Under the pieces are notes generated by a model that was not told the DNA's origin, ran no database searches, and saw only the letters and a list, made by a program, of their open reading frames with translations. Below are positions 1 through 61,432 of a stretch of 61,432 bases of DNA, piece by piece. This DNA comes from Pseudomonadota bacterium (GTDB lineage: Bacteria > Pseudomonadota > Gammaproteobacteria > Acidiferrobacterales > UBA6901). The stretch spans positions 1 to 61,432 of the forward strand of contig DAHXOO010000010.1 of NCBI GenBank assembly GCA_027364845.1. Direction: 5' to 3'. The stretch's first letter is position 1, and each line of letters begins with the position of its first letter. Made by a program: the position numbers and the translations under genes.

Positions 1-475
1 GTACAATAGGACAACTTATTGTTTGACGGTGCCTTAATACGCCCGGAAACAAGCGCTGAAGATAATTTGACAATATGGTATCAGCGAACTCAGCCGACAT
101 TCGCGGCGATGCCGAACGCCTATTAAGGGTACTTTGGAAACAATAGCTGCACGATAAATTACAGGCGTAGGTCAGGATCAGATATAAGGTCCCTCTTTTG
201 TGGCGATTGCTTGGCGCTTGATTCCGATCTATCAAACCCGCGACCTGGCTCCGAAATGACAGAAACTCATCGTCCAATGAGTTCTCGGTGATATGGCCTC
301 TTTCAAGAGCGTGATGAATTTCTGCGGCCGAGAGGAAGGAAAAATCGTTATTCTCTACCCAGCGCGCAACATCATTCGTGGAGGCCAGATCAATACATAG
401 GCTAGCGCCGTTATAGATAAGGGAAGTCCCGCCACCGATTTCGACATGATTAAAATAGTTGCTGAGGCGCAACAT
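1..475 (-). CDS. Radical SAM enzyme, N-terminal part (cut by window edge)
   Basis: Minus-strand frame open from an ATG at 475 to base 2, 158 codons, then cut by the window edge. Residues 105-112 read CNLSCSYC, the CxxxCxxC motif that binds the radical SAM 4Fe-4S cluster, preceded by a hydrophobic LILTYA strand, the usual start of the SAM barrel. About 100 residues precede the motif (SNYFNHVEI..., LIYNGAS...), as in SPASM-type peptide maturases, where this part contacts the peptide leader. AGGAGG lies 2 bases before the ATG and 5 before the next codon, TTG at 472, so either may start translation; an in-frame TGA at 491-493 blocks an earlier start. The GGEP motif and any SPASM domain would lie outside the window. 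Family membership is clear; the substrate is inferred from the neighbouring small ORF. Confidence 0.8.
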   Translation of the reverse strand, partial: MLRLSNYFNHVEIGGGTSLIYNGASLCIDLASTNDVARWVENNDFSFLSAAEIHHALERGHITENSLDDEFLSFRSQVAGLIDRNQAPSNRHKRGTLYLILTYACNLSCSYCFQSTLNRRSASPRMSAEFADTILSNYLQRLFPGVLRHRQTISCPIV

Positions 476-662
476 CCCCTCCTGATTTATTCACGGCTCA
501 CAGACGTGGAGGAAAAGGTAATTATTCGGGACGACTCGATCTTGGCACACACCGCCGAAGACATGCATCCCAAATAACTAGCATCTCAGTTCCTCTTGAT
601 GCTACTAACCCTAGTTGATCGCTACACGTAAGGCTGCACGGACACGGCGGCGGATGCCGCCA
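476..662. other. Spacer between small peptide gene and radical SAM gene
   Basis: This stretch holds a GC-rich hairpin at 646-661. It also holds a 25-codon minus-strand ORF (ATG at 568, TGA at 493-491) in the same frame as the radical SAM gene but separated from it by that stop. The 25-codon ORF has two cysteines and no convincing ribosome site. It may be leader, decay product or noise. No other gene is supported. Confidence 0.4.
646..661 (-). terminator. GC-rich intercistronic hairpin, possible attenuator
   Basis: Read on the minus strand, GGCGGC-ATCC-GCCGCC forms a perfect 6-bp stem with a 4-base loop directly after the stop of the 74-codon ORF. No T-run follows, so it is not a standard intrinsic terminator. 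A partial terminator or mRNA-protecting hairpin between a peptide gene and its maturase is a common arrangement; that role is inferred here. Confidence 0.4.
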
Positions 663-887
663 TCATCCCCGAACCCCGCAATCGCACGGCGGATCGTCAA
701 CACAGCTGCCATGCTCGTCGTATGAACCGATGAGAGTGCCCAATGAGACTCCCGCACCATCATTCGGGCTCACACTATGCTTATCAGCAGTAAAATTAAT
801 CGGTACGATGCGTGCAGTTGGGATGGTGGTGGTGATAACGGCAGGGTGGGTCGAGATCTGATCAACCGATGACTTATTCATGTCCAT
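663..887 (-). CDS. Small Cys-tailed peptide, candidate RiPP precursor
   Basis: 74 codons (72 from the second ATG at 881). AGGAGA lies 1 base before the first ATG and 7 before the second, so translation probably starts at 881. The product has no signal peptide or membrane segment. Residues 1-50 are rich in Thr, Ser, Val and Ile. The tail reads GSCVDDPPCDCGVRG with C62, C68 and C70 interleaved with D64, D65 and D69. A leader-like front, a short Cys/Asp-rich end and a radical SAM gene 188 bases downstream on the same strand fit a precursor of a thioether-type or other radical SAM-modified peptide. I recognise no family; this is inference from layout. It could also be an unrelated small protein. 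Confidence 0.55.
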   Translation of the reverse strand: MDMNKSSVDQISTHPAVITTTIPTARIVPINFTADKHSVSPNDGAGVSLGTLIGSYDEHGSCVDDPPCDCGVRG

Positions 888-970
888 TTCTCCTAAATAA
901 TACGGGATAACGCAACATGCCGCGACAATTCAACGTCGTTTCTAAAATCATGTAATGCTGAAATTTATAA

Positions 971-1004
971 TGCATATATATGATTATACTGCATAAATAT
1001 GATT
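971..1004. repeat. Two direct repeats overlapping the peptide-gene promoter
   Basis: TGCATATATATGATT (971-985) and TGCATAAATATGATT (990-1004) differ at one base and are spaced 19 bases start to start, nearly two helical turns. They cover the -10 and the spacer of the minus-strand promoter and touch its -35. Such spacing suits a regulator binding one face of DNA, but no regulator gene is visible in the window. Confidence 0.5.
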
Positions 1005-1009
1005 GTCAA
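983..1009 (-). promoter_or_regulatory. Sigma-70-like promoter for the small peptide gene
   Basis: On the minus strand TTGACA (1009-1004) and TATAAT (988-983) are both perfect consensus hexamers with a 15-base spacer, two shorter than ideal. Transcription would start near 975, leaving a leader of roughly 90 bases before the 74-codon ORF. The short spacer may make the promoter depend on an activator or on supercoiling. Confidence 0.5.
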
Positions 1010-1611
1010 TACTTATTATAAGGGTAATATTTTTATAGGTACCCGGTCCGGCATCCGGTTCCATCACCTTGGGCACGCCGACCTCGAAGCCGCTGCCCCT
1101 TTAGTCTTTCCGGGATTCCCGGTTACGGCTCGAGTCGAGAGATGCTGTGCCGCCTGGATTCGACGCTCGACCTTCAGGTTATGGGTGAACCGCCTGCCCA
1201 CAGCATTGCAAACCGCAACACACGCATAACGCTGTGTCACTCATTCGAACGATCTGAGAAATGGACTATGATCGTTGCATCTTCACCGGCGGCGTTGCCG
1301 GGGCAAGTCCAGGAACCGGCTGATACCGATGGTTCGCGCCATTCAGGGCATATTGTCTTGGCTGGCCGCAGTCACGGGCGCCAGGCGCGGCCACTTTCGC
1401 CGTACTGCGAGATCGGCGACAGCATGAATGCAACAGTATCGTGCACTGCCATACACGGGATCGCTCCGTGCTGACGGGGAAACCAGGAAACTCGGGACGG
1501 ATCATCCGCTAACGCTGCCTGGCCGCCATCGGCGTGCACCGCTCGCGGGCTCGAGGCCCAGTTTGCGCCATGGACGCCTCTTCGGCAGCTCTGCCACCGC
1601 GAGTCGCTGCT
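1010..1611. other. Intergenic stretch without a supported gene
   Basis: Base composition changes from AT-rich to GC-rich near 1040. Several short open frames exist on both strands, but none has a ribosome site, a recognisable domain or codon use like its neighbours. It may hold an eroded gene or mobile-element remnant at the edge of the accessory segment. I see no tRNA or inverted-repeat ends. Confidence 0.4.
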
Positions 1612-1634
1612 GCCCGCCCCGAGTTAAGGCGGGC
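1612..1634 (-). terminator. Hairpin downstream of dsbA
   Basis: GCCCGCC (1612-1618) pairs with GGCGGGC (1628-1634) across a 9-base loop, starting 16 bases past the dsbA stop. No T-run follows on the minus strand, so it is at best a weak terminator or an mRNA 3'-end stabiliser. Confidence 0.35.
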
Positions 1635-1649
1635 GCAAACCCCGCTAGC

Positions 1650-2288
1650 CTACTTTACTGTACCTGGACGGGACTCGGCGGCCGACATACTGATGAGATA
1701 GGAAACAATCCGCAGGCAGCGTCGCTGGCCGCCGGCAATGGCGGGGTCGGTCACGTAGCGGCCGTCGACTACGAACGTAGGCACCGAGTCGATGCCATAA
1801 GGCACTTCCATCGCTGCCGTACGCCGCACGTCGGCGTCGACACTGAAGGAACTGTATGTGTTCAGGAAATGCTGCTTGCTGATGCCGTATTTGGCTACAA
1901 ACGCTGCGACGTTGTTGACGTCGTCCATATCCTTATGCTCGACATGGATCGCGCGGAAAAATGCGCTATGCACCTTGTCGGTTATCCCCAACGCCTGGAA
2001 AGTGAAGTAGGCGCGCGCTGCCGGAGCCCAGGCAGAATTGAAAACGGCGGGTGTACGCACGAATTCTGCATCGAGCGGCAGCTTTCTGAGCCAGTTCTCC
2101 AGCAGCGGTTCGATATGGAAACAGTGCGGGCAACCGTACCAGAAAAATTCCCGCACCTCGATCTTGGAACCAGTGGTCATCGGCTGCTGCGGGATCACCC
2201 TGTAGTCGATGTCCCGCAGGTATTTCGCGTACCCGATGCCTGGAGTGACGACCGCTAACAGCAACAGCAGCTGGATGATTCTTTTCAT
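1650..2288 (-). CDS. dsbA: Thiol:disulfide interchange protein DsbA
   Basis: 212-residue periplasmic oxidase that introduces disulfide bonds into exported proteins. Residues 1-21 form a signal peptide (MKRIIQLLLLLAVV core, GYA cleavage region). The thioredoxin-fold active site is C53-P-H-C56 in the context FFWYGCPHC, as in E. coli DsbA, and the cis-proline loop is SVPTFVVDG. Length matches the family. AAGGAGGAAA precedes the ATG. The gene is monocistronic, diverging from the cNMP-binding gene. The last 20 residues (MSAAESRPGTVK) are a loose tail. A DsbB partner is not in the window. Confidence 0.95.
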   Translation of the reverse strand: MKRIIQLLLLLAVVTPGIGYAKYLRDIDYRVIPQQPMTTGSKIEVREFFWYGCPHCFHIEPLLENWLRKLPLDAEFVRTPAVFNSAWAPAARAYFTFQALGITDKVHSAFFRAIHVEHKDMDDVNNVAAFVAKYGISKQHFLNTYSSFSVDADVRRTAAMEVPYGIDSVPTFVVDGRYVTDPAIAGGQRRCLRIVSYLISMSAAESRPGTVK

Positions 2289-2437
2289 TGGAAAATTTCC
2301 TCCTTTCCTGATTCCGCTTAGACGGCAGGGAGGTTAGTGAAAAATCGTCCACCTTGCAACGGCTCTTTTGTTTTCCATGGTGAATTTCAGTATCCTTAAA
2401 CGCACCGGTGACCCCGGGGTGCATTAGGACCATCTCT

Positions 2438-2929
2438 GTGACTAACTCATCGAAGATCGATCTGACGCAGTTTCTCAATCAGCAATACCTGTGCGAGTCC
2501 TTGACAGTTCGCGAGATCGAGACCTTGCTTGAATTTACCGAGCTCGCCCATTTCGCGCGCGGTCAGATCATCGCCGACGTGGGGGAGGTCGGTGAAGCGC
2601 TTTTTTTCGTGATCAAGGGCGAGACCGCGCTGTACTTCGAAGATCGTGGCACCGAACATGAGATCGGGCGGGTTGGCGAAGGCGAGCTGATGGGGGAAAT
2701 GTCCTTCTTTGACCGAAAACCCCGTTCTGCCCGAATCCGCGCACGCGCCGACGATACACAGATTCTGGTTTTGACCCGGGCAATGTACAGGCGTCTACGG
2801 GTGGAGCACCCGTACATTGCGGTGAACCTGCTGGAGCACGCGATCATCAGCCTGGACCATCTTTTCCGCCACCTGTCCAATGACATCGCTACGTTCTCGC
2901 AATACATATTCGGCGTAGGCAAGAAATAG
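2438..2929 (+). CDS. Stand-alone cyclic nucleotide-binding domain protein
   Basis: 163 residues from GTG 2438, chosen because AGGA sits 8 bases upstream; an in-frame ATG at 2408 would add 10 residues. The whole protein is one CAP-type cNMP-binding beta-roll (FARGQIIADVGEVGEALFFVIKGETALYF, then GEGELMGEMSFFDRKPRSARIRA). The segment after GELMGEMSFF matches the phosphate-binding cassette, with E and the R-S-A pattern present. A short helical tail follows instead of a helix-turn-helix, so it is not a Crp-type DNA-binding regulator by itself. The effector domain or partner it controls is unknown. It diverges from dsbA and converges with ubiX. Confidence 0.8.
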   Translation: MTNSSKIDLTQFLNQQYLCESLTVREIETLLEFTELAHFARGQIIADVGEVGEALFFVIKGETALYFEDRGTEHEIGRVGEGELMGEMSFFDRKPRSARIRARADDTQILVLTRAMYRRLRVEHPYIAVNLLEHAIISLDHLFRHLSNDIATFSQYIFGVGKK

Positions 2930-2944
2930 CCGCTGGGGGCGCGC

Positions 2945-3577
2945 TTAGTGGCCGTTATCAACCGCCCAGGGTGGAATCAAATTTTGCTCTATCCCGAGGT
3001 GATCCAGCACACGCGCCACCACAAAGTCCACGAGATCCGAAATGCCGCGTGGGTGGTGGTAAAACCCCGGACTCGCCGGAAGTATCAACACCCCCAGGCG
3101 TGCCAGCTTGAGCATGTTCTCGAGGTGGATCGCAGATAGCGGCATTTCGCGTACCACCAGAATCAGCCTGCGCTGCTCCTTCAGCGCCACATCGGCCGCG
3201 CGCTCGATGAGGCTGTCGCTCGCACCATTGGCGATGGCCGACAAGGTTCCGCTGGTGCACGGGCATACCACCATCGCCTGAGGCGCGCTGGAACCACTCG
3301 CCGGAGGCGAAAGCCACTGGTCACGGGCCAGCACCCTAAGCTGCCCGGCACCGGCCTGATAGCGCTCGGCCAGATAGCTTTGCATCTCCGCCGGACGTCC
3401 TGGCAACTGCAGCTCGGTTTCCTGGGCGATAACAACCAGCGCTGGCGCCGATACCATGAGATATACGGTTTTTCCGGCCGCGATCAAGCATTCCAGCAGT
3501 CGCAGTCCGTACTGCGCTCCTGAGGCGCCGGTCATCGCCAGTGCTATGGCGTCAGATTGCCGGAGGCCAGCGGTCAT
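2945..3577 (-). CDS. ubiX: Flavin prenyltransferase UbiX
   Basis: 210-residue enzyme that attaches a dimethylallyl group to FMN, making the prenylated FMN used by the UbiD decarboxylase in ubiquinone synthesis. The N-terminal ALAMTGASGAQYG is the flavin-binding Rossmann motif. VVCPCTSGTLSAIANG and LVVREMPLSAIHLENM are UbiX signatures, and PGFYHHPRGISDLVDFVV closes the protein. Its ATG overlaps the mpl stop (ATGA), so the two are translationally coupled. Length is typical. UbiD is not in the window. Confidence 0.95.
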   Translation of the reverse strand: MTAGLRQSDAIALAMTGASGAQYGLRLLECLIAAGKTVYLMVSAPALVVIAQETELQLPGRPAEMQSYLAERYQAGAGQLRVLARDQWLSPPASGSSAPQAMVVCPCTSGTLSAIANGASDSLIERAADVALKEQRRLILVVREMPLSAIHLENMLKLARLGVLILPASPGFYHHPRGISDLVDFVVARVLDHLGIEQNLIPPWAVDNGH

Positions 3578-4977
3578 GGTTTGACCTGCCCCAGGCGCTC
3601 CAGAAGCCGCTGGTGGATGTTGTCGAAGCTACCGTTGCTCATGACCAGCACATGGTCGTCCGGAGACGCCTCCGCGGCCAGGGCAGCTACCATATCCTCA
3701 ACCGAGTCATACACGCGAGCGCGAGCACCATTCACCGGCACTCCGCCATCCCGTGGCAGCTGCTTCCGGTTCAGCTCGGTTGCCACAGCTCCGAGGTCCC
3801 ACTTCAAGTCGGCGCTCCGATACAGCAGCACCTTGTCTGCGGCATCCAAGGCAGGGGCAAGCTGGTCACGATGGACGCCGAGGCGCATGGTGTTCGACCG
3901 GGCCTCGAGAACGGCGATCAGGCGCTGTGATCCGATGTGCGCTCGCAGCGCGTCGATCGTAGCAGCGATCGCAGTCGGGTGATGTGCGAAATCGTCGTAG
4001 ACGGTAACCCCACCGACCGAGCCGCGAACTTCGAGACGCCGTTTCACGTTGCGGAATCCGGCAAGTGCGTCTGCCGCGACGGCAGGAGGCACGCCCGCGT
4101 GGCGGGCAGCGGCAATCGCCGCCAGCGCATTAAGCACATTGTGCGCTCCGATCAGAGACCACGACACGAGGCCCTGATCTGTCTCTGCGAGGCGGACCTG
4201 GAACCGGCTGCCGTCGGCTTCAAGCAGCCGGGCATTCCAGCCGCGCGCATCATTGAAACGCTCCACTGGCGTCCAGCATCCGAGCGCGAGCGTGGCACGC
4301 AGGTTCGCATCGGCACCATTGACCACGAGCAGGCCGCTGCCCGGCACTGTGCGGATCAGGTGGTGGAACTGGAGCTTGATCGCCTCCACGTCGGGAAAAA
4401 TGTCGGCATGGTCGTATTCCAGGTTGTTGAGGATCAGGGTGCGTGGCCGGTAATGGACAAACTTCGAGCGCTTGTCGAAGAAGGCTGTATCGTACTCGTC
4501 TGCTTCGACAACAAAAAACGCCGACGACCCGAGGCGCGCGGAAACCCCGAAGTTCTCCGGAATTCCGCCCACCAGAAATCCCGGTGCCAGACCGGCACAT
4601 TCCAATATCCACGCGAGCATGCTCGTCGTAGTTGTTTTGCCGTGGGTCCCGGCGATGGCCAGTACCCACCGCCGCGCCAGCACATGATCGGCCAACCATT
4701 GTGCACCAGACGCATACGGCAGGCCGAGGTCCAATACTGCCTCGACCTCGGGATTACCGCGTGACATGGCATTGCCGATCAAGACCAGGTCTGGCTTTGT
4801 TTTCAGGTTTTCCGGACCGTAGCCATCGATCAGCTCTATGCCACGCTCTTCAAGCTGTGTGCTCATCGGCGGGTATACCTTCGTATCCGAGCCAGTCACG
4901 CGGTGACCGAGTTCCCGTGCCAGCACCGCCAGCCCACCCATGAAACTGCCCCCGACTCCCACGATATGAATATGCAT
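3574..4977 (-). CDS. mpl: UDP-MurNAc:L-Ala-gamma-D-Glu-meso-DAP ligase Mpl
   Basis: 467-residue cytoplasmic Mur ligase that reattaches the salvaged murein tripeptide to UDP-MurNAc in peptidoglycan recycling. The N-terminal Rossmann motif is HIVGVGGSFMGGLA. The ATP loop is GTHGKTTTTSM (110-120). The central domain has VVEADEYDTAFFDKRSKF and LNNLEYDHADIF, and the C-terminal domain has VYDDFAHHPTAI. The longer EADEYD-FFD form separates Mpl from MurC. I start at ATG 4977, which overlaps the preceding stop (TGATG), because the first 47 codons of the longer frame are unlike Mur ligases. It is followed by ubiX with a 4-base overlap. Confidence 0.95.
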   Translation of the reverse strand: MHIHIVGVGGSFMGGLAVLARELGHRVTGSDTKVYPPMSTQLEERGIELIDGYGPENLKTKPDLVLIGNAMSRGNPEVEAVLDLGLPYASGAQWLADHVLARRWVLAIAGTHGKTTTTSMLAWILECAGLAPGFLVGGIPENFGVSARLGSSAFFVVEADEYDTAFFDKRSKFVHYRPRTLILNNLEYDHADIFPDVEAIKLQFHHLIRTVPGSGLLVVNGADANLRATLALGCWTPVERFNDARGWNARLLEADGSRFQVRLAETDQGLVSWSLIGAHNVLNALAAIAAARHAGVPPAVAADALAGFRNVKRRLEVRGSVGGVTVYDDFAHHPTAIAATIDALRAHIGSQRLIAVLEARSNTMRLGVHRDQLAPALDAADKVLLYRSADLKWDLGAVATELNRKQLPRDGGVPVNGARARVYDSVEDMVAALAAEASPDDHVLVMSNGSFDNIHQRLLERLGQVKP

Positions 4978-5492
4978 CAGGGCATACCCGGCATAGGAAA
5001 TAGCAGCAGTAGTACCAACCCCGAGAACATCATGCAGGCAACACTTATGAATGCGCTGCGCCCCACGGGCAGCTCGAGCGCATGGTGCATCACGTTGGTC
5101 ATGATTGCCAGGAACCACACGGTCATTCCGACCCCAAGGAGCAGCGCCCAGTTACCGCTAGTGGGTGCATTCGGGGTAATCACAAGACTGAACAGCGGCC
5201 AGGCAAGCAGGTTTATCAGCGCACCAGCAGCATACAGAGGCGCAATGACTTGCATCCACCGTTGAGGAAAGTGGCGTAGCCTCAGTGCGCCCCAGACAAC
5301 CGCGCCGAGCAACACCACCTGGGTCGTGGCAAACAACAGCCGCGTGGCCGCGTCAGGATGCAGGTTGTCGATGGCGAAATTGCTGACGATCGAAAACACC
5401 GCTGTCTGCCACACCAAAGACCGATCAGCGGGCAGGTCCTGCGGTTTTCCGCGCAGCAGGCAAATATCAACCAGAGTTCGAATTGCCGACAT
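4977..5492 (-). CDS. Uncharacterised inner-membrane protein
   Basis: 171 residues with about four hydrophobic helices: around 48-70 (LFATTQVVLLGAVVWG), 82-104 (VIAPLYAAGALINLLAWPLFSLVI), 113-132 (WALLLGVGMTVWFLAIM), and 146-168 (FISVACMMFSGLVLLLLFPM). The front part resembles small YIP1-like integral proteins but I cannot assign a family. Its stop overlaps the mpl start, so it is the first gene of a three-gene transcript with mpl and ubiX. The overlap is evidence that it is real; its role is unknown. Confidence 0.75.
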   Translation of the reverse strand: MSAIRTLVDICLLRGKPQDLPADRSLVWQTAVFSIVSNFAIDNLHPDAATRLLFATTQVVLLGAVVWGALRLRHFPQRWMQVIAPLYAAGALINLLAWPLFSLVITPNAPTSGNWALLLGVGMTVWFLAIMTNVMHHALELPVGRSAFISVACMMFSGLVLLLLFPMPGMP

Positions 5493-5521
5493 AGCGCTCG
5501 CGGCATGGGTTCCGCATTAGT

Positions 5522-5935
5522 TTATTCCGCAGCTACGGCTGTGACCAGCCAGCCGCGGCCACGCACATTCTTCAGTACGACTCGGAACTCGACAGCGCCG
5601 TTGATCTTGCCGCCGAGCCGTGTGACCCGCACAGTCACCATCCGGTCCGACCGTCCCCGCAGACGGACAGAATCGATGGTAAAGTCTTGTTTTTCGCCCT
5701 GGCGCTGGCGCGTCCGCAAATAGCTGAGCGCAACTTCAGTCGACAGTCCATGAACAACCGAAGTGGGGTCCTGACCAGCTGCCACGTCGGCGAGACTGCG
5801 CAGCTGCTCGGCATTTCCAGGGTCAACGACCAGAGTCCTAATGAATTGGGTCGCATGGCTTTCCGGAGCGTTGCGAAAATAGCCGCATCCGCTGAGCAAC
5901 AGCAGACAGATCATGGATGTGGTTGCCCTGACCAA
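5522..5935 (-). CDS. Putative lipoprotein of unknown function
   Basis: 137 residues. The first 17 form a lipoprotein signal peptide ending in LLSGC, with the lipid-modified Cys at about 17, followed by GYFRNAP. The mature part has an alpha-helical stretch (FIRTLVVDPGNAEQLRSLADVA) and then beta-type segments (RSDRMVTVRVTRLGG, VEFRVVLKNVRGRGWLVTAVAAE) that resemble a small NTF2-like or lumazine-type fold. No family recognised. It sits 29 bases upstream of the membrane gene on the same strand and may belong to that transcript. Confidence 0.7.
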   Translation of the reverse strand: MVRATTSMICLLLLSGCGYFRNAPESHATQFIRTLVVDPGNAEQLRSLADVAAGQDPTSVVHGLSTEVALSYLRTRQRQGEKQDFTIDSVRLRGRSDRMVTVRVTRLGGKINGAVEFRVVLKNVRGRGWLVTAVAAE

Positions 5936-6059
5936 GGCTTGACCCCCTCGAGCACATGCCTAAACTTAAATCATAACACGCGCAGGGCGGCAATCGGGTA
6001 CCTGGCGGCCGACATGTGTCCAGATAAGGTCCCGGGCGCCAATCTGGTAAACTGGGTGC

Positions 6060-7250
6060 ATGACAGCCAGGTTCATCGAATCGTACGCGGGTCTCGTCGA
6101 TGTGTGCGAGCATTTGCGCCAGCAGGACTGGATTGCGCTCGACACCGAGTTTTTGCGTGAGCGCACATATTACGCGAAGCTCTGCCTGGTTCAGATCGGA
6201 ACTCCGGAAGTTATCGCCTGCATCGACCCCCTCGCCATCGAGGATCTGACGCCGCTGCTGAATCTGATCCGTGATCAGCGGGTACTCAAAGTGATGCACT
6301 CAGCACGCCAGGACATGGAGGTCTTTCACGACCTTCTGCGAACCCATTGCAGCGATGCGGGCGAATCGACGAGCGGCAATTTGCTAGTTCCGGGCCCGGT
6401 GTTCGATACCCAGGTTGCGGCGGCCTATCTTGGCTACGAAGAGCAGATCGGCTACGCCGCTCTGGTAAAGGCGATTACCGGCACGGTCCTGGACAAGTCA
6501 CACACACGCACCGACTGGTCGGCGCGGCCATTGAGCCCCGAGCAATTGCGCTATGCCGAAGATGACGTGCGCTACCTTCGCGATATTTATCTCGACGTGA
6601 CCAGGGCATTGGAGGCAGCCGGTCGCAGCCACTGGCCGCAACGGGATTTTGCGCGTTTGAGCGATCCACGTCTGTACGAAGTCGGCCCGGACGAGGCGTG
6701 GCAGAAAATCAAGAATGGACAGCGGCTCGATCCGCACGCACGCCGGATCCTGCGGGAGTTGGCTGCCTGGCGTGAGCGCGCCGCCCGATCAAGCGATCTT
6801 CCGCGAAGCTGGGTCATGCGCGATTCCACGCTGCTTGATTTCGCTCGCAGCCGGCCGCGCAACATTGAGGATCTTTGTGCGATATCCGGCATGACTGATC
6901 GCACTGTCCGCAAGTGGGGAAGCGAAATTCTTGCGGCAATTGCCGCAGCAGAAAGCACCGATGCGCTGGATTTGCTTGCACCGCGGCAGGTGTTGAATAC
7001 TGTCGAAACCGAGCTTTACCGGCGCATTGCGGCGGAGGTGGACAAGGTTGCCCGCGAACTGCGGATCAGCCCGATGCTGCTGGGAACGCGCCGTGAGATA
7101 CAGCGTTTGGTGCTGGGCGACCGGGACGTATCGCTGCTGACTGGATGGCGCCGAGAGCTGGTTGGGGAAAGCTTGCTGGCCCTGCTGGCGCCGTGCTGCG
7201 CAGCCGGCGGGACGCCTTTGGAGACTTCCGAGTCCGACGTTGCGCGCTGA
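6060..7250 (+). CDS. rnd: Ribonuclease D
   Basis: 396-residue 3'-5' exoribonuclease that trims tRNA and other structured RNA precursors. The DEDD exonuclease domain starts with WIALDTEFLRE (D28 and E30 as metal ligands), continues with HSARQDMEVF and FDTQVAAAYLGYE, and ends with Exo III, LRYAEDDVRYL (Tyr/Asp). The following region includes the HRDC module (LRELAAWRERAARSSDLPRSWVMRDSTLL). Length is close to the usual 375. The gene stands alone after a divergent lipoprotein gene and before an unknown membrane-anchored protein. Confidence 0.95.
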   Translation: MTARFIESYAGLVDVCEHLRQQDWIALDTEFLRERTYYAKLCLVQIGTPEVIACIDPLAIEDLTPLLNLIRDQRVLKVMHSARQDMEVFHDLLRTHCSDAGESTSGNLLVPGPVFDTQVAAAYLGYEEQIGYAALVKAITGTVLDKSHTRTDWSARPLSPEQLRYAEDDVRYLRDIYLDVTRALEAAGRSHWPQRDFARLSDPRLYEVGPDEAWQKIKNGQRLDPHARRILRELAAWRERAARSSDLPRSWVMRDSTLLDFARSRPRNIEDLCAISGMTDRTVRKWGSEILAAIAAAESTDALDLLAPRQVLNTVETELYRRIAAEVDKVARELRISPMLLGTRREIQRLVLGDRDVSLLTGWRRELVGESLLALLAPCCAAGGTPLETSESDVAR

Positions 7251-7319
7251 ATACTGCTTCACGCCCGCGCGGCTCTGTTTGATCAGGAGTTTGACGACTG
7301 CTGAAGTAATAGGTGTCCG

Positions 7320-8192
7320 ATGAGCCGGTCGATACTCGCAACCTTGGGGCGTGCGCTTCTGCTCGGAGCCGCTGTCGGTTTGGCGTTGTTCGTCACCATG
7401 AGCAAGGCGCGCAAGCATGAAACACCCACCTGTGTGGCGGGCAGCGCCCAGTCACGCGCTGAGGGGGTCGTGCCGGCGGCGCTCAGCAACCGCTACCTCG
7501 ACGCCCAACGCATCCTGTTCGGACTCGGGGACGGGGCTGTTGGCGGATGGGCAAGTCTGGGAGATGCGGTGGTTGCCGGTGGCCGAGTCTGGCTTCGGAC
7601 CACCTACAGCATTTCACCCAATTACTACCAGCTCGTAGACAATCGCTATTTCCAGACAAGTTTTCTCGCTTACGTTCCTGCGGGAGCACTCCCGAGCACG
7701 ACCTTTGTCATACCTCCCGGGGAGCCCATGTATCAGTTATGGCAGCAGTTGGCCCGCAGGTATCCCCATGGAGTGATGGTGGAGGGCTACGCAAAGATGA
7801 GGATGCTTCACACCATCGCAATTGCGCAACCGCCGCTCAGCGGGCTACCGATCGCAAAGCATACGCCGTTTTACTACACGCAACCCATGGAATCGACCGA
7901 TGACGCCTGGGTCTATCTGATTGGGATCGCTGCGAGGTTGTCCCGAACACATTGGTGGATCAATACACAGGCACTCAGGCAGATTGTACCGCGTGCTCAG
8001 ATGCGTGGCGCCGACGGTCTGGCGGATGTGCTGCAGCTGCGGGCCCGGCCAGCAACTACCGATTCTCCCCCTGACCCGAATTCTGTACTTTCCGTCGGGC
8101 AGCTAGTCGGGTATTCGACGGTCGCGCGCGGCCGGCTGCGCATTTATCCAATACACCGAGTTGCCGATTGCCCACACACATTCGTACGGTGA
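7320..8192 (+). CDS. Hypothetical membrane-anchored or exported protein
   Basis: 290 residues with one N-terminal hydrophobic helix (LGRALLLGAAVGLALFVTM, about 9-27) and no lipobox, so probably anchored in the inner membrane with a periplasmic body. The body is rich in aromatic residues (ISPNYYQLVDNRYFQ, HTPFYYTQPMESTDDAWVYLIG, RTHWWINTQAL). No domain is recognised. It lies 69 bases after rnd on the same strand and converges with mltA, 25 bases away. Codon use looks like that of its neighbours, so I treat it as a real lineage-specific gene. Confidence 0.65.
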   Translation: MSRSILATLGRALLLGAAVGLALFVTMSKARKHETPTCVAGSAQSRAEGVVPAALSNRYLDAQRILFGLGDGAVGGWASLGDAVVAGGRVWLRTTYSISPNYYQLVDNRYFQTSFLAYVPAGALPSTTFVIPPGEPMYQLWQQLARRYPHGVMVEGYAKMRMLHTIAIAQPPLSGLPIAKHTPFYYTQPMESTDDAWVYLIGIAARLSRTHWWINTQALRQIVPRAQMRGADGLADVLQLRARPATTDSPPDPNSVLSVGQLVGYSTVARGRLRIYPIHRVADCPHTFVR

Positions 8193-8217
8193 CCCGGCTT
8201 TTCAGACTGCCATCGAA

Positions 8218-9369
8218 TCAGGTCTTCGGCAACAACACGTACAAACGCCCGGGTTGCTTCATGCGACCGGCAAGCTGCCCGGCGTCCCGGCCCTGTCCGA
8301 AAAATACATCGGCCCTGACCGGACCTTTGATGGCGCCTCCGGTGTCCTGCGCCAGCATCAGGCGTCGGTAGGGCTCTTTGTCGGGCAGGGTAGTATCCAG
8401 CCACACCGGCACACCGAGCGGAATATAGGACGGGTCAACCGCAATGCTGCCTTGCGGCGTGAGCGCAATCTGCAGCGCACCGACAGGCCCGTTCGTCGAC
8501 GCGTCGTGCAGCCGGAAGAAAACATAGCTCGGGTTGCTGTTCAGGACGGATTCCGCCTCGTCCGGGTGGTCGTGAAGCCATTGGCTTATGGTCCGAAGTG
8601 TGACCTCTTCGGGTTTGAGGGCGCCCATCCGCACCAGGCGCTGGCCGATGGCAACGTATGGATATCCGTTCTGGTCCGCATAGCTGACCGCAACCATGCT
8701 GCCATCTGGCAGGCGCACCAGGCCGGAACCCTGGATCTGCAGCATGAACAGCGCCACCGCGTCATCCACCCACAGCAGCTCCTGCCCTCTAAGCGGGTCT
8801 GCGGGATCGGTGATCTGACCGCGGCTGTAGTAAGGCACAACCCGATCCCCGTCGAGTCGCCCACGTACCAGTTTGCCCTGAAGTTCCGGATACAGAGCCC
8901 CGAGATCGACCCTGACGAGGTTGTCGGGACGGCGGTACAACGGGTACCTGAAGCGGGCGGTGCGAGTGAAGCTGCCGTCGAGGATCGGTTCGTAATACCC
9001 GGTGATCAGCCCGTGGCGGTGACCGCCAGACCCGATCATTTCGTGTGCGCGAAAATGCTGCTCGAAGAATCGCCGCGCCTGGACATCATCCGGCACCGCC
9101 GGCAGAGCCGTCGCCGCCTGACAGATCGACGCCCACGCTGCATCCTGGGCGGAAAGTCTTGTGCAGTCCCGCATAAATGCAGGCCACGCCTGGGATTGCC
9201 CGCCGGCTGCCCAACCTGGGAGGGAGGACCAGGCTACCTGGCGCCCGATTCCGGCGGGTCGTGGAACAAGCCATGTACACGCGGACAGCACCGCAGCGGC
9301 GCAGACCATGATGATTGCGCACTTCACACTACGGCTCACTCTTTCGGTATTGCTCTCGACGTTACCCAT
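8218..9369 (-). CDS. mltA: Membrane-bound lytic murein transglycosylase A
   Basis: 383 residues. It cleaves the MurNAc-GlcNAc bond of peptidoglycan from the periplasmic face of the outer membrane. The lipobox is VLSAC with Cys31. MltA motifs follow: GLITGYYEPILDGS, LLWVDDAVALFMLQIQGSGLV, VSYADQNGYPY, SYVFFR. The C-terminal 3D domain contains AQDTGGAIKGPVRADVFFG, whose aspartates are the catalytic ones in the family. The first 15 residues before the hydrophobic core are longer than usual, so a later start is possible. The start overlaps the end of a small upstream ORF by 8 bases. Confidence 0.93.
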   Translation of the reverse strand: MGNVESNTERVSRSVKCAIIMVCAAAVLSACTWLVPRPAGIGRQVAWSSLPGWAAGGQSQAWPAFMRDCTRLSAQDAAWASICQAATALPAVPDDVQARRFFEQHFRAHEMIGSGGHRHGLITGYYEPILDGSFTRTARFRYPLYRRPDNLVRVDLGALYPELQGKLVRGRLDGDRVVPYYSRGQITDPADPLRGQELLWVDDAVALFMLQIQGSGLVRLPDGSMVAVSYADQNGYPYVAIGQRLVRMGALKPEEVTLRTISQWLHDHPDEAESVLNSNPSYVFFRLHDASTNGPVGALQIALTPQGSIAVDPSYIPLGVPVWLDTTLPDKEPYRRLMLAQDTGGAIKGPVRADVFFGQGRDAGQLAGRMKQPGRLYVLLPKT

Positions 9370-9667
9370 GATCAGACTCAGTCAAACGCTGCGCAGTCTC
9401 TACCATGTACGTGCCCAAGTCACTATCCTGCAGGGTAGCACCTGCATAAGGCTCCAGCACTTTCGCAGCAGGGCTTTCCACTCGCACAGCCACCAAGGAG
9501 GCCCCCGTCGGGCACAGGCCGAAGAAGCGCCAATCGTGGGGAGCTACCTGGGGACTTTCGTGGGGCAGCATGGCACAATGCCAAGCGATGTCGGAACATC
9601 GCAGGCATGCTTCCTGGCGCGGCAGCGACAACCGCAGCCTGCGTCGACCGACATTGCCCGGAGGCAA
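9362..9667 (-). CDS. Small hypothetical ORF overlapping mltA start
   Basis: Up to 101 codons on the same strand as mltA, ending in TAA that overlaps the mltA ATG (ATGGGTAA). Only the second half looks protein-like (WRFFGLCPTGASLVAVRVESP, LGTYMVETAQRL), which suggests a start near the ATG at 9571, giving 69 residues. No clear ribosome site is present at either start and no family is recognised. The overlap hints at translational coupling, but this may be an accidental open frame. Confidence 0.3.
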   Translation of the reverse strand: MPPGNVGRRRLRLSLPRQEACLRCSDIAWHCAMLPHESPQVAPHDWRFFGLCPTGASLVAVRVESPAAKVLEPYAGATLQDSDLGTYMVETAQRLTESDHG

Positions 9668-9707
9668 CCGCTTCCCGTGGCTCGGCCGAAACTAGAGAGA
9701 TCCAGCC

Positions 9708-10190
9708 ATGCAGATCGCAAAAGGTACGGTAGTAAGCATTAACTACACCCTCACCGATGATGCACACAACATCATTGACAGCTCGGCTGGCGGTGAGCCA
9801 CTTGCCTATATCCACGGTACAGACAATATCATCCCCGGCCTGGAGAAAGCGCTGGCGGGAAAATCCACCGGTGATCGTCTGGAAGTATCGGTGCCACCCC
9901 AGGAAGCGTACGGCCTGCGCGACGAGGCGCTTGCCCAGGTTATTCCGCGCGACCGTTTCGAATCAGTGCAGGATATTGAGATCGGAATGCAGTTCCAGAC
10001 TCCCACCTCGGATGGCGTCAGTATCGTGACAGTCACCAGCGTAGACAAGGAAAACATCACGGTCGACGCCAACCACCCGCTTGCAGGCATGATGCTGCAT
10101 TTCAGCGTCGAGGTTATCGAGGTCCGGGCCGCAACGCCGGAGGAGATGGGCCATGGGCACATCCACAGTCCCGGCGGGCACCATCATTGA
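9708..10190 (+). CDS. slyD: FKBP-type peptidyl-prolyl isomerase, SlyD type
   Basis: 160-residue cytoplasmic prolyl isomerase and chaperone. The FKBP core starts INYTLTDDAHNIIDSS and continues GTDNIIPGLEKALAGKSTGD. The insert-in-flap chaperone domain is the stretch with PPQEAYGLRDEALAQVIPRDRF and ANHPLAGMMLHFSVEVIEV, a SlyD signature. The tail GHGHIHSPGGHHH is a short histidine-rich, metal-binding end, as in SlyD, which delivers nickel to hydrogenase or urease, though much shorter than in E. coli. Convergent with topA, 31 bases away. Confidence 0.92.
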   Translation: MQIAKGTVVSINYTLTDDAHNIIDSSAGGEPLAYIHGTDNIIPGLEKALAGKSTGDRLEVSVPPQEAYGLRDEALAQVIPRDRFESVQDIEIGMQFQTPTSDGVSIVTVTSVDKENITVDANHPLAGMMLHFSVEVIEVRAATPEEMGHGHIHSPGGHHH

Positions 10191-10221
10191 TCGGTCGCGG
10201 CGATCACGCGTAGCGGGCGGA

Positions 10222-12531
10222 TCAGGCCTGTTTAACGTCCCGGTCTTCCTCCGCTCCCGGCACCTCTCCCTCATAGGGCTCGGTGTAACCGCACTCCTTC
10301 TGCGGGCATACTTTCTCTGTTCCGCGCCGCTTGGTCGTCTTAATGGTGAGTATCGGAAATCCGCATTTCGGGCAAGCCTCCGCGATCGGCGGGTTCCAAA
10401 CCGCATATTTGCATTCCGGATAGCGCGCGCAGGAGTAGAAGATCTTGCCATAGCGCGACTTGCGCTTGAGCATCGTGCCCTGCTTGCACTCGGGGCATTG
10501 CACACCCGTGTCGGCCGGTTTCTCCAGCGGCTCCATGTGTTTGCAGTTCGGATAATTGCTGCAGCCGATGAATTTTCCGTAACGGCCGCGCTTGACGACC
10601 AGCGGTGAATTGCATTTCGGGCAACTGCGGCCCTCGACAATTTGCGGTTCGTTGGCCGCGCCCGCCTCGTCATCGACGTTACGCGTATAGTCGCACTCTG
10701 GGTAACCGGTGCATCCGATGAAATAGCCGTTGCGGCCGAGGCGCTTAGAAAGCTGCTTGCCGCATTTCGGGCATTTTTCATCCAGAAGCTCCACACCGGG
10801 CCGTTCGGCGCTCTCCTTTTCCGCTACCTGGCCCTTGAACTCCTCCCAGAAATTCTGCAACAGCGGCTTCCACGCCCGCTCCCCGCGCGATACCGCATCG
10901 AGGTCATCCTCGAGTCGCGCAGTAAAATCGTAGTCGACATATTTCTGGAAGTGCTCGGACAGAAACTTATTCACGACGCGGCCAACATCGGTCGGCTGGA
11001 ATCGACGTTTGTCGAGGGTCACGTACTCGCGCTGCTCGAGTGTAGAGATGATCGTCGCGTAGGTCGAAGGCCGGCCTATGCCATAGGCTTCGAGCGTTTT
11101 GACCAGGCTTGCCTCGGTATAGCGCGGCGGCGGTTCGGTGAAATGCTGCTCCTTGCGGATACCACGCAGGTCCACATATTCGCCTTTCAGCATGACCGGC
11201 AGCAAGGCCTCATCCTCGGTCTTCTTTTCGTCCGTTCCCTCCTGGTATACCGCCATGAACCCCGGCTTGACGACCGTAGATCCGGTCGCCCGTGATATGT
11301 TGCCAGATCCGGCCTCAAGATCCACGGCCACCGTGTCAAGAACAGCGGGTATCATCTGACACGAGATCGTGCGTTTCCAGATCAACTCGTAAAGCTTGTG
11401 CTGATCCGGCGTGAGGTGCTTCTTGACCAGCTCGGGAACGCGCTCGGCCGATGTCGGCCGTATCGCTTCATGCGCCTCCTGCGCATTCTTGGACTTCGTC
11501 TTGTATAGCAGCGGTTCCTCCGGCAGATTGTCATCGCCGTAGCGCTTTGCGATGAGCGCGCGTATCTCGCTCAGTGCCTCACCCGCGAGATTCACCGAGT
11601 CAGTACGCATATAGGTGATGAGGCCGACGGTTTCGCCACCGATGTCGACGCCCTCGTACAACTGTTGGGCGGTACGCATCGTGCGTTGGGCGGTGAAGCC
11701 GAGCTTGCGGGACGCCTCTTGCTGCAGGGTCGAGGTGGTGAAAGGCGGCGATGGATTGCGCCGTTTCTGCTTCTTGTCGACTGCGGTGACGAGGAAGCGG
11801 CCCTGCGCCTGCTTCAGCAACTCGGCCTCCAGTTCCGCTGCCCGATTCTCATCCTCCACAGCGAACTGGTCCAGCTTTGTCCCCTGGAAATAGGTCAGCT
11901 TGGCGACGAAGTTCTGTCCCTTGGTAGTGAGGTCCGATTCGATAGTCCAGTATTCGCGCGTCTTGAAGCGCTCGATCTCTTCTTCACGCTCCACGATCAG
12001 CCTTAGTGCCGGACTCTGCACCCTTCCGGCGGAAAGGCCGCGGCGGATCTTCTTCCACAACAGCGGCGACAGGTTAAACCCGACGAGGTAGTCCAGGGCA
12101 CGGCGCGCCTGCTGTGCATTGATCAGGTTGATCGACAATTCGCGCGGCTCCTGAATCGCTCGCTGTATGGCCTGCTTGGTGATCTCGTAGAATTCCACAC
12201 GATGCACCGGCTTGGCATCGAGCACGCCGCGGTCTTTCAGGATTTCATGGAGATGCCAGGAAATCGCCTCGCCCTCGCGGTCGGGGTCGGTCGCGAGGTA
12301 AAGCGCATCGGCGCTATCCATGGCCTTTACGATCGCATCCAGGTGCTTCCTGTTCTTTTCGATCAGCTGATACTTCAATTCGAAATCGTGTTCGGTGTCG
12401 ACCGCGCCCTTCTTGGGCACGAGATCGCGCACGTGCCCATAGGAGGCAAGCGCAGTGAAATCTTTGCCCAAATACTTGGACATCGTCTTGGCTTTCGCCG
12501 GCGATTCGACAATGATCAGATTCTTAGGCAT
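10222..12531 (-). CDS. topA: DNA topoisomerase I
   Basis: 769-residue type IA topoisomerase that relaxes negative supercoils. The start at ATG 12531 gives MPKNLIIVESPAKAKT, the canonical Toprim beginning. Toprim acidic residues appear in ATDPDREGEAISWHL, and the catalytic tyrosine lies in GLITYMRTDS. The C-terminus carries four zinc-ribbon units with CPKC or CPEC pairs; three have the typical GC.YP.C second half and the last is the divergent CPKCGFPI...CPQKECGY form. Length fits proteobacterial TopA. It follows smg by 150 bases on the same strand. Confidence 0.96.
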   Translation of the reverse strand: MPKNLIIVESPAKAKTMSKYLGKDFTALASYGHVRDLVPKKGAVDTEHDFELKYQLIEKNRKHLDAIVKAMDSADALYLATDPDREGEAISWHLHEILKDRGVLDAKPVHRVEFYEITKQAIQRAIQEPRELSINLINAQQARRALDYLVGFNLSPLLWKKIRRGLSAGRVQSPALRLIVEREEEIERFKTREYWTIESDLTTKGQNFVAKLTYFQGTKLDQFAVEDENRAAELEAELLKQAQGRFLVTAVDKKQKRRNPSPPFTTSTLQQEASRKLGFTAQRTMRTAQQLYEGVDIGGETVGLITYMRTDSVNLAGEALSEIRALIAKRYGDDNLPEEPLLYKTKSKNAQEAHEAIRPTSAERVPELVKKHLTPDQHKLYELIWKRTISCQMIPAVLDTVAVDLEAGSGNISRATGSTVVKPGFMAVYQEGTDEKKTEDEALLPVMLKGEYVDLRGIRKEQHFTEPPPRYTEASLVKTLEAYGIGRPSTYATIISTLEQREYVTLDKRRFQPTDVGRVVNKFLSEHFQKYVDYDFTARLEDDLDAVSRGERAWKPLLQNFWEEFKGQVAEKESAERPGVELLDEKCPKCGKQLSKRLGRNGYFIGCTGYPECDYTRNVDDEAGAANEPQIVEGRSCPKCNSPLVVKRGRYGKFIGCSNYPNCKHMEPLEKPADTGVQCPECKQGTMLKRKSRYGKIFYSCARYPECKYAVWNPPIAEACPKCGFPILTIKTTKRRGTEKVCPQKECGYTEPYEGEVPGAEEDRDVKQA

Positions 12532-12681
12532 CGATATGCACGTCCTCTCGGACCAGTTCACCCGCAAGCTGCTGCGCGGCCGGGGCGTTTCCCAGCGCGC
12601 ATTGTGGACGGTAGACAGTGCGACTTGTCAAGTAGCGAGGCGGGACGAATGCGGCAAGGTGGTGAAAATCAAGGGCTCGTG

Positions 12682-13164
12682 TCAGTGAAGGTGTTCTTGA
12701 GTTCCATCGAAGATCAGGTCTTCCATCCATGCATAGGCCTGCTCATGGCCAGGCTGATTGAATAGAACCATCAGTATCACCCACTTGACTTGCTCCAAGC
12801 CGATCTCCTCGGTTTCAAGCGCCATGACGCGATCGATTACGAGCTCACGCGTCAAGGAATCCAGCACCTCGCTTTGCTCCAGAAACTGGATGAAACCGCG
12901 CGCCGACAAGCTGATTTTTTTCTGCTCGGCGGCTGAGTAACAGCGCAGCGACAAGGCCTTGGCCGCGGAGGGCGTGCCCACACCCTGCTCACGCAGGCTG
13001 GAGAGGCCTTCGAGCCAGGAGAAGGCCTTCTTGATTTCGCCACGCGGGAATCCGGCCTGATAGAGTTCAGCCAGCAATGTTTCCTGGTCAGGGCTGAATT
13101 CCGGGCCCTCGTCCATATAATTCTCGAACAGGTACATGAGTACATCCAGCATGTTTTCTTTCAT
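12682..13164 (-). CDS. smg: Smg family protein (DUF494)
   Basis: 160 residues from ATG 13164. The N-terminus MKENMLDVLMYLFENYMD and the middle LLAELYQAGFPRGEIKKAFSWLEGL match the DUF494/Smg family. Conserved pieces follow: LSARGFIQFLEQSEVLDSLTRELVIDRVMAL and QVKWVILMVLFNQPG. Function is not established; the gene is conserved beside dprA and topA in gammaproteobacteria, as here. The 63 codons upstream of this ATG in the longer frame do not belong to the family, so they are excluded. Confidence 0.92.
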   Translation of the reverse strand: MKENMLDVLMYLFENYMDEGPEFSPDQETLLAELYQAGFPRGEIKKAFSWLEGLSSLREQGVGTPSAAKALSLRCYSAAEQKKISLSARGFIQFLEQSEVLDSLTRELVIDRVMALETEEIGLEQVKWVILMVLFNQPGHEQAYAWMEDLIFDGTQEHLH

Positions 13165-13349
13165 CGTAAGGCCTTTTTCAGAAGATCCCCGGCATTTCCC
13201 GCCGCGCCGGGAACTCAGTATCCCGGCAGAGTTCTGCTCTGCCCACAGCATGTAGGAATTGCCACTTGGCGTCAATCCGCCGAGGCGCGCCTGAACGATC
13301 ACGGCTTCCGCCTTGCACTTTTGTTGAGACACTGTATGCGACACTTCGT

Positions 13350-14300
13350 TCACGGCACCAGGCGCGAGGCGTCTGCAGCTGCCGCAGAATTGGACGTGTC
13401 ACGTGCATACGCTGCAATTTCCTCCAGGATATCGGACGTATTTTCGACCAACTTGGCGCCCTGTCGAATGAGGGCATGGCAACCTCGTGCAAGCGGTGAG
13501 TGGATGGACCCGGGAATCGCAAATACTTCGCGACCCTGCTCCGCTGCCAGCCGCGCTGTAATCAGTGAACCACTGCGCATTCCCGCCTCCACCACGAGCA
13601 CGCCCAAGCTCATTCCGCTAATGATGCGGTTGCGGCGTGGAAAGTGCTCGCGCCGAGGAGCACTGCCCAGCGGAAGCTCGGACACGATTGCCCCTCTGTG
13701 GGCGATTTCGTGGGCCAGGTCCCGGTGCCGCGAAGGATAAACGCGGTCTACCCCTGTTCCCAGCACGGCAATGGTAGAGCCACCGGCCAAGAGCGCAGCC
13801 TGATGGGCCGAGGCGTCAATGCCCAGCGCAAGCCCGGCCGTCACCACCAGCCCCGCGCGGCTGAGCGCAGCGGCGAATTCGCCAGCATTGTGGCGCCCGT
13901 CGGTCGTCGGGTTGCGGCTACCGGTGATGGCAATCTGCGGTTGTACTAACACCCGTGGATCACCACGCACATACAGCAATGGCGGCGGATCGGGAATTTC
14001 GCGAAGCAGTCCAGGATAGCCAGCATCATCCATCGTGATGAGGTGCGCCTGGTCCTGGGCAAGCCACGCAAGCTCCTCGGAGACGCGCCGGCGATCTGGG
14101 CCGGCTGCAACGACGTCCGCCAGGGCGGCCGATACGCCGAGACATTCCTCGAGTTCCGCACGTGATGCGCAGAATACCCGTTGCGGCGATCCGAATCGGC
14201 GCAGCACGCTTAGCAGCAGTCCGGCACGACCGGACATTATACGATGGAGGTCAAGCCAGCAGACCTGCAGGTCTTCCTTCGTCTCCAACATTCGCACCAT
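13350..14300 (-). CDS. dprA: DNA-processing protein DprA
   Basis: 316 residues. DprA binds incoming single-stranded DNA in the cytoplasm and loads RecA during transformation. The Rossmann-like core has ITGSRNPTTDG, AGLALGIDASAHQAALLAGGSTIAVLGTGVDRVYPSRH, ISELPLG-type SELPLGSAPRREHFPRRNRIISG and LITARLAAEQGREVFAIPGS. A helical N-terminal region (LDLHRIMSGRAGLLLSVLRRFG) precedes it. The C-terminal winged helix of E. coli DprA seems absent or very short. It lies between a LysM gene (22 bases upstream) and smg. Confidence 0.95.
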   Translation of the reverse strand: MVRMLETKEDLQVCWLDLHRIMSGRAGLLLSVLRRFGSPQRVFCASRAELEECLGVSAALADVVAAGPDRRRVSEELAWLAQDQAHLITMDDAGYPGLLREIPDPPPLLYVRGDPRVLVQPQIAITGSRNPTTDGRHNAGEFAAALSRAGLVVTAGLALGIDASAHQAALLAGGSTIAVLGTGVDRVYPSRHRDLAHEIAHRGAIVSELPLGSAPRREHFPRRNRIISGMSLGVLVVEAGMRSGSLITARLAAEQGREVFAIPGSIHSPLARGCHALIRQGAKLVENTSDILEEIAAYARDTSNSAAAADASRLVP

Positions 14301-14322
14301 CCTTAATGCGCATGGAGTCTCT

Positions 14323-15465
14323 TCAGGGCGTCTTCACTACATCATACATATGTATGGGGCCAGTGGCAGACATGATCAAGGCATAGCTCACCTTGTCGAA
14401 AATCCGGAAGACCATCAACAACCCCTCGTCTTCGCTCGGCGTCCGGTAGTTGCGCTGAGTCACGGGATCGATACGTTTGCTGCCGTGGTGCAGGATCCGC
14501 AGGACATCGCCGTCCTTCATGCCATCATTGCGTCCGAGGTTGATGGCGACCACGGTCAACGGACCGAAATCGGCGAGGTTGTTCAGGGCCAATATGATGC
14601 GTCCATGCACCATACGTCCCGGCGGATGTGGGAAGTAATAAGGCAATGGTGGTTGAAGACTGGGCGCGGCCAGCAGGCGGTCCATGGGGAAGATCTCCTG
14701 CCGCGCCTGCGTGATCACCAGTTTTGCCGGGTCCCCCGGTCTAACCAGTTTGGCGTCTCCGAGATATACCGCTTGATGGCCCAAAGTCTTTCCGCTGTCC
14801 GGATCCTTGAGCGCCTTACCTTGCCGGTAGATGTAGTAGTGGCGCGCGGGATGCCGACCCAATCCGCGTGCGTAGAACTTGCTCGCATCCCCGAGGACGA
14901 CATGGTTGTCAAGGCCTTCCAAGATATAGGGGGCATGCCGGAGCTGCTCACGGCTCACCACGAGAGGACGGGTCAAAAACGGCCCGATAACGCTCGGACT
15001 TATGGTCGGGATAGCTTGGCTGATCGGCTCGGATCGCACTTGTGGCTCGAGCTTATAAACGGCGAGCGGCGCCTGCGATGGTGCGGTCCGCGCCTGCGTT
15101 GCCGATGCGCTGGCGGGCGGCATCTTCGGTGCCGGTGCCGCGGCTTCACCAGCCGCCGGTGGCACGATCGTTTTTGCGCGCAACAGCATCAACTGCGGCT
15201 TTCCATTGACGTAGGCGAAAACGATGACGTCGCCCGGGTAAATCAGGTTGGGATTCCTGATTTGCGGATTAACCGTCCATACTTTTGCCCATTGCCACGG
15301 ATCCTTGAGGAATCGGGCGGATATGCCCCAGAGGGTGTCGCCGCGGACTACGGTATAACGCCCCGGATGATCGGGCTTCAGCGCAACTGTATCTGCTCCG
15401 GCTGGCGCGCTTAGGGAAAGTATCAGGCCGAGCACCGCTGCCAGTGAGAGGTTTCTGCGAGCCAT
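14323..15465 (-). CDS. LysM peptidoglycan-binding protein
   Basis: 380 residues from ATG 15465, which has AGGAA upstream. The signal peptide ends near AGADT (about residue 25). One LysM domain follows at about 36-85 (YTVVRGDTLWGISARFLKDPWQWAKVWTVNPQI...LIYPGDVI). After a Pro/Ala-rich linker comes a long conserved region (VISREQLRHAPYILEGLD-like, YYIYRQGKALKDPDSGKTLGHQAVYLGDAKLV, LALNNLADFGPLTVVAINLG, VTQRNYRTPSEDEGLLMVFRIFDKVSYALIM). This protein type regularly sits next to dprA in gammaproteobacteria. It is periplasmic and murein-bound; its role is unknown. Confidence 0.88.
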   Translation of the reverse strand: MARRNLSLAAVLGLILSLSAPAGADTVALKPDHPGRYTVVRGDTLWGISARFLKDPWQWAKVWTVNPQIRNPNLIYPGDVIVFAYVNGKPQLMLLRAKTIVPPAAGEAAAPAPKMPPASASATQARTAPSQAPLAVYKLEPQVRSEPISQAIPTISPSVIGPFLTRPLVVSREQLRHAPYILEGLDNHVVLGDASKFYARGLGRHPARHYYIYRQGKALKDPDSGKTLGHQAVYLGDAKLVRPGDPAKLVITQARQEIFPMDRLLAAPSLQPPLPYYFPHPPGRMVHGRIILALNNLADFGPLTVVAINLGRNDGMKDGDVLRILHHGSKRIDPVTQRNYRTPSEDEGLLMVFRIFDKVSYALIMSATGPIHMYDVVKTP

Positions 15466-15623
15466 GGATGGATATTCCTGGTGGTGTTTTGATCGAGTGT
15501 AGTCCATAGGGGAATGGGCGCCAACTCGATTTGGCGAAATTCTGCTTGTTATTCAGCATCATTCAATTCGATGATAAACTACCGTAGTAGGAATGAAAAC
15601 GCCCCGGTAGCCCGGTCCAGTCT

Positions 15624-16127
15624 ATGGCGATACTTAATATTTTGCGGTACCCGGATCCGCGGTTACGCCGCATCGCTCAGCCCGTCACGGAAGTCGACGG
15701 GGGGGTTCGTGCGCTGATCGAGAATATGGCCGAAACTATGTACAACGCGCCCGGAATCGGCCTGGCCGCCATTCAAGTGGAGGTACCAAGGCGCATCATC
15801 GTGATTGATGTCGCCGAGCATCGCGATGAACTGCAGGTGTTCATCAACCCGCGGATCGTGGAACATGGCGGGATCCAGATCATGGAGGAAGGCTGTCTGT
15901 CAGTGCCCGGGATTTTCGAGCCGGTGGAGCGCGCGCGCCGCATCCTTGTGCGTGCCCTTGACCAGGACGGGCGCGAATTTGAGCGTGAAGCCGAGGGTCT
16001 GCTGGCAGTGTGCATCGCGCACGAGATCGATCACCTAGATGGCAAGGTGTTCGTCGATTACCTATCCCGGTTGAAGCAGAGCCGCATCCGCAAGAAACTT
16101 GAAAAACAGGAAAAGCTTGCGATGTAG
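15624..16127 (+). CDS. def: Peptide deformylase
   Basis: 167-residue metalloenzyme that removes the N-formyl group from new proteins. The three motifs are intact: GIGLAAIQ (44-51), EGCLSVP with metal ligand C91, and HEIDHLDG with ligands H133 and H137 and catalytic E134. Length matches E. coli Def. It diverges from the LysM gene and starts the plus-strand operon def-fmt-rsmB-DUF4390-ntrY-ntrX. Confidence 0.97.
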
Positions 16128-16199
16128 CCTCATGGACGGGCGCGGCACGCCGACGCCGCGGTCGTCCACCCTGGTCTCCCATGAAGGGGAATTCGGTTC

Positions 16200-17138
16200 G
16201 TGAATCTGGTCTTTGCAGGAACCCCCGAATTTGCCGTTCCCTCGTTGCGCACCCTGCAAGACACCGGGCATCGTATCCTTGCCGTCTATACGCAGCCGGA
16301 TCGTCCCGCCGGACGCGGGCGCCAGATTGCGGAAAGTCCAGTCAAGCGCTTGGCGGTACATTATGGCCTCAGGGTGGTACAACCGCCGAATTTCAAGTCC
16401 GACATGGTTGTGGCCGAATTGCGCGCGTTGCAACCTGACGCAATGATCGTAGTGGCTTACGGCCTTATTCTTTCACCGGCGGTGTTGGAGATTCCGCGCT
16501 ATGGCTGTCTCAATGTGCATGCATCGCTATTGCCGCGCTGGCGCGGAGCGGCGCCAATACAGCGGGCGATTGAGGCAGGCGATACCTTGACCGGCGTTAC
16601 CATCATGCAAATGGACACGGGGCTCGATACCGGTGATATTCTGGACACCGCTGTGACGACGATCGCGGAGACGGACACCTGCGAAATCCTGCACGATCGT
16701 CTGGCAGAACTCGGCGCAGAAACTCTCGACGGCACTCTGACGCGGCTGGCAGCCGGAGCAGCCACGCGGCACCCACAGGACCCTGGAGGAGCAAGCTACG
16801 CAGCGAAACTCAGCAAGGAGGAGGCACGCCTCGACTGGCGGCAGCCGGCGCTGATCCTGCACCGCCAAATCCGCGCGTTCAATCCGTGGCCGGTGGCCCA
16901 TACCACCTGGCGGGATCGGGTGCTGCGCCTGTGGGAAGTAGGACCCCTAGGCAGTCCCAAGGACACTTCGGCACCCCCCGGGACACTGGTTGCAGCGGGC
17001 GCCGACGGTGTGTACGTGCAGACAGGGCGCGGGGTGTTGAACGTCACGCGATTGCAGATTGAGGGTGGACGACCACTCGAGGCCGCCGCCTTTTTGCGTG
17101 GGCACCCGCTCGCCGCGGGCGCGGTACTGGGGGGGTAG
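16200..17138 (+). CDS. fmt: Methionyl-tRNA formyltransferase
   Basis: 312-residue enzyme that formylates initiator Met-tRNA using 10-formyl-THF. It starts at GTG 16200 with AAGGGGA upstream. The catalytic domain shows VFAGTPEFAVPSL, the hydrophobic AMIVVAYGLILS, LNVHASLLPRWRGAAPIQRAI (N105 and H107 as catalytic residues) and MDTGLDTGDIL with the catalytic aspartate. The C-terminal OB-like domain includes IRAFNPWPVAHTTW and GVLNVTRLQIEGGRP. It follows def by 72 bases; the two enzymes act at opposite ends of the formyl-methionine cycle. Confidence 0.97.
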   Translation: MNLVFAGTPEFAVPSLRTLQDTGHRILAVYTQPDRPAGRGRQIAESPVKRLAVHYGLRVVQPPNFKSDMVVAELRALQPDAMIVVAYGLILSPAVLEIPRYGCLNVHASLLPRWRGAAPIQRAIEAGDTLTGVTIMQMDTGLDTGDILDTAVTTIAETDTCEILHDRLAELGAETLDGTLTRLAAGAATRHPQDPGGASYAAKLSKEEARLDWRQPALILHRQIRAFNPWPVAHTTWRDRVLRLWEVGPLGSPKDTSAPPGTLVAAGADGVYVQTGRGVLNVTRLQIEGGRPLEAAAFLRGHPLAAGAVLGG

Positions 17139-17145
17139 GATCAAC

Positions 17146-18480
17146 ATGGGCGTGCCTGCTTCGGCGGGAGCCACGCGCGCGACCGCCGCAGCGGTTGTGC
17201 ACGAGGTCGTATATCAGGGACATTCACTTGACGCGGTACTCGACCGCGCGCTCGCGCGGCTCCCGCCGGCGCGACGCGAACGGAACGCATTGATCCAGGA
17301 GCTGGCCTATGGGAGCGTACGTTGGGCAATTCAGCTCACACAGGTCCTGGGTCTGCTGGTGGACCGGCCGCTGAAGCGTAAGGACAAGGACGTCGAAGCG
17401 TTGTTGCTGGTGGGTCTTTATCAACTCATGCACCTGCGAACACCACCGCATGCGGCGGTGACGGAAACGGTCGCCGCCACCGTACAGCTTCAAAAGCCCT
17501 GGGCACGGGGTCTCGTCAACGCAGTGTTGCGGCAGTTTCTTCGTTCCGAGGACGCACTGCGGGGGAGGCTTGAACGCGATCCGGATCTGGCTCTCAGCCA
17601 TCCTCCGCAACTTCTGCGACGTCTGCAGGAGGCGTGGCCACAACAATGGCGGGAAATCTGCACACACAACAATGCGCGGCCACCGCTTGCGCTGCGCGTG
17701 AATTGCTTGCGTACTACGCGCCACGATTATCTCGCCGACCTTGCCCGACACCAGATTGCGGCCCACGCTCTAGAGCACCTCGATTGCGGCGTTATCCTCG
17801 AGCGCACGCAACCGGTAGCGCTGCTGCCGGGCTTTGCTGAGGGGCAGGTATCGGTTCAGGATGCAGCAGCACAGTTCGCGGCGATCATTCTCGATGCACG
17901 GGCCAGCGAACGCGTGTTGGACGCCTGCGCAGCTCCCGGCGGAAAGGCCGCTCATATCCTGGAGCGGACACCGGCGGTTTGCCTCACCGCGGTCGACATC
18001 GAGAATAAGCGACTTAACCGCCTGCGCGAGAACTTCCAGCGCCTTGGCCACAGTGCCCGCGTGGTGGTCGGAGACGCCGCGGAGCCGACCGGATGGTGGG
18101 ACGGGTTGGCGTTTGACCGGATTCTCCTCGATGCGCCGTGCTCTGGCACCGGCGTTATTCGGAGGCATCCAGACATCAAGTTGCATCGCACCGAGGAAGA
18201 CATAGCCAGCCTGTGTCGGCTACAAGCCCGGCTGCTGGATGGACTGTGGCCCTTGCTGCGTCCTGGGGGTAAGCTGTTGTACGTCAGCTGCGCAGTACTG
18301 CCGGACGAAAATGGCGATCAAATTGCGGCATTTGTGGCGCGCACGCGCGACGCAGCCGTGGCCTCCCTGGCCCTGCCTTGTGGCCAGCCGGACAAAACAG
18401 GCTGCCAGATTCTCCCCGGCGAATGCAACATGGACGGCTTTTATTTCTCCTGCTTGAAGAAAAGCCGGGGCGAGACCTGA
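17146..18480 (+). CDS. rsmB: 16S rRNA (cytosine-967 C5)-methyltransferase RsmB
   Basis: 444 residues from ATG 17146, preceded by TAGGAT; the longer frame overlaps fmt. The N-terminal NusB-like RNA-binding domain (ERNALIQELAYGSVRW, AVTETVAATVQLQKPWARGLVNAVLRQFLR) is followed by the methyltransferase with VLDACAAPGGKAAHILE (SAM binding) and LLDAPCSGTGVIRRHPDIKLHR. The catalytic cysteine region reads LLYVSCAVLPDENGDQI, where the usual TCS is SCA; the cysteine itself is kept. It ends 3 bases before the DUF4390 start. Confidence 0.95.
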   Translation: MGVPASAGATRATAAAVVHEVVYQGHSLDAVLDRALARLPPARRERNALIQELAYGSVRWAIQLTQVLGLLVDRPLKRKDKDVEALLLVGLYQLMHLRTPPHAAVTETVAATVQLQKPWARGLVNAVLRQFLRSEDALRGRLERDPDLALSHPPQLLRRLQEAWPQQWREICTHNNARPPLALRVNCLRTTRHDYLADLARHQIAAHALEHLDCGVILERTQPVALLPGFAEGQVSVQDAAAQFAAIILDARASERVLDACAAPGGKAAHILERTPAVCLTAVDIENKRLNRLRENFQRLGHSARVVVGDAAEPTGWWDGLAFDRILLDAPCSGTGVIRRHPDIKLHRTEEDIASLCRLQARLLDGLWPLLRPGGKLLYVSCAVLPDENGDQIAAFVARTRDAAVASLALPCGQPDKTGCQILPGECNMDGFYFSCLKKSRGET

Positions 18481-18483
18481 TTG

Positions 18484-19050
18484 ATGAATCACTGCAGACT
18501 ACAGACCGTGGCTGCCGTTCTCGTGCTGCTTGCAGGCATCGGCGCGGTGGTGGCGGCGGATTTCAATGTGCGCGGGGTACAGACGCAGCTTACCGCGCGC
18601 GCCCTGGCACTCAGCGCCCGGCTTAAGCTCACCCTGAGCAAGAAGGCGGAAGATGCATTAAACAAGGGCATTCCGCTCAATGTGGTCATCGATATCGATC
18701 TGCTTCGGCACCGACGCATCCTTTGGGACCGGTCGATGGCCAGCTGGAGTTTGCGCCGCAGCCTGCGGTTTCATGCCCTTTCCGGCCAGTACTTGGTCAG
18801 CGGCGTTGCCGTTGGCGGATATGAGAACTTTTCGTCTCTGCAGGATGCGCTGGCTTTCCTGGGCGACGTCGATGTGCTGCGTTTGCCACTTGCGGGGCGC
18901 AAGCCGTTGCCGGCCGAAGGCGATTACCGCGTGCGGCTGCGCGTCTACCTCGACATCGGATCGCTGCCCTCTCCCTTGCAGCCCCTGGCGTACGCCTCGC
19001 CGGCGTGGCACCTGAACAGTGGCTGGACCACATGGCCGGTAGAACCCTAA
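18484..19050 (+). CDS. DUF4390 domain protein, exported
   Basis: 188 residues. I use ATG 18484; an adjacent TTG at 18481 is also in frame. The signal peptide is 1-25 (VAAVLVLLAGIGAVVAADF). The body shows the DUF4390 pattern: LKLTLSKKAEDALNKGIPLNVVIDIDLLRHRRILWD, RSLRFHALSGQYLVSG, YRVRLRVYLDIGSLPSPLQPLAY and the closing WHLNSGWTTWPVEP. Function is unknown, but in gammaproteobacteria it stands between rsmB and an ntrY-like kinase gene, as here, and overlaps that gene's start by 19 bases. Confidence 0.88.
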   Translation: MNHCRLQTVAAVLVLLAGIGAVVAADFNVRGVQTQLTARALALSARLKLTLSKKAEDALNKGIPLNVVIDIDLLRHRRILWDRSMASWSLRRSLRFHALSGQYLVSGVAVGGYENFSSLQDALAFLGDVDVLRLPLAGRKPLPAEGDYRVRLRVYLDIGSLPSPLQPLAYASPAWHLNSGWTTWPVEP

Positions 19051-21251
19051 GTCGCTATGCCACGGGTGTGGCGCCGCTGGCAGTGCTGTCGGTGCTGTTG
19101 GTGGTGGCACTCACAATGATGGGCGCAGCCACGCAGAATTCCGCGATCTTCGGTCACCTATATTCGCTTCTTCTGGTCGTCAACGTCATTGGAATTGTGT
19201 TTTTGCTTGCGCTAATCCTGCTCAATTTGCGGCGCCTCATTGTGCAGATACGCGCCGGAGTGATGGGATCGCGCCTCACCCTCAGGCTGCTCGGGTTTTT
19301 CGTTGTGCTCGCGGTTGTTCCGGTTTCGGTGGTGTATTTTTTTTCGGTCGAGGCGTTCAGCCGGGGCATCGACAACTGGTTCCACGTGAAGATTGAACGT
19401 GCGCTCGATGACGCTCTCGCGCTTGGGCGCGCGTCGATTGACATGCGTGAGCGCGACTTGGAACGCAAGTCGCGGGACATGGCGCTGGCGCTTTCGGCTG
19501 TGCCGGACTCGAGGGTTGCGCCGCTACTCGCAGAGCTACGCAGGCACGACGGTGTTTCCGATATAAGCCTGTACAGCGCACACGGAAAAATCATCGCCTC
19601 CGGTGGGACACGACGAGGAATGGCGTCCGAATCCAAGGCGGAACCCAAGGCTGGCTTGCTCCGGAAGGTTCGGCACGGCAAAGCATTTGCCGACCTGGAT
19701 CCGCTGCCGCACGGCGGGCTGCAACTGCGGGTCCTGGTGCCGGTTCGCCCGCGCGACGGGCGTGCTGGCGTGCGGGTACTCCAAGTACTTCAGCATATTC
19801 CGTACCGCTATAGCAGGCTGGGCGCGAGCGTGCAGGAGGCTTTTTCTCAGTATGAGAAACTCACGTATCTGCGCGGGCCTCTGAAATTTGGCATGCTTCT
19901 CACGTTGACCCTGGTAGCACTTTTGACGTTGCTGATCGCCACCTGGGCTGCCTTGTTTTCGGCACGGTGGCTGGCGACTCCGCTGCGTGATCTGGCGGAA
20001 GGGACCCGGGCGGTCGCTCAAGGCAACTACAGCAAGCGCTTGCCGGTAACGACAAACGATGAGCTCGGAGTCCTGGTCAGTTCGTTCAACGACATGACCC
20101 GCAGGATCCGGGACGCCCGCAACCAGATCAGGCGCAGCCAGCGCGAGACCGAGGTCGAACGCACTTACCTAGAGACGGTTTTGACCCATCTTTCTTCAGG
20201 CGTGCTGTCATTCGACCCGCGGCAGCGGCTGCGCACTCACAACACCAGCGCCAGCCAGATTCTGGGGGCGGACCTGAAAGAAGGCGCGGGCAAGACACTG
20301 CGGTGGCTCGCACGCAGACAGCCGCAGCTTGAGCCGTTCATTCAGACAGTGGAGCGGGCTGCTGCAAGCGGGCACACTGAGTGGCATGACCAGGTAGCCC
20401 TGCCGGGCTACTCGGGCCAGCGCATCCTGATTATTCGCGGCACGATGCTTCCACGCATTGACAGCAGGCACGGCGGCCACGTGGTGGTGTTCGATGACAT
20501 CACTACGCTGATACAGGCACAGCGCGATGCCGCCTGGGCAGAGGTCGCGCGCAGGCTGGCCCATGAAATCAAGAATCCGCTTACACCGATACAACTGGCG
20601 GCGGAACGTATCCGCCATAAGTGCATGGATGGCCTGCCGGCAACGGCGCGCGATACGCTCGACCGCGCCACCTGCATCATCGTGCAGCAGGTGGAATCTA
20701 TGAAGACCATGGTCAACGCTTTTGCCGATTATGCGCGGCCAACGCAAAATCCGACGCAGGCGACCGACCTCAATGTATTGGTGCGCGACGTCACAGATCT
20801 ATATTTGGGTCAGCCGAGGGCAGTTAGCATAGACCTTGATCTGGACGCGACGTTGCCTCGGGCAAGCGCCGACCCTGACCGCCTACGTCAAGTGCTACAC
20901 AATTTGCTGCTGAACTCGCACGAGGCGCTGACGGCGACGCCGCGTGGAAGAATAGGCTTACGCACCCGCCGGATCCGCATAGATGGGCGCACGTTCATCG
21001 AGATACGGATTTCGGACAATGGGCCGGGATTTGCGCGATCCGTCAGGGACCGATTGTTCGAACCTTATGTGACTACCAAGAGGAAAGGTACCGGGCTGGG
21101 GCTCGCTATCGTAAAGAAGATCGTGGAAGAACACGGCGGCATGATCGCCGTCGAAAACCTGGAAGGGCCGGGCACCTGTTTGATGATCCAGCTTCCGGCG
21201 CAGGAACTATCGTTGGCGTCGGTCAAGGGCCGGAAGGATATGTCCGCATGA
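19032..21251 (+). CDS. ntrY: NtrY-family sensor histidine kinase
   Basis: 739 residues from ATG 19032. An earlier in-frame ATG at 19005 would lengthen the overlap with the preceding gene. The N-terminus has three hydrophobic helices (about 10-110) and then a periplasmic stretch. A fourth helix (LTLVALLTLLIATWAALFSARWL) leads into HAMP (LAEGTRAVAQGNYSKRLPV). A PAS-like part (YLETVLTHLSSGVLSFDPRQRL) precedes HisKA with the phosphorylatable His in RRLAHEIKNPLTPIQL. The ATPase has N, G1 and G2 boxes (VLHNLLLNSHEAL, DNGPGF, GTGLGLAIVKKI). It senses nitrogen or redox state in related bacteria; the signal here is unknown. It overlaps ntrX by 4 bases. Confidence 0.93.
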   Translation: MAGRTLSRYATGVAPLAVLSVLLVVALTMMGAATQNSAIFGHLYSLLLVVNVIGIVFLLALILLNLRRLIVQIRAGVMGSRLTLRLLGFFVVLAVVPVSVVYFFSVEAFSRGIDNWFHVKIERALDDALALGRASIDMRERDLERKSRDMALALSAVPDSRVAPLLAELRRHDGVSDISLYSAHGKIIASGGTRRGMASESKAEPKAGLLRKVRHGKAFADLDPLPHGGLQLRVLVPVRPRDGRAGVRVLQVLQHIPYRYSRLGASVQEAFSQYEKLTYLRGPLKFGMLLTLTLVALLTLLIATWAALFSARWLATPLRDLAEGTRAVAQGNYSKRLPVTTNDELGVLVSSFNDMTRRIRDARNQIRRSQRETEVERTYLETVLTHLSSGVLSFDPRQRLRTHNTSASQILGADLKEGAGKTLRWLARRQPQLEPFIQTVERAAASGHTEWHDQVALPGYSGQRILIIRGTMLPRIDSRHGGHVVVFDDITTLIQAQRDAAWAEVARRLAHEIKNPLTPIQLAAERIRHKCMDGLPATARDTLDRATCIIVQQVESMKTMVNAFADYARPTQNPTQATDLNVLVRDVTDLYLGQPRAVSIDLDLDATLPRASADPDRLRQVLHNLLLNSHEALTATPRGRIGLRTRRIRIDGRTFIEIRISDNGPGFARSVRDRLFEPYVTTKRKGTGLGLAIVKKIVEEHGGMIAVENLEGPGTCLMIQLPAQELSLASVKGRKDMSA

Positions 21252-22612
21252 AGCGTGGTTGCGTGCTGGTGGTCGACGACGAACCTGAGATCCGGCATTT
21301 GGTTCAGGAGATCCTGGAGGACGAGGACTACCAGGCGGTGGCGGTAGCAAACGCCGAAGCGGCGCGCGCTGCATTCAGAAAGCGCCGGCCGGACCTGGTG
21401 CTTCTCGACATCTGGATGCCGGACTGCGATGGCATCACGCTGCTAAAAGAATGGATGGAGGGCGGCGCTGCGGTGCCGCCTGTCGTCATGATTTCTGGCC
21501 ATGGAACCATAGAAACTGCGGTGGAGGCGATCCGCATCGGAGCCCACGATTTTATCGAGAAACCTTTGTCGACGGCCAGGCTGCTGAACGTCGTGGAACA
21601 GGCGTTGCGCAGTGCACATCAGGGACGCGATGGCATGGTTGGGGGCATGCAGCTGCGGCCGGCCATCATTGGCAGGAGCCCCGCGATGGGGCGTTTGCGG
21701 GCTGAGGTCGAGGATGCGGCCGCTCTCGACGTGCCGGTACTGATCTGCGGCGAACGCGGCAGTGGGCGTATTCTTGCGGCACACGCTGTTCACGCTCACA
21801 GTACACGCCGTGCCGGGCCATGCGTGGTCGTCAACATTGCGGCGACCACGAGCGCCCGTCTGGTCGCACATCTATTCGGCGTGGAACGCGAGGGACAGGC
21901 CGTATCGGGCTGCCTCGAGCAGGCGCGCGACGGAAGCCTTGTGCTGGAGGAAGTCGCCGCCATGGATGGCGTAGCCCAGGAGATGCTTCGCGGCACCTTG
22001 GAGCGTAACTGGTTTCGGCGCGTCGGTGGCGGAAGGCCAGTGCCGCTCGACTGCCGGGTCATGGCCACCACGGACCGTGACCTGGAGGCCGAGGTTACGG
22101 CCGGTCGCTTCGACGAGGATCTTTTCAGCCGTCTGAGCCTGTTACCTCTGTACGTACCAGCACTGCGAGAACACCGCCAGGATGTTCCGGAATTGATCGA
22201 TTACTATCTGCGGCGTACGGTGGAAACGGAACGGCTGGCTTATCGCCGGTTTTCGACCGCCGCGCTTAACGTTCTGCGTAATTACGCGTGGCCCGGCAAC
22301 ATCGCCGAACTCAAGGCACTGGTCCAGCGGCTGCTTTTCCTGAAAAAGCGCGGCGATATCGGCGAGGCGGAGATCCGCGATGCTTTGGAGCGGCAAAGGC
22401 GCCTGGCGCCCGATGCGCTGCCGGAGTCTTTCTACAATATGCCCCTGCGGGAAGCACGCGACCGCTTCGAGCGTGCCTACCTTCTTTACCACCTGGAGCG
22501 GACCGACGGCAATGTAGGTGAGCTCGCCCACATTGCGGCGCTGGAGCGAACTCATCTGTACCGCAAGCTTAAGGGGCTCGGAATCGAGCTGCGACGCGAC
22601 AAAGACAAGTAG
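21248..22612 (+). CDS. ntrX: NtrX-type response regulator with degenerate AAA+ domain
   Basis: 454 residues. The receiver domain is intact: D10/D11 in VVDDEP, phosphoacceptor D54 in LLDIWMPD, S83-T87 region and K105 in IEKP. The AAA+ module is altered: Walker A reads GERGSGR (168-174) with Arg for the essential Lys, the GAFTGA loop that contacts sigma-54 is replaced by EGQAVSG (215-221), and Walker B is SLVLEEV rather than LFLDE. Later parts (FDEDLFSRLSLLPLYVPALREHRQDVPELIDYYL, NYAWPGNIAELKALVQRL) are kept. The C-terminal Fis-type HTH is GNVGELAHIAALERTHLYRKLKGLGI. It probably acts by DNA binding without activating sigma-54; that is inferred. Confidence 0.92.
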   Translation: MKRGCVLVVDDEPEIRHLVQEILEDEDYQAVAVANAEAARAAFRKRRPDLVLLDIWMPDCDGITLLKEWMEGGAAVPPVVMISGHGTIETAVEAIRIGAHDFIEKPLSTARLLNVVEQALRSAHQGRDGMVGGMQLRPAIIGRSPAMGRLRAEVEDAAALDVPVLICGERGSGRILAAHAVHAHSTRRAGPCVVVNIAATTSARLVAHLFGVEREGQAVSGCLEQARDGSLVLEEVAAMDGVAQEMLRGTLERNWFRRVGGGRPVPLDCRVMATTDRDLEAEVTAGRFDEDLFSRLSLLPLYVPALREHRQDVPELIDYYLRRTVETERLAYRRFSTAALNVLRNYAWPGNIAELKALVQRLLFLKKRGDIGEAEIRDALERQRRLAPDALPESFYNMPLREARDRFERAYLLYHLERTDGNVGELAHIAALERTHLYRKLKGLGIELRRDKDK

Positions 22613-22636
22613 GGGCAACCACCGCCAGGGGATTTC

Positions 22637-22948
22637 ATGTCGTTGATCGATAATCTTGAAGCCATGCTTTCCCGAGGCCAGGACAGTGCCTTGCTACGCT
22701 TTGGCCTGGGCGCGGAGTACCTGAAACAGGGGCAGTACGACCGCGCAGCAGCGCACCTGCATAGCGCTTTGGAATTTGATGTCCACTATTCTGCCGCGTG
22801 GAAGCTGCTGGGGCAGGCGCTGGCCTCAGCTGGACGGCGTGATGAGGCCCTGAGGGCTTACCAGGACGGCATCGACCAAGCCGAGACGCAAGGAGATCTC
22901 CAGGCCGCGAAGGAGATGCGGGTGTTTCTCAAGCGACTGATGAAGTGA
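22637..22948 (+). CDS. Small tetratricopeptide-repeat protein
   Basis: 103 residues. At least two TPR units are visible: ALLRFGLGAEYLKQGQYDRAAAHLHSALEFD and SAAWKLLGQALASAGRRDEALRAYQDGIDQA, with the G/A/Y spacing of the 34-residue repeat. A helical cap (AAKEMRVFLKRLMK) closes it. No signal peptide, so probably a cytoplasmic protein-protein adaptor. It follows ntrX by 24 bases as the last gene of the operon. Partner unknown. Confidence 0.82.
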   Translation: MSLIDNLEAMLSRGQDSALLRFGLGAEYLKQGQYDRAAAHLHSALEFDVHYSAAWKLLGQALASAGRRDEALRAYQDGIDQAETQGDLQAAKEMRVFLKRLMK

Positions 22949-23028
22949 GCATGAACGTGGAGGCGCCGGCACGCACGGCGGATCCCGCTCATCTTTTGCC
23001 GATGAAACAGAGGTTCGCGCCGGGGCGA

Positions 23029-23934
23029 TCAGTATAGGGACGGAGAGCCCGGCGGCCGCGTCTTGAACCGCCGGTGCACCCAGAAATACTGTTCCGGCAT
23101 CTCACGCACACCGATCTCTATCTCGTGGTTCATGCGCCGGGCATCGGCACGCTCATCACCGCTGGGAAAGTTGTCTAGTGGCGGCCTGAAAATAACCTCA
23201 TAACCGCGGCCGTAGCCAAGCTGGCGTGTGAAGCACGGTATCACCACGGCGCCGGTAATTGCCGCAAGCCTTCCAAGCGAAGTCAGGGTTGCCGCCTGGA
23301 CGCCGAAAAAGGGTGCGAACACCGCACCGCTACTGCCCTGGTCCTGGTCGGGAAGATAATAGAATACCAGGCCGCGCTTGATACCCTGGATCGCGGGCCG
23401 CAGGCCCTCCATCCGTTCGACCAACACGCCGCCGAAGCGGGTGCGTCTTTGGGAGATCAGGTAATCCAGCAGTGGGTTCTTGGGCCGTTTGTACAAATTG
23501 ACGAACTGCGAATGCCTGCTGCTGGCCAGGTAGATGCCACCGATCTCCATGCCGACGAAATGCGGAGCCAGCAGGATAATACGGCGGCCTGCGCTGAACG
23601 CATCGTCGAGATAATGGCAGTCGCGACAGCGGACCAGGCGATTCAGGCGGCTGACCGAACCCCACCAGGCGATGGGCACAGTCAGCGAGGCACGCATGAA
23701 CTCGCGGAAATGTCGCCGGGCTATGGTGTTGCGGGCACGCTCGCCAAGCTCCGGAAAACACAGCCGCAGATTGACACGCGTGATGTGGCGCCGTTCTGCG
23801 TGCAGCAGGTAGAAAAGTTCTCCGATTGCACCGCCCAGAGCCCAGATGACCGGCAGAGGCAGGAGCGCGGCGGTTCGCAGAAATGCATAGCCCAGCCAGC
23901 TCGGCCAATAGCGCGGATGCAGGAATGACCGCAT
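23029..23934 (-). CDS. LpxL/HtrB-family lipid A acyltransferase, paralogue 1
   Basis: 301 residues from ATG 23934, which lies 10 bases after the upstream stop with AGGCGGG before it. Inner-membrane enzymes of this family add a secondary acyl chain to lipid A. The start LHPRYWPSWLGYAFLRTAALLPLPVIWALGG is the family's membrane anchor. The catalytic H-x4-E is in APHFVGMEIGG, and FYYLPDQDQGSSGAVFAPFFGVQAAT and the end REMPEQYFWVHRRFKTRPPG are conserved. Third gene of a tandem trio on the minus strand. Which acyl donor or position it uses cannot be read here. Confidence 0.9.
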   Translation of the reverse strand: MRSFLHPRYWPSWLGYAFLRTAALLPLPVIWALGGAIGELFYLLHAERRHITRVNLRLCFPELGERARNTIARRHFREFMRASLTVPIAWWGSVSRLNRLVRCRDCHYLDDAFSAGRRIILLAPHFVGMEIGGIYLASSRHSQFVNLYKRPKNPLLDYLISQRRTRFGGVLVERMEGLRPAIQGIKRGLVFYYLPDQDQGSSGAVFAPFFGVQAATLTSLGRLAAITGAVVIPCFTRQLGYGRGYEVIFRPPLDNFPSGDERADARRMNHEIEIGVREMPEQYFWVHRRFKTRPPGSPSLY

Positions 23935-23944
23935 GCCCGCCTGT

Positions 23945-24865
23945 TTAGTCGTAGTAGCTGGGCGCATTGCCGGGACGGGTTTTGAAGCGCTTATAGGTCC
24001 ACAAATACTGTTCCGGCATCTCGCGCACAGCCTCTTCGATCGCCGAGTTCAGGCGCGTGGCATCGGCCACCGGGTCGGCGGAAGGAAATTCGGCCAACGG
24101 CGGTTTCATGATCACCTCATAGCCGCGGCCGAAGGGCAAGAGCCGTGTATAGCACGGAATGACCATGGCGTGTGCCAGACGCGCGATGCGGCTGGGAGCC
24201 GTGAGAGTTGCCGCCGGGACGCCGAAAAAGGGTGCGAACACAAAGCTTGCACTGCCGGGCTCCTGGTCTGGAAGGTAATAAAATGGTCGGCCTTCGCGCA
24301 ACAGCCGGATGAGCGGGAGCAGCTCCGAACTGCGTTCGATCATCACTCCGCCGAAGCGTGATCGGCTGTGGCGCATGACCCGATCAAGAACCGTATTCCT
24401 GGGGCTTTTGTACATGCTGACCATGGGCCGTTCCTGCGAGAGCCTCAGCCCGGCGATTTCCAGCACCACAAAGTGGGGCGCCAGCAGGATGGCATTCTGG
24501 CCGGTGGCCAAAACCGAATCAAGGTACTCGCGGCCACGAAACCGCACGAGGCGCTGGAGTCTGGAGCGTGAGCTCCACAGGGAAATGCCGATGCTGAGAA
24601 TTGCCTGCGTGAGTGTCCTGAACATTGCCCGGCGCAACCGCCGACGCTCGGCCTCGCTGCGCTCGGGGAAACACAGCGCAAGATTCACATCTGCAGTGTG
24701 GCGCGCGCGACTCGGAAAAAAGGAGATCGCTTCGCCGAGCGCGGCACCGAGCACCCACAGAAGCGGCAGCGGCAAAATGCTGAGCGCGCGCAACAATCCG
24801 ACCCCCGCCCAGGACGGCCAGTAACGTGGGTGCGTCAGCGACTGTGGGGAGTCAACGCCGGTCAT
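23945..24865 (-). CDS. LpxL/HtrB-family lipid A acyltransferase, paralogue 2
   Basis: 306 residues from ATG 24865, overlapping the upstream gene by 14 bases; ATG 24883 is an alternative. Features parallel paralogue 1: LTHPRYWPSWAGVGLLRALSILPLPLLWVLGAALGE anchor, H-x4-E in APHFVVLEIAG, FYYLPDQEPGSASFVFAPFFGVPAATLTAPSRIA, and the end REMPEQYLWTYKRFKTRPG. It is clearly the closest relative of paralogue 1 (shared HPRYWPSW, FFGV, REMPEQY), pointing to a tandem duplication. Middle gene of the trio. Confidence 0.9.
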   Translation of the reverse strand: MTGVDSPQSLTHPRYWPSWAGVGLLRALSILPLPLLWVLGAALGEAISFFPSRARHTADVNLALCFPERSEAERRRLRRAMFRTLTQAILSIGISLWSSRSRLQRLVRFRGREYLDSVLATGQNAILLAPHFVVLEIAGLRLSQERPMVSMYKSPRNTVLDRVMRHSRSRFGGVMIERSSELLPLIRLLREGRPFYYLPDQEPGSASFVFAPFFGVPAATLTAPSRIARLAHAMVIPCYTRLLPFGRGYEVIMKPPLAEFPSADPVADATRLNSAIEEAVREMPEQYLWTYKRFKTRPGNAPSYYD

Positions 24866-25895
24866 AGGGCGAAGGGCCGCCATCCGGGCGTGTCTTGAAG
24901 TACTTGAATGTCCACATGTACTGTTCCGGCGCCGACAGAATGTGGCGCTCAAGCTCTGCATTCATACGGCGCGTATCGGCCACGAGATCACCACTCGGGA
25001 ATTCGGTCAGTTCTGGTCCGAGGCGTACCTCATAACCTTTTGCACCGGGAAGGCGATAAGTGAAACAGGGGATGACGACGGCGTCACAAATCTCGGCAAG
25101 GCGGCCGAGCGTAGTAAGGCGCGCCGCCTCGGTTCCGAGGAACGGAACGAAAAACGAACCCTTTGTACCGAAATCTTCATCCGGCAGATAGTAGAATCCC
25201 AGGCCACGTATGATTTCACGGATGACCGGACGCAGACCCTGTCCGCGCGGAAGCATGCGGCCGCGCGGATCGAAACGTCTGCGTCCGTTGGCCATGAACC
25301 AGTCAAACAGGGGGTTTTTCAATGGCTTGATCATGCCCAGCAGAGGAAACCGCGCGGACATCGCCGCCGCGCCGAATTCAAGCGCTACGAAATGCGCAGT
25401 CAGGAGAATAATCTTGCGGCCTTGCGCAAAGGGAATCTGGTAGTTTTCCAGGCCAGTGATGCGGACAAGTCTGCGGATTCTGGCCGGATTTCCAAACCAG
25501 AGCAACGGAAAGTCGAACAGGCACCGACCATAAGCCCGGAAGTGTCGTCGCACAAGCTGCGCGCGCTCGGACTCTGGCATCTCAGGAAAACACATAGCCA
25601 CGTTGATGTTTGCGATGCGCCGGCGCTTTGCGCTGAAAAGACGATAGCCATTGCCGGCCAGCGCTCCAAGCGCGGCACGTGCGGGCGAGGGCATGAAGGA
25701 CACCAACCTCAACAAACCCATGCCCAACCATAGACCCCAATAGGTCGGCATCAAGTACGCCCAACGAAAGTGAGGGGCGTGATAGGCAGCATGCTCCTCC
25801 TGGGACCCCTTCGACTGCGGCGGCACATTACGCACAATTCCTATAACGGCTACAAAAATGCCACTTAATGACCTTATTTCTGGAATGAATGCCAT
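24852..25895 (-). CDS. LpxL/HtrB-family lipid A acyltransferase, paralogue 3
   Basis: 347 residues in the longest frame. First gene of the trio, preceded by an AT-rich stretch. H-x4-E is in TAHFVALEFGA, with LGMIKPLKNPLFDWFMANGRRRFD, FYYLPDEDFGTKGSFFVPFLGTEAARLTTLGRLAEICDAVVIPCFTYR and LSAPEQYMWTFKYFKTRPDG. It is more divergent than the other two. ATG 25895 has no ribosome site; GTG 25835 (AGGA just upstream) or GTG 25826 may be the true start, because the family homology begins near HAPHFRWAYLMPTYWGLWLG. Confidence 0.88.
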   Translation of the reverse strand: MAFIPEIRSLSGIFVAVIGIVRNVPPQSKGSQEEHAAYHAPHFRWAYLMPTYWGLWLGMGLLRLVSFMPSPARAALGALAGNGYRLFSAKRRRIANINVAMCFPEMPESERAQLVRRHFRAYGRCLFDFPLLWFGNPARIRRLVRITGLENYQIPFAQGRKIILLTAHFVALEFGAAAMSARFPLLGMIKPLKNPLFDWFMANGRRRFDPRGRMLPRGQGLRPVIREIIRGLGFYYLPDEDFGTKGSFFVPFLGTEAARLTTLGRLAEICDAVVIPCFTYRLPGAKGYEVRLGPELTEFPSGDLVADTRRMNAELERHILSAPEQYMWTFKYFKTRPDGGPSPYDRR

Positions 25896-26043
25896 TTAAT
25901 TATCTAATAACCGCGGAACAATAGGAATGCAACGCTTTATTGTCCCACTTCGTTGTCTGCACGCAGATCACACCCGATATAATTGCGAATATAAGTACTT
26001 GGTGGGAATATAAAACAATAAAACACGTCATTTTGCCGATATG

Positions 26044-26850
26044 TTAGGGGTGAAATAATCTAAAATGCCTAGATTCTGGCATTTTAGTGGGAGTATATTC
26101 CAGTCTGCCGGAATTCATCAGCGGTTGCATCGCAGACAACAGGTTCGCAAACAACCGTGGGTGAAAGCCCTCTTCCTGTGCCAACAGCTCCTTCATATGC
26201 TGGCGCTGGCTGGGCATATGGAAACAGGCGGGGCAGTTGTCCGAGATTACGGGCATCAGCGCTGCGGCGGCGAAATCACGCAGCTGCCGTTCCCGCACGT
26301 AGACGAATGGCCGAATGACGCGCAAGTCTCCACTATCGTTGAGATAATGGGCTTTCATCGTCCGAAGGCTGCCGCCATGGAATGCGCTCATCAAAAAGGA
26401 TTCCGCCAGGTCATCGAGATGCTGGGCCAGGACCAGCACATTGCAGCCATGTTCGCGCGCCGTGGCATAAAGAATTCCGCGGCGCATACGTGCACAATAA
26501 GCGCAAAACGAATTGCCTCGCATGTTCTTGAGCGCGCGCTCGACAATCGCTTGGCGCCGGTAATAATGCGCTACTCCTAGCGCCGGTACATAATCGCACA
26601 TAACGGATGGGTCGAAACCGTCGATTTCTGGGTCGACCGTTGCGGCTGCAAGCGTAAATGGAACCGGCGACTTGTCGCGCAGATACAGGAGCGTGTGCAA
26701 CATGCTCAGGCTGTCCTTGCCACCGGACAGGCCGAGCAGTAAGCGGTCTCCGGGCCGGATCATGTCGTAGTCAGCAATCGCACGGCCAGCAGCGCGCAGA
26801 ATGCTGCGCGGGGGGCATTGCACGATGGGTAATCCGGTAACCGGGCGCAT
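26044..26850 (-). CDS. ttcA: tRNA 2-thiocytidine-32 synthetase TtcA
   Basis: 268 residues from ATG 26850 (AAGG upstream). It thiolates cytidine 32 of tRNA, with an ATP-adenylated intermediate. The PP-loop is LLGLSGGKDSLSML (S42-S47). Cysteines that would hold the Fe-S cluster are C115 and C118 (FCAYCARMRRGILY) and the pair C205/C208 (DNCPACFHMP). Other TtcA signatures are LVLAQHLDDLAESFLMSAFHGGSLRTM and VIRPFVYVRE. The C-terminal end overlaps a perfect 10-bp inverted repeat. Divergent from the rhodanese gene. Confidence 0.9.
   Translation of the reverse strand: MRPVTGLPIVQCPPRSILRAAGRAIADYDMIRPGDRLLLGLSGGKDSLSMLHTLLYLRDKSPVPFTLAAATVDPEIDGFDPSVMCDYVPALGVAHYYRRQAIVERALKNMRGNSFCAYCARMRRGILYATAREHGCNVLVLAQHLDDLAESFLMSAFHGGSLRTMKAHYLNDSGDLRVIRPFVYVRERQLRDFAAAALMPVISDNCPACFHMPSQRQHMKELLAQEEGFHPRLFANLLSAMQPLMNSGRLEYTPTKMPESRHFRLFHP
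26060..26087 (-). terminator. Perfect inverted repeat at the ttcA 3' end
   Basis: CTAAAATGCC (26060-26069) and GGCATTTTAG (26078-26087) form a perfect 10-bp stem with an 8-base loop, inside the last codons of ttcA. On the minus strand it is followed by ATTATTTC. It may work as a terminator or as a binding site. Confidence 0.4.
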
Positions 26851-26918
26851 GGCTGCCTTATTATGCCTTAAAAGCGCTCCGAATGGCCGGGAATTCGGGT
26901 ACAACCAGGAGCGGCAAC

Positions 26919-27326
26919 ATGGACAAGGTGAGCACCGTACAATCGATCGAAGCCTGGAATCTGGTTCGGGAACACCCGAATGCGCTGTTTATCGACACAC
27001 GTTCGCTGATGGAACACCTCTTCGTCGGACATCCAGTCGGATGCATCCATATACCCTGGATCGATGAACCAGACTGGACCGTGAATCCTGATTTCGTCGT
27101 CGAAGTTCGCCGGGCGATTCTTGGCGGGGTCGGAGGAAGCGTTCCGGTGGTGCTAATCTGCCGGAGTGGCATGCGCTCGCTTGAGGCCGGCCAGTGCCTG
27201 GTCAAGGCCGGTTTTAGGAACGTCTATAACGTCGCCGACGGATTCGAGGGGGAACTCGACGAGCACCACCACCGCAGCGCCGTTGGTGGCTGGCGTTTTC
27301 ATGGCCTGCCCTGGGAACAGTGCTGA
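26919..27326 (+). CDS. Single-domain rhodanese sulfurtransferase
   Basis: 135 residues from ATG 26919, with AGGAGCGG upstream. One rhodanese domain covers almost all: LFIDTRSLMEHLFVGHPVGCIHIPWI, the active loop ICRSGMRS with persulfide Cys81, and FRNVYNVADGFEGELDEHHHRS. Cytoplasmic, no signal peptide. It transfers sulfur through a cysteine persulfide; its location back to back with ttcA makes sulfur supply for tRNA thiolation a plausible but unproven role. Confidence 0.88.
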   Translation: MDKVSTVQSIEAWNLVREHPNALFIDTRSLMEHLFVGHPVGCIHIPWIDEPDWTVNPDFVVEVRRAILGGVGGSVPVVLICRSGMRSLEAGQCLVKAGFRNVYNVADGFEGELDEHHHRSAVGGWRFHGLPWEQC

Positions 27327-27392
27327 GCACAGGTCCAAAACCATCCTGATTCGGCGGGAGGGCAGCCACAACCACGGCAGAAAGCCAGGTCG

Positions 27393-27421
27393 TGTCAATT
27401 TAGGATGAGGTTCGGTACACT
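27393..27421 (+). promoter_or_regulatory. Possible metK promoter
   Basis: TGTCAA (27393-27398), a 17-base spacer and TACACT (27416-27421) lie 41 bases before the metK ATG. The spacing is ideal but both hexamers deviate from consensus. No riboswitch fold was seen between 27327 and 27461. Confidence 0.3.
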
Positions 27422-27461
27422 TTGCATCTTTCCACGAATTGATGTCAGTTACGGAGCCGCC

Positions 27462-28655
27462 ATGGCAGAGAGCTATCTTTTTACATCGGAATCCGTGTCC
27501 GAAGGACACCCAGACAAAGTATGCGACCAGATTTCGGACGCGGTACTCGATGCGATCCTTGCGGAGCACAAGAATGCTCGCGTCGCCTGCGAAACCCTGG
27601 TAAAAAACAATCTCGTCATGCTCGCTGGCGAAATAACGACCAGCGCAAACATCGACTTCGACAAGGTGGCGCGTAACGTAATCCGTTCCATCGGCTATAG
27701 CGACGAGATGGGGTTCGGCCCCGACAGCTGTACGGTACTGACCGCCATCGGCAGGCAGTCGCCGCACATCGCCCAAGGTGTGGACGAAGGACGTGGTCTT
27801 GACCTGGAGCAGGGCGCCGGTGACCAGGGCTTGATGTTTGGCTACGCCACCAATGAAACTGACGTCCTCATGCCGATGCCAATCTCGCTGGCGCACCGCC
27901 TGGTGCGGCGCCAGTCGGAAGTGCGCAAGAGCGGCAAGCTTGCGTGGCTACGCCCGGACGCCAAGTCGCAGGTAACGGTCAAGTATACAAACGGCAGGCC
28001 GGCCGGGATCGACGCCGTAGTCCTTTCGACCCAGCACGCGCCCGGCGTCAAGCACGAGACACTCAAAGAAGCAGTGATCGAGGAAATCGTCAAACCGGTA
28101 CTTCCCAAAGAGTGGCTCGGCAAGGATACAAAGTACTTTATCAACCCGACCGGTGCATTCGAGATCGGCGGTCCGGTGGGCGACGCCGGGCTAACCGGCC
28201 GCAAGATCATCGTCGACACCTACGGCGGCATGGCCAGGCATGGTGGTGGCGCCTTTTCCGGCAAGGATCCGTCGAAGGTGGATCGCTCGGCAGCCTATGC
28301 TGGGCGCTATGTGGCGAAAAACGTGGTGGCTGCGGGGCTTGCGGACCGCTGCGAAATCCAGATCGCCTATGCCATTGGTATCGCCCGCCCGGTTTCGGTC
28401 CATGTCGACACTTTCGGCACTGGCAAACTGCCTGACGACAAGATCGCGGAACTGGTCGGGGCACACTTTGACCTGCGACCCAAGGGCATCATCCAGATGC
28501 TCGACCTGCTGCGTCCCATCTATCTCGCGACCGCAGCGTATGGTCACTTCGGGCGCGTCGAGGCTGATTTTAGCTGGGAGCGGACTGACAAGGTGGAGCT
28601 GTTGCGCGACGCGGCCGGCATCAAGTCCACCGCGCGCAGCGCCGCCCGGGCATGA
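27462..28655 (+). CDS. metK: S-adenosylmethionine synthetase
   Basis: 397-residue cytoplasmic enzyme forming SAM from methionine and ATP. I start at ATG 27462 ([19 protein letters not shown]); the 19 codons before it are not family sequence. Signatures: [53 protein letters not shown] (phosphate-binding glycine-rich loop) and the closing YGHFGR. First step of the methyl cycle whose later steps (ahcY, metF) follow on the same strand. Confidence 0.97.
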
Positions 28656-28765
28656 CCGAGCGCAGGCGCGTTCGACCCGACGACGGGCCTTCGACCTGCA
28701 GCGTGACAGCCCAGGCAGTCAGTGTGCAACACCGATCGGTTGATGATCTCGGCCAATTCTTTTAA

Positions 28766-30319
<1,554 letters not shown>

Positions 30320-30401
30320 CCGCCAACAGGTGGCAGGTCGAGGCCGGGCGATCCGGCCCGCCTGAACCTGCCGGCGTGCTGATAGCTGTTCTCGAAATTC
30401 A

Positions 30402-31247
30402 ATGGAATCCCAAAAAAAGCGCGAGCGCACTTTCAGCTTCGAGTTTTTCCCTCCCAAGACCGAGGAGGGCAAGGTAAGCCTGCGTCACACGACCGCCCAG
30501 CTTGCGCAGCTCAAGCCGCGCTTTATGTCGGTGACCTTCGGGGCGGGCGGAAGCACGCGCGAAGGTACTTTTGAAACCGTCAGGGAAATAAAGAGTCGCG
30601 GTCTCGAGGCAGCACCGCATATCTCTTGCATCGGTTCTTCGCGCGATCAGTTGCGACAGATCCTGCGCAGCTATATGGCGCTGGGCGTCCACCATGTTGT
30701 TGCCTTGCGCGGAGATCTGCCGTCGGGCACGGTTGCGGCCGGAGAGCTACGCTATGCCAACGAGATAGTGGAATTTATCAGGGAGGAAACGGGGCCGCAT
30801 TTCCTCATCGAAGTCGCAGCCTATCCGGAAACCCACCCGCAGGCGGCAAGCGCCGAAGCCGACCGGCTCAACTTCCGACGCAAGGTCCTGGCCGGCGCGA
30901 ATTCGGCGATCACGCAGTATTTCTATAATGCAGACGCGTATTTTCGCTTCGTCGATGATTGCGAAATCATGGGCCTGGACATTGCGATCGTGCCCGGCAT
31001 CATGCCAATCACGAATTTCAAGCAGCTGGCGCGCTTTTCGGACGCGTGCGGCACGGAGATACCACGGTGGATCCGCCGGCGGCTCGAGGGCTACGGAGAT
31101 GACCTGGACGCGATCCGCGCTTTCGGACTGGATGTGACCACTGAGCTTTGCGACCGCCTGCTGGCGGCCGGCGCTCCGGGCCTACATTTCTACACCCTTA
31201 ATCGGGCAGGCCCGACAAGCACGATCTGGGAACGGCTGGCGCTGTGA
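30402..31247 (+). CDS. metF: Methylenetetrahydrofolate reductase
   Basis: 281-residue FAD enzyme producing 5-methyl-THF for homocysteine remethylation. Signatures in order: TFSFEFFPPKTEEG (catalytic Glu region), SVTFGAGGSTREGTFE, HVVALRGDLPSG (FAD pocket), EVAAYPETHPQA, AITQYFYNADAYFRFVDDC, IVPGIMPITNFKQL and the closing GLHFYTLNRAGPT. It lies 82 bases after ahcY on the same strand, so it is probably co-transcribed and shares its riboswitch control. Confidence 0.95.
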   Translation: MESQKKRERTFSFEFFPPKTEEGKVSLRHTTAQLAQLKPRFMSVTFGAGGSTREGTFETVREIKSRGLEAAPHISCIGSSRDQLRQILRSYMALGVHHVVALRGDLPSGTVAAGELRYANEIVEFIREETGPHFLIEVAAYPETHPQAASAEADRLNFRRKVLAGANSAITQYFYNADAYFRFVDDCEIMGLDIAIVPGIMPITNFKQLARFSDACGTEIPRWIRRRLEGYGDDLDAIRAFGLDVTTELCDRLLAAGAPGLHFYTLNRAGPTSTIWERLAL

Positions 31248-31597
31248 TCCCGCTGCATTTAGGACGTGGCAAGTGCCACAGGTCTTCGCGTCTTGGGGCA
31301 GCGCCCGTTATTATGTTGGACTCGGCGGCCAATGCGACCCTGTTGCCCCCGTTTTGGGGCCGGTTTCTTTTCAGGAAACCGGCTGAAGTACTCGTGCCGG
31401 GTCGCTGACGACACCTGCAACGGCGGGTATTTTGTGCGGGCAATGCCCAGTGGGCAGACGAACGCTCATTGCACAAATCATGCGTATTTCTAGTATTCTT
31501 AACTGGGTGTGGCATCGGTTGGTAGAAGCATGTACTGAACAACGCGGCCGGCTTACGGGCGGGCCTTGTGATTACACCAGGGTAACCAGCGAAACTG
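31248..31597. other. 350-base intergenic region with a long hairpin
   Basis: A perfect 9-bp stem GCCGGTTTC/GAAACCGGC (31359-31367 with 31375-31383, 7-base loop) lies 111 bases past metF. It lacks a downstream T-run, so it is a weak terminator at most. No RNA gene or ORF is supported here. Confidence 0.4.
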
Positions 31598-32116
31598 ATG
31601 GACTCGGGACATTACAAACTTCTGCTGACAGGCGTCATCCTTGTCCAGATTGTCGGATTTGTGGTGCTATGGATGAAGATCCCAGCGGCAACGTCGAACG
31701 CTGCGCGGGTCGTTCCCACGGTCCCCGTAATCGATCCGAATAGCGTCAAATTCGCCACCAAGATTCCGCAAAACCGGATACTGCGTCAAGCGATTGATTC
31801 AGTCCTGAAGCAGGAGTTGGCTCCTTACCTGACGCAGCTTGCCGCGGCACAGCGGGTGCGGTTGAAGCAGACGCAAGTCGAGGCAACCGCCATACCACGA
31901 CCAGGCGGTCCCGCCAACATACGGGCGGCGCGGCAATCCAGCGAAATCGTAGATCGGGCCCTGGCCAGCGGCGTATGGACCGATTCCGACAGCAGCGCGT
32001 TGCTGCGGGTTGCGCCGCTACTGTCGGAAAACCAGCGTGTGGGGCTGCTCGATAAGATATTTGGTGCTATCAATAACCAGGAGCTGAAACCCGTCGGATC
32101 CCTGCCTTCGCTTTAG
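31598..32116 (+). CDS. Hypothetical single-pass membrane protein
   Basis: 172 residues. One N-terminal transmembrane helix (LLLTGVILVQIVGFVVLWM, about 8-26) and a periplasmic body with a helical, Gln/Arg-rich stretch (QAIDSVLKQELAPYLTQLAAAQRVRLKQTQ), then RQSSEIVDRALASGVWTDSDSSALLRVAPLLSENQRVGLLDKIFGAINNQ. The last part has the look of small pilus- or secretion-associated accessory proteins, but no family is recognised. 44 bases separate it from the next exported protein on the same strand; the two may form an operon. Confidence 0.65.
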   Translation: MDSGHYKLLLTGVILVQIVGFVVLWMKIPAATSNAARVVPTVPVIDPNSVKFATKIPQNRILRQAIDSVLKQELAPYLTQLAAAQRVRLKQTQVEATAIPRPGGPANIRAARQSSEIVDRALASGVWTDSDSSALLRVAPLLSENQRVGLLDKIFGAINNQELKPVGSLPSL

Positions 32117-32160
32117 GAAGTGGTTCCGCGCATCACCAGGTTTGCTGGAGAAAAAAGCCC

Positions 32161-32556
32161 ATGAAGATTGCTATGCTGGCGTTGGTGCTGGCCTGTGCCG
32201 CACTGCCGATTCTGGCAGCAGCGCAAGGCGACTATGTGCCCGGCTATGTCTACGTTGGGCCGAACAGCGAGTACATGTACGGCACTTTCAACAACCGCTT
32301 CAATACGACGCCGTCCGCAACCAAGACCTATATCGGGGCCGGGGGCTATGCGAACGGATTACTGTATTTCTACGGCGAGGATGCCGACGGACGCTACTTT
32401 TATTGCTATATCCCCACTACCAGCTCCATCTATCAGGCTGCGGTGGAGATCAAGAACACACTCGGCGATGGATCGCTTCTGTCGGTGGAACGCACACCGC
32501 CTTCGAGCGAATGCACGTCCGTGTATTCGGCCAAGGCGTCACATTATCTCAACTGA
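32161..32556 (+). CDS. Hypothetical secreted protein
   Basis: 131 residues. Signal peptide 1-21 (AMLALVLACAALPILAAAQG). The mature protein is Tyr- and Gly-rich (YVPGYVYVGPNSEYMYGTFNNRF, YIGAGGYANGLLYFYGEDADGRYFYCYIPTTSSIYQ) with two cysteines (YFYCYI and SSECTS) that could form a disulfide. No family recognised. A good export signal and the position after another exported protein support it as a real gene. Confidence 0.65.
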   Translation: MKIAMLALVLACAALPILAAAQGDYVPGYVYVGPNSEYMYGTFNNRFNTTPSATKTYIGAGGYANGLLYFYGEDADGRYFYCYIPTTSSIYQAAVEIKNTLGDGSLLSVERTPPSSECTSVYSAKASHYLN

Positions 32557-33012
32557 AAGTCGGCACGTGCGGGCGTGATCCGGATTCGGTTTCCGGACCA
32601 TCATGACTGCGGCGGCCGACGTCCAGCAGGATGTCCGGGGAGGGAGGCGGCGTTATCTTCCTACCGCCGACACCTTCCACCTTTGGAGACGGAGGTTTGC
32701 TGATGCGCGAAGCGACAATTTTCACTGCGCCTATCACGGACCCACTGCACAACTGCCGGACATAGTGGGTGGAGTGGTATATCGTGGTTCTGATCGTGGT
32801 GGAAGTCGTGCTTTCCACCTATGAAACCTGGCTGCGGCACTGAACGCGGTCTGCAGGCCATGCCAGCGCCTGGCGTTGGTTATGCTGCAAACCAGGGTAT
32901 GTGGCGGCGGCGAACGCTAGGTAGGTCGGGCCGCGGATTTGCAGAAACCTCCGGTTTTCCGGACATTCGTGTATAATGCCCGGCCTTTTTGCGGTAACTT
33001 CGGGGTATCCCC
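32557..33012. other. 456-base stretch before typA with a small translated-looking ORF
   Basis: Contains the ORF/remnant described at 32703-32843 and a -10-like TATAAT at 32972-32977, 36 bases before the typA start, with no convincing -35. No other gene or RNA seen. Confidence 0.4.
32703..32843 (+). pseudogene. Small ORF or gene remnant with one in-frame stop
   Basis: ATG 32703 has a perfect GGAGG 7 bases upstream. The frame reads 20 codons to TAG (32763-32765), then continues in frame with WVEWYIVVLIVVEVVLSTYETWLRH to TGA 32841-32843. The second part looks like the C-terminal transmembrane helix of RMD1/DUF155-type proteins (LEWYIV pattern), so this may be the decayed end of such a gene, or a 20-residue peptide followed by chance sequence. 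Weak. Confidence 0.3.
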
Positions 33013-34833
33013 TTGATTCAGAAATTACGCAACATCGCGATTATCGCGCACGTCGACCACGGCAAGACCACGCTCGTCGACAAGCTGCTTCAGCAATCTG
33101 GCACCTTCGCCGCTCACCAGCAGTTTGGTATACGGGTGATGGATTCCAACGACCTGGAGAAGGAGCGCGGTATCACCATTCTGGCGAAGAACACCGCCAT
33201 ACGGTGGCACGACTATCGCATCAATATCATTGACACGCCCGGGCATGCCGACTTCGGGGGCGAGGTCGAGCGTGTGCTGTCTATGGTCGATTCCGTGCTG
33301 CTGCTGGTGGACGCAACCGATGGGCCCATGCCGCAGACACGTTTTGTTACGCGCAAGGCGTTCGCTCAGGGGTTAAAACCGATTGTGGTAATTAATAAGG
33401 TTGACCGGCCAGGGGCACGCCCGAGCTGGGTGCTGGACCAGACCTTTGACCTCTTTGACAAACTCGGCGCGACCGAGGAGCAATTGGATTTTCCTGTAAT
33501 CTACGCTTCAGCGCTGAACGGCTATGCCGGCCTGGAGCCGGACGTGTGCTCCGGCGACATGACACCTTTGTTCGAGACAATCATCAAACACGTGCCGGCA
33601 CCAGATGTCGATCTCGACGGGCCGTTCCAGATGCAGGTATCGAGTCTCGACTATTCGAGTTATGTCGGCGCCATTGCGGTCGGGCGCATCCAACGCGGTC
33701 GCGTCAAACCCAACCAAGCGGTCGTGGTTGTGGATAAGGCCGGCAAAACCCGCTCCGCCAGAGTGCTGCAGGTCCTCGGTTTCCTCGGTCTGGAGCGGAC
33801 GGAGGTTGCGGAAGCCGCGGCCGGCGACATCGTTGCCATTACCGGTATCGATGCGCCGCACATTTCCGACACCTTTTGCGATCCGGTCAGGGTCGAGGCG
33901 CTGCCCGCTTTGTCGGTGGATGAGCCCACCGTCACGATGTCGTTCGAGGTGAACAATTCGCCTTTTGCCGGCCAGGACGGCAAGTACGTAACGAGCCGCC
34001 AGCTGCGCGAGCGCATGGAGCGCGAACTGATCGCAAACGTTGCGCTTCGGGTGGAAGAAACCGGCAGCCCTGACAAGTTCCGTGTCTCGGGGCGGGGCGA
34101 GTTGCACCTGGGAATTCTCCTAGAAAACATGCGGCGGGAAGGCTACGAGCTTGGGGTATCGCGCCCGCAGGTGATCATCAAGGAGGTCAACGGAGAGAAG
34201 CAGGAGCCGCATGAACTCGTGACGGTCGACGTCGAGAGCCGACACCAGGGCGCGGTGATGGAGAAGCTCGGGGCGCGCAGAGGCGACCTGCTCAACATGG
34301 AGCCGGACGGAAAAGGGCGCGTGCGTCTTGAGTACATGATTCCGGCGCGAGGCCTTATCGGATTCCAGACAGAGTTTCTCACGGCGACCGCCGGGAGCGG
34401 CCTCATCTACCACGTGTTCGACCACTACGGTCCGGTGAAGAAGGGCGATGCGGGCAGGCGTGTGAACGGGGTACTCATATCAAACGGGGTCGGCACCAGT
34501 GTTGCGTACGCATTGTGGAATCTGCAAGAACGGGGGAGGATGTTCATATCCCCTGGGGAAGAAATGTACGAAGGGATGATCATCGGGATCCATACCCGCG
34601 ACAATGATCTGGTCGTCAACGCCATGAAGGGCAAGCAACTGACCAACGTGCGCGCGTCAGGTTCCGATGAAGCGATCATTCTGACACCGCCGATCCAGCT
34701 TACTCTAGAGCGTGCCCTGGAATTCATCGAGGACGATGAGCTGGTCGAAATCACTCCAAACCATATTCGGCTGCGCAAGCGTTACCTGAAGGAGTCCGAT
34801 CGCAAACGGGCGGAACGCAGCGCCGCAGGCTGA
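33013..34833 (+). CDS. typA: Ribosome-associated GTPase TypA/BipA
   Basis: 606 residues, TTG start at 33013. Translational GTPase that aids 50S subunit assembly at low temperature or under stress. G1 [13 protein letters not shown]2 region [14 protein letters not shown]3 [17 protein letters not shown]4 [10 protein letters not shown], followed by EF-G-like domains and the TypA C-terminus ([67 protein letters not shown]). Length matches the family. Convergent with prfC. Confidence 0.97.
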
Positions 34834-34912
34834 CATGCCATTGATCCGGGTGGCGTCCAGCCCGACGGCCGGAGCGGTGCTATTCAGGACCAGACGGGGA
34901 TAGCCGGCGTGA

Positions 34913-36496
34913 TCAAGCCTGTTCGCGCGTAGTGCGGAAGGCAACGTCCGGCCAGCGCTCCATGGTGAGTTGTAGATTGACACGCGATGGCGCGAGGTAG
35001 GCGAGCTCTCCGGCGCTGTCGCGGGCCAGGCTGTCGCGCAGCTTGCGCTCGAATTCGGCGAGAATCTTGACATCCGGGCACGTGATCCAGCGCGCGCTGT
35101 GCACCGCAACCGGTTCGAACAATGCGTCCACACCGTACTCGTGCTGCAGACGGTGGGCAACCACATCGAATTGCAATATTCCTACGGCACCCAAGATCAA
35201 ATCATTGGAGTTCAAAGGCCGGAACAGCTGCGTGGCGCCCTCTTCGGTCAGCTGCTCCAGTCCTTTCTGGAGCGCTTTGGCCTTCATCGGATTGCGGATC
35301 TGGGCGCGCCGGAAGATTTCTGGGGCGAAATTCGGCACGCCGGTGAACCTGAGCGGCTCCTTCTGGGTAAAAGTGTCTCCGATCCGCATGGTACCGTGAT
35401 TGTGGAGTCCGATGATGTCTCCGGCAAAAGCTTCTTCTGCCGCCGCACGCTCCTGCGCCATGAAGGTTATGGCATTGGACACGGTCACATCCCTGCCGAT
35501 ACGGACGTGGTAAAGCTTCATTCCTGGCGTGTACTTGCCTGAACACACCCGCAAAAATGCGATGCGATCGCGATGATTCGGGTCCATGTTTGCCTGGATC
35601 TTGAATACAAACCCCGTGAACGCGTCTTCGTCGGCACGCACAATACGGCCGCCATCGCGCGGCTGGGGTCCCGGTGCGATGTCGACGAAAGCGTCAAGGA
35701 GCTCGCGCACCCCAAAGTTGTTGATGGCGGAACCGAAGAACACCGGGGTCTGCCTCCCGGCCAGATAGGCTGCGCGGTCGAAAGGATGGCTGGCACCCCG
35801 CACCAGCGCTACTTCGGTGCGCAACTCATCTGCCTGCTCGGCAAGCAGTCCGTCGAGGCGCGGGTTATCGAGACCCCGTATGATCTCGCCGGCATTAATA
35901 CGCCCCCCGTGGCTGGGGGAATACAGATGCACGGACTCGTCGTGCAAATGGTAGATACCACGGAAGCGCTTGCCCATACCTATCGGCCAGGTCACCGGTG
36001 CACACTCGATCTGCAGGACTCTCTCTACCTCGTCCAACACCTCCACGGGATCATGCCCCTCGCGATCCATCTTATTGACGAATGTCGTGATCGGGGTGGT
36101 GCGCAGACGACATACTTCCATGAGCTTGATGGTCCGGTCCTCGACGCCTTTTGCGATGTCGATGACCATGAGCGCAGAATCGACGGCCGTGAGAGTACGA
36201 TAGGTATCTTCGGAAAAATCTTCGTGCCCCGGTGTATCCAGCAGGTTGACTACCCGGTCGTGGTAGGGGAACTGCATTACTGATGAGGTGACGGAGATGC
36301 CACGCTGCTTCTCCAGTTCCATCCAGTCGGAGGTGGCGTGACGCGCGGCCTTGCGCCCTTTGACGGTGCCGGCGAGCTGGATGGCGCCGCCGAATAGCAG
36401 GAGCTTCTCGGTTAGGGTGGTCTTGCCGGCATCGGGATGCGAGATGATGGCGAATGTGCGCCGGCGCTCGGCTTCGCGGCGGATTTCTGCGGACAT
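34913..36496 (-). CDS. prfC: Peptide chain release factor 3
   Basis: 527 residues from ATG 36496 ([33 protein letters not shown]); the 56 upstream codons of the longer frame are not family sequence. GTPase that recycles RF1/RF2 after termination. G1 [10 protein letters not shown]3 [25 protein letters not shown]4 NKMDREGHD. The C-terminal domains have [34 protein letters not shown] and [28 protein letters not shown]. The typical DxxT/GI switch region is present ([14 protein letters not shown]). Confidence 0.96.
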
Positions 36497-36714
36497 GGGC
36501 TGGTGATCCAAAAAGGTGCGCAGCATAACCCGAATCGGCAGACCGGGCCAGCTTGCCAGCGGGTGGCTGTGGAATTCGCGCCGGGGGTCAGTATACTGGC
36601 ACGCACCCGGTTTGCACGGCTGCGGATTGTTACGAGAGGCGGGCTGGCAGCGGACACACAGCATGCGCAGTGTGCCTGTGGCTCTCCCACGGCGACGGCA
36701 CCAGGAAATAGCCT

Positions 36715-37665
36715 ATGCATGCCCTTTATCCCGAAATCAGGCCGTATGCCGTACACAGTCTGGCGGTTTCCGACGGCCATGTTCTGTATCTGGAGGAGTC
36801 TGGCAATCCACAGGGCCTTCCGGTGCTGTTCGTGCACGGCGGGCCCGGTGCGGGTTGTGAGGATTATCATCGACAATACTTCGATCCGCTGGCGTATCGG
36901 ATCATCCTGTTCGACCAGCGCGGGGCCGGCCGCTCCCGCCCGCACGCAAGCCTCGAGAACAACACGACCGGGAAACTGGTTGAGGATATGGAAGCGATAC
37001 GGGAATTCCTCGGCGTTAGCCGCTGGGTTTTGTTCGGGGGATCGTGGGGCTCTACGCTGAGCCTGATTTACGCACAGACACATCCTGAATCGGTACTCGG
37101 ACTGGTCGTGCGTGGCATATTTCTGTGCCGGCCTTGGGAAATTCGCTGGTTCTACCAGGAAGGTGCCAATCGCATATTCCCGGATTACTGGGAGGAGTTC
37201 ATTGCACCGATCTCGGAAGGTGACCGTGGCGACCTGGTCCGGGCGCATCACCGTTTGCTGACCGGCGTCGATGAGATTTCGCGCATGGCTTCAGCCAAAG
37301 CCTGGTCGATATGGGAGGGGCGTACGGCAACATTGACTCCGCGTCAGGCCGTCGTCGACTTCTTCAGCGATCCGCACGTAGCACTCAGTCTTGCGCGCAT
37401 CGAAGCGCACTATTTTGTCCATGACAGCTTTCTCGAGCCTGAACAGATTCTGCGCGACGTCGACCGGCTGGGGCGGATTCCCGGTTTCATCGTTCAGGGC
37501 CGCTACGACATCACCTGCCCTGCACAAAGCGCCTGGGAGTTGCACCGGGCCTGGCGGAGTGCTGAGCTGGAGATCGTACCGGCAGCCGGCCACTCGGCGC
37601 GGGAACCAGGAATTACCGACGCCCTGATCCGGGCAACCCAGAAGCTTCGGCGTCTGGCTGGGTAG
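36715..37665 (+). CDS. pip: Proline iminopeptidase
   Basis: 316-residue alpha/beta hydrolase that removes N-terminal proline from peptides in the cytoplasm. HGGPGAGCEDYHRQYFDP supplies the oxyanion hole, FDQRGAGRSRPHA is the conserved strand, GGSWGSTLSLIYAQ holds the nucleophile Ser, GRYDITCP the Asp and AGHSARE the His. The lid domain has YWEEFIAPI and AWSIWEGRTATL. Length is typical. It diverges from prfC and is followed 9 bases later by apaH. Confidence 0.95.
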   Translation: MHALYPEIRPYAVHSLAVSDGHVLYLEESGNPQGLPVLFVHGGPGAGCEDYHRQYFDPLAYRIILFDQRGAGRSRPHASLENNTTGKLVEDMEAIREFLGVSRWVLFGGSWGSTLSLIYAQTHPESVLGLVVRGIFLCRPWEIRWFYQEGANRIFPDYWEEFIAPISEGDRGDLVRAHHRLLTGVDEISRMASAKAWSIWEGRTATLTPRQAVVDFFSDPHVALSLARIEAHYFVHDSFLEPEQILRDVDRLGRIPGFIVQGRYDITCPAQSAWELHRAWRSAELEIVPAAGHSAREPGITDALIRATQKLRRLAG

Positions 37666-37674
37666 GATTGACCC

Positions 37675-38544
37675 ATGGCGGTATACGCAATTGGTGACGT
37701 ACAGGGCTGTGCCGACGCCCTGCATGCGTTACTGGCGCAGGTTGGGTTCGCGACGCAGACCGATGAATTGTGGTTCACCGGCGATCTTGTCAACCGCGGA
37801 CCCGCATCGGCCGAAGTCTTGCGGTTTGTTATGGGCCTGGGCGACAGGGCGCACGTGGTCTTGGGTAACCATGACCTGCATCTTTTGGCTTTGGCCGCAG
37901 GAAAGGGGGAAAAGCACCCGGCAGATACGCTGCAGGACGTATTGCATGCACCGGACTGCGCACAACTTCTGGCGTGGCTGCGATCGCGGCCATTGCTGCA
38001 TCATGACGCAGATCTTGGGTATACCATGGTTCATGCCGGCCTCCTCCCTTCCTGGGATTTAGCGGTGGCACAGAGGCTGGCGCGAGAGGCGGAAGCCGTG
38101 ATTCGCCGATCCGAAGAAAACGCCCTTTTCGATCATATGTATGGTAACCATCCGGATCACTGGGAAGAAAGTCTGCACGGATGGGCACGGTTGCGTGTGG
38201 TGATCAATGCGTTGACGCGCCTGCGCTACTGCGATGGCGCTGGGAAGATGGATCTGCGACCCAAGGGCGCGCCGGGGACACAACCCGAAGGCTTGGTACC
38301 CTGGTTCGAAGTCGGCGACCGCGCCAGCCGCGAGCTGCGGATCCTGTTCGGGCACTGGTCCACGCTCGGGCTTTGGCAGGGCCGGGGCGTGATTGGCCTG
38401 GACAGCGGATGCTTATGGGGAGGAAAGCTTTCGGCGATGCGGCTGGACGGACCGACAACTTTTTACAGCGTGGCGTGCCCGCGCTACCGGTCTTTTGCCC
38501 AAGGCGGTAACGGGGGCGGTTTGGACAGGAAAGGTCTGGCGTAA
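37675..38544 (+). CDS. apaH: Symmetrical Ap4A hydrolase
   Basis: 289 residues. It cleaves diadenosine tetraphosphate and related NpN compounds, and NAD/NpN RNA caps. Metallophosphatase motifs are GDVQGC, GDLVNRGP, GNHDLHLLALA, plus late HAG (TMVHAGLLPSWD) and the C-terminal FGHWSTLG and GLDSGCLWGGKLSAMRL. It follows pip closely. ApaG is encoded separately, 242 bases downstream, rather than before apaH as in E. coli. Confidence 0.96.
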   Translation: MAVYAIGDVQGCADALHALLAQVGFATQTDELWFTGDLVNRGPASAEVLRFVMGLGDRAHVVLGNHDLHLLALAAGKGEKHPADTLQDVLHAPDCAQLLAWLRSRPLLHHDADLGYTMVHAGLLPSWDLAVAQRLAREAEAVIRRSEENALFDHMYGNHPDHWEESLHGWARLRVVINALTRLRYCDGAGKMDLRPKGAPGTQPEGLVPWFEVGDRASRELRILFGHWSTLGLWQGRGVIGLDSGCLWGGKLSAMRLDGPTTFYSVACPRYRSFAQGGNGGGLDRKGLA

Positions 38545-38786
38545 CAGCGGCCTGGCTGGGTTTTTCGCCGTGGCCACAGTCATAGGATACCCATTTGGTG
38601 GTTTGCGCCAAGAAAGGGCGCGCTTCCACCAATTGTCGGATCGTGCGTAGTTTCAGCGATAAGGCAAGGCTTGTCGATGGATCCGTCGTAGACCATCTGG
38701 GCGGGTTGAATCAGGATGCGGAGATCGGGTCAAAAAGAACAGGAATTGGTAATATACTGCGGCAGAAACGAATTGGGGATTCAGAC

Positions 38787-39161
38787 GTGGCTAAGCATCA
38801 CATCGATGTATCGGTAAAGTCGACCTACGTGGACGCCCAGTCGGCTCCCGAATCGAACCGCTATGTGTTTACCTATACGGTCCGGATTACGAACCGGGGC
38901 AGCGTCTCGGCCAGGCTGCTGACGCGTCATTGGGTGATCACCGACGCCAACAGTAAGGTGCAAGAGGTTCGCGGTCCCGGGGTAGTGGGCGAGCAACCGT
39001 ATCTATCGCCGGGCAAGAGTTTTGAATACAGCAGCGGCGCTGTACTGGAGACGCCGTTTGGAAGCATGCGGGGAAGTTATCAGATGATCGCAGATGATGG
39101 CGTCGAATTCGACGCTGAAATACCGGAATTTGTGCTTACCATCCCGCGCACCCTGCACTAG
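38787..39161 (+). CDS. apaG: ApaG/CorD family protein
   Basis: 124 residues from GTG 38787, chosen because GGGGA lies 7 bases upstream and the protein then begins (M)AKHHIDVSVKSTYV like its family. ApaG is a small fibronectin-III-like beta-sandwich linked to Co2+ resistance and Mg2+ efflux in enterobacteria; the biochemical role is unclear. Motifs: YVFTYTVRITNRGSVSARLLTRHWVITDA, GPGVVGEQPYLSPGKSFEYSSGAVLETPFGSMRGSYQM, DAEIPEFVLTIP. Confidence 0.93.
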   Translation: MAKHHIDVSVKSTYVDAQSAPESNRYVFTYTVRITNRGSVSARLLTRHWVITDANSKVQEVRGPGVVGEQPYLSPGKSFEYSSGAVLETPFGSMRGSYQMIADDGVEFDAEIPEFVLTIPRTLH

Positions 39162-39524
39162 ACGCTCCCCTTCTTTGCGCAGCCGAGCTGCTCGCCAGGA
39201 GCGGTTCGCGTGCGTGCTGGGTATTCATTTTAGGAACATCCTTTTTCGTTACCATGGCGCCGGTGTTCTCTGCCAGCGCATAGGATGAAATGATCGGACA
39301 ACGAATCAGCCGGCGGTGTCCGCGTTCCGAAAGCCAGGTGATTTAGGTCGGCGCAGCCAGGGATTATTGCTGGGCAACCGAAGAGGCTCTTCTGACAATC
39401 CATGTTGTCGGCCAGCATGGACCTACCCGCAAGCGGGGTCGAAACGATCTGCTTGATGACTGCCGAACTTTTGCGCTCTGTTTTCCAGCGGCGCCCCAAA
39501 TTTGGTTTGCTTGAGGCACCGAGC
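39162..39524. other. Convergent intergenic region apaG/gyrB
   Basis: 363 bases between two converging genes. I see no ORF with a start signal, no RNA gene and no clear hairpin plus T-run. An AT-richer patch lies at about 39225-39250. Confidence 0.4.
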
Positions 39525-43093
<3,569 letters not shown>

Positions 43094-43123
43094 ACCATCA
43101 AGCGCATAACCGTTATCCTGCGG

Positions 43124-44224
43124 CTAGAGCCGCATAGGCATCACGACATATTGGCTGAAGACATCGCCTGGAGCCCGCAATGTACAGCTGTTGTTGGAAT
43201 CGGTCAGGCCCAACTCAACCTCGGCAGACTCAATTGCGCCAACGGCTTCAATGATGTAGTTCACATTGAATCCGATCTCCAATTCCTCGCCCGTGTAGTC
43301 GACTGACACTTCCTCTTGGGCCTCTTCCTGTTCTGGATTGTGCGCGCTCAAACGCATCGCCCCGGCAGCAAGTGTCACCCGCACGCCCCGGTATTTTTCG
43401 TTGGACAAGATCGCGACACGGCTCAGCGATTCCCGGAAAAGATCCCGCGATACCCGCACCTGTATCTGCTGCCCTTGCGGAATCACTTTATGATAATCCG
43501 GAAACCGACCATCGATGAGCTTCGAAGTAAAAGTCAAATCCTTCCTGATAACCCGAATGTGATTAGTCCCGCCTTTCACCTCGACTTCATCATCTGAATC
43601 GTCTAAAAAGCGTGTCAACTCGAGAACACCTTTTCGCGGTACGATGACTTGTCGTTCTGTTTCTGAACGATGCTCAAGTGCGGCTTCGCTCAAAGCCATA
43701 CGATGACCATCTGTGGCAACTGCCCTCAGTTTTTCGCTTGTGACCTCCAGCAGTATTCCGTTCAGGTAATACCGCACATCCTGCTGTGCCATACAAAATT
43801 GAGTTTTCTGCAACAAGCGGCCAAGCGTCCGTTGCGGAATAGTAAGTGCCCACTCCCATTGGGTCGTTTCCACACTCGGGAAATCCCCCGGTGGCATCGT
43901 GAGCAACGTAAACCGACTCCGCCCGGACCGGATCACCGCTTTTCCTTTGTCCAGCCGCAGTTCCAGTACCGACTCGGCAGGCAGGGCCCTGCAGATATCC
44001 AACAATTTCCGGGCTGGCGCCGTAAACTCCCCCTCGTTCCCACCACTGACCCGCATGCTGACCACGATCTCCACTTCCAGGTCCGTACCCGTCAACATCA
44101 GCACACCGTCCTTGTACCGCAGCAACACATTCGAGAGTATCGGGAGGGGCTGCCGGCGCTCAACAACGCCCGCAACAAAACTCAACGGCTTCAACAGCTG
44201 TTCCCGCTGTATGGTGATCTGCAT
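43124..44224 (-). CDS. dnaN: DNA polymerase III beta sliding clamp
   Basis: 366 residues forming half of the ring that tethers Pol III to DNA. Three clamp domains are recognisable; the start MQITIQREQLLKPLSFVAGVVERRQPLPILSNVLLR, the middle ATDGHRMALSEAALEH and the end SQYVVMPMRL (the MPMRL pocket strand) are canonical. It sits between dnaA and recF with a 30-base gap to recF. Confidence 0.98.
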   Translation of the reverse strand: MQITIQREQLLKPLSFVAGVVERRQPLPILSNVLLRYKDGVLMLTGTDLEVEIVVSMRVSGGNEGEFTAPARKLLDICRALPAESVLELRLDKGKAVIRSGRSRFTLLTMPPGDFPSVETTQWEWALTIPQRTLGRLLQKTQFCMAQQDVRYYLNGILLEVTSEKLRAVATDGHRMALSEAALEHRSETERQVIVPRKGVLELTRFLDDSDDEVEVKGGTNHIRVIRKDLTFTSKLIDGRFPDYHKVIPQGQQIQVRVSRDLFRESLSRVAILSNEKYRGVRVTLAAGAMRLSAHNPEQEEAQEEVSVDYTGEELEIGFNVNYIIEAVGAIESAEVELGLTDSNNSCTLRAPGDVFSQYVVMPMRL

Positions 44225-44280
44225 GGTTTTTTCCTGGTGTGGCGACCCTATTTTGCTTTTAAGTGTTATTTAAAATTCAA

Positions 44281-44469
44281 AATAACTACAACTACTACTA
44301 GTACCTGAAGCGCCTGTGGTTAAGTCATTAAATCCCTTATACAACAAAATATTAACGCCCAGCCGTCTCTGTGAAAAGATGCCATTCACCCCTGTGGACA
44401 GGTTCCTGTGATATGTGGACAACCTATCCCCCTCACTGCACCTGCTTGGCATTAATCCAGTTATTCACA
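44281..44469. other. oriC: Probable oriC (dnaN-dnaA intergenic region)
   Basis: The region between dnaN and dnaA holds DnaA-box-like 9-mers: TGTGGTTAA (44315-44323), TGTGGACAG (44393-44401), TGTGGACAA (44414-44422) and the consensus TTATTCACA (44461-44469). Next to the first box, on the minus strand, lies a GC-rich step and then TAG TAG TAG TTG TAG TTA (about 44303-44281), a DnaA-trio-like ladder, followed by AT-rich DNA up to the dnaN start. Box, GC step, trio and AT-rich sequence in this order are the unwinding architecture described for oriC. Confidence 0.75.
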
Positions 44470-44486
44470 CTGCACATCAACACTTA

Positions 44487-45848
44487 TCAAGTTGAAAGAA
44501 TGCGCAGCAAGTTGCCATAGTCTTCCTTCATCCGGATGTCGCTTTGAGCCAATTCCACGATCTTGCGGCAGGCGTGAATTACCGTTGTATGATCGCGGCC
44601 TCCAAACGCATCGCCGATTTCGGGCAGACTATGGTTGGTAAGCTCCTTTGCTAGGGCCATTGCTACCTGGCGAGGCCTGGCAACCTGACGCACCCGGCTC
44701 TTTGAGTGCAGGTCAGCAACGCGGATTTTGTAATATTCCGCAACGGTTTTCTGGATGTTGTTGATCGTGACCAGTCGCTCATGAAATGCCAGGAGATCCT
44801 TGAGGCTCTCAGTTGCCAGTTCGATGCTGATCGGCTGGCCAGTGAAGTGGGCGTTTGCAACGACCCTGCGCAACGCGCCTTCCAATTCGCGCACATTCGA
44901 CCGTACCCGCTTAGCAACAAAGAACGCCACATCTTCCGGTAGTGCCACACCCTCGTGCTGCGCCTTCTTCATTAAAATGGCAACGCGCGTTTCAAGCTCC
45001 GGGGGCTCGATCGACACAGTCAACCCGCTGCCAAAACGCGATATCAGTCGCTCTTCGACCCCCACCAATTCTTTCGGAAACCGGTCGGCAGTAATGATAA
45101 CCTGACGTTGACCTTCAAGCAAGTTATTGAAAGTATGGAAAAATTCCTCCTGGGAACGTTCCTTTCCCACAAAGAATTGAATATCGTCGATTAGCAGCGC
45201 ATCAAGCGTCCGGTAGTGTTTTTTGAATTCATTGATGGCGTTGTGCTGAAGTGCCTTGACCATGTCCGCGACGAACCGTTCCGAATGAACGTAGGCAACC
45301 CGACCCTCCGGTGTGTGCTCCATCATCAGGTGCCCTGCAGCCTGCATCAGGTGGGTCTTACCAAGACCGACTCCACCGTAAATGAACAAAGGGTTGTATG
45401 CCCCACCCGGGTTTTCGCCAACCTGTCGCGCGGCCGCGCGAGCGAGCTGATTTGATTTGCCCTCAACATGGGTCTCAAAAGTGAATTCCGGGTTCAGCCT
45501 TCCAGGTACCACCACCGGCCTTTTCTGTGCGCGTTCGCCCGCTGTCACCCGTGGAGCGGTCTCAGCTCCATCCATAGCCACCGACTGTTCGCCCACCTCG
45601 ATAACGACATCCACGGCATGCTGATCGTACTGTCCAGCCAGCTCCACGATACGACCAATGAAGCGCTCCTTCACCCAATCCATCACAAAACGGTTCGGTG
45701 CCAGCAAACGCAATGCACGCTGCTCCCGCACCGCCTGCAGCGGCCGGATCCAAGTATTGAACTGCTGGGCGGAAAGCTCCTCTTCCAGGCGTTCGAGGCA
45801 CTTCTTCCACAGTGGTGGCTGTCCGACATTGGGTTCCACGGCATGCAT
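44487..45848 (-). CDS. dnaA: Chromosomal replication initiator DnaA
   Basis: 453 residues. The N-terminal domain I is [27 protein letters not shown]. The AAA+ core has [22 protein letters not shown] (Walker A), [26 protein letters not shown] (Walker B) and [29 protein letters not shown]. Domain IV binds DnaA boxes through [53 protein letters not shown] lies 8 bases before the ATG. It is the first gene of the leftward dnaA-dnaN-recF-gyrB cluster, divergent from rpmH. Confidence 0.98.
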
Positions 45849-45934
45849 GGTGTTCTCTCCTTGGGACCGGGAAGTCTAGCCTCTTGTAGTCCCACGATCC
45901 ATCACCAATCTCGGAGCTGAGTATCCCGTGGCGG

Positions 45935-45964
45935 TTGACAAGCAAGCGTCAAAGGCAGTAACTT
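45935..45964 (+). promoter_or_regulatory. Possible rpmH promoter
   Basis: A perfect -35 TTGACA (45935-45940), 18-base spacer and weak -10 TAACTT (45959-45964), 59 bases before rpmH. The -35 is part of an imperfect palindrome TTGAC-N8-GTCAA whose other arm could serve a leftward dnaA promoter. Confidence 0.4.
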
Positions 45965-46022
45965 TGCCGCCCTTCCAATAACAACCAGCTTGATCCAATA
46001 CCAACCCGGCAGGCGATAGGCT

Positions 46023-46157
46023 ATGAAGAGAACTTACCAACCCAGTGTGCTGAAACGCAAACGCACCCACGGCTTCCGCGCACGCATGAGTACGGCCGGT
46101 GGCCGTGCAGTGTTGAATGCCCGACGCGCACGCGGCCGCGCGCGGCTAAGCGCCTGA
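46023..46157 (+). CDS. rpmH: 50S ribosomal protein L34
   Basis: 44 residues, too short for most ORF lists. It reads [20 protein letters not shown] and continues with [19 protein letters not shown], ending RARLSA; this is the highly conserved basic L34. Located in the universal order dnaA-rpmH-rnpA-yidD-yidC. Its stop TGA overlaps the CTG codon proposed as the rnpA start. Confidence 0.97.
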
Positions 46158-46516
46158 TAGTCAGGACGACGGCCGGACAGGGGCTGCCGAAATCCTTCCG
46201 AATACTGGCGAACGTCGAGTACCGCCGTATCCTCCGCAGTGGTCGGCGGCACAGCGACTTGCTCTTCACGGTCTATACCGCAGCCAACAACTTCGGCCAC
46301 CCCCGTCTCGGGATAACCGTCGCCCGCAAAGTGTCAACCAGGGCGGTCGTGCGCAACCTGATTAAACGCCAGATTCGCGAATCTTTCCGCCTGCTCCGCA
46401 GCCGGATCCGGGACGTTGATATCGTGGTTGTGGCTCGCCCCCCCGCTGCCACAGAGTCCCGGGCGGGACTGCGCACATCCCTGATTCGGCACTGGGAGCA
46501 GATGTTTTCGTCATGA
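46154..46516 (+). CDS. rnpA: Ribonuclease P protein component
   Basis: 120 codons if started at CTG 46154. RnpA assists the RNase P RNA in 5' maturation of tRNA. The conserved part starts at [22 protein letters not shown] (CTG 46184 onward) and includes the RNR signature [14 protein letters not shown]. No ATG, GTG or TTG exists in this frame before TTG 46259, which would remove the conserved N-terminus. CTG 46154 overlaps the rpmH stop (CTGA), making coupled re-initiation plausible; CTG 46184 or a sequencing indel are alternatives. The frame has no stop back to about 45962. It overlaps yidD by 4 bases. Confidence 0.85.
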
Positions 46517-46758
46517 AAAAAATCCTCCTGTTCGTGATACGTGCATACCGCTATGCGTTCAGCCCGCTACTCGGCGACCAATGCCGCTTCTATCCGAGCT
46601 GTTCATGTTATGCCCAGGATGCGATCGGAACTCACGGCGCCCTCAAAGGCAGCTGGTTGGCGACGCGCCGGCTCCTCCGCTGCCACCCCTGGCATCCGGG
46701 TGGCGTAGACCCGGTACCGCCCTGCTCGCCGGCCCACGCAAAAGGACACCATGGATAA
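46513..46758 (+). CDS. yidD: Membrane protein insertion efficiency factor YidD
   Basis: 81 residues. [37 protein letters not shown] and [29 protein letters not shown] are the conserved YidD sequence, with the Cys-rich [11 protein letters not shown]. Amphipathic peripheral inner-membrane protein that improves insertion through YidC. ATG overlaps the rnpA stop (ATGA) and its end overlaps yidC by 8 bases. Confidence 0.95.
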
Positions 46759-48388
46759 CCAGCGCCTGCTCCTGCTTGTCGTGCTGTCCATGATCCTGCT
46801 GTTCATATGGCAGGCATGGGAGAAACAGCATCCCGCAGGGCCTGCCACGCCGACTGTCACTACCACACCTTCAGTTCCGGCTGCGCCCGCCACACCCAAT
46901 GCAGCCCCTGCCATGACTCCCAAGGCCGGGATGGCCACATCGCAGCCCGCAGGGGTGCGCATCCAGGTCACGACCGATCTGTTCAACGCACAGATCGACA
47001 CCCATGGGGGTGACCTGAGGCAGTTGGATTTGAAAGCGTACCCGGTCAAGGTGAATGAACCAGACAAGCCGCTGGAGCTACTACGCGACCGCGGGAGCTA
47101 TGTTTTCTACGTTCAGTCCGGGCTCATCGGGCAAAGCGGCGAATGGCCCAACCACAAGACTCTTTATCAAGCCGCCACCACACGCTACATGCTCAGCCCC
47201 GGACAGGACAGCCTTCGCGTTCCGCTTACGTGGGTAGGGCCACAGGGGTTGCGCGTCACTAAAACCTATACGTTCCACCGCAACAGCTATGTTGTCGACG
47301 TCAGCTATGCGATAACCAATGGCAGTAGCGCGACTCGCAACGCCTATCTCTATGCTCAGCTTCTGCGCAGCTACACGCCGCCGCCGCATCATCTGTTCGG
47401 AGTCGCCCCAAGCTACGTCGGCGCTGCCGTCTACAGCTCGGCCAAGAAATACCAGAAAATCACCTTCGCTAGCATGGAGAATAAACCGCTGGCAATGAAT
47501 GTCAGCGGCGGTTGGGTGGCGGTGTTGCAGCACTACTTTGTCAGCGCGTGGATACCACCGAGCGCCGCGCACACGCAGTTCTACTCGGAGTCATTGGGCA
47601 ACAACCACTATGTTGTCGGCTACAAAACGTTGGTGCCTACCGCTATTGCCCCTGGCGCCACCGCCACCCTGGATGCGCGACTGTATGCGGGTCCGACGGA
47701 GCAGGAGCGCTTGAAAAAAGTCGCGCCCGGACTCGAGCTGACGGTTGATTATGGTTGGCTTACTTTCATCGCGGCGCCGCTGTACTGGCTGCTGGACCAC
47801 ATCCATAACCTTGTCGGGAACTGGGGCTGGTCCATCATCCTGCTTACCGTCCTGATCAAGCTGGTTTTCTATCCATTGTCCGCGACCAGCTATCGCTCCA
47901 TGGCTCACCTGCGTCGCGTGCAGCCCAAGCTTGCCAGTCTCAAGGAACGCTATGGCGACAACCGCGAAAAGCTCAGCCAGGCAATGATGGAAATCTACAA
48001 AACCGAAAAGATCAATCCGCTCGGCGGCTGTCTGCCCATCGTGGTGCAAATCCCTGTTTTCATCTCGCTCTACTGGGTGCTACTCCAGAGTGTCGAACTG
48101 CGTCAGGCCCCCTTTGTCTTGTGGATCCATGACCTGTCGGCCAAGGACCCGTATTTCATCCTGCCGATCCTGATGGGGATCTCCATGCTGACACAGCAGC
48201 TGATCAGCCCGCAGATGACCGATCCACTACAGCGTAAAGTCATGATGGCTATGCCGGTGCTGTTCACCTTCTTTTTTGCCTTCTTCCCTTCCGGGCTGGT
48301 GCTCTACTGGGTCTGCCAGAATCTCCTCTCCATCGCCCAGCAGTGGTGGATAACGCGCCGCTTCAACGCCGCCCCACGCCCCAAGTAG
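46751..48388 (+). CDS. yidC: Membrane protein insertase YidC
   Basis: 545 residues. N-terminal helix ([20 protein letters not shown]), Pro/Ala-rich linker, large periplasmic beta-domain with [18 protein letters not shown] and [18 protein letters not shown], and the C-terminal core of five helices with the hydrophilic groove Arg region ([75 protein letters not shown]...). The [25 protein letters not shown] helix ends it. Works with or without SecYEG. Confidence 0.97.
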
Positions 48389-48400
48389 TCGCCGTTCGTC

Positions 48401-49789
48401 ATGGACAATCCCGTCCACACAGGCTCAAGCGGGGATACGATCGTCGCCATTGCCACCCCGCCCGGACGGGGTGGCATCGGGATCGTTCGTGTCTCGGGAC
48501 CTGCGGCCACAGCGCTTGCGCACACGCTGCTCGGGGCCGTTCCGAAGCCACGCCAAGCCACGTTCAGGGCTTTTCGCGACGCTCTCGGACATGCCCTCGA
48601 TGAGGGTTTGGCACTTTACTTCCCTGGCCCGAACTCCTTCACCGGTGAGGATGTGTTGGAGCTGCAGGGGCACGGAGGGCCGGTGGTGCTTGATCTGCTG
48701 GTCGCGCGCCTGCTGGAGCTGGGGGCTCGACCAGCGCGCCCCGGAGAGTTTTCCGAGCGCGCGTTTCTAAACGGAAAGATCGACCTTGCCCAAGCGGAAG
48801 CGGTCGCGGATTTGATAGCGAGCGGTTCGGTGAGTGCTGCGCGCGCCGCCCTACGTTCGCTCCAGGGCGAGTTTTCGCGGCGCGTGCACGCGATCGTTAC
48901 CGAACTCATCGCGCTGCGTGCGAATGCGGAGGCGGCGATCGATTTCCCCGAGGAGGAAATCGACGTTCTTGCCGATCCCGGCCTGTTGCGCCACTGCCAG
49001 CGCATCCGGGCATCGATTGCCGCGCTTCTGGCGCCCGCCCGCCAAGGCTGCCTGCTGCAAGAGGGCATGACTGTGGTTCTGGCCGGGCGCCCAAACGCAG
49101 GAAAGTCGAGCCTGCTCAATGCGCTTGCCCGATACGATCGTGCCATCGTGAGCGCCCTCCCAGGCACGACCCGCGATGTGCTGCGCGAACAGATTGACAT
49201 CGATGGCATGCCGCTGCACCTGATCGACACGGCCGGTCTGCGCGAAAGCGGCGACGAGATCGAGCGTGAGGGCGTGCGGCGCGCACGCGCTGCCGCCGCC
49301 GAAGCCGATCACGTCCTGCTTATTGCCGATGACAGCACCCCCGAGGACCCAGCGATACTCGCCGCCTTCCTTCCTCCAGGCATGACGTACACGATGGTCC
49401 GCAATAAAATCGATCTCTCCGGACGTCCTCCCGGGGCCACGCGAGTTGTGCCGGCGCCGGACTCGAATTCACCGCTTTGTGATACGGAAATCGCTATTTC
49501 CGCCAAAAGTGGCACTGGTCTTGACGCACTTCGTGCGCACCTCAAGGCCCGCATCGGATTCGAGGCCACGAGCGAAACTACGTTCAGCGCACGCCGCCGT
49601 CATCTTGATGCCCTGAACCGGGCCGATCGCGCGCTCGGGGCTGCAGCCAGTCAGATCGAGCTGCGCCAGGGCGAGCTGGCCGCGGAGGAGCTGCGGCAGG
49701 CGCAGCAGGCGCTCGACGAGATTACCGGTGTGTTCACTTCTGACGACCTGTTGGGGCACATATTTGCCACCTTTTGCATCGGCAAATGA
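48401..49789 (+). CDS. mnmE: tRNA modification GTPase MnmE
   Basis: 462 residues. Starts [21 protein letters not shown] after a short leader (folate-binding domain), helical part [21 protein letters not shown], then the inserted G domain with [14 protein letters not shown] (G1), [16 protein letters not shown] (G3) and the C-terminal FCIGK. With MnmG it adds the cmnm5 group to U34 of tRNA. It is 12 bases from yidC and 272 bases before mnmG. Confidence 0.97.
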
Positions 49790-50061
49790 GCCGTCGCTGA
49801 AGTCAGGGGTCGCAACGGGCCTGACTCGATGCTCAGAAGTACCTTGCGGCCGGTTCGGAAAGCGCTTTCCCCGGCGGCTTGTACAAATCTGTCTTGCCAT
49901 GATCCGCCACGCCCGGCCCGGGCCTGCCCGGAGCGACCGCTGTCAGGAGCCAACCTACGACGCCAAGGGGCTGGGGACGCAGTTACCGTGTTCCGGCGTT
50001 TGTATGTGTGGTCTGAAATGCTAGGATTCCGCTTTCCCACAGACAGGAATGCAGGCCCGTT

Positions 50062-51936
50062 GTGCGCTACCCTGAAAATCACGATGTCATTGTAATCGGC
50101 GGGGGTCACGCTGGAACCGAGGCCGCCATGGCCGCGGCGCGTATGGGTTGCCGCACCCTGCTGCTCACCCACAATATCGAGACCATCGGCCAGATGTCGT
50201 GCAATCCGGCGATCGGCGGCATCGGCAAGGGGCACCTCGTCAAGGAGATCGACGCCTTAGGGGGTGTCATGGCGAGCGCGGCGGACCGTGCTGGCATACA
50301 GTTTCGCATTCTCAATGCACGCAAGGGCCCGGCGGTGCGAGCCACGCGCGCCCAGATCGATCGCCAGCTGTACAAGGCCGCCATACGCGAACTGTTTGCA
50401 TGCACACCGAACCTCTTCGTGTTCCAGCAGGCTGTCGATGATCTTATCGTGGAGGCTGGCCGCGTAGTCGCCGCAGTCACGCAATCGGGCATTGAGTTCC
50501 GCGCGCGCACGGTGGTCCTGACGACAGGCACTTTTCTCGCAGGGCGGATTCATGTGGGCTTGTCGAATTACCAGGGCGGCCGCGCTGGCGACCCGCCGGC
50601 CAACGCGCTCGCGTTGCGGCTGCGCGAGTACGGCCTGCGTGTGGGCCGGCTCAAGACCGGCACGCCACCGCGTATCGACCGCAGAACGGTCGACTACGCA
50701 CACCTGGAAGAGCAGCCGGGAGACGTGCCTACGCCATCGTTTTCCTTTTGGAGCGAGGGGTCGGAGCATCCACGCCAGGTGTCATGCCATATTACCCATA
50801 CAAACCCGCGCACCCACGAGCTGATCCGAGCTAGCTTGGACCGCTCACCGCTCTATACCGGTGTCATCGAGGGCGTCGGCCCGCGCTACTGTCCATCGAT
50901 CGAGGACAAGGTGGTGCGTTTTGCGACCAAAGATTCGCACCAGATTTTCGTCGAGCCGGAAGGACTGGGATCCGACGAAGTGTACCCGAACGGCATCTCG
51001 ACCAGCCTACCGTTCGACGTGCAACTTGCGCTGGTGAGGTCGATCGAGGGTTTCGAAAAGGCGCATATCACTCGTCCCGGATATGCGATCGAGTATGATT
51101 ACTTCGATCCCCGCGATCTTGCGCCGACACTCGAGACGAAGGCGGTGGCCGGGCTTTATTTCGCCGGCCAGATCAATGGCACGACCGGCTACGAAGAGGC
51201 CGCTGCCCAGGGAATTGTTGCTGGCACCAACGCGGCGTTGGCCGTGGCGGGTCGCGAGCCCTGGTGGCCGCGGCGTGACCAAGCCTATATCGGCGTGTTG
51301 GTTGATGACCTCATTACCCGCGGTGTGACCGAGCCCTACCGCATGTTCACTTCGCGGGCCGAATACCGTCTTGTGCTGCGCGAAGACAATGCTGACTTGC
51401 GTCTGACCGAGATCGGTCATCGGCTCGGCTTAGTCAGCGACGATCGCGCGCGCCGCGTCGCAAAAAAACGAGAGGTCATCGAGCACGAGCGCAGCCGGCT
51501 GGAACGTACCTGGCTGCGACCGGAGATGGCGGCGACGCCAGCGGCCGCGTCGGTGCTGGGGCAGGGGCTGGTGCACGAATATAATCTGCTCGACCTGCTG
51601 CGTCGCCCCGAGCTCGACTATCGCGCGCTGATGCGTCTGCCGGGCGCCGGCCCCGGGATACAAGATGCGCGTGTGGCGGAACAGGTAGAAATCCAGGCGA
51701 AGTACGCCGGTTATATTGAACGCCAGTCGCAGGAAATCGAGCGCCAGCTGCGGCACGAGGAAACCCCGCTGCCACCGGATCTCGATTACGCGCGGGTTTG
51801 TGGCCTGTCGATCGAGGTGCAGCAGACCCTCGCGCGCTGCCGGCCTGTTACCCTGGGTCAGGCGGCGCGGGTTTCGGGCGTGACGCCCGCTGCCATCTCG
51901 CTGCTTCTGGTCCACCTCAAGCGCAGGCGAGCGTGA
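50062..51936 (+). CDS. mnmG: tRNA uridine-34 modification FAD enzyme MnmG (GidA)
   Basis: 624 residues, GTG start at 50062. FAD-binding [17 protein letters not shown] near the start, [81 protein letters not shown] and the helical C-terminal domain ending [12 protein letters not shown]. Partner of MnmE in the cmnm5U modification. Convergent with the DUF2914 gene. The intergenic region from 49790 to 50061 shows no other gene. Confidence 0.97.
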
Positions 51937-51970
51937 AAGCGGCGCTCCGCCCGAGGAGCGCCGTGTAGGC

Positions 51971-52486
51971 TCATTGGTGGGAGGGCGGGGCCGCCGGTGC
52001 AGCGGCCCCTGGGCCCGGCCGCGCCGCTGGCGCGGGTCGCGTTCCGGCAGCCGCGGCATATTCGAACGTACTGACGCCCAGGGTTACGCCGCTTGCGTCA
52101 ATGACCGAGACCTGCCACTCACCCAGCCACGCCGGATCCAAGGTCTTTCTGGAGTACACGCGCCAGCGCGGTCCGCTAACATTGAATTTCACGTCGGCCA
52201 TGACTTTGCCATTGTACTCCCAGCGGTGGATGATGGTCTGGCCGGCCATATGCCTGAGGTCGGTGAAAAAGTAAATGTGCCGGTGGCTGTTTGTCAGGGT
52301 GTTGATGTTGTTCGTCGGCTCGTGATCCTTGATACCCGTGGTAAACACCGCTTGCGTGACCTGGCCCGGTTGCTTTCGTACCACTACCTTGGGAGTGGTG
52401 GTCTGGGTTGGTGGGGCAGGTTGCGTCGCCGCTTGCAAAGGCAGCACGACCGCCAAGCCGAATAGGGCAAGATAGGCGCGTCCCAT
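51971..52486 (-). CDS. DUF2914 domain protein, exported
   Basis: 171 residues. Signal peptide 1-20 (AYLALFGLAVVLPLQAATQ), a Pro/Thr linker, then a DUF2914 fold (VTQAVFTTGIKDHEPTNNIN, RHIYFFTDLRHMAGQTIIHRWEYNGKVMADVKFNV, WRVYSRKTLDPAWLGEWQVSVIDASGVTLG). A Pro/Ala-rich low-complexity tail ends it. Probably periplasmic; function unknown. It stands alone on the minus strand between mnmG and rsmG. Confidence 0.85.
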   Translation of the reverse strand: MGRAYLALFGLAVVLPLQAATQPAPPTQTTTPKVVVRKQPGQVTQAVFTTGIKDHEPTNNINTLTNSHRHIYFFTDLRHMAGQTIIHRWEYNGKVMADVKFNVSGPRWRVYSRKTLDPAWLGEWQVSVIDASGVTLGVSTFEYAAAAGTRPAPAARPGPGAAAPAAPPSHQ

Positions 52487-52746
52487 GAAGATTCTCCTTA
52501 AAATTAAAGTTTTTGGACCCTTTCAGCTTACTTCACCGTTGGCCAAGCTGCCAGGTTGCGGGGGTCGTCGCGCCAGAGCGCATTGGGCCCGACCTGGCAG
52601 GCAAAGTTTCGCCGCCGGTGAGAACAGCGACAGCGTTTTTGTTATGCTTGGCAGCAACCTCAAATGGCGACCAAGCCCATGGGCATCGATCAACACCGAA
52701 GCCGGAAGCCGTGCCGGACGCAGGCTCGCCGGCGCCGTGGCCTGCC

Positions 52747-53394
52747 ATGCTGAAGCCGAAAATCCGCGGCGGAATGCTGGAAATGGGAATGGATCTGCCC
52801 CCTGCCTCGATCCAGAAGCTGGCTGACTACCTTGTGCTGCTGGAGAAATGGAACCGGGCCTACAACCTGACGGCGGTGCGTGATCCGGAGCAGATGGTGT
52901 ACCGACATGTCCTGGACAGCCTTTCCGTCATCCCCTATCTGCACGGGCGCCGCGTATTGGATATCGGCACCGGCGCCGGGCTGCCTGGAATCCCGCTGGC
53001 CGTGGCGTGTCCGGAGCGGGAGTTCGTGCTGTTGGACAGCAACGCGAAGAAGACCCGCTTTGTCACACAGGTGATCGCGGCGTTGAACCTGCCGAACGCC
53101 CATGTGGTTCTCAATCGGGCAGAGAAACTGCAAACCGCGGAAAAATTTGACACGTTGATCTCTCGCGCACTCGGCGGCATTGCTGATATGCTGGCGTTGG
53201 CCGCACATCTACGCTCCCCTGGCGGCCGCTTCCTGGCAATGAAAGGGGTTTATCCGCAGGAAGAGTTGGCCGCGTTGCCGCCGGGATACGAAGTGCTGGC
53301 AGTTGAGGCGCTGGGGGTACCCGGGCTCGATGGGAAGCGCCACGTGGTGATTATATCGGCCGACTCGTCCAGGCTGCCCGAAGACAAGAGCTGA
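52747..53394 (+). CDS. rsmG: 16S rRNA guanine-527 N7-methyltransferase RsmG
   Basis: 215 residues from ATG 52747; a later ATG at 52774 (MLEMGMDLPPASIQKL) is possible, and the frame extending upstream to 52513 is not family sequence. SAM-binding loop RRVLDIGTGAGLPGIPLAVACPEREFVLLDSNAKK, N-terminal LVLLEKWNRAYNLTAVRDPEQMVYRHVLDSLSV, and SRALGGIADML and PGGRFLAMKGVYPQEEL. Precedes parA by 7 bases, the classic gid-par order. Confidence 0.95.
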   Translation: MLKPKIRGGMLEMGMDLPPASIQKLADYLVLLEKWNRAYNLTAVRDPEQMVYRHVLDSLSVIPYLHGRRVLDIGTGAGLPGIPLAVACPEREFVLLDSNAKKTRFVTQVIAALNLPNAHVVLNRAEKLQTAEKFDTLISRALGGIADMLALAAHLRSPGGRFLAMKGVYPQEELAALPPGYEVLAVEALGVPGLDGKRHVVIISADSSRLPEDKS

Positions 53395-53401
53395 TCAAGC
53401 C

Positions 53402-54181
53402 ATGGCAAAGATACTGGCAATCGCCAATCAGAAGGGCGGGGTCGGAAAAACCACCACCAGCATCAATCTTGCTGCATCGTTGGCGAAGACCCGCCGCCGC
53501 GTGCTGCTGATCGACATCGACCCCCAGGGCAACGCCACCATGGGAAGTGGTATCGCCAAGGATGCCGTCAGTCCGACGACTTATGAAATTTTGATCGGTA
53601 TCACGTCACTGGAGCGGGCCAAGATCAGCGTCGAGGCTGGTTATGATGTCATACCCGCCAATGCCAACCTGTCTGGAGCTGAGATAGAGCTGATCAGCTT
53701 GGACCGGCGGGAACGTCGTCTGCGTGGTGCACTCGAGGCCGAGGTAGACCAGTACGATTTCGTGCTCATTGATTGCCCGCCGTCACTTAATCTGCTGACC
53801 GTCAACGCGCTGGTCGCGGCACAGTCAGTGCTCATTCCAATGCAATGCGAGTATTATGCGCTCGAAGGCCTGAGCGCACTGGTCAACACGATCCGCAAGA
53901 TCCGCGAGACGCTGAATCCTCCATTGCAGATCGAGGGGTTGTTGCGCACGATGTTCGATCCGCGTAACACCCTGGCCAACGAGGTGTCAGCACAGCTCAG
54001 CCGCCATTTCGGCGACAAGCTTTATCGAACGATCATTCCGCGCAATGTGCGGTTGGCGGAGGCGCCGAGTTACGGAAAGCCGGCAATCACCTATGACATG
54101 CAGTCGCGCGGCGCGCAGGCCTATCTTGCTCTGGCCGGCGAAATCCTGCGTCGCGAAGAATCCGGTGTGATCGCCCCATGA
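53402..54181 (+). CDS. parA: Chromosome partitioning ATPase ParA (Soj)
   Basis: 259 residues. Deviant Walker A KGGVGKTTTSINLAA near the start, DIDPQGNATMGSG, Walker B-like FVLIDCPPSLNLLTVNAL, and IPMQCEYYALEGLSAL. It lacks an N-terminal HTH, as is usual for chromosomal ParA. It forms the nucleoid-bound gradient that segregates ParB-parS complexes. parB follows 37 bases after its stop. Confidence 0.96.
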   Translation: MAKILAIANQKGGVGKTTTSINLAASLAKTRRRVLLIDIDPQGNATMGSGIAKDAVSPTTYEILIGITSLERAKISVEAGYDVIPANANLSGAEIELISLDRRERRLRGALEAEVDQYDFVLIDCPPSLNLLTVNALVAAQSVLIPMQCEYYALEGLSALVNTIRKIRETLNPPLQIEGLLRTMFDPRNTLANEVSAQLSRHFGDKLYRTIIPRNVRLAEAPSYGKPAITYDMQSRGAQAYLALAGEILRREESGVIAP

Positions 54182-54218
54182 ATGTTTGCAGCCTGCCGCT
54201 TGGCGCGCAAGGGTGGTG

Positions 54219-55085
54219 ATGATGAATATGACAACTAAAAAGCCCCGCCTGGGCCGTGGCCTGGATGCGTTACTGGGCGGCACCCTGGAAGCCTCGGCAC
54301 GTGGCAAGGAGGAGCTGCGTCAATTGCCGGTGGACCTGCTGCAGCGGGGCAAATATCAGCCACGCACGCACATGGATCATGAGGCGCTTGAAGAGCTTGC
54401 CAGTTCTATCAAGGCTCAAGGGGTGGTCCAACCTATCGTGGTGCGCGAGCTCGGCACGGGCGGCTATGAAATCGTTGCCGGCGAGCGGCGCTGGAGAGCG
54501 GCGCAGATGGCAGGTCTTCAGACCATCCCGGCCGTGGTCCGGAGCATTCCCGACGAGGCGGCCATTGCTATTGCATTAATTGAGAACATACAGCGCGAAG
54601 ACCTGAACCCAGTCGAGGAAGCCGTAGCGCTGCAACGCCTTATCGACGAGTTCGGCATGACCCACCAGCGAACGGCCGAAAGCGTCGGGCGTTCGCGTGC
54701 TGCGGTCACGAATCTGCTGCGGTTGCTGACCCTAAACGACGATGTGCGCGCCATGCTGGAGGAGAGCCGCATGGACATGGGTCACGCACGCGCTTTGCTC
54801 GCGCTCAGCGGCGGCGCGCAAAGCCAGGCCGCCCGGCAGGTTGTCGACAAAGAGCTGTCCGTGCGTGAAACCGAGAATCTCGTGCGCCGGCTGCTCGAGC
54901 AGCGTTCGGAGCCACGCGGTGTGCGTCATGCGCTGGATCCGGACGTGCGTCGGCTGCAGGATGAGCTGTCCGAGAAGCTTGCTGCCAGAGTGCGCATTAG
55001 TCACGGATCGAAGGGTAGGGGCCGGCTCACCATCGATTACAACAGTCTCGAGGAGCTGGAGGGGGTGCTGGCGCGCATTCGCTGA
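54219..55085 (+). CDS. parB: Chromosome partitioning CTPase ParB (Spo0J)
   Basis: 288 residues from ATG 54219 (next codon is also ATG). KKPRLGRGLDALLGG start; CTP-binding parts GKYQPRTHMDHEALEELASSIKAQGVVQPIVV and GERRWRAAQMAG; motif ENIQREDLNPVEEAVALQRL; HTH with MTHQRTAESVGRSRAAVTNLLRLL; C-terminal dimerisation end RGRLTIDYNSLEELEGVLARI. It would bind the two parS sites in recF and spread by CTP-dependent clamping. Confidence 0.96.
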   Translation: MMNMTTKKPRLGRGLDALLGGTLEASARGKEELRQLPVDLLQRGKYQPRTHMDHEALEELASSIKAQGVVQPIVVRELGTGGYEIVAGERRWRAAQMAGLQTIPAVVRSIPDEAAIAIALIENIQREDLNPVEEAVALQRLIDEFGMTHQRTAESVGRSRAAVTNLLRLLTLNDDVRAMLEESRMDMGHARALLALSGGAQSQAARQVVDKELSVRETENLVRRLLEQRSEPRGVRHALDPDVRRLQDELSEKLAARVRISHGSKGRGRLTIDYNSLEELEGVLARIR

Positions 55086-55151
55086 ATGCCGCCGGCCCAA
55101 GGGGTCCCTCGGACAATCCGGGCTGATTTAGTCTAAGCTTCCATCAACGGT

Positions 55152-55179
55152 AAACCCACTAAGGCAAACCCACTAAGCC
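55152..55179 (+). repeat. 14-base tandem direct repeat
   Basis: AAACCCACTAAGGC followed directly by AAACCCACTAAGCC (one mismatch), just before the ribosome site of the Sel1 gene. Probably a slippage product; a regulatory role is not indicated. Confidence 0.5.
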
Positions 55180-55195
55180 ACGGAGGAGAGCATTG

Positions 55196-55615
55196 ATGAA
55201 TTTGAGTCGGATAGCGGCAGTCATGGTGCTTGTGGCAGCACTGGGTGTCCTCGGCAGCATTCCTGCCCGTGCCGACCTGGGGACCATTCGCCGCGAGGCG
55301 ATGCGCGGCGATGTTCAGGCCCAGCTGCACCTCGGCATTCTCTATGAATTCGGAGTCCGCCTCGCAGATCACGACGTCAAGGCCGTGGTCTGGTACACCC
55401 TTGCCGCCGAGCGAGGCAGCAAGGAGGCCGCCCATCGGCGCGATCTGCTTTCCGCCCATTTGAACGCCTCAGAAAAGACAAAGGTGGCGCGTGCGGTGGC
55501 GGCACTCGATGCCAGAATGCCGCCTGCCTCGGCAGCGCTTGCGAACGGCCCGCCGAAGGGCGGTTCGAGCGACGCTCTTCCAGCAGCACCCCGCTCTCCG
55601 CAGCCAAGCCAATGA
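55196..55615 (+). CDS. Exported Sel1-repeat protein
   Basis: 139 residues from ATG 55196 (GGAGGAG upstream; TTG 55193 is also in frame). Signal peptide 1-25 ends near PARADL. Sel1-like repeats follow: REAMRGDVQAQLHLGILYEFG and DVKAVVWYTLAAERGSKEAAHRRDLL, the 36-residue alpha-alpha motif. A Pro/Ala/Ser-rich tail ends the protein. Periplasmic scaffold-type protein of unknown partner; it lies between parB and the atp operon. Confidence 0.78.
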   Translation: MNLSRIAAVMVLVAALGVLGSIPARADLGTIRREAMRGDVQAQLHLGILYEFGVRLADHDVKAVVWYTLAAERGSKEAAHRRDLLSAHLNASEKTKVARAVAALDARMPPASAALANGPPKGGSSDALPAAPRSPQPSQ

Positions 55616-55742
55616 GTCTCCCTCCGGGAGGGGCCAGGGCGCCTGCCGGGGTGTCTGGTTGACTTGCCGAATTGGGACGGGGCAGGTTTCTCGGGATGTT
55701 TCCCCCGCCCACTGATGTCGGCCGCGCCGGGCAAGACCGATA

Positions 55743-55771
55743 TTGACCCCCCATGGAGTGGCATTTATACT
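55743..55771 (+). promoter_or_regulatory. Probable atp operon promoter
   Basis: TTGACC (55743-55748), 17-base spacer and TATACT (55766-55771) match sigma-70 at 5 of 6 positions in each hexamer. They lie 74 bases before atpI, in the 230-base gap after the Sel1 gene; no other gene is seen in that gap. Confidence 0.6.
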
Positions 55772-55845
55772 GCGGCGCCTTAAATGTGCCTCGCACAATG
55801 GAACAGGACTAAGTCCAGCTCCGGACGGGCTGGTTCAGGGTGCCC

Positions 55846-56247
55846 ATGAATAATGCTGCTGCAGTATTGAGCGGGAGCATCCGCCGGGTAATAGGCACCC
55901 AGTTAACGCTTACCGCCGCAATTGTGGTCGGCTACATCGCTTGGTATGGATGGACCGGCGGGCGTGCCGCGGCGCTCGCAGCGTTGTTCGGCGGCGGAGT
56001 CGCACTGGCGGGCACCTGGCTTTTGGGCCGCAGGGTTCGGCGCGTGAGCGTCTCGACGCCCGACGGCGTCGGTGGTCAGCTGGGGCTGTACGCGGGCGCG
56101 GCGCCCCGATTCGTCGCCACGCTGATATTGCTGGGTGTCGGCATCGGATGGATGAAGCTTGCTCCGGCCCCTTTGATAGTCACCTTTGGGCTTGCCCAAT
56201 TCGGCTTTCTAATTAACCTCGGCGCCGCTCGGCGGACGCGGGGGTAA
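55846..56247 (+). CDS. atpI: ATP synthase accessory protein AtpI
   Basis: 133 residues from ATG 55846 (AGGG upstream; GTG 55840 also in frame). Four hydrophobic helices: LTLTAAIVVGYIAWYGW, AAALAALFGGGVALAGTWLLG, FVATLILLGVGIGWMKLAPAPL and IVTFGLAQFGFLINL. This topology and position before atpB identify it as AtpI, a small membrane protein linked to c-ring assembly or Mg2+ supply. Starts the atp operon. Confidence 0.9.
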   Translation: MNNAAAVLSGSIRRVIGTQLTLTAAIVVGYIAWYGWTGGRAAALAALFGGGVALAGTWLLGRRVRRVSVSTPDGVGGQLGLYAGAAPRFVATLILLGVGIGWMKLAPAPLIVTFGLAQFGFLINLGAARRTRG

Positions 56248-57069
<822 letters not shown>

Positions 57070-57128
57070 GTGCGGCTGTCCCATACCCGTTGTACTGATT
57101 TTCGACCGTTAACTTTTGGAGAGCAAAA

Positions 57129-57437
57129 ATGGCAACCGATGCAACAATGGTCAACCTGGTGGGCATGGTTTATGCCTACACGGCGGTCGGTGTTGGCGTG
57201 ATCCTCGCAGCCGCGGGCCTGGGTTCAGCCCTTGGCTGGGGGATGATCTGCTCGAAGTACATGGAGGGGATCGCGCGTCAGCCCGAAATGCTTCCGACGC
57301 TGCGTGTGCAGATGTTCATCACTGCGGGCCTGATGGAATCATTTCCGTTCATCGTGCTGGCCTTCGCGATGTACTTCACGTTCGCCAATCCGTTCGTGGG
57401 TGCCGCCCTGGCTGTGGCAAAGAGTCTGGGCGGCTAA
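57129..57437 (+). CDS. atpE: F0F1 ATP synthase subunit c
   Basis: 102 residues, longer than the roughly 79 of E. coli, mainly through an extra N-terminal stretch and the end NPFVGAALAVAKSLGG. Two helices with the loop ARQPE. The ion-carrying carboxylate is E70 in LMESFPFIVLA. The Ser after it resembles Na+-type rings, but the helix-1 position that holds Gln in Na+ rings is W37 here, so a proton-driven ring is expected. Hairpin loop KYMEGIARQPEMLPTLR is standard. Confidence 0.96.
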   Translation: MATDATMVNLVGMVYAYTAVGVGVILAAAGLGSALGWGMICSKYMEGIARQPEMLPTLRVQMFITAGLMESFPFIVLAFAMYFTFANPFVGAALAVAKSLGG

Positions 57438-57475
57438 GTTAGAGCGAAGCCGCCGCCGCGTAGAGGAGTGACAAC

Positions 57476-57946
57476 GTGAACGTAACCGCAACCCTGTTTG
57501 GCCAGATGCTCACCTTCGCGGTGATGGTTGCCTTTGTCTGGCGCTTTCTCTGGGGACCCATGACGCGCATGCTCGCCGAACGCAGCCGGCGCATCGCTGA
57601 CGGCCTTGCCGCAGCCGAGAAGGGCAAGCACGACCTCGAGCGGGCGCAGAAACGGGCGGTGGAGCTGCTACGTGAGACCAAGCAGCAGGCGACCGAGGTC
57701 CTGGCGCAGGCGGAGAAGCGCGCCGGCGAAATCATCGACGAAGCCAAGTCCCATGCCAGGAGCGAAACCGAGAACATCATTGCCGCGGCCAAGAGTGAAA
57801 TTGCACGGGAGATAAACGCGGCGCGCGAACAGTTGCGTGCCTCCGTGGCGCAGCTGGCAGTTGTGGCCGCAGGCCGCATTCTGGAAGAGGAAGTCGATGC
57901 CAAGGCCCACGCCAAGATGCTTGGCGCGGTTGTGCAGCAGCTTTAG
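57476..57946 (+). CDS. atpF: F0F1 ATP synthase subunit b
   Basis: 156 residues, GTG start at 57476. One N-terminal membrane helix ([20 protein letters not shown]) followed by a long charged alpha-helix with Ala/Glu/Arg/Lys pattern ([25 protein letters not shown]...) and the dimer end [15 protein letters not shown]. Forms the peripheral stalk that holds alpha3beta3 to subunit a. The start [13 protein letters not shown] region is typical. Confidence 0.95.
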
Positions 57947-57957
57947 AGACCTGAACG

Positions 57958-58494
57958 ATGTCCGAACAACTAACGCTTGCGCGTCCCTACGCCGAAGCCC
58001 TGTTCCAGCTGGCCACGGAGCACAAGGAGCTGGACAAATGGTCGGACATGCTGGCGCTGATGGCGACGGCTGCGGCCGACACACGGCTGATCACGCTGTC
58101 GCAAGATCCACGTCTTGCGCGCGCGCGCTTCACGCAGTTGTTTCTCGACATCTGCGGTCGCGCCCTTAACAGCGACGGCGAGAACCTGGTGCGGCTGCTA
58201 CAGGAAAACCGCCGCATTACCCTGCTACCGGAAATCGCGCATCAGTTCGAAAAGCTAAAAGCCGACGCGCAAGGCCGTGTCGACGCCGAGGTGGTGTCGG
58301 CTTTCGAGGTCGAGCCGGCGCAGATGAAATCCATCTCGGAGGCGCTGAAGAAAAAGCTCAGCCGCGAGATCAATCTGACTTCCAGGGTCGACAAATCGCT
58401 CGTCGGCGGCGTCATCATACGCGCCGGTGATCTGGTGATCGACGGTTCGGTCCGCGGACGGCTCCGCGCCCTGGCGAACTATCTGAATCGCTAA
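57958..58494 (+). CDS. atpH: F0F1 ATP synthase subunit delta
   Basis: 178 residues. N-terminal helical bundle LARPYAEALFQLATEHKELDKWSDMLALM and the C-terminal RVDAEVVSAFEVEPAQMKSISEALKKKLSREINLTSRVDKSLVGGVIIRAGDLVIDGSVRGRLRALANYL, matching the OSCP/delta family. It caps the F1 head and joins it to subunit b. 11 bases after atpF. Confidence 0.96.
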   Translation: MSEQLTLARPYAEALFQLATEHKELDKWSDMLALMATAAADTRLITLSQDPRLARARFTQLFLDICGRALNSDGENLVRLLQENRRITLLPEIAHQFEKLKADAQGRVDAEVVSAFEVEPAQMKSISEALKKKLSREINLTSRVDKSLVGGVIIRAGDLVIDGSVRGRLRALANYLNR

Positions 58495-58503
58495 AGGTAA
58501 CCT

Positions 58504-60048
58504 ATGCCACAGCTCAACCCTTCCGAAATCAGTGACCTGATCAAGGCCAGGATCGAAAAATTCGAATCCCGCGCGGAAGCCCGCACCGAAGGCACCGTCG
58601 TCAGCCTTACCGACGGCATCGTGCGCATTCATGGTCTGGCGGATGTCATGCAGGGCGAGATGATCGAATTCCCGGGCAATACCTTCGGACTGGCGCTCAA
58701 CTTGGAGCGCGATTCAGTGGGCGCCGTAGTACTTGGCCAGTACGAGCACATTACCGAGGGCGACAGCGCGCGCTGCACCGGGCGGATCCTCGAGGTGCCG
58801 GTGGGCGAGGAGTTGGTCGGACGCGTGGTCGATGCGCTCGGCAATCCCATCGATGGGCGCGGGGCGATCGGGGCGCACTTGAGTTCACCCATCGAGAAAG
58901 TGGCCCCAGGTGTGATCACGCGCCAGTCCGTCTCCACACCGGTTCAGACGGGCTTGAAAGCGATCGATGCCATGGTGCCGATCGGACGTGGCCAGCGCGA
59001 GCTCATCATCGGCGATCGCCAGACCGGCAAGACCGCCGTGGCGATAGACACGATCATCAATCAGAAAGACAGCGGCGTCATCTGCATCTACGTCGCCATC
59101 GGCCAGAAGGCCTCATCCGTGGCGAGCGTGGTGCGCAAGCTTGAGGAATTCGGCGCCATGGCTCACACCATCGTGGTTGCGGCGACCGCCGCCGAGTCGG
59201 CGGCTATGCAGTACATCGCGCCCTACTCCGGCTGTGCCATGGGCGAGTATTTTCGCGACCGCGGCCAGGATGCGTTGATCATCTACGACGATCTGACCAA
59301 GCAGGCCTGGGCGTACCGCCAGATTTCGCTCTTGCTGCGGCGCCCACCCGGGCGCGAAGCTTACCCGGGGGATGTGTTCTACCTGCATTCGCGTCTATTG
59401 GAGCGCGCCGCGCGCGTCAACAGCGAATTCGTCGAAAAAGCGACCGGTGGGAAGGTCAAGGGCCGTACTGGCTCGCTCACGGCGCTGCCCATCATCGAGA
59501 CCCAGGCCGGCGACGTATCGGCGTTCGTCCCGACGAACGTGATCTCGATCACCGACGGCCAGATCTTCCTGGAAACCGACCTGTTCAACTCAGGCATACG
59601 TCCGGCTATTAATGCCGGTCTGTCGGTATCGCGCGTGGGCGGTGCTGCGCAGACGAAGATCGTCAAGAAGCTCGGCGGCGGCGTGCGCCTGGCGCTCGCG
59701 CAGTTCCGCGAACTCGCTGCCTTCGCGCAGTTCGCCTCCGACCTCGACGCCGTGACCCGCAAGCAGCTTGACCGCGGCCAGCGTATTACCGAGCTCATGA
59801 AGCAAAAGCAGTACTCGCCGATGACCGTCGCGCAGATGGCGGTATCGCTGTTTGCGGCCAACCAGGGGTTTCTCGATGATGTCGAAGTTGCCAAAGTGCA
59901 GGCGTTCGAGGCAGCCCTGCAGTCCCACATGAAGGCGCAGCACGCAGCCCTTATGGAGGAAATCAACCTTAAGGCCGATTACACCGACGACATCGCTGCG
60001 CGGCTGCAGGCGGCTGTGCAGGACTTCAAGGCGAACCACGCATGGTAG
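58504..60048 (+). CDS. atpA: F0F1 ATP synthase subunit alpha
   Basis: 514 residues. P-loop [14 protein letters not shown]-terminal [16 protein letters not shown], conserved [13 protein letters not shown], catalytic-site Arg region [41 protein letters not shown], and [25 protein letters not shown]. Catalytic but non-turnover nucleotide subunit. Starts 9 bases after atpH. Confidence 0.98.
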
Positions 60049-60105
60049 GCGCTCGCGCAGCCCGCGCAATGACCCCGACCGGGGCGAGACCGAGGCGATA
60101 GGACC

Positions 60106-60966
60106 ATGGCCGTCGGCAAAGAGATACGCAACCAGATCAAGAGCGTGCGCAACACGCAGAAGATCACCCGTGCGATGGAGATGGTTGCCGCCAGCAAGAT
60201 GCGCAAAGCGCAGGAGCGCATGCGCGCAGCACGCCCCTATGCCGAGAAGATACGCGGCGTGATCGGGCATCTGCATTACGCTCACCCCGAGTATCGCCAT
60301 CCGTTTCTCGATGAGCGCACGGTGCGCCGCGCCGGGGTGATCGTGGTGACCTCGGACCGTGGGCTGTGCGGTGGGCTCAACACCAATGTGCTTCGATCCA
60401 CAATCAGGCTGATGCGCGAGTGGCACGAAAAGAAGATCGAAATCGACGTGTGCACCATCGGCTCGAAGGGCTTCGGTTTCATGAAGCGTATCGGCGCGAA
60501 CCTCGTCTCGCACACCCCGCGTCTGGGCGATGCACCGCGTGTGGAGGATCTTATCGGCGGGGTGAAGGTGATGCTCGACTCCTACACCGCCGGGACCGTG
60601 GATTGCCTGTATCTGGTGTTCAACCGCTTCATCAACACCATGTCGCAGCAGCCGCTGCTCGAGCAGCTGCTTCCGCTGCAGGGAGACGAAGGCACAACAC
60701 TCAAGCATTACTGGGACTATCTCTACGAGCCCGATGCCAAAGATGTTCTCGATGACCTGCTGCGCCGCTACATCGAGACCCAGGTCTACCGCGCGGTGGT
60801 GGAGAATTTGGCCTGCGAGCAGTCGGCGCGCATGGTGGCGATGAAGTCCGCCTCGGACAATGCCGGCAAGCTCATCGATGAGCTCAGGCTGCGCTACAAC
60901 AAGGCGCGCCAAGCTGCGATCACCCAGGAGCTGTCCGAGATCGTCGGCGGGGCAGCAGCAGTGTAA
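60106..60966 (+). CDS. atpG: F0F1 ATP synthase subunit gamma
   Basis: 286 residues. N-terminal coiled coil [37 protein letters not shown] and C-terminal [50 protein letters not shown] (here CEQSARM), with the central Rossmann-like part [15 protein letters not shown]. Central shaft of the rotor that drives conformational change in alpha3beta3. 57 bases after atpA. Confidence 0.97.
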
Positions 60967-61046
60967 GGGGCGCGGTTGCCCGAGCCTGCTGACGTCAGGA
61001 TAGCAAACGTCGAGAAGCCGAAACTGAATTCTATGGGGACAAATTT

Positions 61047-61432
61047 ATGAGTTCCGGAAAGCTGGTACAAGTCATTGGAGCGGTGGTCGACGCTGAATTC
61101 CCGCGCGATTCACTGCCCAAGGTCTATCACGCCCTCACGGTCCCCGAGGCCGATCTCACCCTTGAGGTCCAGCAGCAGCTCGGCGACGGGGTGGTGCGCT
61201 GTATCGCGATGGGCAGCTCGGATGGACTGCGCCGCGGCATGGCGGTGAGCGACAGCGGGGCACCGATCAGCGTGCCGGTCGGGCAGAAGACCCTGGGGCG
61301 CATCATGGACGTGCTCGGACGGCCGATCGATGAGAAAGGCGCAATCGGTGCGGACAAGTCGATGCCCATCCACCGCAAGGCGCCGAGCTTTGAGGAGCTA
61401 GCCGCCAGCACCGAGCTGCTCGAGACCGGGAT
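61047..61432 (+). CDS. atpD: F0F1 ATP synthase subunit beta (cut by window edge)
   Basis: The first 128 codons from ATG 61047: [29 protein letters not shown], then [56 protein letters not shown] and LETGI. This is the N-terminal beta-barrel of the catalytic subunit; the Walker A and the catalytic Glu lie beyond base 61432. GGGG lies 8 bases before the ATG. atpC should follow outside the window. Confidence 0.97.

Follow-up and report, generated by a model that had tools for sequence, protein, structure and literature searches.

At the left end of the stretch of DNA analysed here (the window, which is the entire contig C11, 61,432 bp, of a draft genome with 184 contigs, 3.15 Mb and a completeness of 96%), we found what is very probably the remnant of a two-gene RiPP locus, in which a Cys-tailed precursor lies beside an RRE-radical SAM-SPASM maturase whose gene has been broken by an ISAzo13-family element. 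The RRE-like domain in the maturase fragment, the GGEP and SPASM motifs in its relatives and the Cys-tailed peptides encoded adjacent to these enzymes make a RiPP precursor/maturase pair the best reading of the two genes. Judged from the sequence, the genome appears to hold the precursor and a truncated, catalytically dead maturase. Elsewhere in the window, ubiX, mpl and dsbA were recognised by eye, a gene content that looks proteobacterial, and no transporter or peptidase belonging to the pair is visible within it.

Features at the left end of the window
Feature	Position	Strand	Basis
ISAzo13-family terminal inverted repeat, transposase-proximal end	1..36	-	36/36 identity to C6:182-217
Native part of the radical SAM maturase	37..475	-	42-46% identity to five relatives over the fragment
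CNLSCSYC, radical SAM [4Fe-4S] cluster motif, residues 105-112	140..163	-	identical in 5/5 relatives
RRE-like leader-binding domain (predicted), residues 1-80, three strands and three helices	236..475	-	model of the fragment
Candidate RiPP precursor, intact	663..881	-	place, size, leader motif and Cys tail as in relatives
Presumed core, Cys-bearing tail SCVDDPPCDCGVRG	666..707	-	sequence
Leader motif IVPINF, pattern I-x-P-[ILV]-N-[LF]	792..809	-	motif comparison
Promoter-like site, TTGACA with TATAAT or AATCAT	980..1009	-	promoter scan

An insertion sequence at the end of the maturase frame

On the minus strand, a frame is open from 475 to 2 and carries CNLSCSYC at 163..140. An earlier note, made from the sequence of the window, had reported both and had read the frame as a radical SAM gene cut by the left edge. 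Frame and motif are present; what breaks the gene, however, is an ISAzo13-family element, and the end of the contig is formed by its terminus. Window bases 1-36 recur once elsewhere in the genome, on contig C6 (182-217), where the match is part of one arm of a 34-nt imperfect inverted repeat. The C6 inverted repeats enclose a transposase with a DDE_Tnp_ISAZ013 domain (PF07592, E 7.7e-139), the combination that marks the ISAzo13 family, and the element on C6 is intact and has both flanks; the window holds its terminus only. The body of the element was assembled only once, and three further sites in the genome are 67-68% relatives. We found nothing unusual in this element, and ISAzo13-family insertion sequences (PF07592) are the source of window bases 1-36. 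Two toxin-antitoxin-looking gene pairs, PIN-like by eye, adjoin the intact copy (L043, contig C6, 3631-5215).

The identity between C11 and C6 starts exactly at the boundary of the inverted repeat, which leaves the native maturase gene with 146 codons and one further base before the IS begins. Bases 36 to 1 of the window are the end of the IS and not part of the enzyme gene, though they still lie within the open frame, and the last residues of that frame, LRHRQTISCPIV, are IS-encoded save for the first base of the Leu codon. When the frame is continued into the intact C6 copy it reads RHRQTISCPIVL followed by a stop, so that one more Leu and then TGA lie past the window edge; here we infer that the C11 copy equals the C6 copy past the 36 shared bases. 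The earlier note had named a break in the frame just outside the window as a result that would count against it, and for a working locus in this genome that is what we found. The note had also proposed a leftward search for GGEP and the SPASM cysteines. As the window is the entire contig, only its first 36 bases could be followed elsewhere in the assembly, into the IS; the two motifs were found in relatives of the enzyme. The window copy has the CxxxCxxC cluster motif (as CNLSCSYC), and GGEP and the SPASM cysteines are absent from it, as it enters the IS after codon 146.

With the ISAzo13-family element sitting in the maturase gene after codon 146, the remaining product would consist of the RRE and the CxxxCxxC loop, with neither barrel nor SPASM domain, and the peptide would thus no longer be modifiable by this enzyme. 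The event may have been either an insertion or an insertion plus a deletion, as the right-hand junction is absent from the assembly: searches for the right end of the IS with a second flank found none (a 33-nt pattern allowing 3 mismatches and a 16-nt pattern allowing 1), and no contig carries a second half of the maturase in searches with NF038107 and the relatives' profile. The draft assembly could hide an intact allele. It is conceivable that the maturase is intact in most cells and that the contig end at the IS terminus comes from a minority strain or assembly branch, with the remainder of the gene missing from a 184-contig draft of 96% completeness; the IS body was assembled a single time, on C6, with both flanks, and only one side of the second insertion is visible. 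We nevertheless regard this as quite improbable, since the maturase sequence passes directly into the inverted repeat at its very first base, so that some reads must have carried the junction, and since the missing part of the gene is on no contig. A maturase gene broken by the IS is still the preferred reading, and it makes this strain a poor choice for seeking the product. It also corrects a plausible but misleading reading of the window, in which a frame that seems to run off the contig in fact ends in an IS.

The leader-binding domain and the relatives of the maturase

When we modelled the maturase fragment, residues 1-80 were confident (pLDDT 87-96) and residues 81-146 were poor (pLDDT 53-65), as expected for a barrel that has been cut. 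The best structural match to residues 1-80 was TigE (Z 7.3, rmsd 2.4, 71 residues), followed by TbiB1 (Z 6.0, rmsd 2.3, 62 residues), McbBCD (Z 5.1, rmsd 2.3, 61 residues), lasso B1 (Z 4.8, rmsd 2.8, 59 residues), the PbtF RRE (Z 4.3, rmsd 2.8, 63 residues) and MccB (Z 4.1, rmsd 5.0, 81 residues), and ThcOx was also among the best matches. Every Z is below 8 and each match is weak singly; what persuades us that residues 1-80 are a predicted RRE-type leader-binding domain is agreement in kind, as the best matches are all RiPP leader-binding domains or enzymes that carry one. The suggestion of the earlier note that leader-contact sequence precedes the radical SAM motif is borne out by this fold.

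Because the RRE is predicted to be complete and is modelled confidently, and because the peptide ORF and its promoter-like site are intact, the truncated protein might now serve as an RRE on its own and go on binding the peptide, whether on behalf of another enzyme or as a sink. Other RiPP classes often have their RRE as a separate protein (PMC7470986), and the genome has about twenty other radical SAM genes. However, no second member of the maturase family was found in the genome, residues 81-146 would be left dangling from such a protein, and no relative was seen with this arrangement, so we consider this role extremely improbable. With or without it, the locus offers a natural case of a maturase reduced to its leader-binding domain next to an intact precursor.

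To find relatives of the maturase we scanned one genome per species (84,980 species) with a profile; a single-sequence scan of the genome contigs, unlike the profile scan, recovered no relative. Five close relatives from four phyla were found, in a Nitrospiraceae (L049), a Smithellaceae (L050), a delta-proteobacterial MAG (L051), an Oligoflexia (L052) and a Desulfuromonadaceae (L053) genome, with 42-46% identity across the fragment. All five keep CNLSCSYC unchanged and read on with LFGGEPLLP exactly where the window sequence becomes IS. GGEP is thus present in 5/5, and a full SPASM domain is present in 4/5 (the L053 frame stops early). In a tree, the window fragment clusters with the five relatives (support 92/96), on a branch of 0.86 as compared to 0.18-0.29 for the relatives. 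The best solved relative is CteB (sequence E 9.8e-22; Foldseek E 9.9e-18; by VIA-align Z 27.6, rmsd 3.0, 377 residues). These results agree with the claim that the enzyme is of a peptide-modifying kind. An anSME or a cofactor enzyme was rejected as an alternative: the relatives carry an RRE, are accompanied by a precursor gene and fall far short of the cut-offs for those enzymes.

Each of the five relatives has an ORF of 63-78 residues adjoining the enzyme, upstream in L052, where the peptide occupies 5606-5839 and the maturase 5930-7309, and downstream in the other four, and by leader motif and Cys tail a small precursor lies beside the enzyme in 5/5 relatives as well as in the window. The small Cys-tailed ORF therefore recurs at homologous loci, as the earlier note had asked of its candidate. 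More distant relatives of the maturase (L054 and L059) pair with small Cys peptides too, which strengthens the view that the entire branch modifies peptides.

Several observations were made around these more distant and closer loci. In L054, an Elusimicrobia MAG, two near-identical 49-residue Cys-tailed peptides (8900-9049 and 9824-9973) precede the maturase, and in L059 the small Cys peptide has 36 residues. Distant maturase relatives with small Cys peptides also occur in L045 and L046, which are Rhodococcus plasmids; a membrane protein that looks M50-like by eye and bears an HExxH-like motif is encoded at the L045, L046 and L059 loci, and L045 has a weak match to an ATP-grasp RiPP maturase. 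Next to the pair, L053 encodes a protein of ankyrin repeats that ends in a Kunitz/BPTI domain (PF00014; 2747-3769), and beside the pair in L050 is a Cys-rich ORF that is Kunitz-like by eye (11065-11466). Such domains are unusual for bacterial proteins. Further radical SAM/SPASM genes, belonging to the rad_SAM_trio / nif11_3 type, were seen at L049:7092-8246, L050:11456-12553 and L053:4290-6502, and because such extra genes sit within a few kb of the pair in 3/5 relatives, a larger peptide-modification cassette is possible there.

Closer to the window's own lineage, a search covered 369 genomes of the class; apart from the window itself, the matches (E 1e-14 to 1e-11) were confined to the radical SAM core of other maturases. 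Among first-pass matches at the class level, L003 was set aside as a SPASM maturase from another branch, and L004 and L005 were set aside as unrelated radical SAM proteins. In the sister species G002, G003 and G004, similarity to the window begins at 1564 or 1693, at dsbA, and left of dsbA no similarity to the window was found in these three genomes apart from one 77-base stretch in G003. Window positions 1-1560 are thus a variable site, and dsbA and the genes to its right are common to the sister species. GC content is 47-52% over the locus as compared to 52-64% rightward. By these comparisons the peptide/maturase pair is accessory DNA, and the locus was probably acquired. When we looked for the window peptide in plasmids and for the maturase fragment in phages, neither search gave a match.

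The candidate precursor peptide

Upstream of the maturase frame, on the same strand, an ORF of 74 codons (887..663) ends 187 nt before the maturase-frame ATG. The ORF and its ribosome site, AGGAGAAATGGACATG (AGGAG), are as the earlier note described; the site, however, lies only 2 nt before the first ATG and 8 nt before the second ATG (881). Because the spacing to the second ATG is better, the product is probably the 72-residue form that begins MNKSSVDQ... and not the 74-residue form from 887; the relatives' peptides start MKKTK or MKNSK. The consensus promoter that the note assigned to the pair has perfect TTGACA and TATAAT hexamers, yet these are 15 nt apart, which is sub-optimal. A promoter scan instead pairs TTGACA with AATCAT at 18 nt (10/12), in a scan that returned 5 sites where 1.6 +/- 1.3 were expected.

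In the window peptide, the leader contains RIVPINF, with Ile27, Pro29 and Asn31 as the motif residues, and the tail holds three Cys. In the relatives' peptides, the leader motif is I-x-P-[ILV]-N-L, with the Asn invariant, and the tails, such as ECCGPYAQPC, hold three or four Cys; the CCGP of the relatives is missing from the window core. When we scanned stop-to-stop segments of 30-150 residues from 57 loci (931 kb), the leader motif with the three-Cys rule was found in 6/14,635 segments, all at these loci. Because the window peptide had already been seen when this pattern was defined, the background frequency of I-x-P-[VLI]-N is the fairer guide; this motif occurs in 12/14,629 segments, and in 1/14,629 together with three Cys in the last 20 residues. 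An HMM built from the five relatives' peptides does not recover the window peptide (6.4 bits), and one-to-one hhalign of the window peptide gave P 0.0044 with a low probability. No meaningful NCBIfam model matched the relatives' peptides. The window peptide is likely kin to the relatives' peptides, with a resemblance that appears to be motif-deep only.

The insignificant HMM score and a core unlike those of the relatives would fit a small ORF that is unrelated to the enzyme or is no gene at all, with its motif and Cys tail arising by chance, and 4.8% of random segments have three Cys within their last 20 residues. We find this very unlikely: the earlier note had singled out the ORF when the motif had yet to be recognised, only 0.08% of background segments contain I-x-P-[VLI]-N, and the size, strand, ribosome site and position beside the maturase match the relatives. 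Keeping to a precursor/maturase pair, we infer that the peptide was the substrate of the maturase and that the chemistry was Cys-centred. In relatives with an intact pair, the leader would be held by the RRE around I-x-P-x-N, and the C-terminal tail would receive a Cys-centred modification, most likely a thioether crosslink, from the radical SAM core.

Chemistry and comparison with known systems

The earlier note had favoured crosslinks between the Cys and Asp residues of the tail. The ranthipeptide maturase PapB takes Cys-Xn-Asp as substrate for n = 0-6 and refuses the opposite order, Asp before Cys; in PapA, a conserved leader Asn has been proposed as needed for RRE contact (PMC9413430). The window tail has C-V-D-D and C-D, and the relatives' enzymes resemble PapB (NF047865) as much as any named family, at 108-126 bits, so that the intact ancestral enzyme could have joined Cys to Asp as PapB does. 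However, these scores fall far short of the PapB cut-off of 340, the relatives' tails show no conservation of acidic residues following Cys, with none in the L052 tail, and PapB refuses the Asp-to-Cys order. What the relatives conserve is Cys-Cys-Gly-Pro plus a later Cys. Cys-Asp crosslinking of the tail is therefore unlikely, and some Cys-centred thioether, suggested by the CteB-like architecture, would be the best guess.

Of the known systems, CteB, the SCIFF thioether maturase (PDB 5WGG/5WHY, TIGR03974), is like the relatives in its N-terminal RRE, radical SAM barrel and SPASM domain. In contrast, identity to CteB is 19% in the structural alignment, the relatives score 88-100 bits against a SCIFF cut-off of 425, and the window tail has three Cys where the SCIFF peptide has six. 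PapB is likewise a radical SAM/SPASM enzyme that acts on precursor Cys, and its model gives the best or near-best NCBIfam score of the relatives; the window fragment, which is partial, scores 18 bits, and Cys-X3-Asp repeats like those of PapB substrates are absent from these peptides. CefB (NF038107), the geopeptide maturase (TIGR04280) and the TIGR04463 maturase share the same general architecture and are among the best NCBIfam matches of the fragment and the relatives, but the relatives score 117-140 bits against a CefB cut-off of 600, 97-111 bits against a geopeptide maturase cut-off of 400 and 107-117 bits against a TIGR04463 cut-off of 525, and these peptides do not have a Cys at every fifth residue. 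TigE (PDB 8VPO), the closest structural match to the RRE-like domain of the fragment, has 16% identity over that domain and gives no evidence for the same product. The search against SPASM families that the earlier note proposed thus returned maturase models, all with scores far below their cut-offs.

Since the relatives pass no curated NCBIfam cut-off among those tested, the family looks unnamed, and by sequence the ancestral locus looks like a member of an unnamed family of the broad RRE-radical SAM-SPASM RiPP kind. This apparently unnamed precursor/maturase family occurs in four other phyla, and the intact loci L049-L052 are suited to tests of its chemistry. More tentatively, the locus and its five relatives might form an unnamed RiPP class of their own, with a leader I-x-P-x-N and a core that is typically E/D-C-C-G-P...C, in which the maturase makes a crosslink undescribed so far, for example between vicinal Cys, rather than the Cys-Asp thioethers of PapB.
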